Positions 1 through 60,930 of a stretch of 60,930 nucleotides of DNA are shown here, in pieces; positions within the stretch are counted from its first letter, which is position 1; every line of letters starts with the position of its first letter. The notes beneath the pieces were generated by a model. The model saw only the letters and a program-made list of their open reading frames with translations, searched no databases and was not told where the DNA came from. Origin of the DNA: Candidatus Zixiibacteriota bacterium (GTDB lineage Bacteria; Zixibacteria; MSB-5A5; GN15; FEB-12); NCBI GenBank assembly GCA_024278935.1, contig JAJRSF010000034.1, forward strand, positions 1 to 60,930, in the 5' to 3' direction. A program made the position numbers and the translations under genes.

Positions 1-120
1 AAGGCAAAGCCATTTCGTTGTAAGAGGTTAACCATATATTACTTACCGGGAAAAAACGGTTAATAAAACAGCCTTTAGAATGTGTTTTATATGTGACTGA
101 ACCCATTTTTGCAACAACAA

Positions 121-240
121 TGTTGGATCCCAGCCTTCGCTGGGATGACATAGGGGGAGCAGGAATGACATAGGGGGAGCAGGGATGACATAGGAGGAGC
201 AGGGATGACATTGGGGGAGTAGGAATGACATAGTGGGAGC
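121..240. repeat. Dispersed palindromic repeat running into five tandem 20-bp units
   Basis: The left part (124-148) is a short palindrome, TCCCAGC and GCTGGGA around a CTTC loop, of the kind scattered through many bacterial genomes. From 141 to 240 there are five head-to-tail 20-bp units of the form RGGRATGACATAGGGGGAGC with one to three differences each. The first unit is continuous with the right arm of the palindrome, so the array looks like local amplification of the repeat's 3' end. There are no unique spacers, so this is not CRISPR. Apart from this and the terminator at 263-288, positions 1-311 show no gene. Confidence 0.85.
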
Positions 241-262
241 ATCTAATAGCTTATAATAAAAA

Positions 263-288
263 CAGCAGGTCTCCGAAGAGACCTGCTG
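263..288 (-). terminator. Rho-independent terminator of the Cys-rich gene at 312-623
   Basis: An 11-bp perfect stem (CAGCAGGTCTC, 263-273, with 278-288) closes a four-base CGAA loop. Read on the minus strand it is followed by TTTTTATTA. It lies 24 bp past the stop of the minus-strand gene. The CAGGTCTC/GAGACCTG core recurs in other hairpins of this window. Confidence 0.8.
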
Positions 289-311
289 ATAAAATATATC
301 TGTACGAAAAT

Positions 312-623
312 TTATTTCGAACAGTTTTTCTTCTGTGAACAATCTTTAGATGCTTTGTCACAAGCTTGTTTTTCTTCAGGTGTGCAATTCATTTTTTGTT
401 CGCACTGTTGTTGGCACTGTTCCATTTTCTCAGGAGTGCATTCTGAAGGGTTACAAGGTTGGTCACATGAACCGGCAGCTTTAGATTCACACATTTTCAT
501 GCATTCTTGTTGAGTACTGTTATTTATTACATCATTTGAATCGTTGTTTTGGGCGATGATAATACCGCTAAAGATAACAACAAAAACAAGCATAGCTATT
601 GATACTAAACGAAATTTATTCAT
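312..623 (-). CDS. Small Cys-rich exported protein
   Basis: I do not recognise this family. The 103-residue product has one N-terminal hydrophobic segment (about residues 7-24, ending IIAQ), consistent with a signal peptide. After it comes a highly charged domain with twelve cysteines in the last 65 residues, many spaced CxxxC (CMKMC, CQQQC). The pattern suggests a disulfide-knotted or metal-binding periplasmic protein; that is inference. A second Cys-rich exported protein lies directly upstream on the same strand, so the two may be co-transcribed. A terminator follows. The ATG is preceded by AAGGAATTA, a reasonable ribosome site. Confidence 0.6.
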   Translation of the reverse strand: MNKFRLVSIAMLVFVVIFSGIIIAQNNDSNDVINNSTQQECMKMCESKAAGSCDQPCNPSECTPEKMEQCQQQCEQKMNCTPEEKQACDKASKDCSQKKNCSK

Positions 624-698
624 ATTAATTCCTTTTTATTTAATTTTATAATTTTTAGTTAAAACAGAACCACGCGAATTCATGGTCGGTGCGGCTCT

Positions 699-1133
699 TC
701 AGAGACGCAAGATAGTTGAAGAAATCGTCTTATGTATTCCATTTGGAACACCGGAAAATTCATAAACTTGTGAAAAGTTATTGGAGGTATTAAATAAGGT
801 ATTACAGAATTGTATGTTAGCTTTAAAATTCAGAGTAAGTTTTTGTTCATGTAAAACTGCCGTTTTAATTGGAGATGTATAAAAGCATTTATAACAACTT
901 TTTATTTTTTCTGCGGTCGATAAATCACACTTAGTTGATTCTTGTTTTTGAAAACAACTTTTTTTAACTTCTTTTTCTTTTGCTGAAGAACAACAAGATT
1001 TTGGCTTTTCGATGATTTTTTTAGCACAGATGCTATTACTTTGGTTTATAGCACATATAATACTAGGGTTACCAGATAGTACTGTACTAATAAAAATTAG
1101 AAGAGTTATGGTTATATGTATTAAAATCGGCAT
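699..1133 (-). CDS. Cys-rich exported protein, unknown function
   Basis: The 144-residue product begins with a hydrophobic signal-like segment (residues 3-20). The middle holds cysteine clusters (a KSCCSS motif, then KSCF, TKCD and SCYKCF) separated by lysine-rich stretches, and the C-terminal half is neutral. No family is recognised. It lies 75 bp upstream of the other Cys-rich gene on the same strand, which suggests a pair acting in the envelope, perhaps on metal or thiols (inference). The stop is TGA; another in-frame stretch of about 20 codons follows it but shows no recognisable homology, so I keep the stop as real. Confidence 0.5.
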   Translation of the reverse strand: MPILIHITITLLIFISTVLSGNPSIICAINQSNSICAKKIIEKPKSCCSSAKEKEVKKSCFQKQESTKCDLSTAEKIKSCYKCFYTSPIKTAVLHEQKLTLNFKANIQFCNTLFNTSNNFSQVYEFSGVPNGIHKTISSTILRL

Positions 1134-1204
1134 TTTAACATTTCATTTTCAGTTGTTGTAATAATTATACTACTTAACTCTCAACAAGTTCAAAAAATAT
1201 TATG

Positions 1205-2410
1205 TTATTTTAAGGCTTCGACAATCTCTTTTGTATCACGGGCAATGACAAGTTCTTCATTGGTTGGAATAACAAACGTTTTAACGGTAGCATCGCTAGA
1301 AGAAATATCCATCGTTTTTCCAATAGTATCATTGTTTATTGTCTCATCAAGAGATATTCCCATGTATTCGAAATTAGCACAAGTCATTTCACGAATAATC
1401 GGTGAGTTCTCACCAACACCTGCTGTAAATACGAGAGCATCAACACCACCCATTGCAGCCGCATATGCACCGATATATTTTTTGACACGGTAACAGAAAG
1501 TTTCCATGGCAAGTGATGCATTAAAATTATTTTCTTCGGCAGCTTTGACAATATCCTGCATATCCGATGAAATTCCTGAGATGCCTGCTAAGCCAGAATG
1601 TTTATTCAGCAGCGTGTTTGCTTCGTGTAGAGTTAATTCTTCACGAGCCATGATATGTAAAATAATCGCCGGGTCTAAATCACCCGAACGGGTTCCCATC
1701 AGGAGTCCTTCAAGAGGAGTGAAGCCCATAGATGTATCTACAGAAACTCCACTGTCAACAGCGGCAATAGATGCACCGTTGCCAAGATGAGCTGTGATTA
1801 TTTTTAATTCAGTAATTGGTTTACCTAATAGTTCAGCGGCAATATCAGAAACGTACCTATGCGAAGTACCATGGAATCCATAGCGACGGATGCCATATTT
1901 TTTATACATAATAAAAGGTAGCCCATAAATAAATGCATGAGGTGGCATACCGGAATGGAAAGCAGTATCAAAGACAGCGACCATAGGGATATTGGGTAGT
2001 TTTTTCATACATGCATTTATACCACGGATGTTATGCGGGTTATGCAGAGGTGCGAGTTCGATAAGATTGCGGAACTCTTTCATCATATCTTTTGTGATGA
2101 GGGTAGAACCTGAGAATTTTTCGCCACCATGCACAAACCGATGACCTACTGCGTGGATTTCTGAAATATCTTTTATAACACCATGGTTCTCTGACATCAA
2201 AATTGAAATGATATATTCAATAGCAATAATATGGTCTAAAATTTCAGCAGATACTTTCACTTCTTCACGGTCGTGTGGCTTATGAGTAAGCACCGATGCC
2301 GACATGCCGATACGAGCGATGTTTCCTTTGGCGAGTGCAATTTCGTTTGTCGTATCAATGAGCTGATACTTGACTGATGATGAACCTGCATTTATCACGA
2401 GTATATTCAT
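1205..2410 (-). CDS. ackA: Acetate kinase
   Basis: Reversible phosphotransfer between ATP and acetate, making ATP from acetyl phosphate in fermentation. The 401-residue length is normal for the family. Visible signatures are the N-terminal [30 protein letters not shown] and HLGNGAS, covering the acetate and nucleotide sites of the ASKHA fold. The start codon lies one base after the stop of the upstream 3-hydroxyacyl-CoA dehydrogenase gene, so the two form a transcription unit with hbd first. No phosphotransacetylase is in the window. With PFOR at 13-17 kb it supports an acetate-forming route from pyruvate. Confidence 0.96.
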
Positions 2411-2411
2411 T

Positions 2412-3314
2412 TTAGTTTGCCTTTACCGAGTTAACATTGTTCTCTTCAATTTTATTTCCTTCGGAATCATAGACAAAAAATCCTTTGCCTGTTTTAACTC
2501 CCAGGTTACCGGAACGAACAAGTTTTCTGAGAAGAGGACATGGGTTGTATTTATGTTCAACAAGTTCAGCCAGTAAGTTTTCCATCCATGACATAACAAC
2601 ATCGAGCCCCATCATATCCGCCAAAGTAAGTGGTCCGACATTAAAGCCAAATCCGAGTTTCATGGCACGGTCGATATCTTTTGCCGATGCGACACCCTCC
2701 ATAAGAATATGCATCGCTTCGTTGAGCATCGGTACGATAATTCGAGTTGTCACAAAACCTGGGTATTCGTTGACGGTGATATATTGCTTGTCTAATAGTT
2801 CAGCAAACTGAACGGCTTTTTCAAAAGTTTCATCGTCAGTTTGTAAACCTTTGACAAATTCTACTAATGGAATTTTTGTGACCGGGTTTAAAAAATGCAT
2901 GCCGATAACTTTTTCAGGACGTTCCGTTACAGCGGCGATTTCTGAAATTGAGAGAGTAGAGGTGTTGGTAATCAGGAGTGCATCTTCATCGCATAAAGAA
3001 TCGAGCTGTTCGAAAATTTTCTTCTTTGCTTTTAAGTCATCAGGGATTGCTTCTAAAATTATTTCGGCATCTTCAACTTGAGATAAATCTGAAGTTGGGT
3101 GGATCCTAGCTAAGATTGCTTTTTTGTCAGATTGAGTGAGACCCCATCTTTCGATTTCATGGTCGATAGATTCTCTGATTCCTTTGATTCCACGCTCGGC
3201 GAGTTTTGTAGTTTTGTCGATTAATAATACATCGTGTCCCGCACCTGCGATTGCTTCTGCCAGTCCTTGCCCCATGATTCCGGCTCCGACTATGACGATA
3301 TTTACTTTTGCCAT
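2412..3314 (-). CDS. hbd: 3-hydroxybutyryl-CoA / 3-hydroxyacyl-CoA dehydrogenase
   Basis: Interconverts 3-hydroxyacyl-CoA and 3-oxoacyl-CoA with NAD(P)H. The 300-residue protein has the N-terminal Rossmann motif [14 protein letters not shown] (residues about 8-21), the substrate-domain signature [15 protein letters not shown] with the catalytic His, and the C-terminal [12 protein letters not shown] segment of the 3HCDH family. Length suits the short single-function enzyme of butyrate or fatty acyl metabolism, not the multifunctional FadB. The acetate kinase start follows one base downstream. Substrate chain length cannot be read from sequence. Confidence 0.92.
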
Positions 3315-3505
3315 ATTTAATAGTCCTATATTTATCTATACTTGTTTGCTTTGTGAATAAAGTAACAAGCTGTGATTAGTCAAGTATTTAATACAATTAT
3401 CGGTATTTTTTGCGTAAAATATACAAAATTCGATATAATTGTTTATTATACGGAGTTAATTGCATCATTTTTGCTATTTAATTTGTATGATATATATGTT
3501 ATTAT

Positions 3506-3534
3506 TTGACAGAAAGAAATAGCTGATTTATCCT
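3506..3534 (+). promoter_or_regulatory. Sigma-70-type promoter for the 3575 gene
   Basis: TTGACA at 3506-3511 and TATCCT at 3529-3534 are 17 bp apart, about 40 bp before the start codon. The minus-10 matches four of six consensus bases. It sits in the divergent intergenic region between hbd and the barrel gene. Confidence 0.5.
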
Positions 3535-3574
3535 AAGTGATAATAATTTATTTGAAAATATAAAGGAAGTTCGG

Positions 3575-4270
3575 ATGTCTAAAAGTATGAGAATATTTTT
3601 CGCAGTTATGGTAGTTCTGCTTGTAAGTGCTACTAATATTTTTGCGATTACAAAAGTTGCTGCTCGGTACAATGTAATGGAATTTAATGTTAGTTCTGCT
3701 ACCGCCCACGGGTCTTATAATCGAATAGGGATTGGTGGCTATAAGGTACCCTTTTTTAACGAATTTGGTCAGCTGCTTGAACTTGATGCTGAAGTTGTCT
3801 ATGACAATTCAGTTGCTATTGGATTAAATTATGGTCGACTGATCAATGATAATGTTCTGTTTAATGTTGGCTTTTCTTTTACTGATGTTCAAATAGGGGA
3901 TAGTTTAAAATCATTTTTTGTAAATATTCCTACTCATCAGATACATTGGATGAAACTCAGGATGTACAATATAGATTTTAATTGGAATTATTATATTTAC
4001 TCACCTGTAAAAAAAGCTTTTGCTCCGTACGGTGGAGTTGGATTTCAAGCAGGCCTATTGTCGGCATCTGGAGCAGATTTTGCCTCGGAGTCTGACTTTA
4101 TAATGGCGACTTCTTTTAATTTTGGTGCTGATCTTAAAGTTTGGAAAACAGCTGATGAGATGGGATTTCTTTCAATTTCATCGGTGAACTCGTATCAATT
4201 TTATGCCTCTGAAAGTCGACCTAAATACCTGACAATTGGTCTTGGCTTAAAATATTTTATGCGTCCGTAA
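3575..4270 (+). CDS. Outer-membrane beta-barrel protein
   Basis: The 231-residue protein begins with a clear signal peptide (hydrophobic residues about 6-24, ending NIFA). The rest is alternating aromatic and polar strands typical of a small barrel, closing with a strand LTIGLGLKYFMRP. Glycine-rich segments such as GGVGFQAGLL resemble the OMP beta-barrel families. Specific function is not recognisable. It has its own promoter upstream and a dispersed repeat just after the stop. AAGGAAGTTCGG precedes the ATG as ribosome site. Confidence 0.6.
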   Translation: MSKSMRIFFAVMVVLLVSATNIFAITKVAARYNVMEFNVSSATAHGSYNRIGIGGYKVPFFNEFGQLLELDAEVVYDNSVAIGLNYGRLINDNVLFNVGFSFTDVQIGDSLKSFFVNIPTHQIHWMKLRMYNIDFNWNYYIYSPVKKAFAPYGGVGFQAGLLSASGADFASESDFIMATSFNFGADLKVWKTADEMGFLSISSVNSYQFYASESRPKYLTIGLGLKYFMRP

Positions 4271-4273
4271 GGT

Positions 4274-4303
4274 TTCATACTTCGACTCCGCTCAGTATGA
4301 CTG
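4274..4303. repeat. Dispersed short repeat (CTTCGACTCCGCTCAG type)
   Basis: The core ACTTCGACTCCGCTCAG is flanked by CATACT/AGTATG inverted ends and followed by GACT. A second copy with one core difference lies at 28963-28990. The same short motif is familiar from intergenic repeats of many bacterial genomes. Orientation is the same in both copies on the plus strand. Confidence 0.7.
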
Positions 4304-4405
4304 CTGTTTGAATGTTTTAAAAGAATTAGACTGAACAAACAGTAGGTTGTAACGGTATCGAAAAGTACTACTTAGAAAAATTGAAAATATTATAAAGGTT
4401 GATAG

Positions 4406-5374
4406 ATGATAGAGAAGAAAGTGTCCAATATGATTTTACTTACAGCAATAATTTTTATGTTTTCATTTTTGTTTGCGTCGTGTGGCGATGACAACCCGGT
4501 TAAACCTCCTCCTGATCCTGTTGCTGAAGGATTAAGTTCGGTTGCCGGTGATCATATTAAAGCAGTGATGGGTGCCACAGTTGATATCGAATTTGTTGCA
4601 GTTGATTCGGCACTTGTACCTGCTGTAAATAATTGGGTGCATTTTTCTGCTTTGGTAGGTGATGGGTCGTTAGTAAATGATTCAGTCAAGACTGATACTT
4701 TGGGCAAGGCGGTTGGGCAGTACTCATTTGATGGTACACTCGGGCATGCACAAGTGCAGGCTTTCATCAGAGATGCCGACACAGTTGCCGTTTCTGTTCG
4801 TGCCGATGCCCTGATAACGGGAGCAACCGGACAAGGGCAGTATGTTTTGCTTACTGATACGTATGCTGACATAAAAGATTATAATGGAACACCTGAACGA
4901 ATTGATATACATCCAGATTTGTGGATTTTAATTGCCGTATATGAAAACCTCAAAGGATTGGTTTTTGTACTTGATGATGTAAACAGAAACGAAGTCTTAT
5001 CAGATACTGCGACAATTTTAGAGCTTATTGTAAATTCTGTTTATACAGGTAAAACAAAAGATTCGCTTGGAATCGGTTCAACTTTGAGTGAGGTCTTTGC
5101 TGTTTATACTGATTCGACCGTTGCGTTTGATCCAACATCTCCTCCTGCTTATTATTATGAATATCCAGCTCAGGGTATCACTTTTTGGACAGATACAGCT
5201 ACTGTTGAGACCAATCGAGTAGTTTTTGAAATTCATCTGACTAAAAATATTGTTGTTCCTCCTGTCGCAAAACAGCAAGGAACTATCTCAGGGAGTAAGG
5301 CAGTTGAGGCGAATTCTGGTTATAAATTTATAGGAACTAATTATTACAAACTTGACACTCATTTTGAAAATTGA
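4406..5374 (+). CDS. Lipoprotein with Ig-like domain
   Basis: The 322-residue product has a lipoprotein signal ending FLFASC, so Cys26 is the predicted lipidated residue, followed by a GDDNPVKPPPDP linker. The segment of about residues 40-130 (GLSSVAGDHIKAVMGATVDIEF, split here for description: valine-rich strands and repeated GxxxD turns) resembles bacterial Ig-like (Big) beta-sandwich domains. The C-terminal 190 residues are unassigned beta-rich sequence. It is probably anchored on the outer membrane facing the periplasm or outside. The start is supported by AAAGG seven bases upstream. Function unknown. Confidence 0.55.
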   Translation: MIEKKVSNMILLTAIIFMFSFLFASCGDDNPVKPPPDPVAEGLSSVAGDHIKAVMGATVDIEFVAVDSALVPAVNNWVHFSALVGDGSLVNDSVKTDTLGKAVGQYSFDGTLGHAQVQAFIRDADTVAVSVRADALITGATGQGQYVLLTDTYADIKDYNGTPERIDIHPDLWILIAVYENLKGLVFVLDDVNRNEVLSDTATILELIVNSVYTGKTKDSLGIGSTLSEVFAVYTDSTVAFDPTSPPAYYYEYPAQGITFWTDTATVETNRVVFEIHLTKNIVVPPVAKQQGTISGSKAVEANSGYKFIGTNYYKLDTHFEN

Positions 5375-5416
5375 TATATTCGCCCAAAATGAAATTGTAA
5401 CCAAATAGGAATAAAA

Positions 5417-6103
5417 ATGAAAAAAATTATTATCTCACTAATCGCTCTCTCTTTAATACTTTCTGCTGTTGGATGTGGCACAAAAGTAGAAGAGACAACT
5501 AAGACTGATTCAACCGAAGTAGTGGCACAAGTTGTTGCTGATATTGCTCCAAACCCTGCTGATTCTCTGGCAGGTAAAACATTCCCAATCCGTTCAAAAG
5601 ATAATGCTATTGTCACTATTGAAACTGATTTTGGAAAGATGATTGTTGAATTATATCGTGATGTTGCTCCGGCACATGCCGACTCTTTTGTCGCCCGTGC
5701 CAATGACGGCTTTTACAATGGTCTGATTTTTCACCGCATTATTGAAAATTTTATGCTTCAAGGTGGCGATCCTAAAGGAAATGGTACCGGGAATGCCGGC
5801 TATTTTCTTCCTGCCGAATTTAATGAACTTCCGCATCAGGATGGTACCCTTTCAATGGCTCGCTCTCAGTCGCCTAATTCGGCTTCCTGTCAGTTCTTTG
5901 TCTGTTTAGCAAGAAACCGCTCCACAGCAAATTTAGATCGTCAATACACGGTATTTGGACAATTGATTAAAGGATATAACGTGTTACATGCTATCGGTTC
6001 TTTAGAAACAACAGCTAACCCGAGAGGTGAAAAGTCTGTACCGGTTACAGAGGTTGTTATGCGTAAAGTTTATCTTTCCGATGCTGACGGAAAAGCGTTA
6101 TAA
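5417..6103 (+). CDS. Cyclophilin-type peptidyl-prolyl isomerase, lipoprotein
   Basis: Catalyses cis-trans isomerisation of prolyl bonds in envelope proteins. The 228-residue protein has a lipobox LSAVGC (Cys20), a short linker rich in Thr and Val, then a cyclophilin domain from about residue 60. It shows the family signatures VTIETDFGKMIVELY, FYNGLIFHRII with the catalytic Arg, MLQGGDP, and NSASCQFFVC where Ser is common. The shape matches bacterial periplasmic cyclophilins. A terminator follows 22 bp after the stop, so it is probably transcribed alone or with the upstream lipoprotein. Confidence 0.9.
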   Translation: MKKIIISLIALSLILSAVGCGTKVEETTKTDSTEVVAQVVADIAPNPADSLAGKTFPIRSKDNAIVTIETDFGKMIVELYRDVAPAHADSFVARANDGFYNGLIFHRIIENFMLQGGDPKGNGTGNAGYFLPAEFNELPHQDGTLSMARSQSPNSASCQFFVCLARNRSTANLDRQYTVFGQLIKGYNVLHAIGSLETTANPRGEKSVPVTEVVMRKVYLSDADGKAL

Positions 6104-6125
6104 CTAGAAACAAACTATGATTGTG

Positions 6126-6151
6126 AAGCGGGATTAGAATCCCGCTTTTTT
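6126..6151 (+). terminator. Rho-independent terminator after the cyclophilin gene
   Basis: A stem AAGCGGGAT / ATCCCGCTT with a small loop runs from 6126 to 6147 and is followed by a run of six T. Confidence 0.85.
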
Positions 6152-6198
6152 ATTGAAAATTAAAATGGAACTGCGTACGAAAAGTTACGTTAAAATAA

Positions 6199-7368
6199 AT
6201 GATGGTACCAAAGAATTTACTCATATTAGGCTCGACCGGCTCAATCGGAAAATCTACTTTAGAAGTAGTCGATCAGCACCCCGGCAAATTTGTCGTGCGT
6301 GGACTTGCGGCTTATTCCAACGTTGAGCTTTTAGTCAAGCAAGACCGAAAGTATAAACCGGAAGCTCTCTGTTTGGTCAACGAATCAAAAGCAGATGAAT
6401 TAAAAGCTGCTTTAAAAGGCGAGGAAGTGAAGCTTCTTTTTGGCGAAAAAGAGCTGATAAATTTCACCCAGTTTTATTATGTCGATATTGTTATCAATGC
6501 TGTTGTTGGAGCAGCAGGATTATTAGCATCGCTTGAAACTGTCAAGCAGGGAAGAACCCTTGCTGTTGCAAATAAAGAATCGCTTGTATGCGGTGGACCT
6601 CTTTTCCCTGAAATTTTAAAAAAGACAAAAGCGAAAATTCTTCCGATAGATTCTGAACATTCCGCAATCTGGCAGGCGGCTTTGGCAGGCAAAGAGAACG
6701 AACTGAAAAATGTTATTATCACAGCATCGGGCGGTCCCTTTCGGTCACTCCCAAAAGATCAGTTCGCCAAGATTACCAAAGCTCAGGCACTTGACCATCC
6801 AACATGGAAAATGGGTCCAAAGATAACGATTGATTCAGCGACTCTTGCCAATAAAGGGCTTGAGGTTATGGAAGCAGTGGTTCTCTTTCATATCCCTGCA
6901 TCAAAAGTGAAAGTAGTTATTCATCCGCAGTCAATTATTCACTCGATGGTCGAGTTTAACGACTCATCGGTGATTGCTCAGCTTTCAAACCCGGATATGA
7001 AACTTCCTATAAGCTACGCACTTTTCTGGCCGGATAGGGTAGACTCTCCGTTTGGAGCATTAGACTTCACCAAATTACCGGACTTGTCATTTGAAGAACC
7101 TGATTTTGACAAATTTAAAGCCCTCAAACTTGCATTTGAGTGTGCTGAACAAGGCGGAACAGCTCCTGCTATTTTTAATGCTGCAAACGAAGTTGCTGTT
7201 GACGCTTTTCTCAAAGAAAAAATCCAATTTACCGATATAACTAATTGTATTGAAGAATCGCTTCAGAAATTAAATATTGTTTCTCAGCCTAATTTACTGG
7301 ATATTTTAGAAGCTGATAAAGTAGCGAGAAAAACCGCAGACGAATTGATAGGAAATTATACATGTTAA
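6199..7368 (+). CDS. dxr: 1-deoxy-D-xylulose 5-phosphate reductoisomerase
   Basis: Second step of the MEP isoprenoid pathway: rearranges and reduces DXP to MEP with NADPH and a divalent cation. The 389-residue length is standard. Seen are the NADPH-binding ILGSTGSIGKSTLEV at the N-terminus, LAVANKESLVCGG, the metal/substrate motif PIDSEHSAIWQ, and SGGPFR. Two adjacent ATG codons (6199, 6202) could each start the protein. The stop overlaps the start of rseP by seven bases, so the genes are translationally coupled; this dxr-rseP order is common in bacteria. Confidence 0.97.
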   Translation: MMVPKNLLILGSTGSIGKSTLEVVDQHPGKFVVRGLAAYSNVELLVKQDRKYKPEALCLVNESKADELKAALKGEEVKLLFGEKELINFTQFYYVDIVINAVVGAAGLLASLETVKQGRTLAVANKESLVCGGPLFPEILKKTKAKILPIDSEHSAIWQAALAGKENELKNVIITASGGPFRSLPKDQFAKITKAQALDHPTWKMGPKITIDSATLANKGLEVMEAVVLFHIPASKVKVVIHPQSIIHSMVEFNDSSVIAQLSNPDMKLPISYALFWPDRVDSPFGALDFTKLPDLSFEEPDFDKFKALKLAFECAEQGGTAPAIFNAANEVAVDAFLKEKIQFTDITNCIEESLQKLNIVSQPNLLDILEADKVARKTADELIGNYTC

Positions 7369-8429
7369 TGACAATTGTTTCATTTGTATTTGTACTAGGT
7401 GTTTTAGTTCTCATCCATGAGCTAGGACATTTTTTAGTCGCCAAAAAAGCAGGAATTTTTGTAGAAAAATTCTCAATCGGGTTCCCTCCATATATTTTTA
7501 AAAAGAAATATGGTGAGACCGAATATTGTATAGGTGCGATTCCACTTGGTGGATTTGTGAAGATGGCAGGGGAGAACCCTGAAGAAGAAAGCACTGGTGC
7601 TGATAACGAGTTTATGTCGAAGTCTGTTGGCACAAGAGCGGCGGTTTTGTTTGCCGGACCTTTTGCGAACTATGTTTTGGCAGTTGTGATTTTTATAGGA
7701 CTCTTTTATTTTACCGGGAAACCTATCTTTGAAGAAGACAGGATTGTTGTCGGTGTTGTTGATGATACCAAACCTGCCTTTGATGCAGGACTGCAAACAG
7801 GTGATGAAATTATAGGTATCAACGGAAACGTTGTGCAAAATTTTGATTCACTTCGGTTTCAAATTTATAAAATTGTTAACGAAGAACTTACTCTCACATG
7901 GGTGCATGGTACCGACACAATTACAAAAGGAATCACGACTACAATAGCAGAAGCTCCAAATGCCGATGGTGGTGTGGATACCATAGGCGTTATCGGGTTT
8001 GCTCCAAACCCATCATCGTATGAATATATGGGATTTACCAAAGCAGTTTCAGAAGGATTTGGGAAAGCAAACGAATTTGTTATGCTGACTTTCAAAACGG
8101 TAAAAAGTTTAGTGACTGCTGATGTTTCTGTCAAAGAACTTGGCGGACCAGTTTTTATTGCCAAACAATCTGGACAGGTAGCCAAAGAGGGAATAGTCCC
8201 GCTTCTGTTTTTCATGGCTCTGCTTTCTGTCAACTTAGGTGTTTTAAATATTCTTCCGATCCCTGTTCTTGATGGCGGACATTTGGTCTTTTTAGCTATT
8301 GAAAAAATTAAAGGCTCACCGGTTTCGATAAAAGGGCGAATGTATGCCCAGCAGGCGGGAGCGTTACTTCTCCTTGGTTTGATATTGATGGTGACCTATA
8401 ATGATATTCTAAGAGTGTTTGCAGGGTAA
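7362..8429 (+). CDS. rseP: Site-2 zinc metalloprotease RseP
   Basis: Intramembrane protease that cleaves transmembrane segments such as anti-sigma factors and signal-peptide remnants. The zinc motif HELGH is at residues 19-23 in the first membrane helix; a PDZ domain occupies about residues 115-195 (DAGLQTGDEIIGINGN); the second metal motif LDGGH is near residue 300. Further helices lie at about 98-118 and in the C-terminal region. Length of 355 residues fits the single-PDZ form. It overlaps the dxr stop by seven bases and is followed by the signal peptidase gene. Confidence 0.95.
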   Translation: MLMTIVSFVFVLGVLVLIHELGHFLVAKKAGIFVEKFSIGFPPYIFKKKYGETEYCIGAIPLGGFVKMAGENPEEESTGADNEFMSKSVGTRAAVLFAGPFANYVLAVVIFIGLFYFTGKPIFEEDRIVVGVVDDTKPAFDAGLQTGDEIIGINGNVVQNFDSLRFQIYKIVNEELTLTWVHGTDTITKGITTTIAEAPNADGGVDTIGVIGFAPNPSSYEYMGFTKAVSEGFGKANEFVMLTFKTVKSLVTADVSVKELGGPVFIAKQSGQVAKEGIVPLLFFMALLSVNLGVLNILPIPVLDGGHLVFLAIEKIKGSPVSIKGRMYAQQAGALLLLGLILMVTYNDILRVFAG

Positions 8430-8518
8430 ATTAAAATAAGAATATTGCATTATCTCTGTATTGATTTTAAATATTGAGAGTATAAGATAAAACTAGTATT
8501 AAAAGAAATAGGATAGAT

Positions 8519-9211
8519 ATGAATTCTGATGCTGCATGGGACAATTTAAAACAAATTCTGTTTGCCGTAATAATGGCAGTTATGATAAAAACTTCTGTGG
8601 TGGAAGCGTACAAAATTCCTTCTGCGTCTATGGAAGATACCCTTGTGGTTGGTGATTTTCTATTGGCAAATAAGTTTATCTATGGAGCCAGACTTCCGTT
8701 TGTCGATTGGCAGCTTCCTGCCTTTTCTGATCCAGTGCAGGGCGATGTTGTCATCTTTTATCCACCGCATGTGAATGTAAAATATATTAAACGGTGTGTT
8801 GCTGTTGGCGGTGATACTATTCATATAAAAGATAGAATCGTGTATGTGAACGATGAAATATTTGAACTGCCTGAACATGGCAAATATACATCTGCGAAAA
8901 TCAAACCGAGACGTCCGGGTGGACAAAACTCTTTTGATAATTATGGACCACAAGTAATCCCGGAAGGGTATTACTTTATGATGGGTGACACCCGGGATAA
9001 TTCTTCGGATTCAAGAGATTGGGGTATGGTGCCGAGAGGTAATGTTATTGGTTCGGCGTTGATGATTCATTGGTCATGGTCGGATGAAAACTTCCCATCA
9101 CCGGAAGTGTCTCTCCAAGACCCGCTGTCGGTTCCAAGAATGTTTATATATAATGCCGTACATTTTTTACAGAAGGTTCGCTGGAGCCGTCTGTTTAACG
9201 TAATCAGCTAA
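8519..9211 (+). CDS. lepB: Signal peptidase I (copy 1)
   Basis: Removes signal peptides from exported proteins at the outer face of the inner membrane. The 230-residue protein has one N-terminal membrane anchor (about 12-28), the catalytic serine motif PSASM with Ser37, the catalytic lysine in YIKRCVAVGGD (Lys91), and the MMGDTRDNSSDSR box near the C-terminus. It is the same length as the paralogue at 10163 and collinear with it throughout, with the same C-terminal tail (KVRWSRLF). Catalytic residues are intact in both copies. Confidence 0.95.
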   Translation: MNSDAAWDNLKQILFAVIMAVMIKTSVVEAYKIPSASMEDTLVVGDFLLANKFIYGARLPFVDWQLPAFSDPVQGDVVIFYPPHVNVKYIKRCVAVGGDTIHIKDRIVYVNDEIFELPEHGKYTSAKIKPRRPGGQNSFDNYGPQVIPEGYYFMMGDTRDNSSDSRDWGMVPRGNVIGSALMIHWSWSDENFPSPEVSLQDPLSVPRMFIYNAVHFLQKVRWSRLFNVIS

Positions 9212-9245
9212 TTTTTTACTGTGTAATGAAGTGTGGAGTTTAAAA

Positions 9246-9944
9246 ATGAAAAAAATTATTTATTTAATAGCAATCTTATCTTTTACTCTTTCTGCCTATG
9301 CGGCGCCAATGATTGAGATAAAAGAACCGTCGTTTAATTTTGGTAAAGTTGCTCAAAGAACATCGGTGAGCCATACCTTTTGGATTAAATCTACCGGCAC
9401 TGATACTTTAAGGATTGAGAGAGTTGTCCCTGGTTGCGGATGTACCAAAGCACCGCTTCAGGATTCTGTCTTAGCACCGGGTGATTCAACATCAATTGAA
9501 ATTATCTTCGCAACAAAATCTTTCCGTGGATATGTCGCCAAAAAACCATACTTGGAAACTAATATCTCTGATGAAAAAGTATATTTACGAATCGATGCTG
9601 AACTGTTCCCGAAACCGGAATCAATCGGACCAATCGCATTTGAACCGTACAAGCTAGATGTCTCCCAGTATTCTAAAAAACCTCGGAGCAAAGCAAAGTT
9701 TCATCTGGTAAATAAATCTGACAAAGATTATGAAATAACATTGATCGATATGAATAATAAATCGTTCGATCTCAAACTGCCCATGAAAATCAAAGCAGGC
9801 GAGACTATCGAAGGTATGATTACCGTTCATAAAGATAAACTCGATACAGAGTTTAACTCATCGTTTACAATCGAAATCAACGATGATTTCCGTACTCGTT
9901 TGTCACTCCCTATAAGACGGATTATTCGTAATTTGAAAAACTAA
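9246..9944 (+). CDS. DUF1573 exported protein
   Basis: A 232-residue protein with a signal peptide (residues about 4-20, ending AYA). A DUF1573 / ASH-like immunoglobulin domain follows immediately: the pattern FNFGKV, then VSHTFWIKSTG, then VVPGCGCTKA is diagnostic of that family, whose role is unknown but common in Bacteroidota-related phyla. I place the start at the ATG 9246 rather than the in-frame GTG at 9231, because GGAG (9235-9238) sits seven bases before this ATG. It is sandwiched between the two signal peptidase copies. Confidence 0.85.
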   Translation: MKKIIYLIAILSFTLSAYAAPMIEIKEPSFNFGKVAQRTSVSHTFWIKSTGTDTLRIERVVPGCGCTKAPLQDSVLAPGDSTSIEIIFATKSFRGYVAKKPYLETNISDEKVYLRIDAELFPKPESIGPIAFEPYKLDVSQYSKKPRSKAKFHLVNKSDKDYEITLIDMNNKSFDLKLPMKIKAGETIEGMITVHKDKLDTEFNSSFTIEINDDFRTRLSLPIRRIIRNLKN

Positions 9945-9970
9945 CTGATGATTCGTTAATTATAAATTTT

Positions 9971-10002
9971 AAAGCAGGTTTCTATTTTGAGAGACCTGCT
10001 TT
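9971..10002 (+). terminator. Hairpin after the DUF1573 gene, probable terminator
   Basis: AAAGCAGGT and ACCTGCTTT close a hairpin around a TTTCT...GAGAG segment, 26 bp after the stop. The following sequence (TTTGTTGTG) is only weakly T-rich. Its core matches the AGGTCTC/GAGACCT hairpin family found elsewhere in the window. Confidence 0.55.
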
Positions 10003-10056
10003 GTTGTGTCCGTGATTTCATCAGGAAAGGGTTCCTGACGACGCGAGTAATTGATC

Positions 10057-10087
10057 GTAGGTACCGTCTTTCCGAGACCTGACTTTT
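10057..10087. repeat. Degenerate copy of the GTAGGTCAGGTC hairpin repeat
   Basis: GTAGGTaccGTCTTTCC followed by GAGACCTGACTTTT. It matches the copies at 53262, 55375 and 57786 apart from a small change in the left arm that breaks perfect pairing. Confidence 0.6.
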
Positions 10088-10162
10088 CTAATAAATCATC
10101 TGAATAAATAATTGTTTCGTAAGTATTCGTTTATATAACAAAACTATTTAAGAAAGATACTT

Positions 10163-10855
10163 ATGACAAAGAATGAAGTTTTTGACAATCTAAGGCAGAT
10201 TCTCTTTGCTGTTATTATGGCATTTATTATGATTGAATCTGTCGTAGCAACCTACAAAATACCCTCGGGGTCTATGGAAGATACGCTTTTGGTCGGAGAC
10301 TTTATTACCGCAAATAAATTTGTCTATGGGGCAAGGCTTACTTTTCTGGACTACCGCTTGCCCGCTATCTCTTACCCGCAGCAGGGTGATATTGTAATCT
10401 TTATACCTCCACATACGCCTATGAAATATATCAAACGATGTATAGCTGTTGGAGGGGACACTCTTGAGATTATTAACAAAAATGTATATGTAAATGGGGA
10501 GGAATATAAATTGCCTAAAACAGGGAAGTATCTCGATAGAGTAATCAAACCAAGAGGGATTAGAGGGGAGAACTCTTTTGATAATTTTGGACCGTATGTT
10601 ATTCCAAAAGATATGTTTTTTATGATGGGTGATAATAGAGACAACTCGTATGACTCCAGAGCATGGGGACCAGTGGCGAAAGAATCTATTTTAGGGAAAG
10701 CGATGATTATTCATTGGTCATGGAGTGACGATGCATACCCGTCGCCTGAAATAACAATGACTGACCCGTTATCTGTTCCAAGGGTCTTTGTATATAATGC
10801 CGTTCATTTCTTTGACAAGGTCAGGTGGAGTAGGTTGTTTACGGTATTAAATTAA
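10163..10855 (+). CDS. lepB: Signal peptidase I (copy 2)
   Basis: A paralogue of the enzyme at 8519, also exactly 230 residues and alignable without gaps. It keeps the membrane anchor, PSGSM with catalytic Ser37, catalytic Lys91 in YIKRCIAVGGD, and the MMGDNRDNSYDSR box. The closest differences cluster in the anchor and the 93-125 segment, which could alter substrate choice (inference). It is separated from copy 1 by the DUF1573 gene, so the pair probably arose by local duplication. A bidirectional hairpin follows the stop. Confidence 0.95.
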   Translation: MTKNEVFDNLRQILFAVIMAFIMIESVVATYKIPSGSMEDTLLVGDFITANKFVYGARLTFLDYRLPAISYPQQGDIVIFIPPHTPMKYIKRCIAVGGDTLEIINKNVYVNGEEYKLPKTGKYLDRVIKPRGIRGENSFDNFGPYVIPKDMFFMMGDNRDNSYDSRAWGPVAKESILGKAMIIHWSWSDDAYPSPEITMTDPLSVPRVFVYNAVHFFDKVRWSRLFTVLN

Positions 10856-10904
10856 TAAAAAAAGTCGGGTTCTGCATTCGCTTAGCGAACAGTTCAAACC
10901 CGAC
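10856..10904 (-). terminator. Convergent hairpin between lepB2 and the TolB-like gene
   Basis: GTCGGGTT (10864-10871) pairs with AACCCGAC (10897-10904) and encloses a second hairpin TTCGC/GCGAA. On the minus strand it is followed by a run of seven T, so it best terminates the minus-strand propeller gene. Confidence 0.75.
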
Positions 10905-10928
10905 CTACGTCTTTAATTCAGTATCTAT

Positions 10929-11774
10929 TTATTTAGACCATGTTGGTGCTTTGTCAGGACCTGGTCCTGTCAAACGACGTTTCCCGTTGCCGGTAATATC
11001 TACAATCCAGATAGAACCATCGGTTGTTGAAAAAGTTATCCATTTTGAGTCAGGAGAAAACGATGGGGAAAATGTATTCAGATTTGTTCCAACTGGAGGT
11101 GCCGAGACTAAGTATGTCTCTTTGAAGTCAGGAGTAGTCAGGTAGAGTCCGCCTTTTTTTAAGTCGTTACTAACATAGGCTAACCATTTGCCATCGGGAG
11201 ACCAACTTGGAGCAACCATACCTTTGTGTGTTTCGGCTACTTCAAGCAGTGAATCCATCTCAGGCATATATTCCCCAGCAGGCATTATGATAATACCAAC
11301 TTGACGATTTTTAGCTAAGTAGACAGCAGCGATATCACCATTGGCATTACGAGTAGGTGAGATAAGATAGTTCTCGTTAAGGTTTTGCCAGTCTTTACGA
11401 AGTAAAATAACTTCGCTTCCATCAGGTTCCATAGTGCAAAGTTGGTAATTCGGAGCATCCGAATTAATATAGTTGGCATTCATATCTTTCCAGAAGAAGA
11501 TTCGTTTGCCATCTTTTTGCCATTCCGGTCCACGGTTACCGAGATCGTTTGTGATTCGATACCAGTAGTTCCGATTGTTAGCATACGCAGAATCAATGTA
11601 GCATAAGAAAATATCATAGAGTTTATGTTTACCACCGAGATTATCAGGTGACCTATAATCTACAAGGCCTGAACGAGTAAATACGATAGTCTTGTTGTCA
11701 GGTGACCAGCTTAAGCGACCATCAGCGTTACCGGAGGCACAGACTTTGTCCTGATTCTGACCATTGACATCCAT
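10929..11774 (-). CDS. Propeller portion of the interrupted TolB-like gene
   Basis: If translation restarts at the ATG that directly follows the TAA, a 281-residue protein results that holds almost all propeller blades but has no signal peptide, so it could not be exported. No ribosome site precedes this ATG. I therefore regard it as a fragment of the 10929-12065 gene. Confidence 0.55.
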   Translation of the reverse strand: MDVNGQNQDKVCASGNADGRLSWSPDNKTIVFTRSGLVDYRSPDNLGGKHKLYDIFLCYIDSAYANNRNYWYRITNDLGNRGPEWQKDGKRIFFWKDMNANYINSDAPNYQLCTMEPDGSEVILLRKDWQNLNENYLISPTRNANGDIAAVYLAKNRQVGIIIMPAGEYMPEMDSLLEVAETHKGMVAPSWSPDGKWLAYVSNDLKKGGLYLTTPDFKETYLVSAPPVGTNLNTFSPSFSPDSKWITFSTTDGSIWIVDITGNGKRRLTGPGPDKAPTWSK

Positions 11775-12065
11775 TTACCAAATATCACCTTTTCGAATAA
11801 AGGCAAGTTTACCGGTTGCTTTTCCGATAACACCTACTTTTTTAGCCGGAAGTGATCCTTGAACTTTGCCTATAATAGCTTTTTCTACCGGAAGAGATTC
11901 TTTGGCACTTTTTGTGTCTGCTTTATCAGATGGAAGAGATTCTTGAGTATCTTTTGTGGCTGCGTTATCAGACGGAAGAGATTCTTGAGTATCTTTTTCA
12001 TTTGAACAAGACAGACCGATAAAAAGTAGAGCACATAAACTAATAATAGATATAAATTTTTTCAA
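11775..12065 (-). CDS. N-terminal lipoprotein portion of the interrupted TolB-like gene
   Basis: A 96-residue product with a signal and lipidation Cys20, four degenerate 14-residue repeats (DTQESLPSDKADTK type) encoded at 11826-11993, and the first strand of a propeller (GKLAFIRKGDIW). As a free product it would be a short repeat lipoprotein. The repeats are near-identical at DNA level in the first two units, so copy number may vary. Confidence 0.55.
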   Translation of the reverse strand: MKKFISIISLCALLFIGLSCSNEKDTQESLPSDNAATKDTQESLPSDKADTKSAKESLPVEKAIIGKVQGSLPAKKVGVIGKATGKLAFIRKGDIW

Positions 12066-12181
12066 TTCTTTTCTCCGTTGTTGATTGATGTTCGTTCTAA
12101 AATAGAGCTAAATTTACGTACGTCAACCATTTATTCTCAAACTCTCATAATTTAGCAAAGAAGTACGATTTTATGTTTCGA

Positions 12182-13024
12182 TTACCAGTTAAAGAAATGC
12201 TTTAGCTCTACTTTTCCACGAATACCGGAAAGGTTTAAGTCGACTCGTCCATCATCGGCTCCAGTGTAAGAAGCAACGATTTCGTCATCTTGAGAGTTAT
12301 ACCAAGCAACCTGATTAAAGTTCAAGTATAAATAGCTCATATCAAATCCAAGAGCTAGCCCAAATATGTTGGTTGGGTAATCAGCACCAAAATGGAGAGC
12401 AATCGATGGGGAGCTATCTTGGAAAGTCGTATTTGTACCGGTAGGGGCAGATGTCGATAAATTAAGATTGTTGTAATCTGACCATAAATCCCATTTAACT
12501 TGATAATAACCGATCGAAATACCTGTCCGTAAGGCTAAAGCTGTTAATTTATTGGCAACAGTAGGAGCATTATAGATGTAATATTGTAATCCTGTATTAA
12601 AGCCTACAAGCGAAAGTTCACTAGTCGGATTTTCTAATGTTGCACCGGTTGGGCTATACAGATGAGAGCCTGTTAATTCTTCACCCATTTTCATTGTATA
12701 AGCAGCACCGATCGACCAAGCATATTTTTCTTTAAAAATTACACCCATCTCAAGACCAATAGATTTTGCATCGCCTAACCAAGCGACATCAGTTGAGGTA
12801 AAATTGTTTGATTCGTAGGAGGCAAATTTGTTATAGTCGTTATCACGGTTAATTCTATTTAAGGAAAAGTAACCGGATAACCATGTGAGTTTTGTGGTAT
12901 GTTTAGACTCAAGTCTATCTAAAAATTTGTCTGTTAATTCTTGCTCTTTATCACTGGCAAAGGCAAAAGATGAAAGTGTCAAAAGAGCAATGATTAAGAA
13001 AATTAAAGTTGTTTTGAAATGCAT
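12182..13024 (-). CDS. Outer-membrane beta-barrel protein
   Basis: A 280-residue protein with a signal peptide (about residues 5-23, ending AFA), a short charged helix (KEQELTDKFLDRLESK), then strands with alternating aromatic residues and Gly/Asn/Asp-rich turns (GDAKSIGLEMGVIF, WSIGAAYTMKMG). It ends in VELKHFFNW, typical of a barrel's last strand. Family not recognised. It is on the same strand as the TolB-like gene 116 bp downstream, which might be a partner. Confidence 0.55.
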   Translation of the reverse strand: MHFKTTLIFLIIALLTLSSFAFASDKEQELTDKFLDRLESKHTTKLTWLSGYFSLNRINRDNDYNKFASYESNNFTSTDVAWLGDAKSIGLEMGVIFKEKYAWSIGAAYTMKMGEELTGSHLYSPTGATLENPTSELSLVGFNTGLQYYIYNAPTVANKLTALALRTGISIGYYQVKWDLWSDYNNLNLSTSAPTGTNTTFQDSSPSIALHFGADYPTNIFGLALGFDMSYLYLNFNQVAWYNSQDDEIVASYTGADDGRVDLNLSGIRGKVELKHFFNW

Positions 13025-13113
13025 AATATCTCCAATTTGTTTGAATATTGATTGTTTGTATTAGTATCGGAGATATTAGCTATTTCTGAAGAATTGCTTA
13101 TTTAAAATGCAAT

Positions 13114-13138
13114 AAAAAAAGGCGAGCAAATGCTCGCC
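13114..13138 (-). terminator. Rho-independent terminator of the PFOR gene
   Basis: GGCGAGC (13121-13127) pairs with GCTCGCC (13132-13138) and on the minus strand is followed by seven T. It lies 28 bp beyond the PFOR stop. Confidence 0.9.
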
Positions 13139-13165
13139 TTATATGTTGGATAACAAATAGTTATC

Positions 13166-14383
13166 TTAGTATTCCATTTTTGCTAATTGAGAGTACAATT
13201 TCCATCTGCGGTCACAATCAATTTGTGCTTGTTTCATAAGCATTTTAGCTTTTTCAGGGTCTTGATTAATCAAGGAACGATACCTGTTTTCAGCATATGC
13301 ATATTCTTCAAACGGAATTGATGGTGCTTTAGAGTCAAGTTGCAGTGGATTTTTACCTTGTTCGATTAGATCAGGGTTATAACGGTATAAAGGCCAGTGA
13401 CCTGATTTTACCGCTCTATCTTCCTGCGTATTTCCTAAGGAAATATTGATACCATGTGCAATACAGTGAGAGTAACAGATAAGCAGCGATGGGCCGTTAA
13501 ACCGTTCTGCTTCAACCATTGCTTTAACTGTTTGGTTATGGCTTGAGCCGATAGCAATTTGTGCTACATAGACTGTACCATATGACATCATCATGAGACC
13601 AAGGTCTTTTTTACCACCCGGTTTACCGCCGGCAGCAAATTTAGCGATAGCCCCACGAGGAGTAGATTTTGACATCTGACCACCGGTGTTTGAATAGACT
13701 TCTGTGTCAAGTACCATCAAGTTGATATTACGTCCACTTGCGAGTACATGGTCAAGTCCACCAAATCCAATGTCATATGCCCATCCATCACCACCGATAG
13801 ACCAAACTGATTTTTTAACTAAGAAATCAGCTACGTTTGTTAAGGCAGTAACTTTATCAGATGGTTTCATTGCTTTTAATTTATCAAGTAAAGCATTTTT
13901 CCGTTCACGTTGTTCTTCAACATTTGCCTGAGAACTCTGTTCGGCATTTGCGAAAGCATCATACATTTCAGGTGCTAATTCTTTGACAAGAAGCAGAGAG
14001 TAGTCGTGGAGTTTGTCTGCTGTGAGACGCATACCAAAACCAAATTCAGCGTTGTCTTCAAAGAGTGAGTTAGACCAAGCAGGACCGAGACCATCTGCGG
14101 TGGTAGTGTATGGTGTTGTAGGAAGGTTTCCGCCATAGATTGAACTACAACCGGTAGCGTTGGAGCATAAAGCTCTGTCGCCGAATAGTTGAGTCATCAG
14201 TTTGATATATGGAGTCTCACCACAACCAACACAAGCACCGGAGAATTCAAACAAAGGTTTTACAAATTGAGAACCTTTGGTTGTTTCGATGTTGAATTTT
14301 GATGTGTCAGGTTCTGGGATTTCATTGAGGAAATATTCCCAGTTTAATTTCTCACGGTCACGGATTGGAGCCTGAGCAGTCAT
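13166..14383 (-). CDS. PFOR beta (thiamine diphosphate) portion
   Basis: A 405-residue piece starting at the ATG directly after the second TAA (TAAATG). It contains PLFEFSGACVGCGETPYIKL, the TPP-binding GGDGWAYDIGFGGLDHVL with NVLVLDTEVYSNTGGQ-like sequence, and the C-terminal stretch typical of single-chain enzymes. Cysteines of the proximal cluster (ACVGCGE) are present. No ribosome site precedes this ATG, though stop-start coupling could allow some reinitiation. Confidence 0.65.
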   Translation of the reverse strand: MTAQAPIRDREKLNWEYFLNEIPEPDTSKFNIETTKGSQFVKPLFEFSGACVGCGETPYIKLMTQLFGDRALCSNATGCSSIYGGNLPTTPYTTTADGLGPAWSNSLFEDNAEFGFGMRLTADKLHDYSLLLVKELAPEMYDAFANAEQSSQANVEEQRERKNALLDKLKAMKPSDKVTALTNVADFLVKKSVWSIGGDGWAYDIGFGGLDHVLASGRNINLMVLDTEVYSNTGGQMSKSTPRGAIAKFAAGGKPGGKKDLGLMMMSYGTVYVAQIAIGSSHNQTVKAMVEAERFNGPSLLICYSHCIAHGINISLGNTQEDRAVKSGHWPLYRYNPDLIEQGKNPLQLDSKAPSIPFEEYAYAENRYRSLINQDPEKAKMLMKQAQIDCDRRWKLYSQLAKMEY

Positions 14384-15472
14384 TTAAATAGCATGAGTTT
14401 CTGTTTTGTTACCGTCAGCATCTTTCGCAAAAGCAGGACAGGCATTAACACAAATTTCACACCCGGTACAATCTTCAGGAGCAACTTGTAATGTGTAATA
14501 CATATCTTTGAAACTTTTTGTTTTTGCGTCGACGTATAAGAAATCTTTTGGAGCATTGTCGATATATTCTTTATCAAATCCTTTTGGTCTGATTGCAGCA
14601 TGCGGACAAACGATCGCACAGATATTACATTGGATACAAGTTTCTTTGTCCCAAATTGGAATTTCTGTTGCGAGATTTTGTTTCTCATACTGGGTTGTTC
14701 CGGTCATGAAAGTTCCATCGATTGGGAAAGCAGAAACAGGAAGATCATCACCACGACCGGCGATAATTTCTGATGTTACTTTCTGAACAAATTCAGGAGC
14801 ATGTTTTGGAACGATAGGAGGACGGTGCTTTGTTGAAGTCACTTCTTTTGGATAGCTGACTTCTTCAATGTGAGAAACGGCAGCATCAACAGCAGCGTTG
14901 TTCATATTGACAACTTTTTCACCTTTTGTACCATATGTTTTTTGGATCATCCCTTTGATAGCTTCGATTGCTTTTTCTTTTGGAAGAATACCAGAGATTA
15001 AGAAAAATGCGGTCTGCATAATCATATTGATACGAGTTCCAAGACCTAATTCTTTACCAAGTTTTAAAGCGTTGATAACATAGAATTTGGCTTTTCTCTC
15101 TATAAGTTGTTGCTGTACTTCTATTGGAAGAGTGTCCCAAACTTCAGCAGCTGAATATGGAGAGGTTAATAAGAATGTTCCATTTTCAACAAGTTTGTCG
15201 ACCATATCATATTTTTGTAAGAATGTAAAGTTATGACAGGCTACAAACTGAGCCTTAGAAATAAGGTATGGTTTCTGAATCATGTTAGAACCAAAGCGAA
15301 CATGGGAGACAGTTACAGCTCCGGCTTTTTTGGAATCATATACAAAATAACCTTGAGCAAAATTGTCAGTGTTTTCACCAATAATTTTGATAGAGTTTTT
15401 GTTAGCACCAACGGTACCATCAGAACCAAGACCGAAGAATAAGCCACGGAAATTTTCACCTTCTAAATCAAA
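14384..15472 (-). CDS. PFOR gamma and ferredoxin portion
   Basis: Between the two TAA codons lie 362 codons. The first 63 (FDLEGENFRG, GLGSDGTVGANKN) belong to the conserved gamma domain but contain no usable ATG, GTG or TTG before it; the first in-frame ATG is at 15283. A free-standing product would therefore lose the start of the gamma domain, which argues against a genuine separate subunit gene. Downstream are EVWDTLP, CIQCNICAIVCPHAAIRP and CTGCEICVNACP. Confidence 0.6.
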   Translation of the reverse strand, partial: FDLEGENFRGLFFGLGSDGTVGANKNSIKIIGENTDNFAQGYFVYDSKKAGAVTVSHVRFGSNMIQKPYLISKAQFVACHNFTFLQKYDMVDKLVENGTFLLTSPYSAAEVWDTLPIEVQQQLIERKAKFYVINALKLGKELGLGTRINMIMQTAFFLISGILPKEKAIEAIKGMIQKTYGTKGEKVVNMNNAAVDAAVSHIEEVSYPKEVTSTKHRPPIVPKHAPEFVQKVTSEIIAGRGDDLPVSAFPIDGTFMTGTTQYEKQNLATEIPIWDKETCIQCNICAIVCPHAAIRPKGFDKEYIDNAPKDFLYVDAKTKSFKDMYYTLQVAPEDCTGCEICVNACPAFAKDADGNKTETHAI

Positions 15473-16792
<1,320 letters not shown>

Positions 16793-16813
16793 TCAAAAAA
16801 TAAATTTGCCATA

Positions 16814-17383
16814 TTATTTTGTGGCTTCTTTATCTGATTTAGATAATGTGATTTCTTTTTGCGATTGATACTTACCTTTTTTATCTTTATACGAGGTCAG
16901 ACATTCTTCGTCTGCCTTTAAAAATATAAGTTGTGCGATTCCTTCATTTGCATATACTCGTACCGGGACTGGAGTTGTGTTAGAAAGTGAGATAGTGGCG
17001 AAACCTTCCCATTCCGGTTCAAATGGTGTGACATTGACCAAGACACCATTTCGGGCATATGTAGATTTGCCCGGACAGATTGTGAGGATGTTTCTTGGAA
17101 TTTTAAAATACTCTTTCGTACGGGCTAGAATAAAAGAATTTGGCGGAATTAAAACAGAGTCCCCTTTGAAATCTTTAAAATTAGCAGAAGAGTCCTTTTT
17201 AGGATCTAATTCTGAAATTGAAGAAGGGTCAAATATTTTAAACTCATCCGCTAAGCTGATATCATAGCCATACGAAGAAACTCCAAAGCTAATTCCATCC
17301 CGTACCTGTTTTTCTGAAAAGGGACTAATCATTCCTTTTGATTTGGACATCTCTACGATCCATTTGTCTGACATAACGGGCAT
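16814..17383 (-). CDS. dcd: dCTP deaminase
   Basis: Converts dCTP to dUTP for dTTP synthesis. The 189-residue length is normal. Family signatures seen are [28 protein letters not shown], the catalytic stretch [23 protein letters not shown], and EGIAQLIF. A bifunctional dUTP-forming form cannot be excluded from sequence. It lies just upstream of the PFOR gene on the same strand with a 39-bp gap, so it may be co-transcribed. Confidence 0.93.
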
Positions 17384-17484
17384 TGCTGTATTCTCCTAAA
17401 AGCTTTTCTTACTCATATTTGCCCGAACATAATCAATTTGTTTCACAATGTAAACCTAAAACGAGATAAAAAGTACCTCAAAGT

Positions 17485-17916
17485 TTATGATTTAATTGAT
17501 GCTATTTTATTGCTTTCCCATTTCACTAAATCAGCAAGAGTATGACTCTCGAAAATCTGAATAAGTTTGTCTTCAGCAATTGAAAGTAATTCTCGTAATG
17601 AACAATATTCTGCTTTATCACAAACTTCAGTGTTATTGGTACACTTGATTAGATGATAAGGACCGTGAATTGATTCCAACACTTCTTTTACAGTGACACT
17701 GGATGGATCCTTTGATAATGAAAAACCACCACGGACACCTCGATGAGACCGAACGATACTCGATCTTGATAGAGATTGGAAAATCTTTGCTAAAAACTTT
17801 TCTGGAATAGCTTTCGCTTCTGCTATTTCTGAAAGAGGAGTAATACTACCGAGTTCCTTTTCAGATAAATATAAAACTCCAAGCATTCCGTATTCTTCTG
17901 CTTTTGTAAACTGCAT
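17485..17916 (-). CDS. Rrf2-family transcriptional regulator
   Basis: A 143-residue winged-helix regulator of the Rrf2/IscR/NsrR family. The N-terminal half has the helix-turn-helix (ITPLSEIAEAKAIPEKFLAKIFQSL) and wing (SHRGVRGGFSL). Three cysteines in KCTNNTEVCDKAEYC fit the Fe-S cluster ligands of the family, which sense iron, nitric oxide or redox. It stands upstream of dcd and PFOR on the same strand; control of the Fe-S-rich PFOR would make sense but is inference. Exact effector unknown. Confidence 0.88.
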   Translation of the reverse strand: MQFTKAEEYGMLGVLYLSEKELGSITPLSEIAEAKAIPEKFLAKIFQSLSRSSIVRSHRGVRGGFSLSKDPSSVTVKEVLESIHGPYHLIKCTNNTEVCDKAEYCSLRELLSIAEDKLIQIFESHTLADLVKWESNKIASIKS

Positions 17917-17989
17917 CGCAGCCTTCTTTCTCTGAAATTAATATTTAGGGTATCAATCTCATAATTACTACCCGGTTTGTCTTATTAAG

Positions 17990-18018
17990 AAAATAGCAAT
18001 TATAGACTGAATTGTCAA
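17990..18018 (-). promoter_or_regulatory. Possible promoter of the Rrf2 gene
   Basis: On the minus strand TTGACA (18013-18018) and TATTTT (17990-17995) are 17 bp apart, about 74 bp before the Rrf2 start. The minus-10 is a partial match. Confidence 0.45.
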
Positions 18019-18145
18019 ACTATATTTTGTTAATAATTTCACAATCTTTGCTTGTTAGTTCGGGCTAACTTATTTTCAGTAATGGGATTGACTTTTTGCT
18101 TGGAAAACAGGATATTACATTACTTAACAAAGAAATGAGGATTGT

Positions 18146-18697
18146 ATGTCTGAAGATAAGAAACCTGTTGATAAAGGATTACTGGTTGTCTACACCGGTA
18201 ATGGCAAAGGGAAAACGACTGCCTCACTCGGGATGGTTGTCAGAGCGGTCGGTTATAATTGGAATATTTGTATAATTCAGTTTGTCAAAGGGAGCTGGAA
18301 ATATGGCGAACTGAAAGGCTTAAAACGGCTTGAACCGAATGTAGAGCTTCATCTTGTCGGCGAAGGGTTTGTCGGTATTATCGACGACAAAAAAGAGTTT
18401 GCCGAACATCAGAAGGCTGCCCAGGAGGGTGTTGCTTTTGCTATTGAGAAAATTAAATCCGATAAGTATCAACTGGTGATTTTAGATGAGCTCAATATTG
18501 CTGCCGATTTAAAGCTGATAACCAAAGAAGATGTTTTAGCTCTGCTTGATGCTTGTTCGGAAAAACAACATCTGGTTATTACAGGTCGGAATGCCCCTGA
18601 CTATCTGATAGAAAAAGCTGATTTAGTGACTGAAATGAAAGAGATAAAACATCCGTATCAAGATGGTATTTTAGCCCAAAAAGGAATTGATTGGTGA
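18146..18697 (+). CDS. cobO: Corrinoid (cob(I)yrinic acid a,c-diamide) adenosyltransferase
   Basis: Attaches the 5'-deoxyadenosyl group of ATP to cobalt of corrinoids, forming coenzyme B12. The 183-residue protein carries the P-loop TGNGKGKTTASLG near its start, IVQFVKG-like IIQFVKGSW, VILDELN and VITGRNAPDYLIEKADLVTEM, all diagnostic of the CobA/CobO/BtuR type. Its TGA overlaps the GTG start of the next gene, so they are coupled. Upstream TTGACT with a TATTAC box 19 bp later (18089-18119 region) may be its promoter. Confidence 0.93.
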   Translation: MSEDKKPVDKGLLVVYTGNGKGKTTASLGMVVRAVGYNWNICIIQFVKGSWKYGELKGLKRLEPNVELHLVGEGFVGIIDDKKEFAEHQKAAQEGVAFAIEKIKSDKYQLVILDELNIAADLKLITKEDVLALLDACSEKQHLVITGRNAPDYLIEKADLVTEMKEIKHPYQDGILAQKGIDW

Positions 18698-19476
18698 GAA
18701 TTGGCGTAACGGGAGCATCGGGGTTTGTCGGATCATATCTGGTAAAGAAATTGCTTGAGCAAAAGCACAAAGTAGTCGTGCTGGCACATTCCCAAAAGAG
18801 TTCTGTGCGGTGGGGGAGTGCTGTGGAAGTTTGCCATGGTTCTATTGAAGATGTAAGTTCTCTTGAATCATTTTGTGAAAATCTAGATGTTGTTTATCAC
18901 CTTGTTGGAATTATAGCAGAAACTCGTAAAAACAAATTTGATACAACTGTTGGTATAGGTACAAAAAATCTCGTAGAAGCTGCCAAAAAACAGAAGGTGA
19001 AAAAAATAATCTATCTGTCAGCAGTTGGTACACACGAAAATGCAAAATCGAAATATCACCGAACAAAGTTTGTCGCTGAGCAAGCGGTGATTGCTTCGGA
19101 ACTGCCGTTTGTTATTTTCAGACCATCTATTATTTATGGCAAAGGGGATGGGTTTATCACTATGCTTGAGCAAATGATACGAATTTCTCCATTCTTACCG
19201 ATAATAGGAAGTGGGAAGTATAGAATGCAGCCACTTTATATAGATGATCTGATTACAATGATGACAGATTGTTCACAAATTAATAATGAAATAATCGAAG
19301 TCGGTGGTCCTGACAAGCTTGAGTATTTAGAAATTTTAGATATACTTAAAAGAGTGTTGCGGAAAAAAAGAATGAACTTTTTTCTGCCAATCATGTTTAT
19401 GAATATTGTATCGTCGGTCTTAGAGAAAATTCTCAAGCCTGCTCCTATAACGCGAGACCAGATTGTCATGATGTAA
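18694..19476 (+). CDS. Main portion of the NDUFA9-like gene up to the TAA
   Basis: A 260-residue product that contains the complete Rossmann fold and most of the substrate domain and lacks only the last 30 residues. It could plausibly fold and work even if the TAA is a real stop. The role in the cell (quinone, lipid or sugar metabolism) is not known for bacterial members. Confidence 0.75.
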   Translation: MRIGVTGASGFVGSYLVKKLLEQKHKVVVLAHSQKSSVRWGSAVEVCHGSIEDVSSLESFCENLDVVYHLVGIIAETRKNKFDTTVGIGTKNLVEAAKKQKVKKIIYLSAVGTHENAKSKYHRTKFVAEQAVIASELPFVIFRPSIIYGKGDGFITMLEQMIRISPFLPIIGSGKYRMQPLYIDDLITMMTDCSQINNEIIEVGGPDKLEYLEILDILKRVLRKKRMNFFLPIMFMNIVSSVLEKILKPAPITRDQIVMM

Positions 19477-19569
19477 GAAGGTTCGACTTGCGATACCAAG
19501 AAGATGAAAAAACTATTTAATATGAATCCCGTCAGTTTGGAAGACGGATTACAAAAATATTTGAGGTAA
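18694..19569 (+). pseudogene. NDUFA9-like NAD(P)-binding epimerase family protein with an in-frame TAA near the C-terminus
   Basis: An extended short-chain dehydrogenase of the complex-I-39-kDa-like group. It has the Rossmann motif TGASGFVGSYLVKKL at the N-terminus, YLSAVGTH, SKYHRTKFVAE with the YxxxK-like motif, FRPSIIYG and PLYIDDL. A TAA at 19474-19476 ends the frame at ITRDQIVMM, but the same frame continues for 30 codons (EGSTCDTKKMKKLF, then DGLQKYLR) to a TAA at 19567, matching the usual C-terminal end of this family. The extended gene ends two bases before the next start, as expected of a tight operon. I start at GTG 18694, giving MRIGVTGASG. Confidence 0.75.
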
Positions 19570-19571
19570 CT

Positions 19572-20525
19572 ATGTCAGAAGTAAAAGAGTATGATGTTGT
19601 CATTGTTGGTGCCGGTCCGGGTGGGTTGTGTGCAGGGATGTATTCCGCAAGAGCTAACCGTAAGACTGTTTGTTTAGAAAAGTATATGCCGGGTGGGCAG
19701 ATTGCTAATACCCATGAAGTTGAAGATTACTTAGGCTTTGAAAAAATTGGTGGTGCTGAACTCTCAATGAAATTTGCCGACCATGCTAAATCTTTTGGTT
19801 TAGAAATTGATATGGAAGAAGTCGAAGAAGTGTATGTTGACGGTGATTACCGTTATGCAAAATGTGCTTCGGGTGTTATTTATAAAGCCAAAGCTATTAT
19901 TCTTTCAACCGGTGGCACACCTGTCAAATTAGGTGTACCGGGTGAGGAAGAGTATTCCGGTAAAGGTGTTTCTTACTGTGCTATCTGTGATGGTGCATTT
20001 TTCAAAAATCAAATTATCGCTGTTGTAGGTGGTGGAGATGCTGCTGTTGAAGAGGGTGCTTTTTTGACAAAGTTTGCTTCCAAAGTTTATATTATTCACC
20101 GAAGAGATGAACTCCGTGCCGCTAAAATTATTCAGCAACGTGCTTTTGATAATGATAAAATTGAATTTATTTATGATACTGTTGTTGAAGAAGTAACCGG
20201 CGATGATAACCAGGTTCGGACACTTAAATTAAAGAATATTAAAACAAATAAAAAATCTGATCTAGATGTCGGAGCGATTTTTCCACTTCTCGGTTTTAGA
20301 CTAAATTCCAAAGTAACCCGTGAAAATATGCGTACCGATCAGGGCGGATATATTATTACTGACTATACAATGGAAACTTCAATTAAAGGTATTTTTGCCT
20401 GTGGCGATGTCAGGGCGCAATTAGTGCGACAGATTACCAACGCTGTTGGCGATGGTACAACCGCTGCGGTTGCTGCGGAAAAGCATATTGAAGAGTTAGA
20501 AGATAAATTCGCAAATAGAGTTTAA
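19572..20525 (+). CDS. trxB: Thioredoxin-disulfide reductase-like flavoprotein
   Basis: NADPH-dependent FAD enzyme that reduces thioredoxin. The 317-residue protein has the FAD motif VGAGPGGLCAGMYSARA, the redox-active CAICD (about residues 137-141), the NAD(P)H motif VGGGDAAVEEGAFL, and the C-terminal FACGDVR. GAGG at 19563-19566 precedes the ATG. It follows the NDUFA9-like gene by two bases when that gene is read through its TAA, and is terminated by a strong hairpin. Some homologues use ferredoxin or other partners; the HRRDELRA stretch favours NADPH-type binding. Confidence 0.92.
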   Translation: MSEVKEYDVVIVGAGPGGLCAGMYSARANRKTVCLEKYMPGGQIANTHEVEDYLGFEKIGGAELSMKFADHAKSFGLEIDMEEVEEVYVDGDYRYAKCASGVIYKAKAIILSTGGTPVKLGVPGEEEYSGKGVSYCAICDGAFFKNQIIAVVGGGDAAVEEGAFLTKFASKVYIIHRRDELRAAKIIQQRAFDNDKIEFIYDTVVEEVTGDDNQVRTLKLKNIKTNKKSDLDVGAIFPLLGFRLNSKVTRENMRTDQGGYIITDYTMETSIKGIFACGDVRAQLVRQITNAVGDGTTAAVAAEKHIEELEDKFANRV

Positions 20526-20532
20526 GCAAGCG

Positions 20533-20563
20533 AAGGGCTACATTTTAAATGATTGTAGCCCTT
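20533..20563 (+). terminator. Rho-independent terminator after trxB
   Basis: AAGGGCTACA (20533-20542) pairs with TGTAGCCCTT (20554-20563), seven bases after the trxB stop; the tract that follows (AACTTTA) is only moderately T-rich. Confidence 0.7.
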
Positions 20564-20815
20564 AACTTTAAAAATAATAAAACAGTGCAACGGTATGCAT
20601 ATTACTTCATCTTTGCTTCGGCTTTCTGAGAAAAAATACTTAGGACTTTCAATTAACCAAGACTAATAAACTCTTTTATAGTGCTTAATTGTCTTGCTAT
20701 CCAATGCTTTATGATTTATTATTGTATAAATGGAATAAGTTACTTCAATATACTTTTCGGTATACATCTTGCTTTATGTGATAGTAGAAAAAACGAAAGT
20801 TTTTAAAAATAAAAT

Positions 20816-20885
20816 TGGGAGTGGTGTGCGCTGATTTTTTCAGCCACCTGACGATTCGTCGGGCATCCCCCCTCCGCCACTCCCA
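20816..20885. other. Structured three-way-junction element of unknown kind
   Basis: A 9-bp perfect stem TGGGAGTGG / CCACTCCCA (20816-20824, 20877-20885) encloses two hairpins: GCTGA/TCAGC with a T5 loop (20830-20844) and CCTGACG/CGTCGGG with an ATT loop (20847-20863). The local GC content is far above its surroundings. It lacks the GTTCRANNC T-loop of tRNA and the SRP tetraloop core. The rest of the 437-bp gap between trxB and the first kinase shows only AT-rich sequence. Read on the minus strand it is followed by a T-rich tract. It could be an RNA or a mobile hairpin repeat. Confidence 0.6.
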
Positions 20886-20962
20886 TATTTAAAATTCTTA
20901 TTTGGCAATCCTTATAAATTAGAATCTGATTATGTCGATACCTTTAAAATGAAGGTATTATC

Positions 20963-22879
20963 ATGATTAGAGAGTATATACAAAACAAACGTCCCGCATT
21001 TTTCACAAGGTTAAGTAATCTTATTATATTGCAGTTTCTCTTTATATTCGCGGCTGTCGGGCTGCTGTTTCTTTATCCTGTTGAAGAGAAAATTAGCTCT
21101 ACTGATTTGATTAAACTAGAAGAAAGATTCGTTTTAATCGCTGAAAAAGTGTCTGACTGTTATACAAAAAATAAGATTGAAGCTTGTGCAGGTATTCTTG
21201 AAAAAGAGTTCAAAAAGTCATTTGCCGGCTTAGATTATATTAGCAGCAATGTCTATATGGCAGATGTTGATACGAAGTTAAACAGTATATTTAAGTCTGA
21301 ATATCAGCAAAAGTTTGCCTTTGATAATTTTGACAGAAAATTTATTTTATCAGAGCTTATAAAGGCAGACGATCATCTTATTCAAAGTATCCCGAGTACT
21401 CAAAAATTAGTCTACTATTTTACTTTTGATATCTCACCAACACAAAAAGCACTTATAGCCGCAGAGTTTGATCATCATTATTTTGTCACCTCACGTGATA
21501 AAGTTCTCTATATCTTTGGGCTTCTCTTTTTAGGAGGAATTCTTATAACTCTTCTGACAATTTATCTTATTAATAAAAGAATTCGTGAGCCGTTGTCCCG
21601 TATTATGAAGGGGCTTGAGAAAACGACCCAAGGTGATTTGTATTATATGGTCGAGACAAATAAAGATACTGAGCTAAATAAATTAACTGAATCATTTAAC
21701 AAGATGAGTAGAACTCTCTGGGATAATGATCAAAAATTAAAAAAGAATAATAAACATCTTGTCGAATCAAATCGGAATTTACTCGACTCAAGAGAATATC
21801 TTCGTAAGATTTTAGATAACTCAACCAGTTCAATTATAACGACTGATCTTAATGGAGTGATTCAATTATTTAATGACACTGCCGATGAACAATTTATTTT
21901 ATCTGCTGAAAAAGCAGGAGGCTCACAAATTGAAAATTTATTTACCGACGATTATGATATAAGTTCATTTGATTATGAATCTCAACAGGAAGTTGAAGTT
22001 GTCTGTAAAAAAAGCGACAAAACTGTTTTTCCTGCATTTGTTATTTTAGCACCTATCTATGATAGCGAAAACGAAATCTCTGCTTTGCTCTATGTTATAA
22101 GAGATATCAGCGAATCAAAATCTATACATAATATGATGATTAAGATGGACAGGTATTATACCAAAGGGGAGATGGCCGGTGATATTGCCCATGAGATAAA
22201 TAATTTCCTTGCGATTTTGTCAGGTAATATTGAACTGATGCCTATAATACTAAAAAAGAATGACCCTGAGAAAATTAAAAGTAAACTTGAGCTGATGAAA
22301 AAACAAGTTGATCGGATTGTGAATTTCACTGATGGTCTGCTTGAAGCAAACGATGGTGACGATTCATTTGTGCAGGTTGATATGAATCAGCTTATTGTTG
22401 CGGTCAAAGATTTCCTACAACCACAAAACTTATTTGATTTTATTGAGATCAAAACTGAATGTGCTGACAATATTCCGCTGGTGCATACCAACATCGGGCA
22501 GGTACGTCAACTTTTTGTGAACCTCATCTACAACGCCGGGGAAGAGTTAGTTGACCAAGATGGCGACAAGTCGATTAGAGTCATCACAGAACTCATAGGT
22601 GATGCTGATAATCAAACGGTGACAGTGACTGTCAAAGATAATGGTCCTGGGGTAGCGAAAGAGAATGTTGGTTATCTATTTAATAAACGGTTCACCACAA
22701 AACCATACGGGCATGGCATCAGTCTGGTGGCATGTAAAAAAATTGTAGACACCCACTTCGGTTCAATAGTGTACAAGTATGAAAATGGTGCTTCATTTAC
22801 TGTTGTTCTTCCTATAAAGCAAGATGTTGAAGAAAATAATGACACTGCATCCCACGAGATAAATTCTTTATATGCGTAA
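20963..22879 (+). CDS. Membrane sensor histidine kinase (HAMP-PAS)
   Basis: A 638-residue kinase. Order seen: membrane helix at about 19-37, an extracytoplasmic sensor of about 140 residues with two cysteines, second helix at about 183-203, HAMP linker, a coiled stretch, a PAS domain (about 280-390, beginning ILDNSTSSIITTDLNG), then the dimerisation/phosphoacceptor helix with AHEINNFLAIL, N-box VNLIYNAGEEL, G1 DNGPGVAKE, and a G2-like GHGISL. It resembles NtrB-type kinases. No response regulator is adjacent; the next gene is a second kinase 42 bp downstream. Signal unknown. Confidence 0.9.
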   Translation: MIREYIQNKRPAFFTRLSNLIILQFLFIFAAVGLLFLYPVEEKISSTDLIKLEERFVLIAEKVSDCYTKNKIEACAGILEKEFKKSFAGLDYISSNVYMADVDTKLNSIFKSEYQQKFAFDNFDRKFILSELIKADDHLIQSIPSTQKLVYYFTFDISPTQKALIAAEFDHHYFVTSRDKVLYIFGLLFLGGILITLLTIYLINKRIREPLSRIMKGLEKTTQGDLYYMVETNKDTELNKLTESFNKMSRTLWDNDQKLKKNNKHLVESNRNLLDSREYLRKILDNSTSSIITTDLNGVIQLFNDTADEQFILSAEKAGGSQIENLFTDDYDISSFDYESQQEVEVVCKKSDKTVFPAFVILAPIYDSENEISALLYVIRDISESKSIHNMMIKMDRYYTKGEMAGDIAHEINNFLAILSGNIELMPIILKKNDPEKIKSKLELMKKQVDRIVNFTDGLLEANDGDDSFVQVDMNQLIVAVKDFLQPQNLFDFIEIKTECADNIPLVHTNIGQVRQLFVNLIYNAGEELVDQDGDKSIRVITELIGDADNQTVTVTVKDNGPGVAKENVGYLFNKRFTTKPYGHGISLVACKKIVDTHFGSIVYKYENGASFTVVLPIKQDVEENNDTASHEINSLYA

Positions 22880-22921
22880 CTTTTAGTTGCCAACCCCCTT
22901 TAAATCCAATAATTTTTCTGT

Positions 22922-24934
22922 ATGGAAAAACAGAGAGATAATTCATTAAGTAATAAGAAAACGATTTTCTTTATTTTGATACCGCTTACGGTTGCAGTAT
23001 TTTTTCTTGCATATTTTTCTATTAAGGAAAGTAGAGCAGATAGTTTACAACTATTAGTGATTCAGGGTGAGGCGTTTATTGAGTCATTAAGTTCAGCATC
23101 GAAAAATGCGATTTCATCGGAAGAATTTTATACACAACTTGCCCATAAAAGATATAATGAAATAACAATTGAAATAGAACAATATGAATTAGACAAAGTG
23201 ACCGAGGATCTTCTTTATCGTCACGCCTTGTTGCATAATCTATATTCTGCTCATGTTTTTAATACTGACTCGACTTTAGTCGCCAGTTCCTTTGCTCGTG
23301 GTTCACAAATTAGATTACCTGAATTTGTTGTCAATGAAGTTCAGTATCTATTATCAAACCGTGAAGATAATTATCTGCTACTTTTAGATGATGATAACCC
23401 ATCGGGTGATATCCGCCATTACTATATCAAATTGTCAAACAAAATGGATAGGGTAACAGTTGTTGTTGTTGATGCTCGCTATTTTACTAATGCCCTTGAA
23501 CAGACCCAGATTGGTTTTCTTGCCAGACAGATGACATCGGATAATTCTATTGAGTATATTATCTATCAAGCGACAGATGGTATCGTCTTTTCTTCGCTTG
23601 ACTTGGATGGGCTACTATCGATAGAATCTGATCCTTTTCTGACAGAGGCAATTGAGTCTGACTCTATCATGCATCGGATTCATACTATGGACGATGTTGA
23701 TCTGCTTGAGATTGTCCGACCATTTTCTACATCGGACTATCCTTTCGGGCTACTTCGTATTGGGCTTTCGCTTGATGATTACAATTCTATTTCAAGACGT
23801 TTTGATTTACAGATGATTCTGTTCTCGGCTGGGTTGCTTCTCTTGTTGATTGTCTCTATAGTCTATTTGAGTAGTAGGAAAAAACGCCAAAGAATCTCGG
23901 CTCAGTATGACCAATATAAATCTGTTTCGGATAAAATTTTTGATGAAATGAAAACCGGTGTAGCGGCAGTTGACAAAGATGGATATATTATTGTTGTCAA
24001 TAAAGCGTTTGAAGAAATTTTAGAAGTACAAAATTTATCTGACAAAAACTGGACTACGACAATCGCACCATTGATGCCGAAACTTCCCAAGGCAGATGAA
24101 ATACACTCCCGAGTTATCGAACTGGAAATAAAATTTGTAACCCATAAGTTAGAAAAAATCCTCTTAGTGGTTATGTCATCGTTATCATCGCAAGGTAATC
24201 AAGACAACAGTTTTGTTGCGGTCATAAATGATGTCACCAATCTTCGCGAACTAGAAAAAAAGACTGCCCGCAAAGAACGTCTTTCTGAGATGGGTGACCT
24301 TGCGGCAGGGGTGGCACACGAGATTCGTAATCCACTCAATACAATTTCTATTGCATCGCAACGGCTTGCCGGTGAATTTATGCCTTCTGAAAATCAGGAT
24401 GAATACCTTTCGTTTACCAAACAGATAAAAGATGAAACCAAACGGCTTAATGAAATCATAACTAAGTTCCTTGCTTTGGCTCGGGGAGAAAAGAAACAAA
24501 AAAGCAAAATTGATATGTCAGAAATTGTTGGTGAGTTCTGTCAGTTTATTGCTGTTGAGGCTGAGAGTTTAGGAATTAAAATTGAAAAAGATATAGCACC
24601 CCCTTGTCAGATTGAAGGTAACAAAGATGCGGTGAAACAGGTGCTTGCAAATCTGTATAATAATTCTAAAGAATCGCTAAATAGTTGCATGGGGATAATT
24701 AAACTGACTATTCATACGCAACAAAATAAAATTGAATTAATTTTTGAAGATTCCGGACCGGGTATACCGGAAGAAATCCGTGAGAAAATATTTACACCAT
24801 ACTATACTACAAAAGAAGCGGGGACAGGGTTGGGACTGCCGACGATACATCGCATTATCGCTGACATGGGCGGAGAGGTCAAAGTAGAGACGAGTGATCT
24901 TGGCGGGGCAAAGTTTGTCATTTCGTTTTCATAA
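22922..24934 (+). CDS. Membrane sensor histidine kinase (PAS)
   Basis: A 670-residue kinase with membrane helices at about 13-33 and 296-318 bracketing a large extracytoplasmic sensor that resembles dCache-type domains in size. A PAS-like segment follows (about 335-445, GVAAVDKDGYIIVVNKAFEE), then H-box GVAHEIRNPLNTISI, N-box LANLYNNSKESL, G1 EDSGPGIPEEI, F-box TPYYTTK, and G2 GTGLGLPTI. All catalytic boxes are intact. It shares the H-box kinase class with the upstream gene but a different sensor. No receiver or sigma-54 regulator is nearby, so its partner lies outside the window. Confidence 0.9.
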   Translation: MEKQRDNSLSNKKTIFFILIPLTVAVFFLAYFSIKESRADSLQLLVIQGEAFIESLSSASKNAISSEEFYTQLAHKRYNEITIEIEQYELDKVTEDLLYRHALLHNLYSAHVFNTDSTLVASSFARGSQIRLPEFVVNEVQYLLSNREDNYLLLLDDDNPSGDIRHYYIKLSNKMDRVTVVVVDARYFTNALEQTQIGFLARQMTSDNSIEYIIYQATDGIVFSSLDLDGLLSIESDPFLTEAIESDSIMHRIHTMDDVDLLEIVRPFSTSDYPFGLLRIGLSLDDYNSISRRFDLQMILFSAGLLLLLIVSIVYLSSRKKRQRISAQYDQYKSVSDKIFDEMKTGVAAVDKDGYIIVVNKAFEEILEVQNLSDKNWTTTIAPLMPKLPKADEIHSRVIELEIKFVTHKLEKILLVVMSSLSSQGNQDNSFVAVINDVTNLRELEKKTARKERLSEMGDLAAGVAHEIRNPLNTISIASQRLAGEFMPSENQDEYLSFTKQIKDETKRLNEIITKFLALARGEKKQKSKIDMSEIVGEFCQFIAVEAESLGIKIEKDIAPPCQIEGNKDAVKQVLANLYNNSKESLNSCMGIIKLTIHTQQNKIELIFEDSGPGIPEEIREKIFTPYYTTKEAGTGLGLPTIHRIIADMGGEVKVETSDLGGAKFVISFS

Positions 24935-25033
24935 TAATCAAACTATGTGAATCTTTTTGTCGATTTTCTGAAACAAATTATCTTTTTCTGTGTTACACAA
25001 TCAATAATTATTTCATAATAAAAAGGAAAACAG

Positions 25034-25636
25034 ATGAAAACTATTGATGCTATCGAACAAAGACGTTCGATTAAACATTTTGATACTACTCATGTTATGT
25101 CCCAGGAGGAGACCGATAAACTTTTCACCCTTGCCTCTCATTCTCCGACAGCTTTTAATATTCAGCATTGGCGTTTTGTTAATGTCACCGATAAAGCATT
25201 GCGAGAAAAAATCAAAGAAGCTGCTTGGGGTCAAGCACAAGTAACAGACGCCTCAATGTTAGTTATCTTGACCGCCGATTTAAAAGCATGGGAAAAAGAG
25301 CCGATTCGGTATTGGAAAAACGCCGATGAACCTGTACAACAATTTATGGTTCCGGCTATCGGACAATACTATTCTGAGAATGAACAGACCCAACGTGACG
25401 AAGCGTTCCGTTCATGTGGTATAGCCGCACAAACGCTTATGCTTGCCGCAAAAGCAATGGGCTATGATTCTTGTCCTATGGATGGCTTCGATTTTGATGC
25501 TGTTGGCAAGCTTATACAACTACCTGAAGACCATGTTATAACTATGTTTGTTGTTATCGGAAAAGGTACTAAAGAAGGATGGCCGAACCCCGGGAAATTA
25601 TCTTTGTCAGAGATCGTTGTCGAAAATAAATTTTAA
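25034..25636 (+). CDS. Nitroreductase family protein
   Basis: A 200-residue FMN enzyme of the NfsB/nitroreductase fold. Signatures are IEQRRSIKHFD at the N-terminus (FMN phosphate contact), SPTAFNIQHWRFVNV, and GIAAQTLMLAAKAMGYDSCPMDGFD in the C-terminal half, with VVIGKG near the end. Such enzymes reduce nitro compounds, quinones or enones with NAD(P)H; physiological substrate is not evident. AAAGGAAAACAG precedes the ATG. The gene appears to stand alone. Confidence 0.9.
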   Translation: MKTIDAIEQRRSIKHFDTTHVMSQEETDKLFTLASHSPTAFNIQHWRFVNVTDKALREKIKEAAWGQAQVTDASMLVILTADLKAWEKEPIRYWKNADEPVQQFMVPAIGQYYSENEQTQRDEAFRSCGIAAQTLMLAAKAMGYDSCPMDGFDFDAVGKLIQLPEDHVITMFVVIGKGTKEGWPNPGKLSLSEIVVENKF

Positions 25637-25707
25637 ACTATTCTAAATTATTTGTTCTGTCTGTTCCTTATTCGCTTTAGTGAATAGAGAACTGACAGAT
25701 TATATTA

Positions 25708-25748
25708 GTGTCAGGTGTATCACACTAAAGTGTAAAAGCACCCGACAC
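25708..25748. other. Imperfect palindrome after the nitroreductase gene
   Basis: GTGTCAGGTG (25708-25717) and CACCCGACAC (25739-25748) pair with one mismatch around an inner ACACT/AGTGT hairpin. It may act as a weak terminator for the plus-strand gene; no T-run follows. Confidence 0.5.
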
Positions 25749-25775
25749 AACAATTTTAGTAATTAAATAAATTAT

Positions 25776-25808
25776 AAAAAAAACGGTCTGTATTGCTACA
25801 GACCGTTT
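25776..25808 (-). terminator. Rho-independent terminator of citrate synthase
   Basis: A 12-bp perfect stem AAACGGTCTGTA / TACAGACCGTTT (25781-25792, 25797-25808) with a TTGC loop; on the minus strand it is followed by a run of T. Confidence 0.9.
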
Positions 25809-25831
25809 ATAATATCTAAAAAGTAATTAGA

Positions 25832-27124
25832 TTATTTCATTTTCAATTGTTTTTTTACCCATTCAGTAGAAACTGATTTTGGACGGGTAAGAGCAGAACC
25901 AAGCGCACGGTTTAAAACTAACTGTGCGAGCATTCCCATTGCTCTTGAAACAGAGAATAAAACAGTATAATATTCAAATTCTTTAATACCATAATGATAT
26001 AATAAAGCACCTGAACCGGCGTCAACATTTGGCCAAGGATTTTTTGCTTTACCATGTTTTTTTAATACTTTTGGCACAACTTTAAAGACTCTGTCAACTG
26101 TTTTAAATACAGGATCGTCTTTGAGATATTTCCGACCGAATTGATTAAAGCCGACAAAACGAGGATCAGTTACACGGAGAACAGCATGGCCGTAACCCGG
26201 AATAACTTTACCAGCATTGAGAGTTTCCCAAGCATATTCTTCGATTTGTTTTTCAGTTGGAGCACCACCGAATTTTTCCATTGTCTGTAAAACCCAGTTC
26301 AAACATTCCTGATTTGCCAGTCCATGTAAAGGACCTGCTAAACCATTGAGTCCTGCTGAAACAGCGTAGTAAGGATCAGAAAGTGCTGAACCGACAGTAT
26401 GACAAGTATTAGCAGAAACGTTACCACCTTCATGATCAGAATGGAAATTAAGGTAAAGGCGCATCATTTCATATACTTCTTCTGTGTTTTTCATGCCAAG
26501 CATATAGGCGTAGTTTGCAGCCCAGTCAAGATTCTTCTTAGGTTCAAGTATTGGACCTTTTTTATATTTCATACGGTAGATACCGGCAGCGATTGTAGGA
26601 ATTGAACCGAGAATACACATAGCATCTTCTAATGCAGGATGCCAGTAATCAGTTTTTGCCATACCTTCATCATATTTTTTATGGAAGATTGATTCTCTTT
26701 GCATGACTAAGATTGCAGTGTCAAGCATTGCCATAGGATGAGAATCTTTTGGCATTGCTTTGAGAACTTTCCAAACATAGGCAGGAACTTTATTGTGTTC
26801 ACTGAGTTGTTTCTGGAAAAGTTTTAATTCATTTTTGTTAGGTAATTTACCTGTAATTAACAACCAGAAAATTTCTTCAGGTAAACGTTTCTTTAATTTG
26901 AGAAGAGGATAGCCTCTGATAATCAATCCTTGATCAGGTTCGACTACAGAAGTATCACAGATCATTCCTTTGATTCCGCGCATGCCACCGAATGCTTGAG
27001 CGAAAGTAACATCGGAGATTTTTTTATCGCCACCTTTTTTTAAGATAGCTTTTTTTTCTTCGCGAAGGTGTGGAATAATTTTTTCAAGTGTGTCGTGTAA
27101 TGTTTTGACTTTTGCCTTAGCCAT
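25832..27124 (-). CDS. gltA: Citrate synthase, eukaryotic (mitochondrial) type
   Basis: Condenses acetyl-CoA and oxaloacetate to citrate. The 430-residue protein has the type-I features of the mitochondrial enzyme: GGMRGIKGMICDTSVV, SDHEGGNVSAN, LNGLAGPLHGLANQE with the first catalytic His, PGYGHAVLR with the second, and KNPWPNVDAGSG with the catalytic Asp. This is unlike the NADH-inhibited hexameric GltA of enterics. The mitochondrial type occurs patchily in bacteria, including FCB lineages. It is monocistronic with its own terminator. In an anaerobe it may feed glutamate synthesis or a full cycle. Confidence 0.95.
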   Translation of the reverse strand: MAKAKVKTLHDTLEKIIPHLREEKKAILKKGGDKKISDVTFAQAFGGMRGIKGMICDTSVVEPDQGLIIRGYPLLKLKKRLPEEIFWLLITGKLPNKNELKLFQKQLSEHNKVPAYVWKVLKAMPKDSHPMAMLDTAILVMQRESIFHKKYDEGMAKTDYWHPALEDAMCILGSIPTIAAGIYRMKYKKGPILEPKKNLDWAANYAYMLGMKNTEEVYEMMRLYLNFHSDHEGGNVSANTCHTVGSALSDPYYAVSAGLNGLAGPLHGLANQECLNWVLQTMEKFGGAPTEKQIEEYAWETLNAGKVIPGYGHAVLRVTDPRFVGFNQFGRKYLKDDPVFKTVDRVFKVVPKVLKKHGKAKNPWPNVDAGSGALLYHYGIKEFEYYTVLFSVSRAMGMLAQLVLNRALGSALTRPKSVSTEWVKKQLKMK

Positions 27125-27271
27125 GTAAGACTCCTTAGTATATTAAAACAAGTTAATGAATATTTACTACACTCTTAAATGTGAAACATTTCACATTCGT
27201 TTTATATAGTACCCTATTACTTAATATTTGTCAATACCTTTTATCGGCTTTTCGACCTATTTTCTTCGGTT

Positions 27272-28621
27272 TTATAAAAATATTTTGTTTGGATTTAAAA
27301 GAGAAGATTCATCAAATGCAAATTTTACCCGTATCATTGAATCAAGACAAAATTTGTCAAATTCCATAGGGAGATATTTTTGCTTCGCCAAACCAATACC
27401 ATGTTCACCGGAAAGAGTACCGCCGAGTTCAATTGCTTTTTTGAGTAACTTTTCAATCTCAATTTCCATAAGATGCAGTTCAGCTTCAGAGCCTGTTTGA
27501 CCCATGAAGTTAACATGGAGATTTCCATCACCGGCATGTCCAAATGAGTTGATACGAAGCTTGGAATTTTTGTTCAACTCGGAAACAAATTCAACAAGAT
27601 GGGGATATTTTGAAATCGGTACGGCGACATCTTCAGATATTCGAACCTTGGATAATTCTTTGACCGCTTTGGATAAATTTCGACGGACTTGCCAAAGATT
27701 GTCAGCTTTGTCGGGATCATCTTCACGTTTCAAATAAGTACATTTGTTTTTATGACAGAGAGATTCAATTTTTTGCGAGTCGGCTGTTTCGGATTCTATC
27801 AGAAGTATAGCTGCAACATTATCAAGCGAGTCGTTTCGTTCATAGCTGTTAGAGCAGGCGGCAGCATCGCCATCAAGAAACTCTAGTACAATCGGTGTTA
27901 TACCTGCCATGCGAATATCAGATACTGTTTGGGCTGCATCTTTCGGACTGTCAAATGCGGTGAGAATTGTTTCACCTGAATCAGGTATATCAATAAGTTT
28001 GAGAGCAATCTCTGTGATAATAATTAGGGTGCCTTCGGAGCCGATAAAAATTTCGGTGAAATCGAAACCGGCGTTATGATTGTAGATTCCAGTCTTGAGC
28101 AGTTCGCCGTTTGCGGTGATGCCTTTGATTCCTAAAACGTAATCTTTGGTGACGCCATACTTAACACATTTGAGTCCGCCTGCATTTTCGGCAACATTGC
28201 CACCGATTGTAGATTCGTCGTAACTGGCTGGGTCGGGCGGGTAGAAGAGGTCTAGCTTTTCGGCTTCATCTAAAATTGTTTTGGTGATAACACCGGTTTG
28301 GGCAAAGGCGACTTTCTGTTTAGTATCAAAGCGAAGTTCAGTCATCTCTTCAAGTGAAAGGACAACTGCACCATCTTGCGGAACAGCTCCACCTGACAAA
28401 CCGGTACCTGCACCTCTCGGAACAAGGGGGATAGAATGCTCAGTACAAAATTTGATAACATGGCAAATATCGGATTCATCTTGTGCGAAAATAATTGCCG
28501 ATGGCGTCCCGCGTTCGATAGTTGCATCCTGACAATATTTATCGTAATCGGTCAGGTCGGTTATGAGTCTTGCCGATGGGGAAAGTTGTTGTTCTAATTT
28601 TGCAAAGAGATTGTCAGTCAT
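27272..28621 (-). CDS. FAD-linked oxidase, GlcD-like (glycolate/D-lactate dehydrogenase)
   Basis: Oxidises a 2-hydroxy acid using FAD. The 449-residue protein has the FAD_binding_4 domain with VPRGAGTGLSGGAVPQDGAVVLS, the PPDPASYDESTIGGNVAENAGG stretch (glycine-rich FAD contact, here given in part), and the C-terminal FAD-oxidase domain with NSFGHAGDGNLHVN and SGEHGIGLAK. The last two contain the conserved metal/substrate histidines. It starts one base after the FmdB-like gene's stop. Glycolate versus D-lactate cannot be told; no GlcF-type Fe-S subunit is adjacent. Confidence 0.9.
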   Translation of the reverse strand: MTDNLFAKLEQQLSPSARLITDLTDYDKYCQDATIERGTPSAIIFAQDESDICHVIKFCTEHSIPLVPRGAGTGLSGGAVPQDGAVVLSLEEMTELRFDTKQKVAFAQTGVITKTILDEAEKLDLFYPPDPASYDESTIGGNVAENAGGLKCVKYGVTKDYVLGIKGITANGELLKTGIYNHNAGFDFTEIFIGSEGTLIIITEIALKLIDIPDSGETILTAFDSPKDAAQTVSDIRMAGITPIVLEFLDGDAAACSNSYERNDSLDNVAAILLIESETADSQKIESLCHKNKCTYLKREDDPDKADNLWQVRRNLSKAVKELSKVRISEDVAVPISKYPHLVEFVSELNKNSKLRINSFGHAGDGNLHVNFMGQTGSEAELHLMEIEIEKLLKKAIELGGTLSGEHGIGLAKQKYLPMEFDKFCLDSMIRVKFAFDESSLLNPNKIFL

Positions 28622-28622
28622 T

Positions 28623-28916
28623 TTATTTTTTCTTTGTGTCAGGTTTTGTTTTTTTAGGTTCAGACTTTTTCTCGGATGCTTTTTTTACTTCAGGTTTCGT
28701 TTCTGTATCTTTTTTTGCGGATTCTTTGTAGCTGTTACTTCTGTTTTCAGTTATATAGAACCCGGACCCTTTACAGACAAAGCCAGCTCCACCGCTTATG
28801 ATTCGTTCAACTTTGCCATCGCATTCGGGGCAGTCGGTTAGGGCATCGGCTGTGATCGGTTGTAGCTCTTCAAAGAAGTGGTCACATTTTTTACATTTAT
28901 ATTCGTAAGTAGGCAT
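28623..28916 (-). CDS. FmdB-family zinc-ribbon protein
   Basis: A 97-residue protein whose first 45 residues are the FmdB regulatory zinc ribbon: PTYEYKCKKCDHFFEE, then DCPECDGKVERIISGGAGF, giving two CxxC pairs. The rest is a lysine- and glutamate-rich, low-complexity tail. Family members are often next to dehydrogenases; the role (putative regulator) is not established. Its stop is one base from the start of the GlcD-like gene, so the two are an operon. Confidence 0.88.
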   Translation of the reverse strand: MPTYEYKCKKCDHFFEELQPITADALTDCPECDGKVERIISGGAGFVCKGSGFYITENRSNSYKESAKKDTETKPEVKKASEKKSEPKKTKPDTKKK

Positions 28917-28962
28917 TAATTCTCCTGTTATTGTTCATGTTGAAAATAATAATTTTATTGGA

Positions 28963-28990
28963 ATATACTTCGACTCCGCTCAGCATGACT
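28963..28990. repeat. Second copy of the CTTCGACTCCGCTCAG repeat
   Basis: ATACTTCGACTCCGCTCAG then CATGACT, in the 154-bp gap between the aminotransferase and FmdB genes. It matches the copy at 4274-4303 over about 24 bases with one change. Confidence 0.7.
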
Positions 28991-29070
28991 TTTAATTATC
29001 TTCAACATTAATAATCTCTCTCGCAGAAAGTACGTAATTTATTCTGATTTTCAAGAGAAAAATTTATTGA

Positions 29071-30249
29071 TTATGACTGGAGTTTCTGCAATCCACCAAC
29101 AATACGCTGAACGCCGACTTCAATTTTGTCCATAGAAGGGGCAAATGAGAGACGGATATAGTCATCGGCACCAAAGGCTGAACCGGGTACAACACCGACA
29201 TTATGATTGTTCAGCAAGTACAACGCCATCTTGGTCGAGTCAGATATTTCAGAGTTGAAGTAATTTGAAATATGTATAAAGAGATAAAAGGCACCGTTTG
29301 GTGTTTCCATTTTAATCTTATCAAGTTGTGATAATATTTTAATCGCTTTGTCACGTTTGGCGAGTAAATTCGGTACGACAGTTTCTATAAATGAGTCGTC
29401 GGATTGTAGTGCTTCTAAAGCGGCGTATTGTGAAATCGACGATGCGTTCGAAGTTGTTTGCGATTGCACCAGAGCAGCTTTTTCAATCAGCTCTTTTGGT
29501 CCAGCGGCATAACCGATACGCCAACCGGTCATCGCATATGTTTTTGAAAAGCTATTCAGCAATACTGTACGGTTAGAAATTTCACTGTCAACTGATAATG
29601 GCGAATGGTGTGTATGAGGTGGATATAGAATTTTATCATAAATTTCATCAGAGAATAACCATAACGAATGTTGCTTGACGATATCTGTAATTTCTCTCAT
29701 AGTAGATTCAGAATAGACAACACCGGTCGGGTTACATGGAGAATTTATAATAATTGCTTTTGTTCTTTTAGTTATAGCGGACTCTAATAATTGTCTGTTA
29801 GGAACAAAATTGTTCTGTAAAGTATCGACAATAATAGGAGTAGCTCCGGTTAGTTTTATCATATCTGGATAGCTGGCATAGTATGGACTGATTATAATTA
29901 CTTCATCGTTATGTCCACAAAGAGAGTAGAGGCAGTTAAACAAAGCATGCTTGCCACCATTGGATACTAAAATCTGTTCAGGTATGTATTCAATATCGAG
30001 GTTGTCTTTTAAGCTGTCACAGATTGCCTGTCGAAGTTCTAAGATACCATTGTTGACAGTATACTTTGTCTTACCCGACTTGATAGCATCGATACCTGCG
30101 TTGGCAATGTTTGAAGGTGTCGGTTCGTCGAGTTCACCTGTTATGAGAGAAACGACATCAATACCAAGGTCAGCTTTTTCTTTTAGAAGAGCAAAAAACT
30201 TAAATGTTTTGGATTGCTCAATATGTTTTAAATGTTCAGAAAATTCCAT
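29071..30249 (-). CDS. Class I/II pyridoxal-phosphate aminotransferase (aspartate type)
   Basis: Transfers amino groups between an amino acid and a 2-oxo acid. The 392-residue protein belongs to the AspC/AAT-Ib group: ELRQAICDSL near the N-terminus, SNGGKHALFNCLYSL, NSPCNPTGVVYSE, the phosphate-contacting and Schiff-base segment LNSFSKTYAMTGWRIGYAAG with the PLP lysine, and a C-terminal IRLSFA. Aspartate is the likeliest donor but prephenate or other use is possible. It is divergent from the ZIP transporter gene, with 95 bp between. Confidence 0.9.
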   Translation of the reverse strand: MEFSEHLKHIEQSKTFKFFALLKEKADLGIDVVSLITGELDEPTPSNIANAGIDAIKSGKTKYTVNNGILELRQAICDSLKDNLDIEYIPEQILVSNGGKHALFNCLYSLCGHNDEVIIISPYYASYPDMIKLTGATPIIVDTLQNNFVPNRQLLESAITKRTKAIIINSPCNPTGVVYSESTMREITDIVKQHSLWLFSDEIYDKILYPPHTHHSPLSVDSEISNRTVLLNSFSKTYAMTGWRIGYAAGPKELIEKAALVQSQTTSNASSISQYAALEALQSDDSFIETVVPNLLAKRDKAIKILSQLDKIKMETPNGAFYLFIHISNYFNSEISDSTKMALYLLNNHNVGVVPGSAFGADDYIRLSFAPSMDKIEVGVQRIVGGLQKLQS

Positions 30250-30344
30250 AGTACTATTAATATCGGCAATAGCTTTAAGTCAATTAAATTTATTCTTATA
30301 TAAAACCTTGACTTAAATGAAAATAATTTATTCATTCAATCGAC

Positions 30345-31067
30345 ATGGATGATAACTTTCTACTTTACTGCATATTAATCTTTGCCGCCGGGCTTTTAGG
30401 TGGCGTACTCCCATTGATACGAAAATGGTCCGATGAACTGCTTCATTTGTTTGTCTCTTTTGGGGCAGGTATATTTATCGGGACAGTATTTTTACATCTG
30501 CTTCCCGAAGCATTATCTCATGACCATTCGGGCAGTTCCGCGATGTTTGTCTTAATTGGATTTATGTTGATATTTTTTATAGAGAAGTTTCTGGTTGTTC
30601 AAGGGGATGGTGGCTACGACCATAATCATTATGTCGTCTCGATAACTGCTTTAGTCGGGCTTTCGGTGCATTCGATAATAGCAGGACTTGGATTAGCAGT
30701 TGGTTCAAATTTTGAAGATATCGGTTCACTTATATTTTATTCTATTATAGCACATAAATCTACAGCTGCATTTTCGTTGGCGTCACTCTTTTTATTGGCA
30801 AAGATGAAGATGAAAAAAAGTATACTGTTGATTGTTATGTTTTCTCTGATGACTCCGCTGGGAGCTTTGTTTTTCTCCTACGTCATAACATCTGTAGATC
30901 ATGAATCTCTTGCTCCGCTTCTTGGGCTTACTGCCGGTACTTTTTTATATGTTGCTGTTGGGGAGCTTTTACCTGAGGTCTTTCATACCAAATCTCACCG
31001 ATGGTCAAAAATGGCGTTGCTTATTCTCGGTATTCTGCTTATGAGCTTTATTGAACACGGACATTAA
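30345..31067 (+). CDS. ZIP-family metal transporter
   Basis: A 240-residue inner-membrane protein with about eight hydrophobic helices. Metal-site motifs of the ZIP family are visible: HLLPEAL in an early helix, VGLSVHSIIAGLGLAVG in helix IV, and AHKSTAAFSLASLFL in helix V, with the usual His/Glu residues. A short His-rich loop (LSHDHSGS, DHNHY) lies between early helices. It likely moves zinc or a related divalent metal into the cytoplasm; specificity is not evident. Start codon ATG is at the head of MDDNFLLYC. Confidence 0.88.
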   Translation: MDDNFLLYCILIFAAGLLGGVLPLIRKWSDELLHLFVSFGAGIFIGTVFLHLLPEALSHDHSGSSAMFVLIGFMLIFFIEKFLVVQGDGGYDHNHYVVSITALVGLSVHSIIAGLGLAVGSNFEDIGSLIFYSIIAHKSTAAFSLASLFLLAKMKMKKSILLIVMFSLMTPLGALFFSYVITSVDHESLAPLLGLTAGTFLYVAVGELLPEVFHTKSHRWSKMALLILGILLMSFIEHGH

Positions 31068-31147
31068 ATAAAATATTTCAAACGAATTCATACTTAATGA
31101 GTATAACTGTTATTCAAAAGTTGTAATGCATAAATGAAGGTGTTCAG

Positions 31148-31666
31148 ATGGTAGGAAAACAGATTTTTATAATATTGTTTATATCTATATTATTAGGTTC
31201 GATAACAAATTTTGTCTCTCCCAATAAGATTCCATTTATTGGTGAATATAGAGAATTATCAAGCGGAGATGGTCCGGTAATACCACCATCGGCTTCTGAA
31301 GGTGACCCACCATTTATAGCAATCGATGTTGCCGAGATGGAATTCTCATTGAAAAACACAGTTTTTATTGATGCTCGAGATTATGAAGAATTTATTTGTG
31401 CGACAATTCCGGGGTCTATAAATATCCCGTTTGAATATCTTCCCGAAGAAAATGTCGCTGAGTTTGTTGATTCATCTCTATCATATATGTCAAAAGAGAC
31501 GCCTATTATAATTTTCTGTTCCGGCGAAGAATGTGATTTATCACTGCACATGGCTCGGAACATGCAGGACTTTGGCTATACAAATTTATCTATTTTCTTT
31601 GGTGGTTCCAGAGAATGGGAAAATTTTGAGCTTGAGATGGAAAGGGGTGAAGGATGCGTAGAATAA
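31148..31666 (+). CDS. Rhodanese-like domain protein, membrane anchored
   Basis: A 172-residue protein with an N-terminal hydrophobic segment (about 5-20) and a single rhodanese domain from about residue 65: VFIDARDYEEF, IPGSINIPFEYL, and the active-site loop FCSGEECDLSLHMAR with the catalytic Cys, then GGSREWE. The domain probably faces the periplasm. The C-terminus has one further Cys (EGCVE). Its end overlaps the start of the MauE/DoxX-like gene by 13 bases, so the two are coupled and likely act together in sulfur or thiol redox chemistry (inference). Confidence 0.85.
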   Translation: MVGKQIFIILFISILLGSITNFVSPNKIPFIGEYRELSSGDGPVIPPSASEGDPPFIAIDVAEMEFSLKNTVFIDARDYEEFICATIPGSINIPFEYLPEENVAEFVDSSLSYMSKETPIIIFCSGEECDLSLHMARNMQDFGYTNLSIFFGGSREWENFELEMERGEGCVE

Positions 31667-32097
31667 TTGACAACGATTTTATCACTCTCATTTTCAGGGT
31701 CGTCGTAGGTGCTATATTTATTTATGCCTCTTATTATAAAATTATTGAGCCTGCCGTTTTTGCTAAAGGAATTTGGTTCTATCATATGGTTCCGGGGAAC
31801 TTAATAAATCTCTTAGCTGTTTTTCTACCATGGATCGAATTAGTCTGCGGTGTTGCTCTGATAATTGGCTGGCAATATAGAGGTACTGTTATACTTGTGA
31901 ATCTGATGATGATTATGTTTATGATAGCATTAGGTTCAGCAGTCTACAGAGGAATCTCAATTGACTGCGGATGTTTTCAAGCAGCTCAGGCATCTGATAG
32001 CTCTGCCATGAATTCACTGCTATGGGATGTTGGAATTATTACTATGTCGATACAGCTCTGTTTATCCAAATCAAAAAAGTGGATGCTCGACAAATAA
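31654..32097 (+). CDS. MauE/DoxX-family membrane protein
   Basis: A 147-residue protein with four hydrophobic helices (about 11-30, 50-72, 78-100, 120-138) and the motif SIDCGCF between helices III and IV. This pattern is that of the MauE/DoxX family, several of which support disulfide or methylamine dehydrogenase maturation or sulfur metabolism. The Cys pair and the overlap with the rhodanese gene suggest a two-gene sulfur/thiol unit. Specific partner not known. Confidence 0.8.
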   Translation: MRRIIDNDFITLIFRVVVGAIFIYASYYKIIEPAVFAKGIWFYHMVPGNLINLLAVFLPWIELVCGVALIIGWQYRGTVILVNLMMIMFMIALGSAVYRGISIDCGCFQAAQASDSSAMNSLLWDVGIITMSIQLCLSKSKKWMLDK

Positions 32098-32151
32098 CTA
32101 TTTCAAAATAGTCAGCTATTTCAAATTAGTCAGCTATTTTAAAATAGTTGG
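32098..32151. repeat. Three 18-bp tandem repeats that copy the end of pilQ
   Basis: Units CTATTTCAAAATAGTCAG, CTATTTCAAATTAGTCAG and CTATTTTAAAATAGTTGG lie head to tail at 32098-32115, 32116-32133 and 32134-32151. The third is the last six codons of pilQ including its TAG stop on the minus strand. Each unit has a palindromic CTATTT/AAATAG core. They fill the 36-bp gap between two convergent genes. Confidence 0.85.
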
Positions 32152-33420
32152 TGTAATCAGAATAATCAGATCAGTTGTAGATTTTTCTTTGTTTTTCGTC
32201 TGGAATAATTTCCCTAAAATAGGAATCGATCCAAGAAAAGGAATTTTCTGCACGTTTTCAATTTCGTTCTCTCGTAAAAGTCCACCCAAAGCAGCAGTCT
32301 CACCATCTAATACAGTTATAGTAGATTTGACCGAACGTGAGATTGTAATCGGTTTTTGCGAATCGGCAGGACCGGTGTATCCGATAATATCTTCAATTTT
32401 TGGCTCTATGGAAAGTGTGATCTTTCCACCTTTGCTGATACGTGGAGTTACTACTAAAGTGATGCCGATCTCTTCATCATAAAATGTGACGATATCCTGA
32501 GTGGCAGCAGCTTCGGTAAACCGATTGATAGTAGCAATTGGAATAACGGTTGTGATTTTTATTTCTGCTTCATGGTTCTCAAGCGTTGTTACATGCGGAT
32601 CAGAAATAAGTTTACTGTTACCATTTTGTTGCAGTAAATTCAATACAGTGCTTAATTCAGAGACCGAAAGTGTTCCCCAAACCCATCCGCCATTATTTAA
32701 ATCATTAGCTCCAAGATAACTTGGGTTTTCTTCTGTATCAGATGTGGTGGCTACCAATGGAGCATCGGCGACAGAAATGTTTAATTGTGTAGGCCAGTTG
32801 AGACCGATTTTTAAAGAGTTGTCTACCTTGGTCTCGATAATTTTAACAGAAATTGAAATCATGCGTTCTTCGATATCTAATTCAGTAATGGCTGATTTCA
32901 TTTGCTTGATGACAATCGGTAAGTCAGTTATAAACAATTTGTTTGGTGTGAATTTTGCCGTTGTTGATGATGAACCATTGTCGCCTGTTTTATCTAAGAT
33001 GACTATTTTACCTTTTTCAGATTTGATATTATCTAAAGCTGTTTTGGCAGTAATAGGGTAGATGTAATTGAGTGTGATGACTGATGATGCAAACTCACCA
33101 AGAGCTTGTAATTTATTATCTTTTACAATGATGACATTATTTTTAATGTAGTAGTTGAAATCATTAGGGTAGAGGATTGCTTCGAGGGCAGTTTGTAAAT
33201 CTACTTGATCCAGTCGAAGGGTAATATCGCCTTGAATCGCGTTGGAGAGAACAATGTTTAGATTGTATTCTTTGGCAATCATATTTAAAACCATCGGAAT
33301 TGACACTTCTTCAAGTTCCATCGTAATCTTATCACCGTTTTTTAATATAGATGTTTCTGCTTGCACAAAACCAGATGCGAGGAGAATACATAGACTTGAA
33401 AATGCTATTTTATATTTCAT
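32134..33420 (-). CDS. pilQ: Type IV pilus secretin, PilQ-like
   Basis: Outer-membrane gate through which the pilus passes. The 428-residue protein has a signal peptide (ending VQA), an N-terminal STN/secretin domain (LRLDQVDLQTALEAIL), an N1-type domain, and the secretin core from about residue 200 with VTTLENHEAEIKI and the C-terminal signature LLRENEIENVQKIPFLGSIPILGKLF. It is shorter than PilQ of model species because it lacks AMIN domains. Last gene of the pilus operon. It could equally be called a GspD/MshL-like secretin. Confidence 0.88.
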   Translation of the reverse strand: MKYKIAFSSLCILLASGFVQAETSILKNGDKITMELEEVSIPMVLNMIAKEYNLNIVLSNAIQGDITLRLDQVDLQTALEAILYPNDFNYYIKNNVIIVKDNKLQALGEFASSVITLNYIYPITAKTALDNIKSEKGKIVILDKTGDNGSSSTTAKFTPNKLFITDLPIVIKQMKSAITELDIEERMISISVKIIETKVDNSLKIGLNWPTQLNISVADAPLVATTSDTEENPSYLGANDLNNGGWVWGTLSVSELSTVLNLLQQNGNSKLISDPHVTTLENHEAEIKITTVIPIATINRFTEAAATQDIVTFYDEEIGITLVVTPRISKGGKITLSIEPKIEDIIGYTGPADSQKPITISRSVKSTITVLDGETAALGGLLRENEIENVQKIPFLGSIPILGKLFQTKNKEKSTTDLIILITPTILK

Positions 33421-33424
33421 TTTG

Positions 33425-33880
33425 TTACCCTTTGGAAACCGTTAAGGTTATCTCTTCTTGCTTATATTTAATAATGACTTTTTCTTTTTCAATATGAGTG
33501 ACAATTGCTTTATCAATAGTGCCGCCGATTTTCACAGGTCTCTTGTTGATTATCGCTGTAGGAGAGTTGCTGTTAAATAAAATTCCGGACAGAATCCATG
33601 AGAGGGCTTTGTTCTCTTTCTGATTTATAAATGGTCGAGATGCTGTCTGTGTCGTTGGCAGATAGAACGGAGATTTACCCCATGGTACTTTTTCACATTC
33701 TTCTATATTAATAAATGAATTGCTTTTATTTTGTGTCAGTGTGTTTGCGTCGAGCGGTTGAATAGTCTGTAGTGTATCCTGGGATTGTTCTGTGTCAGAA
33801 GATTTGTAATCCATCCCTGCCCATAAAACTACTCCGGCAAGGAAAATACCGATAACTTTTGTACGTGTCTGATCGGTCAT
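33425..33880 (-). CDS. PilP / GspB-like pilus assembly protein
   Basis: A 151-residue inner-membrane-anchored periplasmic protein with one helix near residues 8-22 and a C-terminal small beta domain: LSGILFNSNSPTAIINKRPV and VIIKYKQEEITLTV. This is the pattern of PilP, GspB and GspC HR domains that link the inner-membrane complex to the secretin. Its ATG overlaps the pilO stop by four bases and pilQ follows four bases after it. Assignment rests on domain pattern and position. Confidence 0.7.
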   Translation of the reverse strand: MTDQTRTKVIGIFLAGVVLWAGMDYKSSDTEQSQDTLQTIQPLDANTLTQNKSNSFINIEECEKVPWGKSPFYLPTTQTASRPFINQKENKALSWILSGILFNSNSPTAIINKRPVKIGGTIDKAIVTHIEKEKVIIKYKQEEITLTVSKG

Positions 33881-34440
33881 GACTGGTCTCCTGTATGACC
33901 GAGGAGAGCTTTGAAGCCTATGTATAAATCGAGTTCTTTGTTGTAATCTTTACTTCCTAAAATACGGCAAGCATTAACACCTCGGAAAAACGATTCTTTT
34001 TCAATTATCTTAATGAATTTTGCAAATTCTATATACGAACCGGATACACGCACCCCGATATTCAAAAATTGAGGATTGGTCGAGTCTGGAATCATGCTGT
34101 TAAGGTGTAACAACTCTGCAATAGGCGGTGTGATTTCTGTTACTTCTAAATGTTGGGAGTTCGCAGTCTTTTTGAGTCTTTCAAAAAGATTTATAACTTC
34201 CTCTTTCGTATACAGCTTAGAATTTAAAGAACTTCGTTGTTCTTTTAAACTTTTTAGTTCCGTTAAGTATTTTGGCAGAATGTGTATAGTCTGTTCAAAG
34301 TCACTCAACTTGATATGGTCGGCAGTTATTTTTGCATTAAGTGATTTTTTATTTTCTACATAAGGTGTGAAAATAACTAAAAACCAAATACCGATAATTG
34401 TTACAATAATGCCTGCGTACATATAACTTTGCTTATTCAT
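33877..34440 (-). CDS. pilO: PilO-like pilus assembly protein
   Basis: A 187-residue protein with one N-terminal membrane helix (about 7-25), a coiled-coil (AKITADHIKLSDFEQTIHIL and SLKEQRSSLNSKLYTKEE), then a ferredoxin-like domain ending in an SYIEFAKFIKIIE strand-helix, as in PilO/GspM. Its ATG follows the TAG stop of the pilM-pilN gene with no gap. Partner of PilN and PilP in the inner-membrane alignment complex. Confidence 0.82.
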   Translation of the reverse strand: MNKQSYMYAGIIVTIIGIWFLVIFTPYVENKKSLNAKITADHIKLSDFEQTIHILPKYLTELKSLKEQRSSLNSKLYTKEEVINLFERLKKTANSQHLEVTEITPPIAELLHLNSMIPDSTNPQFLNIGVRVSGSYIEFAKFIKIIEKESFFRGVNACRILGSKDYNKELDLYIGFKALLGHTGDQS

Positions 34441-36048
34441 CTAGACAATTCCTTTCATCTTAATCAGGAATTCAATCTCGAAGAAAGATTTGTTTTTTTT
34501 CTTCACATGTCGTACGATCTGGACATCTTCATAAAACTGAGAAGCCGAAAGATTCTCGATAAATTCAGCAAGTGAAATTTCCGGTGGTATATTGTCGGAG
34601 CTGACGATTCCCTGGATGAAATAGTTCTGACCTTCATTGATAGGGTTGTAATCTAAATGAAATAATTTAACATTGTCAGGAGTTATTCTTGATAATTCTT
34701 TCAAATTTAAATGCATATAGCTTGGGGCTTCTTTTGATAAATTCATATATTGTTTATCAAAAGCTATTTCCTGCTTAATAATTTTATATGTATGGTATGC
34801 ATCTGATTCTTTAAAAATTGTGATCTGCTTTTCAAGCGTTTGGCTGTTTGTCTGGAGCGATTCAATGCTGGAATTCATATATACCCATGAAACAGAAAGA
34901 GTGATTGCAATGATTGCGGCTGCAGTTCTTAAATATTTATTGGTTAAATTAATTTTACGGAGATGTTTCATCTCAGTTGGTAGCAAGTCAGGAAGATGTG
35001 AATGATTCACCGATGTTGCAAATACCGGCAGGCAAACAGGGAAAGATTCAAGTTCATGTTCCTCGGCATACGAAATATTTAAATTGTCTACAGGGAATCG
35101 TACAAGTTTTGTATCTATCTTTGTGTTTAAAATCGAGATAAAATCATCACTGTAGGCAAAATCGCCATAGAGCAAAATATTGTTACTTGAATTTGTGTTC
35201 ATCTGTCCGGCGTAAAAATCAAGTGAGTTTTGAATTTCATTGGCGACAGATTCGGCAAAGTATTCTAATTTCGTCGGGTCACCTTTTGTGCCGAGCATCT
35301 CGGTACTGATGGCACTTGAGCGAGCAAATTCTAAAGTTCTTCCACGATAAAACGAAATTTCAGTTATCTCTTTACCAATATTTATAAGGGTGTAGTTATC
35401 GTCTTTATTGTAATTTTTCAGAAGTCCGAGCAATTGACCAATTGTGTCGTGGGCATGCAGGATTTTATCAATTTTAATGTTTTGCTTTTGGAATGGTGCG
35501 AGCTGTTTGCTAATATCTTCTTTGGTGGCAGCATGCAGAGAAATCTTGACACGATTATTCTCACCATCTTTAAATTTTTGAATGACCCTATAATCATAAA
35601 TAGAATCTTCGATTTGAAACGGAATGTTTTTCTTCACCTCAAAATGCACTGCTGTTGCTAAATCGCTAGCTTTAAGGTCCGGCAATATCAGGGTACGATA
35701 CAATGTTGATTCACCGGTAAGGGTCAACAGAACTTTTGTGAAATATCCCTGATGCTTTTGGACAAATTCAGAAACACATTGCTCCTGAAAATCTTCTACA
35801 CTTACAGATGAACCGGTCGCTTGGATGTAGTATTCTTTATGAGCATCTACGACCCGAAATGATTTTCCATAGTGAATAGATACTGCCATCTGCACAGAGT
35901 TACTGTTAAATGAGAATGAAATTATCTTACCAAAAAGCAAAGCTTGTTTCGGAAGAATCCTTGTGATGAGCTGCATCGCTTCTGCTTTGTTCTCATCAGA
36001 TGATTTCTTGTCTAGAGAAAATATGAGGTCTGTATGTTTTTTTATCAT
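34441..36048 (-). CDS. PilM-PilN fusion protein
   Basis: A 535-residue protein. Residues about 30-345 form the actin-like PilM/GspL ATPase domain (LTLTGESTLYRTLILP, AVHFEVKKNIPFQIED, TLINIGKEITEISFYRG). A membrane helix at about 371-391 and a periplasmic domain with coiled-coil (LQTNSQTLEKQITIFKESD) follow, as in PilN. In most species these are two proteins; here one chain spans cytoplasm, membrane and periplasm, as GspL does. It is followed immediately by pilO. Confidence 0.83.
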   Translation of the reverse strand: MIKKHTDLIFSLDKKSSDENKAEAMQLITRILPKQALLFGKIISFSFNSNSVQMAVSIHYGKSFRVVDAHKEYYIQATGSSVSVEDFQEQCVSEFVQKHQGYFTKVLLTLTGESTLYRTLILPDLKASDLATAVHFEVKKNIPFQIEDSIYDYRVIQKFKDGENNRVKISLHAATKEDISKQLAPFQKQNIKIDKILHAHDTIGQLLGLLKNYNKDDNYTLINIGKEITEISFYRGRTLEFARSSAISTEMLGTKGDPTKLEYFAESVANEIQNSLDFYAGQMNTNSSNNILLYGDFAYSDDFISILNTKIDTKLVRFPVDNLNISYAEEHELESFPVCLPVFATSVNHSHLPDLLPTEMKHLRKINLTNKYLRTAAAIIAITLSVSWVYMNSSIESLQTNSQTLEKQITIFKESDAYHTYKIIKQEIAFDKQYMNLSKEAPSYMHLNLKELSRITPDNVKLFHLDYNPINEGQNYFIQGIVSSDNIPPEISLAEFIENLSASQFYEDVQIVRHVKKKNKSFFEIEFLIKMKGIV

Positions 36049-36063
36049 AATGTTTATTACATT

Positions 36064-36531
36064 CTAAAATTTTACGATAATACTGTCTGCTCCATTTACC
36101 GAAAGAATCCGTCTGCTACCTCTATCAAAGATATAAGAATTACTCCATGCATCGGTAAGGTACGAGTTGTCAGTGTTATCAATGTAGGGTCCATTCCACC
36201 CTAGCGATGTAAGCTTGTTATAGACAGAAACTGAACCCGGCTTTGCTGTAAGGTCTAAAAGTGTTGTTGGTACAAATCCAACATCGCCTTCAAATCCGCG
36301 GTCAATAAATCTTCCGCCGGCAATTGCTTCCGGGTTACCTGATATTGCTCTTTTTAACTGGAGCATTTCTTTTTTAGTCGCTGTCTTTTTTGATGCTTCG
36401 GTCATGTTAGAAAATTTTGGTATAGCCACCGTTGCAAGTATTCCAAGTGTTATTATTACTATAACAAGCTCAATCAAGGTGAATCCACCTTGGTTGAGCC
36501 TGCTTAAAAATTTCTTAGTGGAATTCTCCAC
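36064..36531 (-). CDS. Type IV pilin-like protein (minor or GspG-like)
   Basis: A 155-residue prepilin. The cleavage site and helix GGFTLIELVIVIITLGILATVAIPKF are standard, with Glu at position 5 of the mature part (given in part). The leader is long (MENSTKKFLSRLNQGG). I choose the GTG at 36531 because AAGGACACC precedes it; an in-frame TTG at 36552 would overlap the upstream pilin. The globular part has few charged residues, and DAWSNSYIFD resembles the GspG C-terminus, so it could be a pseudopilin. Confidence 0.82.
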   Translation of the reverse strand: MENSTKKFLSRLNQGGFTLIELVIVIITLGILATVAIPKFSNMTEASKKTATKKEMLQLKRAISGNPEAIAGGRFIDRGFEGDVGFVPTTLLDLTAKPGSVSVYNKLTSLGWNGPYIDNTDNSYLTDAWSNSYIFDRGSRRILSVNGADSIIVKF

Positions 36532-36545
36532 GAGGTGTCCTTTTC

Positions 36546-36983
36546 CTACCAATCATTCTCTGTTTTGGTTTGACCATTATTTGAAGTGTTCGGCCAAAGT
36601 TCACCAGTTGACGCATTGTATGCCCATCCACCACGAGAACCAACGATAGTACCTTTGGTAACACCGGTAACGACTGAATCAGGAGCGTTAAGTTCTAGCT
36701 GGTAAGGATTTGCCGGAAGGCTTTGAGCCATTACTGTACCTGAGAGTTCGAGTTCAGTGAGAGTAGGCCATGTAGCAGTACCGGTAGTGACAGCTTCGTT
36801 TGCGTAGAAAATTGTGATACCTGAACGAAGGGAACCGAGTGAGCTACGAGCGGCAGCTTCTTTTGCTTCGGAAGAGAGATCCTGGTATTTAGGAATTGCT
36901 ACAGCAGCAAGGATTCCTAAAATAACAATAATCATGACTAGCTCGATAAGAGTAAAGCCACTTTGGTTGTTTCTTAATTTCAT
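36546..36983 (-). CDS. Type IV pilin (major candidate)
   Basis: A 145-residue prepilin with the short leader MKLRNNQSG, the cleavage motif GFTLIELVMIIVILG and Glu5, then a helix leading to AIPKYQDLSSEAKEAAARS. The globular domain holds SRGGWAYNASTGELWPN near the end, a pattern typical of GspG/PilA-like pilins of this lineage. The ATG at 36983 is chosen over a TTG at 36995 because GGAG lies eight bases before it. It stands alone in being preceded by a gap, so it may be more strongly expressed. Confidence 0.85.
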   Translation of the reverse strand: MKLRNNQSGFTLIELVMIIVILGILAAVAIPKYQDLSSEAKEAAARSSLGSLRSGITIFYANEAVTTGTATWPTLTELELSGTVMAQSLPANPYQLELNAPDSVVTGVTKGTIVGSRGGWAYNASTGELWPNTSNNGQTKTENDW

Positions 36984-37063
36984 GATTTGCTCCAACTTTA
37001 ATTATAATTATGATTTAGTTATTTGTTTTAATTGTCGGCAATTTTTAAAGATAATTGAGTCTT

Positions 37064-38278
37064 CTAACCGTTGAAAACCTTTATTAAATTCCACATAGGC
37101 ATAAAAATCGCCAAAGCCATAAGCAGTACAAAACCTGATATAATAACAGTCAAAACAGGCTCTAAAATAGCGGTAAGATGTCTTGAAGTATATTGTACTT
37201 CTTTTGAATAATGTTCTCCGACTTCCAGGAGCATCTTTTCAAGTGAACCGGACTCTAAACCTATTGATATCATCTGTTTGGCAAGTTCGGGGAAGAATAT
37301 AAATTTTGTCTGGAGTAGCTCATGTTCGGAGCCTTTTCGGAAAAGTTCTGCCAGTTTATTGATTTCTTTCTGAATCATGCTGTTGGTCACAGAATTTGTC
37401 AGGATATCAAGAGATTTAATAATCGGGAGTCCCGACTTATAAAGTATTTGAAACATAAGGGCAAATCTCGCTACATTTCCTTTGATAATGAGATTACCAA
37501 AGACCGGCATTTTGAGAAAAGTAGTGTCGATTGCCAATTTTCCAGCGGGTTTGCTCATTGTATATTTGTAGCCATAAATAATTGCCCCAATACCGGCAAG
37601 AATTATCCACCAATAGTTTGTGACAAAATTGCTCATTCCGACCATGATTTGGGTTGGTAATGGGAGAGCAGAGTCAAACGATGCATAAAAATCTGTGAAT
37701 TTTGGGACGACATATACCATGACAACTGTAAAAGCTAAAGCAATAATTGTTAAAACTATGAATGGATATCTCAGCCCTGATTTTATCAACCGAGAAATTT
37801 CCATCTCTTTTTCAAGCATCTTTGCGAGTTGATCAAGAATCTCATCTAGCTTACCTGACTCTTCGCCGGCAGCAATTGAACTGATATACACTTTTGAGAA
37901 AATTTTATCATGCACTTTCATGGCATCGGAAAGTGATTTCCCTGCCTGCACATCAGCATGAATTTTAGGAAGTGCCAGATTAAAAAGTGAATTCGGTTTG
38001 CCGATTTTAATGATTGATAACGATCTCAAAAGTGGGATACCCGCTCGGTACATTGTCGCAAGATTGTTTGTGAACATAATCAAATCTTCGAAATTTAGTT
38101 TATCGAACATTTTCAAAAATTCAAAAGTTGTCGATTCTTTTTTCTCGTCGATTGAAACAGGAATCAGATTATGGTTGGCAAGATATTCGGTGACTTGGTC
38201 TTTATCTTCAGCAACTAAATCACCAATATGCTCTTGTCCATTTTCTCTGATTGCTTTATAGACAAATTGGGTAGACAT
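37064..38278 (-). CDS. pilC: Type IV pilus inner-membrane platform protein PilC
   Basis: A 404-residue polytopic protein of the PilC/GspF family. Two T2SSF domains are visible: LIMFTNNLATMYRAGIPL with AAGEESGKLDEIL in the first half and ARFALMFQILYKSGLPII with GLESGSLEKMLLEVG in the second, with membrane helices near 170, 220 and 380. The start is MSTQFVYKA at 38278; an upstream in-frame extension would run into pilB. It begins one base after the pilB stop. Confidence 0.92.
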   Translation of the reverse strand: MSTQFVYKAIRENGQEHIGDLVAEDKDQVTEYLANHNLIPVSIDEKKESTTFEFLKMFDKLNFEDLIMFTNNLATMYRAGIPLLRSLSIIKIGKPNSLFNLALPKIHADVQAGKSLSDAMKVHDKIFSKVYISSIAAGEESGKLDEILDQLAKMLEKEMEISRLIKSGLRYPFIVLTIIALAFTVVMVYVVPKFTDFYASFDSALPLPTQIMVGMSNFVTNYWWIILAGIGAIIYGYKYTMSKPAGKLAIDTTFLKMPVFGNLIIKGNVARFALMFQILYKSGLPIIKSLDILTNSVTNSMIQKEINKLAELFRKGSEHELLQTKFIFFPELAKQMISIGLESGSLEKMLLEVGEHYSKEVQYTSRHLTAILEPVLTVIISGFVLLMALAIFMPMWNLIKVFNG

Positions 38279-38279
38279 C

Positions 38280-39815
38280 TTAGACCGTGACTTTCGGTTC
38301 TTGTACGTTTGTGTCAACTACTTCAAAAGCATCAATGTTGGAAGTCTCTTTGAGAAGTTCTTCGAGGCAGATTTGACCGGTAGCAATTTTTTTAAGACCC
38401 ATTTCAAAGAGAGGTACAAAACCATATTTCCGTGCTTCTTCTCTTAGAACATGCAACGAAGCATTAGAGAGGACTAATTCGGAAAGCACAGGATTGATTT
38501 CAAAGTATTCGTAAATTCCAGTAAGTCCGGCATAACCGGTCATGCGACATTTTGGGCATCCGGCACCTTTTTTGAAAACGAGACTGTCACTTATATCCAG
38601 AAGTCCTGCTTTCTCAAGTAAAGACTCAAGGGGTACATATTCCTCGGTGCAATTAGGACAATTTGTTCGTACCAGTCGTTGTGCTAAAACACCTTTGACT
38701 GCTGAGGCGACCAGATAATTTTCTATACCCATATCTACCAGTCGGGTCACGGCAGACGGAGCATCATTGGTGTGGATAGTTGTAAAGACAAGATGTCCGG
38801 TTAGTGATGACCGTATAGCCATGCTGGCAGTTTCGGAATCTCGTATCTCACCAATCATAATAGTGTCAGGGTTCTGTCGGAGTAGTGACCGCAATGCTGA
38901 TGGGAAAGTAAGACCTGATTTTTCATTTATCTGCACTTGCGTTATCAATGGCAATGAGTATTCGACCGGGTCTTCGACTGTCACAATATTTTTTTCAATC
39001 GTGTTGACATGTTGCAAAGTTGCGTAGAGTGTTGATGTTTTACCACTGGATGTCGGACCCGAAATAAGTATCAACCCTTCCGGTTTCTGAATTATGTTTT
39101 TCCAGCGTTTTTCCATCGGTTCACTTATACCAAGCTGATTAAAAGTGAGCGAAAGATTTTTTCTGTCCAAAATACGTATCACGATTTTTTCACCATGAAT
39201 AGTCGGAAGGGTAGAGACACGTAAATCAATAGATCTTCCGTCCATGCTCATCAGAAAGCGACCATCCTGCGGAAGTCTTTTTTCAGACACATCTAAATCA
39301 GCTGCAACTTTGATACGGGAAATCAATTCACTCTGCATCGATTTAGGTGGGGATGCTTCTTCACGCATAACTCCGGAAATACGATAACGAATTCGTATGC
39401 GAGATTCACCCGGTTCGATATGTACATCGGATGCATTTTCCCTAACTGCTTTTGAAATTATGATATTGACAAATGTTACAATCGGTGAATCTGTCTCGGC
39501 AGAATCGACAATGAATCCCTCTGAAGTTTCTTCGCTGGTTGTCTCTGTAGGTTCATCTGTCTCATGTATGATTTGAGATAGAGAGTCAGAGATGGAATAA
39601 TATTTTTCAATAGAATCATTTATTTCATAAATAGTCGTAATTGCTCGTTTAATATTAAGCCCGGTCTGGTATTTGATTTCATCAATCGCAATAATATTGA
39701 GCGGGTCAGCCATGGCGATAGTAAGAGTCTTACCGATCATAAAAATCGGTATCAGAGTGTAGCGTCTGGCGAGTTCAACTGAGACATGCTGTAAAATATT
39801 CGGATCGATAACCAT
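38280..39815 (-). CDS. PilB ATPase portion
   Basis: A 511-residue reading frame from ATG 39815, carrying part of the N-terminal domain (PNILQHVSVELARRYTLIPI) and the complete ATPase. It could be expressed by itself if that ATG were used, but no ribosome site precedes it and the true start is probably 40015. Catalytic motifs are intact. Confidence 0.8.
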   Translation of the reverse strand: MVIDPNILQHVSVELARRYTLIPIFMIGKTLTIAMADPLNIIAIDEIKYQTGLNIKRAITTIYEINDSIEKYYSISDSLSQIIHETDEPTETTSEETSEGFIVDSAETDSPIVTFVNIIISKAVRENASDVHIEPGESRIRIRYRISGVMREEASPPKSMQSELISRIKVAADLDVSEKRLPQDGRFLMSMDGRSIDLRVSTLPTIHGEKIVIRILDRKNLSLTFNQLGISEPMEKRWKNIIQKPEGLILISGPTSSGKTSTLYATLQHVNTIEKNIVTVEDPVEYSLPLITQVQINEKSGLTFPSALRSLLRQNPDTIMIGEIRDSETASMAIRSSLTGHLVFTTIHTNDAPSAVTRLVDMGIENYLVASAVKGVLAQRLVRTNCPNCTEEYVPLESLLEKAGLLDISDSLVFKKGAGCPKCRMTGYAGLTGIYEYFEINPVLSELVLSNASLHVLREEARKYGFVPLFEMGLKKIATGQICLEELLKETSNIDAFEVVDTNVQEPKVTV

Positions 39816-40015
39816 CGATGATAACGAGATTTTAGGTATTGAAAGCCGTTCCGATACTGTATCTATCAGTTGGTCCTCGTTTATATAACCTTTTCAACTA
39901 GTACATCACCCAACCGTTTACCGGAAAAATTCTGCATTTGCAGACCTTCTTCCAGCTGTTCAACAGTGATAAGCCCTTTTTCTATTAAGAGATCGCCGAT
40001 TTTTTTCTTAGCCAT
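38280..40015 (-). pseudogene. pilB: Type IV pilus extension ATPase PilB, frameshifted near the N-terminus
   Basis: Cytoplasmic hexameric ATPase that powers pilus assembly. The intact frame from 39815 holds the Walker A GPTSSGKTSTLY, Asp box, Walker B MIGEIRDSETA, and the four-Cys zinc motif NCPNC...GCPKC. The expected MshEN N-terminal domain lies upstream from ATG 40015 (KKKIGDLLIEKGLITVEQL) but shifts frame at the A4 run read at 39891-39894. Restoring one A gives VEKGYINEDQLIDTV running into MVIDPN. Hence one base is lost, in a homopolymer, which is the commonest sequencing error and also a common mutation. Confidence 0.75.
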
Positions 40016-40176
40016 AATACCTGTTTGTTTTTAAGCGTTTTTTAAGTTATCATTGCACTTATCGGTTTGTCTGTCGAATACTGTAGATAGAGATTCGTAA
40101 TAAAATTGATAATGGAGCAAAATATTGCTTCCTGACGATATGTTGCTGAATGACAATAATATAAATGTGAGTTTTG

Positions 40177-41787
40177 ATGTATTTGAAAAATAACTATCTA
40201 ATCCTAATTCTATTCGGTTTTCTGTTAATGACCGCAAAACCGATCATGGCTGAAAACAGCTCCTTGCTTGATACTCTTGATTGTGATGGCAGGCTGATTG
40301 ATTCTATCGTTATTGAAAATCGAAATATTTATGATGTATCCGATAAACGGTATGATAAGTTTTTATTTAAAGCTGCGAATAAAATACATCAGACAACCCA
40401 GAAAAATATTATCGCCCGAGAATTATTGTTTGACACCGGAGAAGAATTTTCTCAAGAGTTAGCAGAAGAGACCGCAAGAATTTTACGTCAACGTTTTGTC
40501 TTATACGATGCCTGGATAGAAAAAGAATTATATGCTAATGGTAAACTGCTTGTTCGGGTAGTAACAATTGACAGATGGTCTTTGTCTGGTGGGGTGGATG
40601 TTCGACGAGAAGGGAATGAAAATCAAATAAAAATTGGTCTTCTGGAAAAAAATCTGCTCGGACGCAATCGTCTTGTTTCTTATCACTATATAAACAGATC
40701 AGACGAAGGAAGCTATTCTGATGCATCGACGGAAGATAAGCGGATTTTTGGGAAAAAGCTTGAGGGAAGATTTGCTTTAAGTACTAATCCTTTGGGTAAG
40801 TTTACACAGTTTATGCTGCAAAAACCATATTATGATTTAAATCAACAATTTGGTTTTCGTCTCTTGGTCTCCAATAATAAAGGAAGAGTAGATTATTACT
40901 CAAATGATACTCTAATCTCGCAATCGTTTTACAAAGGGAATCGTGCAGAGTCTGACCTGTTTTATCGGTTTGGTTCTTATCGTGAAAAAGTTCAATTACA
41001 ACTTAAATATATTTATAATTATGAAACGAATGAATCAGACAGTTTGTCATCAACAGCAATATTAGATACCATGTACCATGCCGTAAAAGTAAGTGTTGGC
41101 TATACAACTTATGAATACCATAAGAAATACAATATCGATGGGTTCAACTATACCGAAGATTATAATGGCGGAGTTCTTTTGTCCGTTGCGTATCAGCTGG
41201 TTTACTCTATTAGTGCTTTTGATAAGTTGTACAACCTTGTCAGTATGAGAATGTCTAAAAACCTGATTACTCAAAATTCACTGCTTACACTTCAGTATGT
41301 TTACGTGCATTGGGGGCATGACTCTCAAAAGCTACGATCACTGACTGCCCTGAATCTGAAATATTATAATCAGGCTATAGATGGTATTACCTTTGCAAGT
41401 AATCTGGATTATCGGGCAGATAAAAGTTCTCTCTCTTTTGATCTTGTAAATCTTGGCGGTACGACCGGCTTGAGAGGTATTGATAAGTTTTTTCTCACCG
41501 GCGATAAACGATTAGTCTTAAATACAGAGATTCGTTTAGCACCTATAGTCTCATTTTTATCCTTCAATATTGGGATGGCTGTTTTTACAGATATTGGGAG
41601 TATCATTCATGAAGGTGAAGATTTCATGTTGTCAGAGTCGATTGCAAGTGTCGGGGCAGGCTTTCGTATTGCCTTTGATAGGTCATCTCGGAACGTAATT
41701 CGTCTTGATTTTGCACATACACAAAACAATGGATGGCAGCTCTCTTTTGGTACCGGGCAGTACTTTAGGGCGCAAGACCAACTTTGA
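40177..41787 (+). CDS. Omp85-like outer-membrane protein
   Basis: A 536-residue protein with signal peptide (helix about 7-24, ending IMA), a POTRA-like region near residues 30-120 (LFDTGEEFSQELAEETARILRQ), and a C-terminal barrel from about 160. The stretch GGTTGLRGIDKFFLTGDKRLVLNTEIRL is the surface-antigen (BamA C-terminal) signature, given here in part, and the last strand ends near FGTGQYF. It is likely an Omp85/TamA-type insertase or transporter; the single POTRA suggests a small member. Start is ATG 40177, preceded by GTGAG. Confidence 0.72.
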   Translation: MYLKNNYLILILFGFLLMTAKPIMAENSSLLDTLDCDGRLIDSIVIENRNIYDVSDKRYDKFLFKAANKIHQTTQKNIIARELLFDTGEEFSQELAEETARILRQRFVLYDAWIEKELYANGKLLVRVVTIDRWSLSGGVDVRREGNENQIKIGLLEKNLLGRNRLVSYHYINRSDEGSYSDASTEDKRIFGKKLEGRFALSTNPLGKFTQFMLQKPYYDLNQQFGFRLLVSNNKGRVDYYSNDTLISQSFYKGNRAESDLFYRFGSYREKVQLQLKYIYNYETNESDSLSSTAILDTMYHAVKVSVGYTTYEYHKKYNIDGFNYTEDYNGGVLLSVAYQLVYSISAFDKLYNLVSMRMSKNLITQNSLLTLQYVYVHWGHDSQKLRSLTALNLKYYNQAIDGITFASNLDYRADKSSLSFDLVNLGGTTGLRGIDKFFLTGDKRLVLNTEIRLAPIVSFLSFNIGMAVFTDIGSIIHEGEDFMLSESIASVGAGFRIAFDRSSRNVIRLDFAHTQNNGWQLSFGTGQYFRAQDQL

Positions 41788-41979
41788 CCTTGACAAGCCA
41801 ATGAATTACAATACATTAGATATGTACATATAGCGTTAATCTCTTTTAATAGGTTTTCTCAGTAATACTTCACTATTTGGAACAATTCTTGTTATATCTT
41901 ATGTTATAAGAGTGTGTAGGAATTTAAGAATAAAATTAATCAGAACATTGTTGGTTGCTCATATATGAATAGGAAACAA

Positions 41980-44004
41980 ATGCAAATCCGATTACTCAGT
42001 TTTATAGCTTTTGCTTTTCTCCTTAGTATCTCATCGCTATCTGCTGCGACAAATCGATATGCTGAGAATACTGTTTTGCACCAGATTGAAAATGATTATC
42101 TGGTCGGTAATATTAGCCTTGATGATAAAGTGTTACTTCAAGTAAACAGCATTAAGCAACCTGATAATACCCCTGTTCAGTATCTTTCAACGTCATCTAT
42201 GTTGTCAGGGCAAGGGCTTCGCGAAGCAACGCTGGCACTTATCGAAATGAGAAAAGTTTGGGAGCTACTAGAAATTTCGACCCAGAATTCTATATCTGCA
42301 ACTTTAACTCGAACAGAAACTGAATTTACTTTAATCTCTCCATCCGGTTTTTTCAAATTCCATTATGGCACTTCAGGTACCTCTGCGGTTCCTCTTTTGG
42401 ATGCCGATTCTGATCTCGTACCCGATTTTGTTGAACAATGTATTTCTTACTGTGATTCCAGTTTGGCAAAACAGTTAGAAATGGGTTTTTTGCCTCCTCC
42501 ATCTGATGGTCTTGCTGGTGGCGACTCTTTGTATGATGTCTATTTTCAGTCGATGGCTTTTTATGGTTATGCTGTGCCTGAAGGACTGGGGAGCTATCCG
42601 TGGAATGATCAATATAGTCATCTCGTTTTAAATAATGATTTTATAGGATTTCCTCCGAACTCAGACCCGGAAGGGTTAGTTGCCGGTGCTGCAAAAGCAA
42701 CTGCCGCTCATGAATTTCATCATGCAATTCAATTTGGCTATGATGCTAATGAAGATATTTGGGCTATGGAAGCCGGGGCTACGTTTATTGAAGAAATTGT
42801 ATTTGATCTGGTCAATGATAACTACGGTTATCTTGATGACTTTTTGGACTTTCCGCATACATCGCTTATGGATGTCGGGGGGTTACATATGTATGGTGCT
42901 TTTGTCTGGCCATTGTATCTTGCCCAAAAATTTGATACTTCGCTTTATCTTGCCTCATGGGAAGGAGCCCGATATGATGATCTGTTTGTATCGCTCGGTG
43001 ACTCTCTTCTGGCAAATTATGGATGGACATTAGATGCTGCTTATACTGATTTTTCTTACTGGATTTATAGCACTGCTTCATTTGACGATGGCAATCATTT
43101 TACCGAAGCTGCCAACTACGACCCTATTGCTATAAGTGCGACACATATTACTTATCCTGTTGGGATAACGAATTCCGTTTCAAGTGTCGGTGGCTATGCT
43201 TCGGAGTATATTACTTTTTACCCCGGTGCCGCGGCAGGGAAGTTAAAGCTGACATTTAATGGTTCGGATTCTCGTAACTGGTCAGCTTATGTTATCAAGT
43301 CTATGACTGCCAACGATCATACTGTTGCAACAATCTCTCTAGATACTTTGACCCAAGAGGGTGAAATCTTAGTAAGCGATTTTCATGATTATTATTCTGT
43401 GACTCTTGTTGGAGTCAACCTTGATGAATATTCTTCAGCGGTTCTGTTTACATATTCTGCCGAGATATTACCATTTGAATTATCTCTTTCAGTGATATCG
43501 CCTATCGACCCATTTGTTTATTCAGGAGGAGTTCGTTCGGTAGATGTCTTAGTTCGTAATACTGCGCCGGTGAACGATATTGTAAACTTAATCTATTACG
43601 ATTCCGATGGGTGGCTTCCGTTGGACACTTTTGCTTTTGCCTTAGCTTCGGGTGATAGTTCTATCGTTTCTCTCGATGTTACTCCACAGCAAGGGACACC
43701 AATCGGGGAGACAGCAATCTTGTCTTTTAAAGCAGAATCATGGGGTGACCCGACAGTCTTTGATTTACAGACCAAATTAAGTCAGATAAGTTTATACCGT
43801 GGTGATTTTGATTTTTCAGGTGAGATTGATATCTCTGATCTTGTTTATGCTGTCGATTTTATCTTTACAGGCGGTCCAACACCAATTCCTAATGAATTCG
43901 CAGGAGATATTGAATGCTCCAATGCGACAGATATTTCTGATTTAGTATATCTTGTAGACTTTATCTTTACCGGTGGTCCCGGGTCACCTTGTAATCCTTA
44001 CTAA
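41980..44004 (+). CDS. Secreted zinc metalloprotease, MXAN_6640-like, with dockerin-like tail
   Basis: A 674-residue exported protein with a signal peptide ending SLSA. The zinc motif HEFHH (in AAHEFHHAIQFGYDAN) with the downstream WAMEAGATFIEE glutamate fits the gluzincin pattern of the MXAN_6640 putative metalloprotease family. The middle is beta-rich. The last 70 residues hold two dockerin-like Ca-binding repeats, GDFDFSGEIDISDLVYAVDF and the related NATDISDLVYLVDF, each ending FIFTGGP. ATG 41980 has AGGA upstream; an in-frame ATG at 41965 has none. Confidence 0.8.
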   Translation: MQIRLLSFIAFAFLLSISSLSAATNRYAENTVLHQIENDYLVGNISLDDKVLLQVNSIKQPDNTPVQYLSTSSMLSGQGLREATLALIEMRKVWELLEISTQNSISATLTRTETEFTLISPSGFFKFHYGTSGTSAVPLLDADSDLVPDFVEQCISYCDSSLAKQLEMGFLPPPSDGLAGGDSLYDVYFQSMAFYGYAVPEGLGSYPWNDQYSHLVLNNDFIGFPPNSDPEGLVAGAAKATAAHEFHHAIQFGYDANEDIWAMEAGATFIEEIVFDLVNDNYGYLDDFLDFPHTSLMDVGGLHMYGAFVWPLYLAQKFDTSLYLASWEGARYDDLFVSLGDSLLANYGWTLDAAYTDFSYWIYSTASFDDGNHFTEAANYDPIAISATHITYPVGITNSVSSVGGYASEYITFYPGAAAGKLKLTFNGSDSRNWSAYVIKSMTANDHTVATISLDTLTQEGEILVSDFHDYYSVTLVGVNLDEYSSAVLFTYSAEILPFELSLSVISPIDPFVYSGGVRSVDVLVRNTAPVNDIVNLIYYDSDGWLPLDTFAFALASGDSSIVSLDVTPQQGTPIGETAILSFKAESWGDPTVFDLQTKLSQISLYRGDFDFSGEIDISDLVYAVDFIFTGGPTPIPNEFAGDIECSNATDISDLVYLVDFIFTGGPGSPCNPY

Positions 44005-44107
44005 TATTTTAGTTGACAACGGTTTAAATAAAAATTACACTTTATATATGTTTTAACCGCCAAACAGTTGAAAGGGATTTTAGCTGTAATTATTGAGAGG
44101 GGGATTA

Positions 44108-44311
44108 ATGGATAACGGATTTAAACCGAAGTTCTTAATCTGCACAGAATGTAATGAAGAGTTTGTCTTTACGATCCAAGCTCAGGAGTATTTTGCTGAG
44201 CGGGGATACTCAGAAGACCCAAAGCGATGTAAGTCCTGTCATACTACGTACAAAAAAGTACAAAGGAATGGGAAACCACAGGGACAAACTGAGATTCAAT
44301 ATCGAGATTAA
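44108..44311 (+). CDS. Small zinc-ribbon protein
   Basis: A 67-residue protein with ICTEC and RCKSC, a two-CxxC zinc ribbon separated by a 22-residue FVFTIQAQEYFAERGY segment. This matches the small zinc-ribbon family often found near cold-shock or RNA-binding proteins; function unknown. ATG 44108 is chosen over an upstream TTG because GAGAGGGGG (44095-44103) lies just before it. A terminator follows two bases after the stop. Confidence 0.85.
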   Translation: MDNGFKPKFLICTECNEEFVFTIQAQEYFAERGYSEDPKRCKSCHTTYKKVQRNGKPQGQTEIQYRD

Positions 44312-44312
44312 C

Positions 44313-44345
44313 AAAAAACCCCGAGCAGTAATTGTTCGGGGTTTT
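44313..44345 (+). terminator. Rho-independent terminator after the zinc-ribbon gene
   Basis: AAAACCCCGAGC and GTTCGGGGTTTT form a strong stem (about 44315-44345) with T-runs on both strands. It could also serve the convergent M6 protease gene. Confidence 0.85.
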
Positions 44346-44369
44346 CTGTAACAAGGAGTGCAAGAAGAT

Positions 44370-44900
44370 TTATTTTATCATAGTCATTTTCTTTGACTCT
44401 ACATTATTATTGATTGTTAATCTATACAAATAAATACCAGAACCTACTTCACTTCCAGAGTTACTGGTACCATCCCATTGAACTCGATTCTCACCAGCAA
44501 AAACTTCATCATCAAGTAAACTTTTTACTACTTGCCCAGCTATATTATAAACTTCCAAAACTGCATGTCCGTTTGAAGGAACGTAGAAATTTATTGTTGT
44601 AGACGGGTTAAAAGGGTTCGGATAGTTTTGCGATAAAGAAAATTCAGTCGGTAAGTTTATTTCATCTTCAATACCTGCTGCTAAACCAACATTCAGATCA
44701 GCTGTGATGATTCCGCTATTAGAACTTATGTTCTCTATTGCGATAAAAGAAATTCCATCGGTATAACTGTCAGACTTTGTCGAAGAAACAGCGTTCAACG
44801 AAGTCTTGTTCAAACCGCCCGGGAATACATCGTTGCCATCACCAATGTCGTTGTTATGTTCAAGTTCGTACAGACCATCGGCTTGTTCTAAAGCAACCAT
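44370..44900 (-). CDS. C-terminal sorting portion of the M6 protease
   Basis: A 176-residue open frame from an internal ATG. It contains the last part of the M6-type domain and the QNYPNPFNPSTTI sorting module ending YLYRLTINN and KKMTMIK. The 66 codons between the TAA and this ATG also encode conserved M6 sequence, so this is not an independent gene. Confidence 0.55.
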   Translation of the reverse strand: MVALEQADGLYELEHNNDIGDGNDVFPGGLNKTSLNAVSSTKSDSYTDGISFIAIENISSNSGIITADLNVGLAAGIEDEINLPTEFSLSQNYPNPFNPSTTINFYVPSNGHAVLEVYNIAGQVVKSLLDDEVFAGENRVQWDGTSNSGSEVGSGIYLYRLTINNNVESKKMTMIK

Positions 44901-45098
44901 ATAATGACTGACGTCTGATAAACCCGGATACCATTCGGCGGTATTGTTTGCCTTGGCATCATCGATATGCCAAACAAGTAAGCCTGAATTTGTAAGGTAT
45001 GTATCGTAGCCGGTTTGTTGTCTGTTTTCAACTAGGAAATATTCATTCCCAATATTACCGGATGTCCAGAGGCGATAGACCTCACCTGATGATTCTAC

Positions 45099-46100
45099 TT
45101 AATTGATGATCTTTCCGGTTGTGTTGGCAGTGATGTTTGTTGCTGATGTAAATCCGAGTTGTATACGACTCCATGCACATGGATGAGCAGGTCGTCCGCC
45201 GTTACCGTTAGGACCTAACCAACTTCCGTAAGCCATGATCCCCCATTTGCCGATCCCAATAGAGGTTCCGTCGGTATCGTATAAATCAGGGAGACCAAAT
45301 CCATGACCAAATTCATGGCAGAAAACACCAATAGTCATGTCGCCAACTGTGTTGATATATTCAGGCATAATTGTAAAACTTGAAACACGAACACCATCGT
45401 TGGTCAATTTTGGAATAATTCCCCATTTGTGTGACCAAACATCATCATTGCTTCCTGTGACTTCAGCACCTTGACCCGAGTGAACGATTGCTAATACATC
45501 AACATAGCCATCGTTGTCATTATCGTAATTTGAAAAATCAACTGATGCATCTACGAGGCTAACTAAATCTTCAGTTAACTTCTGAGTATTGTTCGGGTAA
45601 GATCCGGTTCCATTTTCACCGTTTACATAATATGCATATGTTTGAGGTGCGGTGACCCATCCAAGTGATGATGGAAGGTTTACTGTCATCAGATCAAGTT
45701 GACCGTAAGAAATTTCATCATAGTAATCATGGACAGTGTATCCATTTGAATCAAACAATAATGAATCAAAAAAGACCGCAGGTGTAGAACTTGGTTTATC
45801 GGAGAACTCTACTAAAATCGCAAGTACTCTAAATTGACCTGAGACTTGTGGTGAAAAGTCTACCGAACTTTTGGCGTTATTGTATATTTTTTCGTAAATA
45901 TCTTCGTCGGTACAAATACCTTTAGCGTGCATTTCATCTAAGTTGGTGATAAAATATGGTAGCTCGGCATTGGCTGCTTCGGCATCTTCAATCATCTGAG
46001 GATGAGGAGGCATCGCGTTTGTTAAGTTACAACTTGCTATTATAATGATGCCGGTCATTATCAGAAATCTAAACGTACTGTTTTTCAAAATTTGTAGCAT
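45099..46100 (-). CDS. Catalytic portion of the M6 protease
   Basis: A 333-residue product holding signal peptide, propeptide region and the full HExxH domain, cut in the domain following the active site. It would lack the sorting signal needed for surface attachment. RBS AAGGAGTATACG precedes ATG 46100. Confidence 0.7.
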   Translation of the reverse strand: MLQILKNSTFRFLIMTGIIIIASCNLTNAMPPHPQMIEDAEAANAELPYFITNLDEMHAKGICTDEDIYEKIYNNAKSSVDFSPQVSGQFRVLAILVEFSDKPSSTPAVFFDSLLFDSNGYTVHDYYDEISYGQLDLMTVNLPSSLGWVTAPQTYAYYVNGENGTGSYPNNTQKLTEDLVSLVDASVDFSNYDNDNDGYVDVLAIVHSGQGAEVTGSNDDVWSHKWGIIPKLTNDGVRVSSFTIMPEYINTVGDMTIGVFCHEFGHGFGLPDLYDTDGTSIGIGKWGIMAYGSWLGPNGNGGRPAHPCAWSRIQLGFTSATNITANTTGKIIN

Positions 46101-46115
46101 CGTATACTCCTTGTG

Positions 46116-47408
46116 TTAAAAATACAATCCTGTTGTGAATGCGAAGTTGGCACCTTTTGATGAGCCTCCGCTAAATGAATTCCCTGTGACAACTGCCATG
46201 TCCATATGGAAAGCTGAAAGATGTAACCCTGTACCAAATGACATTGATGTGTTTTTGTCTCCACCGGTACCAAAACCAAAACGTACAGGAATAAAACCGA
46301 GTTGATTGAACTCAACGCCTGTGGAAAGTCTAGGTTCTGTTGAAGCACCTGGTTTACTTGAAAAGCCTTGTTCCCATTCTAATGCCCAGAGTGTCTTGCC
46401 GGATATTTTAGCAAAACCAATATTAAGGGTTGATGGAAGAGAGCTTGAAAATGTTCCGATTGGAATTGTATAGTCGTCGGATGTTATATAGTCGTTGCCC
46501 ATGTTGTCAACGGTCATCGTATCAAAATTAAACAGATAGCCGACTTCTTCGTTGTTGTCTTCCCAGTTGATTGATGAGAAGAAATTTTTGATAGTAGCGC
46601 CGACTGTATAGTCTTTACTGATTTGTAAAGCTGTACCAAAGTCAACGGCATAACCTGTTCCGCCTTCAGACTTCTGGACAATAGCTCTTCCGGTTCCTTC
46701 GAAGCCTGTCGCAAAGGTGGCAACCATACCTTCAAGGTCGACTACTTTTTCATAGCCAAACCCTTTGATATATTTATAAGTGGCACCTATTGAAAGTAGA
46801 CGAGAACCTGAACTATACAACGCTTTACCAAATGAAATACCTGCAGTCGCATAGGCATACCCTTCTGAGTATGAACCTGTGATGTTAATTGTGTCAGCGT
46901 AGGTGTTTCCATTTAAGATTAGATCTAATATGTCTTTATTTAAATTGACATCAGCGATTGCAATACCTGATGTTGTGAAAGCAAATGAACCGAATGAAAG
47001 ACCGATTGCTGATGCTTCTGCTTCTAGTGAAAGTTTTAATCCTTCGTTCGGAACTTTGTTCAAAATAATTTCTTTATCTTCAGCAGATAAAAAAGTACCG
47101 TTGTATAGATTGTAATCATCTAACGTGAATGAATTGTTATTGATATTAGCGCCGACACCTGCGAACTCGATAGAAGTTCTTTGATGTGTCTTAAATGCTA
47201 GGTTTGCTGGGTTAAAACGTGCCGCATCAACACCTGTAGCAAGTGATGTGTATGCTGCGCCTAAGGCAATTGCTCTTGCCGATGCATTTCCTTGGGCGTA
47301 TGTTGTACTGTGTAAAACCAATAAGCTTAATAAAACTAACAAAGCTATCAGGATTGTTTTTCTATTCGCCGTTTCAAAGGCTATAGTTTTTGAATTATTC
47401 TTTTCCAT
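46116..47408 (-). CDS. PorV/PQ-like outer-membrane protein
   Basis: A 430-residue barrel protein. A signal peptide ends TYAQG; it is followed at once by ASARAIALGAAYTSLATGVDAARFNPANLA, the N-terminal signature of the PorV/UPF0164 family (given in part). Later strands such as FARFGFGTGGD-like IPVRFGFGTGGDK and the C-terminal GANFAFTTGLYF close the barrel. PorV-type proteins shuttle type IX secretion cargo. ATG 47408 is preceded by AAGGAG. It lies between a large lipoprotein and the M6 protease that carries a sorting domain. Confidence 0.82.
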   Translation of the reverse strand: MEKNNSKTIAFETANRKTILIALLVLLSLLVLHSTTYAQGNASARAIALGAAYTSLATGVDAARFNPANLAFKTHQRTSIEFAGVGANINNNSFTLDDYNLYNGTFLSAEDKEIILNKVPNEGLKLSLEAEASAIGLSFGSFAFTTSGIAIADVNLNKDILDLILNGNTYADTINITGSYSEGYAYATAGISFGKALYSSGSRLLSIGATYKYIKGFGYEKVVDLEGMVATFATGFEGTGRAIVQKSEGGTGYAVDFGTALQISKDYTVGATIKNFFSSINWEDNNEEVGYLFNFDTMTVDNMGNDYITSDDYTIPIGTFSSSLPSTLNIGFAKISGKTLWALEWEQGFSSKPGASTEPRLSTGVEFNQLGFIPVRFGFGTGGDKNTSMSFGTGLHLSAFHMDMAVVTGNSFSGGSSKGANFAFTTGLYF

Positions 47409-47418
47409 GACTATCTCC

Positions 47419-49479
47419 TTATAATTCCGTGTCGAATAAATATTCAACTTCAATGCGTCCCTGAATTGTAAAATAATCATCGCCTGTCAAAAGAACTCCG
47501 GCAGGGTTTGAACTATTTAAAATCAGAACCGGGCGAATGAAAAGTGTATCGCTATTAAGTATTTGTATATCTGCTGAGTCTAAAAATATTTCACCTTCGG
47601 TAACTTGAATTGCTGAAGTAATTCCGGTGAGAGGGTCAACCGGAGCAGGGGCAGCAAAAAATGTGTCGATGACAAGTTCTGGTGATGTATACAAAGCTGC
47701 GGAATCTGAACCGAGCATGACAACTGCTGCGATGCCTAATGGAAGATGACTTGTGATGGTATAAACAAATCGTGCTTCGGTAACATGGTCAGTGATCTGT
47801 ACCATGTCAGCTGAATCAAGTGTCTGACGTTCTATATCTATGTCAGCTATTTCAGCATTGTCTACGCGAACATGAAGCGGGGCGTAAATACTAAACGATG
47901 CAAAAATTGAATCGGAAACATTGATAGTATGAGAAGCACCATCACCAAATGAAATCGAACCACCGACAGTGATTGAATCAGGAATCGGATTAAGAAAATC
48001 AGCAACATTGTTGTTGGTGATTGTCGTTAATTCTCTGATAGCGTTTCCACGTGGTGCGATAGTTCCAAGAATCTCTAAAACTTTGCCGTTGGTAGCTGTT
48101 AAAGTACAGGCTAAGTTACCGGGCAGGTCAACACCATTTTCAATGTTTAATGAAAGCACTGCCGTTACAAAAGAAATTTCGTTGAAACCATCTGGAGCGG
48201 CAAGCTCTTGAGTGATGTTTGCAAAACTTGTTGAGTTGTCGGGGATGATTCCCGAAATTGAACTAAATGTTAAGTTCCCGATAGATGCTGATACTGTGAA
48301 TGAATCTGTTTCACTGACAGCAATCTGATTGACACCAGAACCGGGGAGTCCGACAAGTAAGTCGATTTGTATAGTGTCATTTATAGGTACTAAATTGTAG
48401 TTGGCTAAGTCTCTGTTGATGTCAATAGTTTGACCACCTAATATCTGTTGGTTTATTGTCAATGCTGTTCCTGATAATTGCAGTGATGGGATAGTCAGGT
48501 TGACAGTTGCATCGAGATTAGAATTGTTGGTCACACTTAAAATTATATCTCCACTACTGAGCTGAGCCGAATCAATCTGTTCGCCCGGATCAAGTGTCAG
48601 CCCGATTTTTTCAGATAGAACTATATCAGGTAAGGCAGGTATTTGTGCCACAGCTTGTGAGACTGTTATAGATGAACTGAAGACTGCGTTGGTTTCAATT
48701 GTGCGGGTTGAGATACTTTGCACGACACCACCCGGTGTAAATGCGGCGAGATCAACACGTAAATAATTTGAAATAGTTCGACCATCCAAAACTAAAGGAT
48801 GTTCGTATGTTGAACCAGATGTAATCGACTGTACGATTGTATCAAGCTGAATGACAGCTCCTGCTTGACGGTCGTAGAGTTGGATCAATAATGTATCAAG
48901 AGTTAGTCCAAGATTATTAAAAACAGTTATATCTATTTGACCTGTTGCTATATCTGCCGATGTAAATTCCTGTATTTCCGGAAGGTTATTAAAAACTGAA
49001 AACATTATAGGGATTACAAGAGCTGAATCACCGGGTAGGGAAGCAGCTAATCCTGCGATTGAACTTAAGCTCACCGCAAATGGTGTGAAGCTCGGAGGCG
49101 TGATTTCTATACTTCCTAGGATTTGCGTTTGACTATAAGCTATATCAGGAGTCGCAAGTTGGCTGGCGTCGATGCCGATAGGATCAATTGTTTCGGTAAC
49201 AGAAAATGAAACGTTACCTAATGAATCAATTCCTAATTCATCTTGTCCAATCTTGTCGACTAATTCATCCATTTGGTAAGTACGATTTATTACCGGGACT
49301 GCAAATGTGGTATTCCATGTTGGGGCTTCAGGCGATTTAACCGTGCATTGTGCTAAGGTTAAAAAGATTGTGATAATGAGTAATCCGAGTATAGATCTGG
49401 TTGCATATTTAAATAAAAATGTGTCCCAAAAATTAACCGATTGTTTCTTGAGGCTAATACCCGCGTTTCTTCTTGACAT
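47419..49479 (-). CDS. Large lipoprotein, beta-rich, unknown function
   Basis: A 686-residue protein with a long n-region and a lipobox TLAQC (Cys45), then SPEAPTWNTTFAVPVINRTYQMDEL. The rest is repetitive beta-sandwich-like sequence with many Ile/Val/Thr and Asp-Ser-Ala turns, and no recognisable catalytic motif. It is the first gene of a three-gene cluster with a PorV-like protein and an M6 protease. ATG 49479 is chosen because AAGGAGG lies five bases upstream; the GTG at 49485 does not fit that spacing. A surface or secretion accessory role is likely (inference). Confidence 0.6.
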   Translation of the reverse strand: MSRRNAGISLKKQSVNFWDTFLFKYATRSILGLLIITIFLTLAQCTVKSPEAPTWNTTFAVPVINRTYQMDELVDKIGQDELGIDSLGNVSFSVTETIDPIGIDASQLATPDIAYSQTQILGSIEITPPSFTPFAVSLSSIAGLAASLPGDSALVIPIMFSVFNNLPEIQEFTSADIATGQIDITVFNNLGLTLDTLLIQLYDRQAGAVIQLDTIVQSITSGSTYEHPLVLDGRTISNYLRVDLAAFTPGGVVQSISTRTIETNAVFSSSITVSQAVAQIPALPDIVLSEKIGLTLDPGEQIDSAQLSSGDIILSVTNNSNLDATVNLTIPSLQLSGTALTINQQILGGQTIDINRDLANYNLVPINDTIQIDLLVGLPGSGVNQIAVSETDSFTVSASIGNLTFSSISGIIPDNSTSFANITQELAAPDGFNEISFVTAVLSLNIENGVDLPGNLACTLTATNGKVLEILGTIAPRGNAIRELTTITNNNVADFLNPIPDSITVGGSISFGDGASHTINVSDSIFASFSIYAPLHVRVDNAEIADIDIERQTLDSADMVQITDHVTEARFVYTITSHLPLGIAAVVMLGSDSAALYTSPELVIDTFFAAPAPVDPLTGITSAIQVTEGEIFLDSADIQILNSDTLFIRPVLILNSSNPAGVLLTGDDYFTIQGRIEVEYLFDTEL

Positions 49480-49657
49480 TTCCACCTCCTTGTAAGGGTG
49501 TTTCTATTTCTTCGTTATCACATTAAGCAAGGGGCGTGCCAATCGGTTTTGTCGCACGTAACCTGTTGTCAAACAGAGAGTAGCGATGCTATGGGGTAGG
49601 CGGTGTTAACTTTAAAAATGTAGGAATATTTTGAATATATAGGATTGCTCCCATACT

Positions 49658-49686
49658 TTGACATGTTTCTTTTAATTTTGTATATT
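49658..49686 (+). promoter_or_regulatory. Promoter of the WYL regulator gene
   Basis: TTGACA (49658-49663) and TATATT (49681-49686) with exactly 17 bp between, 38 bp before the ATG. Confidence 0.75.
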
Positions 49687-49723
49687 AAAATCCAATCTTA
49701 TAAAAAGAAGGGTCTCTTTTAGT

Positions 49724-50680
49724 ATGAACAAGTATGATAGAATGCTTTTTATCTTGAATCTACTCAGGACTCGTAAAAATATGAATGCCGATAAACTCGC
49801 CGAAGAGTGCGGTGTTACAGAACGGTCGATTTACCGAGATATTATTTCGCTCTCTGAAATGAATATCCCAATCTACTATGACAATGGCTACAAACTTGCC
49901 TCTGATAATTTTTTGCCACCGCTGAACTTTTCAATCGAAGAATACCAACTGCTAAAAACTGCTCTTGAATCCAGCCCGCTTTTAAAAACAGATAAATATC
50001 AGGAAGTGTACAGAACGCTTCTTCCTAAAATTGAAAATTGTCTCTCAGACCAAGTACAAAAAGAAAAAAGATACGCTCCCAAGACTACCCGAATTGATAT
50101 TAATGATTCATCCGAAGATGACAGTTCGGTGCAGTTTTATGGACTCATTGAAAAAGCAATTTCATTACAACAGGCTATAAAACTAAAATATAAATCTATC
50201 AAATCGGGCGAGACTGAAAGAACTGTTGAGCCTTATTTCATAATTTTCCGAGGCTCCGCATTTTATTTTGTCGGGTTGTGCCATCGGAAAAATGAATATC
50301 GAACTTTTCGAATGGACAGAATTATTGATGTCACTCTCACCGATTCAGACTTTATCAAGTCAGATGAGATAACCGCTGAATCATATTTCGATGGAAGCTG
50401 GTCGATTTTTTCTGGCGACCCAATCGATGTTGTTGCACTTTTTAGGGGAGAAGCTGCCCGAGTTGTCCTTGCATCGACGCATCATCATGATGAAAAAATC
50501 GAACAGCTTGAAAATGATATTGTCAAATATTCAGTTACAACCAAAGGAATTGAAGAAATTCAGCGTTGGCTTATCGGTTTTGGAGAACAGGTGGAAGTTG
50601 TAGCTCCGCAAGAGCTTAAAGAATCTCTGGCATCTATCGGGCAATATTTTATGTCAAAATATAATCAAAAATCGGACTAA
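49724..50680 (+). CDS. WYL-domain helix-turn-helix transcriptional regulator
   Basis: A 318-residue regulator. N-terminal HTH_11-type helix-turn-helix (NADKLAEECGVTERSIYRDII) is followed by the linker FLPPLNFSIEEY, and by a WYL ligand-binding domain from about 140 (AIKLKYKSIKSGETERTVEPYFIIF, split here for length), plus a C-terminal WCX region (SWSIFSGDPIDVVALFRGEAA). WYL regulators sense nucleotides or other small ligands. It is 151 bp upstream of the shell protein gene, which has its own promoter, so local control of the microcompartment locus is plausible. It lies on the same strand. Confidence 0.9.
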   Translation: MNKYDRMLFILNLLRTRKNMNADKLAEECGVTERSIYRDIISLSEMNIPIYYDNGYKLASDNFLPPLNFSIEEYQLLKTALESSPLLKTDKYQEVYRTLLPKIENCLSDQVQKEKRYAPKTTRIDINDSSEDDSSVQFYGLIEKAISLQQAIKLKYKSIKSGETERTVEPYFIIFRGSAFYFVGLCHRKNEYRTFRMDRIIDVTLTDSDFIKSDEITAESYFDGSWSIFSGDPIDVVALFRGEAARVVLASTHHHDEKIEQLENDIVKYSVTTKGIEEIQRWLIGFGEQVEVVAPQELKESLASIGQYFMSKYNQKSD

Positions 50681-50758
50681 AAAAACGACTTCTTCTAATC
50701 TGTTGTAAGGCAACTCGTTTCGTGTTGTTTAAAAATCTAAAAAAAGTTACTTTTTTAT

Positions 50759-50788
50759 TTGACAAGTAGTTACAAATATGACTATAAT
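50759..50788 (+). promoter_or_regulatory. Strong promoter of the microcompartment shell gene
   Basis: Perfect TTGACA (50759-50764) and TATAAT (50783-50788) with 18 bp between, 43 bp before the ATG. The start of its spacer resembles that of the promoter at 56698. Confidence 0.85.
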
Positions 50789-50831
50789 GAAGTGTTAATT
50801 ATGATAATTATGCTTTATTTAGGAGATAATA

Positions 50832-51119
50832 ATGGAATCATTAGGAATGATCGAAACCAAAGGTCTGGTTGCTTTAATTGAAGCGTCCGATGCAATGGTT
50901 AAAGCGGCTAAAGTACAATTGGTCGGATATGAAAAAATTGGTGGTGGCTATGTGACCGCTATAGTACGTGGCGATGTTGCCGCATGTAAAGCTGCGGTCG
51001 ATGCTGGTGCTGCTGCTGCTCAAAAAATTGGTGAATTGGTAACTGTTCATGTTATCCCACGTCCTCATTCTAATGTTCATGAAGTTTTCCCTACAGGTCT
51101 CGGCGAAGACGACCAATAG
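50832..51119 (+). CDS. Bacterial microcompartment hexameric shell protein (BMC-H)
   Basis: A 95-residue single-domain BMC protein of the PduA/EutM/CcmK type: [41 protein letters not shown] and [13 protein letters not shown] are the diagnostic segments (the first given in part). It self-assembles into hexagonal tiles that build a protein shell. It has a consensus promoter, and a terminator separates it from the aldehyde dehydrogenase gene. No pentamer (BMC-P) or trimer (BMC-T) shell gene lies in this window, so either the rest is elsewhere or the compartment is minimal. Confidence 0.95.
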
Positions 51120-51135
51120 ATAATTTCACAATCTT

Positions 51136-51170
51136 TAGAGTTTGCTTATAGGGCAAACTCTATTTTTTTA
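51136..51170 (+). terminator. Terminator or attenuator between shell and dehydrogenase genes
   Basis: TAGAGTTTGC (51136-51145) pairs with GCAAACTCTA (51153-51162) and is followed by seven T. It lies 17 bp past the shell gene and 12 bp before the dehydrogenase start. Partial readthrough here would set the shell-to-enzyme ratio. Confidence 0.85.
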
Positions 51171-51181
51171 TAGGTAACATT

Positions 51182-52507
51182 ATGGCTGACAATAAACAAA
51201 ATGTTGAAAATATTGTTAATCTTGTTTTAGAACAGATCAACAATGGCAAAATAAATTCTGTTCATTCACCTCTGGCAGAAGCTCCATCATCAAAACTAGA
51301 CGTACCATTCACAAACAGACCTAACCGTATGACTCTCGGTGAAAGAGATGTGAGCGGAGATGGGTCTATCTGTTGTTTTAACTCTCTTGATGATGCTATC
51401 ATGTCCGCCAAATATGCCCAACGGAAATTATTAGACATCTCTTTAGAAATACGCAAAGAGATAATCGGTAATATCAGAAAACGTGCTTTAGAAAATGCTG
51501 AACGTCTTGGTAAGATGGCAGTGACTGAAACCGGTCTTGGAAAAATGCCTGACAAAATGAACAAGATTATTTTGCAAGCGAAGAAAACTCCGGGTGTTGA
51601 AGATATCCAACCGCATGCGTTCTCCGGTGACCGAGGACTTACTTTAGTCGAGCAAGCACCATGGGGCGTTGTCGGAATTATCACACCATCGACAAACCCA
51701 CCATCGACTGTACTGAACAATTCTATTTCGTGCATTGCTGCCGGAAATGCTGTTGTCTTTAATCCGCACCCTGCCGCAAAAAATGTTTCGGCTGAAATGG
51801 CACAACTTATTCATGATGCTGTTGTCGAAGCAGGCGGTCCTGAAAATCTGGTTACATGTATGGCATCACCGACTATCGAATCTGCCCAAGCTCTTATGAG
51901 TCATAAACAGATTGACTTAATCTTAGTAACAGGTGGGGGAGCGGTTGTCAAAACTGCGATGCAATCTGGTACTCGTGCGATTTGTGCAGGACCGGGAAAT
52001 CCTCCGGTTGTTGTTGATGACACCGCCGTGCTCTCACAAGCAGGGCGTGATATAGTATTGGGTGCATCGTTTGATAACAATGTCCTTTGTACTGATGAAA
52101 AAGAAATTTTCGTTGTTGATAAAGTCGCCCATAAATTGAAACATGAAATGGTTGCCAATGGTGCTTTCGAACTTGAGGGTATCCATATAGATAAACTGAT
52201 GAAAATCCTTATCGAGTCTGACCCGAACCCAGGCGGCTATCGTCATGTGAAAATCAATCGCAATTTTGTCGGCAAGTCGGCGGAAGAAATTTTGAAACAG
52301 ATTGATGTTGTCCCACCTCCGGGAACGAAGATGGTATTCTTTGAATCAGCATGGGATCATCCGATGGTCATGGCGGAACAGCTTATGCCGGTGATTCCGA
52401 TGGTGCGATGTAAGACGGTTGAAGAAGCGATGGAAAAAGCGGTCATAGTCGAACATCAGTTTAAACATACATTTGTAATGCACTCAACTTCGATTGTCAA
52501 TCTTTAA
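51182..52507 (+). CDS. Catalytic portion of the PduP-like dehydrogenase
   Basis: A 441-residue product with both nucleotide and catalytic domains but missing the conserved C-terminal segment that in related enzymes completes the oligomerisation and active-site region. Its start is a conventional ATG 6 bases after a GGTAACATT sequence. Confidence 0.78.
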   Translation: MADNKQNVENIVNLVLEQINNGKINSVHSPLAEAPSSKLDVPFTNRPNRMTLGERDVSGDGSICCFNSLDDAIMSAKYAQRKLLDISLEIRKEIIGNIRKRALENAERLGKMAVTETGLGKMPDKMNKIILQAKKTPGVEDIQPHAFSGDRGLTLVEQAPWGVVGIITPSTNPPSTVLNNSISCIAAGNAVVFNPHPAAKNVSAEMAQLIHDAVVEAGGPENLVTCMASPTIESAQALMSHKQIDLILVTGGGAVVKTAMQSGTRAICAGPGNPPVVVDDTAVLSQAGRDIVLGASFDNNVLCTDEKEIFVVDKVAHKLKHEMVANGAFELEGIHIDKLMKILIESDPNPGGYRHVKINRNFVGKSAEEILKQIDVVPPPGTKMVFFESAWDHPMVMAEQLMPVIPMVRCKTVEEAMEKAVIVEHQFKHTFVMHSTSIVNL

Positions 52508-52510
52508 AAT

Positions 52511-52696
52511 ATGGCTCAACTCTGTCGAGCAAATATCTTTGTCAAAAATGGTTGTAACTTAGCTGGCCTCGGTTATGGTGGTGAGGGATATACGACCATG
52601 TCGATCGCAGGTACGACAGGGGAAGGGCTGACAAGAGCATCCACATTCACCCGCCCACGACGCTGTACGCTGGTAGATTACTTCCGAATAATTTAG
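52511..52696 (+). CDS. C-terminal remnant of the PduP-like dehydrogenase
   Basis: Sixty-one codons in the same frame as the dehydrogenase, beginning one codon after the TAA. The sequence (FVKNGCNLAGLGYGGEGYT in part) is strongly conserved in PduP and EutE, so selection has kept this stretch until recently or still does. Confidence 0.6.
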   Translation: MAQLCRANIFVKNGCNLAGLGYGGEGYTTMSIAGTTGEGLTRASTFTRPRRCTLVDYFRII

Positions 52697-52749
52697 ACTT
52701 TTTTCAAAAAGCAAGGGTTGTTGTGTTTAAGAAATTAAGGGATTAAATT

Positions 52750-53265
52750 TTGATTTTTAAACTAAAAGTCAATCTTACAAAATCAGAAATTACATCAAAT
52801 CTAAGACCTGTCTCAGAGCCCGATTCAAAATGGTTAATACCGTTTGTTTTTAATCTCTTCAGAAAAAGAACAAGGACTAATGCTGAAGCAGAATACTTAG
52901 GAACAGTTCAAGGAGATTATTTCCAGCTCAGAAGGTATACTCTCGATGAGAAAGATGTACCTTTAGCATCAAGGGTCGGTGTTTCAGGTTTTCTTTCAGA
53001 ACAGATGAATAGAACAGAAATTATATTTTGGGTAAGACCAATATTTGAAGTATTTTTGAATATTATATTTTTTGGAGTTATCTCTGTATTTGCCTTTATG
53101 AGATTAATTCCAAGTATCTTTAATAGTAATCAGCAAGTGTTTAGTATGAATATTGTCGCAATGTTTTTATCTCTTTGGATATATTTATTGTGGAATTATT
53201 TTAAATCATACCAAAACGAAAAAGCTCATTGGTATGCTGTTTTTGAAGAACATTTAGCTCAGTAG
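52750..53265 (+). CDS. Two-helix membrane protein, unknown function
   Basis: A 171-residue protein with a charged N-terminal half and two membrane helices at about 97-117 and 133-153. No family recognised. The start is TTG 52750, supported by AAGGGA seven bases upstream; no ATG precedes the conserved-looking region. Its TAG stop is provided by the first bases of a dispersed hairpin repeat (53262-53287), so the repeat insertion may have trimmed or set the C-terminus. Confidence 0.5.
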   Translation: MIFKLKVNLTKSEITSNLRPVSEPDSKWLIPFVFNLFRKRTRTNAEAEYLGTVQGDYFQLRRYTLDEKDVPLASRVGVSGFLSEQMNRTEIIFWVRPIFEVFLNIIFFGVISVFAFMRLIPSIFNSNQQVFSMNIVAMFLSLWIYLLWNYFKSYQNEKAHWYAVFEEHLAQ

Positions 53266-53287
53266 GTCAGGTCTTTCCGGGACATGA
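53262..53287. repeat. GTAGGTCAGGTC hairpin repeat overlapping a stop codon
   Basis: GTAGGTCAGGTCTTTCC then GGGACATGAC. It is a member of the window's GTAGGTCAGGTC family and supplies the TAG stop of the 52750 gene (53263-53265). Confidence 0.65.
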
Positions 53288-53291
53288 CAAT

Positions 53292-53771
53292 TCATTCTAA
53301 TTCGGTCAGCGGAATATAATCAGCAAGTTCAATTAATTGTTCTCTTGAAAAATAGCTTAATATTGGTTTGCTACCTTTATTTCTAAATAGTTCTATCCCA
53401 GCAAGGTCACCTGAAAAAGGAAGGCTTACCCAACGGTTTATTGGTTTTAAAAAATTAACATAATTAAATAGTGCTTCGCCATTGTCTGATATTCCACGAA
53501 TACCATACGGACCATTTATTTTCATGTGAGTACCTCGCACAAATGTCTCTCCAATTATTTCAGCATCCAATAAATGGTATTGATAATCAATATATTCAAC
53601 TTTAATTTTTAATGTTATTGGAGAGTCTACTTGAATCACATTTGATTCCCTATTAAACTCTTCTGTTAAATTATCTCTTTTAGGAAGTGTACAAATACAA
53701 CTAATTGTAAAGAATAAAACAAAAGCTAAAATAGCTGGTAAATCGATTCTTATTGATTGATTTTTATTCAA
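53292..53771 (-). CDS. Small lipoprotein-like protein
   Basis: A 159-residue product with a hydrophobic signal (about 11-24) ending FTISC, so Cys25 may be lipidated. The remainder contains beta-rich segments (ITLKIKVEYIDYQYHL, GTHMKINGPYGIRG) and a C-terminal helix (REQLIELADYIPL). No family recognised. GGAGGAATG precedes the ATG. Convergent with the 52750 gene. Confidence 0.5.
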   Translation of the reverse strand: MNKNQSIRIDLPAILAFVLFFTISCICTLPKRDNLTEEFNRESNVIQVDSPITLKIKVEYIDYQYHLLDAEIIGETFVRGTHMKINGPYGIRGISDNGEALFNYVNFLKPINRWVSLPFSGDLAGIELFRNKGSKPILSYFSREQLIELADYIPLTELE

Positions 53772-53856
53772 AACATTCCTCCATAAAAAATATCAAACTT
53801 TCATTGCTAACTATTATATACCTATAGTATTGAAAAGTTCAATGTTTTTCTTTGTC

Positions 53857-54348
53857 CTACTTCTTCACGCAATCAATGACAACTATTTCGTAATCATCGT
53901 CGCTGTGTTCGACGAAGACGGTGATCTGTAGTTTATTATCACCGACTCGTTCATAAGTTAAGCCTGAGAATTTCAAAAAGTTTTCTTTGACAGATTTAAA
54001 CGGGAAATTGACGACTTTATCTTTTTCTTCCCATCCGGTCATATCAGCATTAAAATGTTTCAGATTCAAATTGTAACCATTTTCGGCCTTGTCAATAATC
54101 ATCAGTTCGTAGAAAACAACTTTGCCGTCGACAATCAATTTAAAAGTACCACACATCGAACCGGCTGTCATCGGCTGCCAATCTTCTTCACATATTCCAC
54201 CACACGCTTCACCTTCCCAATGCCCGACAAGCCATGCGAGGTCGTTACCTGATTTCGTTTCAGTCGAATCCATTTGAGCAACTCCAATCTGTGATGTGAA
54301 CAGGATAAATAGTAAATTTAAGAATAGATTTCGTATGAGTTTGTGCAT
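53857..54348 (-). CDS. DUF6265-like exported protein
   Basis: A 163-residue protein with a signal peptide (about 6-24, ending GVAQ) and a lipocalin-like beta domain: LAWLVGHWEGEACGG, MTAGSMCGTFKLIVDGKVVFYELM and LKHFNADMTGWEEKD (segments given in part). This WLxGxW...KHF...GWEEKD layout is that of the DUF6265 family, whose function is unknown. Four cysteines could form disulfides. It is monocistronic. Confidence 0.75.
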   Translation of the reverse strand: MHKLIRNLFLNLLFILFTSQIGVAQMDSTETKSGNDLAWLVGHWEGEACGGICEEDWQPMTAGSMCGTFKLIVDGKVVFYELMIIDKAENGYNLNLKHFNADMTGWEEKDKVVNFPFKSVKENFLKFSGLTYERVGDNKLQITVFVEHSDDDYEIVVIDCVKK

Positions 54349-54555
54349 GATTTGATTCCTCTATTGAAGTTTTTAGCTTACTCATAATATAGGACTTCCT
54401 ATATCTTCAAACAATAACAAATCATACTAGACTTACAAGATGCATATTCTCTTGAATTTGTTCATTGACATAATTCAGTCTGGTTGGTATGTTCGGTTGT
54501 TTTGTTAGATGTGAATTTCAGATGAATTTGAATTTCTAGTTTTAAGGGAAATAGT

Positions 54556-55332
54556 GTGGAAATTTTAAAAGATAAAGATCAGTGGCGAAAAACTTATACC
54601 GAAGGTCTAATCGCTAGCTATAATAATACGGGTCAAATAGATTGGAAACTTTATCCTCGTGCCAAAAACATAGAACCTGTTACAAGCAAAGCGGTAGACC
54701 TAAGCAAAAGCCGACTCCTGTTTATCTCATCGGCAGGTGGCTATCTAGCAAACGAACAACAACCATTTGATGCTGAGAGCAAACTTGGAGATTATTCAAT
54801 TCGCAAATTTGCCTCTCAGACTGCATACGATAAAATTTCATATGCTCATACTCATTATGACCATGCCCCAAGAATTGAAGACGTCCAAGTGTTGATGCCT
54901 CTGACACATTTACAAAAACTGGTAGATGAAAAGGTCATTGGCGAACTTGCCACATCGATGATTAGCTTTATGGGTTACCAATCGAATGTTGCCGATGTTG
55001 TCGATGTGATGATTCCACAAATATTAGAAATTGCTCATGATGAACAGGTCAAGGCTGCCTTGCTTGTACCCGCCTGACCATTATGTATTCAGTCCGTGGG
55101 ACTGATCGCAAGGGCTTTGGAACTGAATGGTATCGCAACAACGATTCCATGTAATAACCCGGGGATGATACGACCTATCATGCCACCTCGGGTGCTTCTG
55201 AATAAATTTGATGTTGGCTCTACATTGGGAACACCTCATGATGGTGCTACCCAAAAACGTGTTCTGCAAGAAACGTTGTCGCTCCTAGGGCAAGATGCAC
55301 AGATTGAGTATGGTCAGTTTAAAGCAGAGTAG
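54556..55332 (+). CDS. GrdB/PrdB-family selenoprotein (selenocysteine at UGA 55075-55077)
   Basis: A 258-residue member of the glycine/sarcosine/betaine/D-proline reductase B-subunit family. The N-terminal part ends in KISYAHTHYDHAPRIEDVQ-type sequence with conserved histidines. UGA at 55075-55077 (codon 174) lies in ALLVPA-U-PLC, a UxxC motif at the place where relatives carry Sec or Cys, and the frame continues IQSVGLIARALELNGIATT and MPPRVLLNKFDVGSTLG, standard for the family. A hairpin of SECIS geometry follows. Start is GTG 54556 after AAGGGAA. In gram-positives the family acts in Stickland reductases; here the substrate is unknown, and no partner genes are adjacent. Confidence 0.85.
55078..55106 (+). 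promoter_or_regulatory. Bacterial SECIS-like hairpin downstream of UGA
   Basis: CAGTCC (55090-55095) pairs with GGACTG (55099-55104) around a GTG loop. The loop begins 18 nt after the UGA and starts with G, fitting the published bacterial SECIS model (UGA to apical loop about 16-37 nt, G among the first two loop bases). The stem is perfect and lies inside the coding frame. Confidence 0.7.
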
Positions 55333-55347
55333 AGATAATTTTCATAG

Positions 55348-55407
55348 GGCGGAAATCTTTAGCATTTCCGCCAAGTAAGTCAGGTCTTTTAAGAGACCTA
55401 ACTTTTT
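55348..55407. repeat. Two adjacent hairpins: GGCGGAAAT stem and a GTAAGTCAGGTC repeat
   Basis: GGCGGAAAT (55348-55356) pairs with ATTTCCGCC (55364-55372); directly after it, AGTCAGGTCT and AGACCTAACT (55378-55402) form a second hairpin ending in TTTTT, the family of copies at 10057, 53262 and 57786. The second can terminate the selenoprotein transcript. Confidence 0.75.
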
Positions 55408-55471
55408 CAATTAAAATATTCCCTCAAAAATAATCTACCTATCTTATCAATTATTGTGTATCTTCATCCCC

Positions 55472-56668
55472 ATGAAACCGAAATACGAACTTATGTCTCC
55501 CGCGGGAAATTTCCCGATGCTGGCTGCTGCGATAAACGCAGGTGCCGATGCGGTCTATTTTGGGTTGAACGTTTTCTCTATGCGTGCCAATTCAAAAAAT
55601 TTCAATATCGACAATCTCAATGAGATGAGGGAGATGTGCAACGAATCGGAACGGAAAGTAAAACTTTTCCTGACACTTAATACTATCATCTATCCTGAAG
55701 AGATTCCGAAACTTGAAGAGACTATTATCGCTGTCAAAGATAAAGTCGATGCGATAATCTGTTGGGACAACGCTGTCATCATGCTTTGTAACAAACACAA
55801 AGTACCATTTTTTGTCTCAACCCAAGCCTCGATTTCAAACAAAGAGTCTGCCCAGTTTTATAAAATGCTCGGAGCAAAAAGAGCGGTACTTGCCCGAGAG
55901 CTAAACCTCGCCCAGATAAAAGAAATTTCTGAAATTATTGAAATAGAATGTTTTGCCCATGGTGCTATGTGTGTTGCTGTATCCGGTCGCTGTTTTATGT
56001 CGCAGATGACTTCAGAGAAGTCTGCCAACCGAGGCGAATGCCATCAGAATTGCCGACGCAGTTACACTATAACAGATAGCTCGGGCAATGAACTGCAGAT
56101 TGAAAACTCACGAGTTATGTCTGCCAAAGATTTGTGTACGCTGTCACTCATTGAAGATATGAAAGATGCCGGTATCTATAGTTACAAAATCGAAGGGCGT
56201 GGGCGTGATCCTCGCTATGTCGATGTTGTCACCCGTGCCTATCGCAAAGCTCTGGACAACAAACTTACTCCCGAGGAAACTCAAGAGGGGATAGCCGAGC
56301 TCGAGAAAGTTTTCAACCGTCAGTTTTCAACCGGCTTCTATTTAGGCAAACCAACCGGGGAAGATTTCTCAACTGCTGAAAACAATGAGGCTACCGAGAT
56401 AAAATTGTTCATCGGCAAAGTTTTTAACTATTATCAAAAAATTTCTGTCGCCGAAATTAAACTCAATGAAGATATCAAAATTGGTGATCAGCTTGTTATC
56501 ATTGGTAAAAAAACAGGACTCAAAAGGCTCTATATAGATTCAATGCAAGTTGAGAATAACGATGTAAAAGAAGCGTCCAAAGGGGAGTCAGTCGGGATAC
56601 AGATAGATGGTATTCGTAAAAATGATGAAGTCTATATCGTTCGTAATAAAGAGAAAAAATTAAAGTAG
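55472..56668 (+). CDS. Peptidase U32 family protein (TrhP/RlhA-like)
   Basis: A 398-residue member of the U32 family, now known in some cases as prephenate-dependent tRNA or rRNA hydroxylation factors rather than proteases. Signatures: ELMSPAGNFPMLAAAINAGADAVYFG at the N-terminus (given in part), FVSTQASISN, the central ECFAHGAMCVAVSGRCFMS with conserved Cys, and NRGECHQNCRRSY. The C-terminal beta-domain runs to YIVRNKEKK. ATG 55472 is chosen; an upstream in-frame TTG adds only six residues with no ribosome site. tRNA versus rRNA target cannot be told. Confidence 0.9.
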   Translation: MKPKYELMSPAGNFPMLAAAINAGADAVYFGLNVFSMRANSKNFNIDNLNEMREMCNESERKVKLFLTLNTIIYPEEIPKLEETIIAVKDKVDAIICWDNAVIMLCNKHKVPFFVSTQASISNKESAQFYKMLGAKRAVLARELNLAQIKEISEIIEIECFAHGAMCVAVSGRCFMSQMTSEKSANRGECHQNCRRSYTITDSSGNELQIENSRVMSAKDLCTLSLIEDMKDAGIYSYKIEGRGRDPRYVDVVTRAYRKALDNKLTPEETQEGIAELEKVFNRQFSTGFYLGKPTGEDFSTAENNEATEIKLFIGKVFNYYQKISVAEIKLNEDIKIGDQLVIIGKKTGLKRLYIDSMQVENNDVKEASKGESVGIQIDGIRKNDEVYIVRNKEKKLK

Positions 56669-56697
56669 CAGATAACATCATAGATTCTAATTGAAAC

Positions 56698-56725
56698 TTG
56701 ACAAGTTGCTACAATTAGCTATAAT
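56698..56725 (+). promoter_or_regulatory. Promoter of the ferredoxin-NADP reductase gene
   Basis: Perfect TTGACA (56698-56703) and TATAAT (56720-56725) with 16 bp between, about 50 bp before the ATG. The sequence just after the minus-35 (AAGTTGCTACAA, counting its last A) closely matches AAGTAGTTACAA of the shell-gene promoter. Confidence 0.85.
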
Positions 56726-56775
56726 TGTCGCTGAATGATAGAATAGTTAATTTAGAAAATAGATAGGTAAAATAG

Positions 56776-57606
56776 ATGGCTACAAGAGAACTTAACGCAA
56801 TAGTTGTTCAAAGAATTGAATTATCGCCCGGATTAATAAAATTACGAATCGTTCCTGATGGATGGGAACTTCCTGAATTCAAACCGGGGCAGTTTGCTAC
56901 CCTTGGCGTACCGGGAACATTCGCCCGTTCACCGATAGCTACCGAAGAAGAATCTCCACCAAAAGATTTAGATAAATATGTCATGCGTGCTTACTCAATA
57001 GCATCATCATCTAAGAAGAGAGAATTTTCAGAACTCTATATTGGGCTGGTACAATCCGGCTCATTATCAGCTCGTCTGTTTAATCTTAAAACTGGTGATA
57101 AACTATATTGTGGACCTAAGTTTAAAGGGATGTTTACTCTTTCACAAGTTCCTGAAGATTTTAACGCCGTGCTTATTGCAACCGGTACCGGTGTTGCTCC
57201 ATATATGAGCATGATTCGTTCTGAAATTGCTCTGCATTTGAATCGGAAACTTGCCGTATTCCATGGTGCCTATCACTCTGTTGACCTAGGCTATCATTCC
57301 GAACTATCGACTCTTGCTGATATGTCTGATGATTTTCTTTATATTCCGACTCTGTCACATGCCAAGGAAGAACTTACACCTTGGAGTGGTGAAAACGGAT
57401 TTGTACAAAAACTTTGGGAAGATGGGCATCTTGAAAAAGCGTGGGGTTCAAGACCAACACCTGAAAATACAAATGTTTTCTTATGTGGTAACCCATTTAT
57501 GATTAATGATATGACAACACTTTTAGAAGCTGATGGGTTTACTCGGCATACCAAGAGACAGCATGGGACATTTCATGTTGAGCAGTATTACGTCAAATTA
57601 GACTAA
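56776..57606 (+). CDS. fpr: Ferredoxin-NADP reductase
   Basis: Transfers electrons between ferredoxin or flavodoxin and NADP(H). The 276-residue FAD protein has an N-terminal FAD-binding barrel with MRAYSIASSS (the RxYS motif), and GKL-like GDKLYCGPKFKGMFTL, and the NADP domain with LIATGTGVAPYMSMIRS, AVFHGAY, and FLCGNPFMINDM near the end. C-terminal Tyr (VEQYYVKLD) replaces the usual aromatic terminus by a few residues. It resembles the bacterial Fpr/DUF family of anaerobes. Together with PFOR it links ferredoxin to NADPH. Confidence 0.92.
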   Translation: MATRELNAIVVQRIELSPGLIKLRIVPDGWELPEFKPGQFATLGVPGTFARSPIATEEESPPKDLDKYVMRAYSIASSSKKREFSELYIGLVQSGSLSARLFNLKTGDKLYCGPKFKGMFTLSQVPEDFNAVLIATGTGVAPYMSMIRSEIALHLNRKLAVFHGAYHSVDLGYHSELSTLADMSDDFLYIPTLSHAKEELTPWSGENGFVQKLWEDGHLEKAWGSRPTPENTNVFLCGNPFMINDMTTLLEADGFTRHTKRQHGTFHVEQYYVKLD

Positions 57607-57630
57607 GTAAAATTACTATATATTTTGTAG

Positions 57631-57662
57631 AGGTCAAAACCATCAAGGTTTTGACCTTTTTC
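57631..57662 (+). terminator. Rho-independent terminator after fpr
   Basis: An 11-bp perfect stem AGGTCAAAACC / GGTTTTGACCT (57631-57641, 57647-57657) with an ATCAA loop and TTTTTCC after it. Confidence 0.92.
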
Positions 57663-57692
57663 CTTTTATAATTGATTTCCAACCATTGGTTG

Positions 57693-57816
57693 TTCCCCTC
57701 TTTTAAGAGGGGATTAAGGGGTGTTTTTGTTTTTATAAAATGATTGATTTGTAGGGAACAGGCTTGCCTGTTCCGCAATAGTTACGTAGGTCAGGTCTTT
57801 TAAGAGGCCTGACTTT
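57693..57816. repeat. Cluster of three short dispersed hairpin repeats
   Basis: Three palindromes follow one another: CCCCTCTTTTAAGAGGGG (57695-57712) leading into ATTAAGGGGTG; GGAACAGGC / GCCTGTTCC (57755-57763, 57766-57774); and GTAGGTCAGGTC...GGCCTGAC (57786-57812) with TTTT after. The first two types are common intergenic repeats in many genomes. No gene lies in this gap (57607-57829). Confidence 0.75.
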
Positions 57817-57829
57817 TGTATGATAACAG

Positions 57830-58285
57830 CTAACCTTTAATCGGTTGTGTATAAACAATATTATGCTCTAAATAAAATTTGAGTAATGTCAATGCTTCGC
57901 CCCATCCTGCTGCACAGTCAAGTATGCTTGCTATGCCTTCATCAGAATTTTGGTAGCCGAACTCTTTTAAGTGAATCGTAGTACCCCCGAATTCAGAAGT
58001 CAGGCTAAACTCAACCGTAGAAATCATCTTTTCGCCCCACTCAAAGACAAACTTGTTTGGATAGTCACATACTACTACGGTACATGGTACTTCAGCTGTG
58101 TAAAAATCAGGCCCCCAATTTTCCCACCTGAACCACATCTTACCACTTATTTTGAGGTCGATTTCAAGCCCTGTAGTGAAAAAAGCATTCCAACAGTCAG
58201 GCGATGTGATCGCTTTGTAGACCTCACCAATTGGAAGTTTGATAAATGTTTTATGGCTGATAATGTTTTTAATAATACTAACCAT
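57830..58285 (-). CDS. SRPBCC / AHSA1-like domain protein
   Basis: A 151-residue protein with the helix-grip fold: HKTFIKLPIGEVYKAITSPDCWNAFFTTG at the N-terminus (given in part), KMWFRWENWGPDFY, FVFEWGEKMISTVEFSLTSEFGGTTIHLKEFGY (in part) and a C-terminal helix WGEALTLLKFYLEHN. The pattern matches the activator-of-Hsp90/START-like superfamily, which binds small hydrophobic ligands. Function of this member unknown. No operon partner; it is divergent from the small RNA gene. Confidence 0.82.
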   Translation of the reverse strand: MVSIIKNIISHKTFIKLPIGEVYKAITSPDCWNAFFTTGLEIDLKISGKMWFRWENWGPDFYTAEVPCTVVVCDYPNKFVFEWGEKMISTVEFSLTSEFGGTTIHLKEFGYQNSDEGIASILDCAAGWGEALTLLKFYLEHNIVYTQPIKG

Positions 58286-58381
58286 ATTACTCTCCTATAC
58301 TTATTATACGTTGTAAGTGCAGTGTGTATTTGCTTCTATAAATTGTATTAGATTTTATGAGAAAAAGTGATAAGAATTGTC

Positions 58382-58411
58382 TTGACAGAATAGAAAATAT
58401 GCCGATATTAT
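58382..58411 (+). promoter_or_regulatory. Promoter of the small RNA
   Basis: Perfect TTGACA (58382-58387) and TATTAT (58406-58411) with 18 bp between, placing the transcription start near 58417, at the base of the RNA's first stem. Confidence 0.8.
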
Positions 58412-58416
58412 TAATG

Positions 58417-58548
58417 AAAGAACCGTCATTGGGACTCGCCCTTATAAAGCAATGCGATCCCGCCACCTTAAGTGACAAGGAAGACGGCCAACTTTCCTAT
58501 TAAATGTATTTCAGCCTCTTTGAATGAGTCAGAGAGGCTGTTTTTATT
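58417..58548 (+). ncRNA. Structured small RNA with three-way junction, family unknown
   Basis: About 130 nt between a consensus promoter and a strong terminator, without an open frame or ribosome site. P1: GAAAG (58416-58420) with CTTTC (58492-58496) and CCGTC (58423-58427) with GACGG (58483-58487). P2: GGGA + TCGC (58431-58439) with GCGA + TCCC (58454-58461). P3: CCTT (58466-58469) with AAGG (58477-58480). It fits none of the riboswitch or housekeeping RNA consensus I know (TPP, SAM, cobalamin, c-di-GMP-I, purine, SRP, 6S). It may be a trans-acting RNA or a terminating riboswitch for the downstream DUF3592 gene. Confidence 0.65.
58512..58548 (+). terminator. Terminator of the small RNA
   Basis: CAGCCTCT (58512-58519) pairs with AGAGGCTG (58533-58540) followed by TTTTTATT. 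Spacing of about 15 nt from the end of P1 would suit a riboswitch expression platform. Confidence 0.85.
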
Positions 58549-58613
58549 GCAGTAAGAATTGAAGGTACATTTAGACCAAGTATATCTTTCTTGTTGTGTT
58601 TTATCTCTGCCGT

Positions 58614-59174
58614 ATGTATTCTGATGCCATCATGATTTTAAGTATAATAGCAGTTTCAATCAGCATAGCTTTGGCTATACGCTATCTCATTATTGGTAAA
58701 AAAGCATATCAGATAAACCGACTTTTGTTGATTGTCTGTGCGATTGCTTTACCGATAGGTTCATATCTTATTATATTTCAATCAACCGTATTGCTTACAC
58801 ATATTGAATCTATGGAATTCCCGTCGGTGGTTGGGGTAGTGGTTAAGTCCGAAATTGTCGGGAGCGAAAGAGCCTTCCGACCATCGGTAACATATGAGTA
58901 TCAAATCGATTCTGTGAAATATTCTAAAACGACTTCGATGCAGTCCCCAATGTTTGGTAATAAACGTAAGCAGCATGATGTCGCCCGCGTCACAACAGAG
59001 TTGTATCATGTTGGTAAGGAAGTGGAAGTTTTGTACAACCCGGACGACCCATCGGAAGCAAATCTGCCACACTCTTTGGCCTGGAATGTCTATGGGCAGA
59101 TCGGATTCGGAGCAGTCTTGCTTATGATTTCGATCGTTGGTCTGCTTTTTCCACGTAAAAAATCTTTTCTCTAA
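58614..59174 (+). CDS. DUF3592-like membrane protein
   Basis: A 186-residue protein (from ATG 58614) with membrane helices at about 6-22, 33-54 and a C-terminal helix at about 160-180 followed by PRKKSFL. Between the helices lies the DUF3592 domain: VVGVVVKSEIVG, SVTYEYQIDSVKYSKTT, and GKEVEVLYNPDDPSEANLP with the characteristic YNPxxP. Function unknown. The start is uncertain: GTG 58596, ATG 58614 or ATG 58632 are all possible and none has a clear ribosome site. Confidence 0.75.
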   Translation: MYSDAIMILSIIAVSISIALAIRYLIIGKKAYQINRLLLIVCAIALPIGSYLIIFQSTVLLTHIESMEFPSVVGVVVKSEIVGSERAFRPSVTYEYQIDSVKYSKTTSMQSPMFGNKRKQHDVARVTTELYHVGKEVEVLYNPDDPSEANLPHSLAWNVYGQIGFGAVLLMISIVGLLFPRKKSFL

Positions 59175-59660
59175 GCTGATTCTATAATTAATTTGCACTC
59201 TATTCTGCATGTATAATCTATTAATCAAGATGATTTTCTCAGAGATTTCTTAATAAAAGAGCCTGATTTTCTCAAAGTTGACTCAATTAATCTGAGTGGA
59301 AGGAGATTCTACTAATCATAATTCTGTTTAATCTCTTAGGAATGTTGTGAGCCTTATGAAAATAAGTAAAAATAAGTGAGAAAATCTTACAATTCATGCA
59401 GAGAATTTTCGTATAATTTAAAGTTAGTCACAGATTTACTTCGATATTTGCATGAAATTTCGAATGCGAAACGCAGGTGGAATTTTATTATATCCTGATT
59501 TGTTGATATTTCTCTAATAAAATCTGAAAATTAACTAAAAATAATTAAAGAAAAAGGTATCAATACCGAATAAAATAGAGTTATTTCGAGTTGTAAGTTG
59601 TTGTGGTGTAACGCAAATAAACTTTTATGCAATAAAGTTGAGAAATATTTAAAAAAGGTC
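59175..59660. other. AT-rich non-coding region upstream of the rRNA operon
   Basis: About 490 bp with no convincing gene on either strand. It contains two GATTTTCTCA-AG type short repeats (about 59230 and 59260) and many A/T runs, consistent with an upstream activating region for strong rrn transcription. No specific binding sites can be assigned. Confidence 0.5.
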
Positions 59661-59689
59661 TTGACTTTAACCTCAGCTACGTATATACT
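59661..59689 (+). promoter_or_regulatory. rRNA operon promoter
   Basis: TTGACT (59661-59666) and TATACT (59684-59689) with exactly 17 bp between, about 245 bp before the mature 16S 5' end. An AT-rich stretch lies directly upstream (A-runs at 59651-59656), like an UP element. The leader between contains TTCTTTGACAACT (59757 on), a conserved pre-16S element in many bacteria. Confidence 0.8.
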
Positions 59690-59931
59690 CTGAATCTGCC
59701 AGCGAAAAGCAGGCGGTTTTTTTGGCTTAGTTTTTAGCTAAAGAAAATGAAAAGTTCTTTGACAACTAAATAGCTAAACGAAGTGAAGAGTTAAATATAC
59801 AGACTCTGTTTTTGTCGCGGGTTCAATAAAATTGAATCCCCAAAATACAGTAAATCCTGAATAGCATGATTTATATCGTGAGATTTAGGAAATCAATACC
59901 ATCAAATATCGTAAAAAATAATTAAATATAT

Positions 59932-60930
<999 letters not shown>

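Follow-up and report, generated by a model that had tools for sequence, protein, structure and literature searches.

The window, by which we mean the whole 60,930-nucleotide stretch of DNA analysed, is one entire contig of a draft genome that totals 3.4 Mb and is split into 68 contigs, and the contig end falls within a 16S rRNA gene. On its forward strand, between an oxidoreductase gene and a gene encoding a DUF3592 protein, a promoter is followed by a branched set of helices and an intrinsic terminator (Table 1). The initial annotation read this arrangement as an uncharacterised structured RNA gene with a promoter, a three-way junction and a terminator, a description borne out by covariation among homologues and by the lack of any Rfam match, and we regard the locus as almost certainly a real new structured RNA gene. 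The DUF3592 gene lies 3′ of the RNA on the same strand, as had been noted. The gene slot between the oxidoreductase gene and the RNA (57609–58381) is exchanged among close relatives, holding an AHSA1-like gene in the window, a gene for a large unrelated protein in G002 and one for a shorter homologue of that protein in G003.

Table 1 Features of the RNA gene and its downstream neighbour, in window coordinates
Feature	Position	Strand	Remarks
−35 hexamer TTGACA	58382..58387	+	Exact TTGACA upstream of 34/36 homologous copies
−10 hexamer GATATT, spacer 16	58404..58409	+	TTGACA-16/17-GATATT in 22/36 copies
Predicted transcript, ~130 nt	58416..58548	+	Predicted from promoter and terminator; start ~7 nt after the −10 hexamer, end in the terminator T run
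P1 5′ strand GAAAG	58416..58420	+	Pairs with 58492–58496 CUUUC; covarying; pair 7:125 (A8 columns), p 1.3e-6
P2 5′ strand CCGUC	58423..58427	+	Pairs with 58483–58487 GACGG; closes the junction; covaries
P3 hairpin GGGA(c)uCGC / GCG(a)UCCC	58431..58461	+	Covarying; loop length and sequence vary between genera
P4 hairpin GCCAC-CUUAA-GUGAC	58462..58476	+	Most conserved element; family form GYCRC N5 GYGRC
P2 3′ strand (58483–58487) and P1 3′ strand (58492–58496)	58483..58496	+	Covariation
A/U-rich single-stranded linker	58497..58511	+	AARUUU-like motif in many relatives
Intrinsic terminator	58512..58548	+	12-bp stem 58512–58540; T-rich tail 58541–58548
Neighbouring DUF3592 gene	58596..59174	+	PF12158, E 2.6e-10; outside the RNA, synteny in some relatives

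The window RNA folds with a minimum free energy of −40.4 kcal/mol, compared with −27.1 ± 3.5 kcal/mol for shuffled sequences (z −3.84; 0 of 200 shuffles as good). Two homologues from the same genus give z scores of −3.50 and −3.67, and all three same-genus copies fold alike. In the fold scored on 36 copies, P1 leads through an internal loop to P2, the closing helix of a three-way junction whose other arms, P3 and P4, are directly adjacent. The three-way junction proposed at the start stands, and the helices first labelled P1–P3 are better described as P1 plus a junction of P2, P3 and a fourth helix, P4. An A at position 58477, right after P4, is conserved.

Plain nucleotide searching recovered only two further copies, both in the same genus (81% and 85% identity), in which conservation spans the region from the −35 box to the terminator. 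Covariance models reached further: R1, built from the three same-genus copies, found copies in other genera, and R2 and R3, built from 12 and 31 sequences, found more across the phylum. Once matches lacking a promoter and terminator had been removed, homologues were counted in 36 of 132 Zixiibacteriota genomes (phylum taken from record titles) belonging to three families, with 31 carriers among 54 genomes of the window's family (f1), 4 of 7 in f2, 0 of 4 in f3 and 1 of 15 in f4; in searches over 40 genomes, scoring covered only some of the candidates (33–109 per genome), so that absences are soft and the patchy distribution is partly a product of this sampling. The removed matches were weak ones in G121, G062, G067, G011 and G020. 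The window's own genome contains a second weak match (G000:C67, E 0.18). Two genomes of one genus (G029 and G040) carry a second, diverged copy in tandem (L066:5196-5278 + 5001-5092 and L073:4815-4897 + 5001-5092), each copy with its own promoter and terminator. When 84,980 species genomes were scanned with a promoter-anchored pattern, 17 stretches matched; the only two assignable to other phyla, in Oscillochloris (L045) and CSSED10-310 (L046), were rejected by model R3, leaving no accepted homologue outside the phylum. A short pattern scan of viruses gave no match.

Across the whole region, promoter matches (11, versus 10.2 in shuffled sequence) and terminator matches (2, versus 1.7) occur at chance level, and single-sequence signals of this type are consequently weak evidence. 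The case for an RNA family rests instead on comparison, namely on the same promoter–fold–terminator layout in 36 copies and on covariation. Because promoter and terminator were left out of the covariance models, their presence provides an independent check. An exact TTGACA lies within 60 bases upstream of 34 of the 36 copies, compared with 1.75% in shuffled upstream sequence, and a terminator-like hairpin with a T run lies directly downstream of 34, compared with 5%; the last two copies also have hairpins with T runs, as judged by eye. The strong terminator claimed for the window, with its 12-bp stem and T run, thus has counterparts in nearly all relatives, where the hairpin is kept though its sequence differs.

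The promoter required partial revision. In the window, TTGACA and TATTAT (58406–58411) form a sigma-70-type promoter with an 18-bp spacer and 11 of 12 matches, and this was the promoter originally proposed. TTGACA is upheld by the homologues, but they point to GATATT, which TATTAT overlaps, as the likelier −10 hexamer, with a spacer of 16 nt in 11 copies and 17 nt in another 11 (n = 36). Conservation of GATATT as the −10 element places the predicted start at about position 58416, at the foot of P1, where it had been expected.

Covariation among homologues, whose absence the initial annotation had named as grounds for giving up its proposal, is present in all four helices. In a model-fitted alignment with 36 copies scored, compensatory change is seen at 17 of 23 pairs, and none of 500 shuffles attained the values observed; 91.3% of cells at paired positions are paired, compared with 37–46% when partners are slid. 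As a model-fitted alignment favours its own structure, we also counted pairs in an alignment made from sequence only, in which 78.2% were paired, compared with 37–49%. A tree-aware test, run with a script that we wrote along the lines of R-scape, against a null in which substitutions are re-dealt along a FastTree tree, returned 5 of 20 pairs at E <0.05, with at least one in each helix. The RNA accordingly has the conserved fold with covariation beyond phylogeny that is looked for in a stand-alone structured RNA gene.

The individual helices differ in how they vary. P1, GAAAG/CUUUC in the window, is often GUAAGG/CCUUAC elsewhere, and in P2 a G-C pair has become A-U in G002. In P4, columns 90, 92, 94, 100 and 102 are invariant among the 36 copies and pair 93:101 covaries between A-U and G-C; the most constrained letters lie on the P3–P4 side of the junction. 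The second P4 pair is C-G in 18 of 38 rows, U-A in 5 and non-standard, mostly a C-A mismatch, in 15; a C-A step is tolerated here within an otherwise nearly invariant stem. The P3 and P4 loops are variable in sequence, and no strongly conserved unpaired stretch was found in the core. We also considered a loop–receptor pseudoknot between CCUU in the P3 loop (58440–58443) and AAGG in a junction strand (58478–58481), which is invariant in the genus, gone in other genera and hence unsupported. A hammerhead-like CUGAUG string in a few copies is unconserved and lacks a GAAA core, as judged by eye.

We compared the RNA with known families. At gathering thresholds, Rfam 15 places no family at the RNA, either in the window copy or in its relatives, and permissive searches gave chance-level matches only (E up to 10 for the window copy; E up to 1 for relatives, including divergent copies). 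The first reading, that the RNA resembled no known riboswitch or housekeeping family, is consistent with these searches. The Zixiibacteriota RNA is smaller than the raiA motif (ModT RNA) and, in contrast to it, is a simple four-helix fold seen in one phylum only and without an Rfam match. Common to both is a conserved noncoding RNA whose structure is key to its function; the raiA motif is an orphan stand-alone structured bacterial RNA in which structure is a key part of function (PMC11706538). Like 6S RNA (RF00013), the window RNA is a small stand-alone RNA that has a promoter and a terminator to itself. However, 6S RNA forms one long hairpin interrupted by a central bubble, whereas the window RNA is a branched three-way junction without a 6S match in Rfam. 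RF00013 was found in 0 of 31 relatives by a search that was positive in 5 of 14 controls; a search for 6S-Flavo was uninformative, the controls being equally silent. Small bacterial signal recognition particle (SRP) RNA (RF00169) is similar in size and single-copy, but the SRP RNA of this genome sits elsewhere (G000:C38:243766-243865), excluding that identity. The string GGGA...UCCCGCCAC served as a lead only, on what we take to be a superficial likeness to the central part of B12 riboswitches; no cobalamin family matches (E up to 10 for the window copy and 1 for relatives), and the downstream genes are varied. None of the relevant openly licensed literature searched in PubMed Central describes an RNA of this type from Zixibacteria. 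The RNA family is new; its kind, the stand-alone structured small RNA gene, is already known.

The initial annotation had allowed for either a stand-alone regulatory RNA or a riboswitch, and the genomic setting of the copies separates the two. A riboswitch or attenuator controlling the downstream gene in cis, here the DUF3592 gene, is suggested by the layout of the window, where the terminator shortly precedes a gene on the same strand, and at 8 of 35 loci a DUF3592-cluster gene (BLAST cluster 1) is adjacent to the RNA or close by. Yet at 34 loci where the next gene was counted from reading frames of at least 100 amino acids, its orientation matches that of the RNA in 19 and opposes it in 15, and the same-strand genes come from unrelated families. 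Neighbouring products include DUF3592, an EamA transporter, an epimerase, a dockerin protein, glycosyltransferase-like membrane proteins, PAP2 and an alanine-racemase-like protein, and an rRNA operon lies 3′ of the RNA in genera g1 and g30. The copies therefore do not form the 5′ leaders, on the same strand and before a recurrent gene function, that a riboswitch or attenuator would, and by eye the three same-genus copies show no conserved alternative pairing between core and terminator. The DUF3592 neighbour is local synteny rather than a regulatory pairing, and control in cis is very unlikely. Variation of the next gene in family and strand, with a terminator of its own at nearly every copy, argues for a stand-alone RNA gene; of the two original alternatives this one holds and the riboswitch falls away. 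An RNA acting in trans from a gene of its own is, in our assessment, highly probable.

We weighed two further readings. An RNA of the CsrB/RsmY type would titrate CsrA, which is present in 19 of 21 genomes, the window's included. Its GGA motifs, however, are not enriched (1.69 per copy versus 1.83 in shuffled sequence) and mostly touch helices (44, versus 17 unpaired), and as the several unpaired GGA motifs of a CsrA-sequestering RNA are missing we rejected this very improbable reading. Least probable of all is that the transcript is the messenger of a small protein. Two of the three same-genus copies, those of the window and of G003, keep the 34-codon frame ATGCCGATA...TAA open, but an insertion shifts it in G002, its ATG lies upstream of the predicted transcript start and, by eye, changes have no third-position bias. 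Any frame is open through the short core in only 21 of the 36 copies, and the conservation is accounted for by covariation.

Our preferred reading, to which we assign a probability of roughly 0.6, is that the RNA is a stand-alone small structured RNA acting in trans and that it most likely pairs up with a protein to make a small ribonucleoprotein. Its own housekeeping-type promoter would yield a transcript of about 130 nt, whose action would depend on a protein recognising the rigid junction around GYCRC N5 GYGRC-A rather than on Hfq-assisted base pairing. Hfq (PF17209) was found in 0 of 31 Zixibacteria genomes and in 5 of 14 controls, so the RNA does not appear to be an Hfq-dependent small RNA; this apparent absence favours action in trans by way of the junction, probably with a protein bound. 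The constrained P3–P4 junction, the variable loops and the lack of a conserved unpaired stretch likewise fit a protein that recognises shape more readily than they fit a pairing seed. For protein binding through the junction as opposed to antisense pairing, our support is tentative, at somewhat short of even odds.

The main rival remains an antisense role through the linker. An Hfq-independent small RNA could pair with mRNAs through its AARUUU-like linker or a loop, the junction serving only to stabilise it. Such a role would agree with a stand-alone gene with promoter and terminator and with the occurrence of AA[AG]TTT in 15 of 36 linkers, compared with 2.3 expected, although this mildly conserved motif could possibly be either a pairing or a protein site. 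Against it, conservation peaks in the junction, the P3 and P4 loops vary in sequence, no unpaired stretch of the core is strongly conserved and Hfq was not found, and we consider antisense pairing rather unlikely. Improbable is a role as a lineage-specific global regulator, in which the RNA, in a phylum where neither RF00013 nor Hfq was detected, would bind RNA polymerase, the ribosome or another central protein and take the part that 6S or another general RNA plays elsewhere. The site just upstream of an rRNA operon in two genera fits such a regulator without showing it.

Judged by sequence comparison, the window RNA is the founding member of a new Zixiibacteriota RNA family. In the openly licensed PubMed Central papers searched, we found no small RNA described for the phylum, and this work adds to an uncultured lineage a well-supported RNA family together with a ready covariance model. 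The conserved junction provides a defined bait for the partner of the RNA, in bacteria in which neither Hfq nor 6S RNA was detected.
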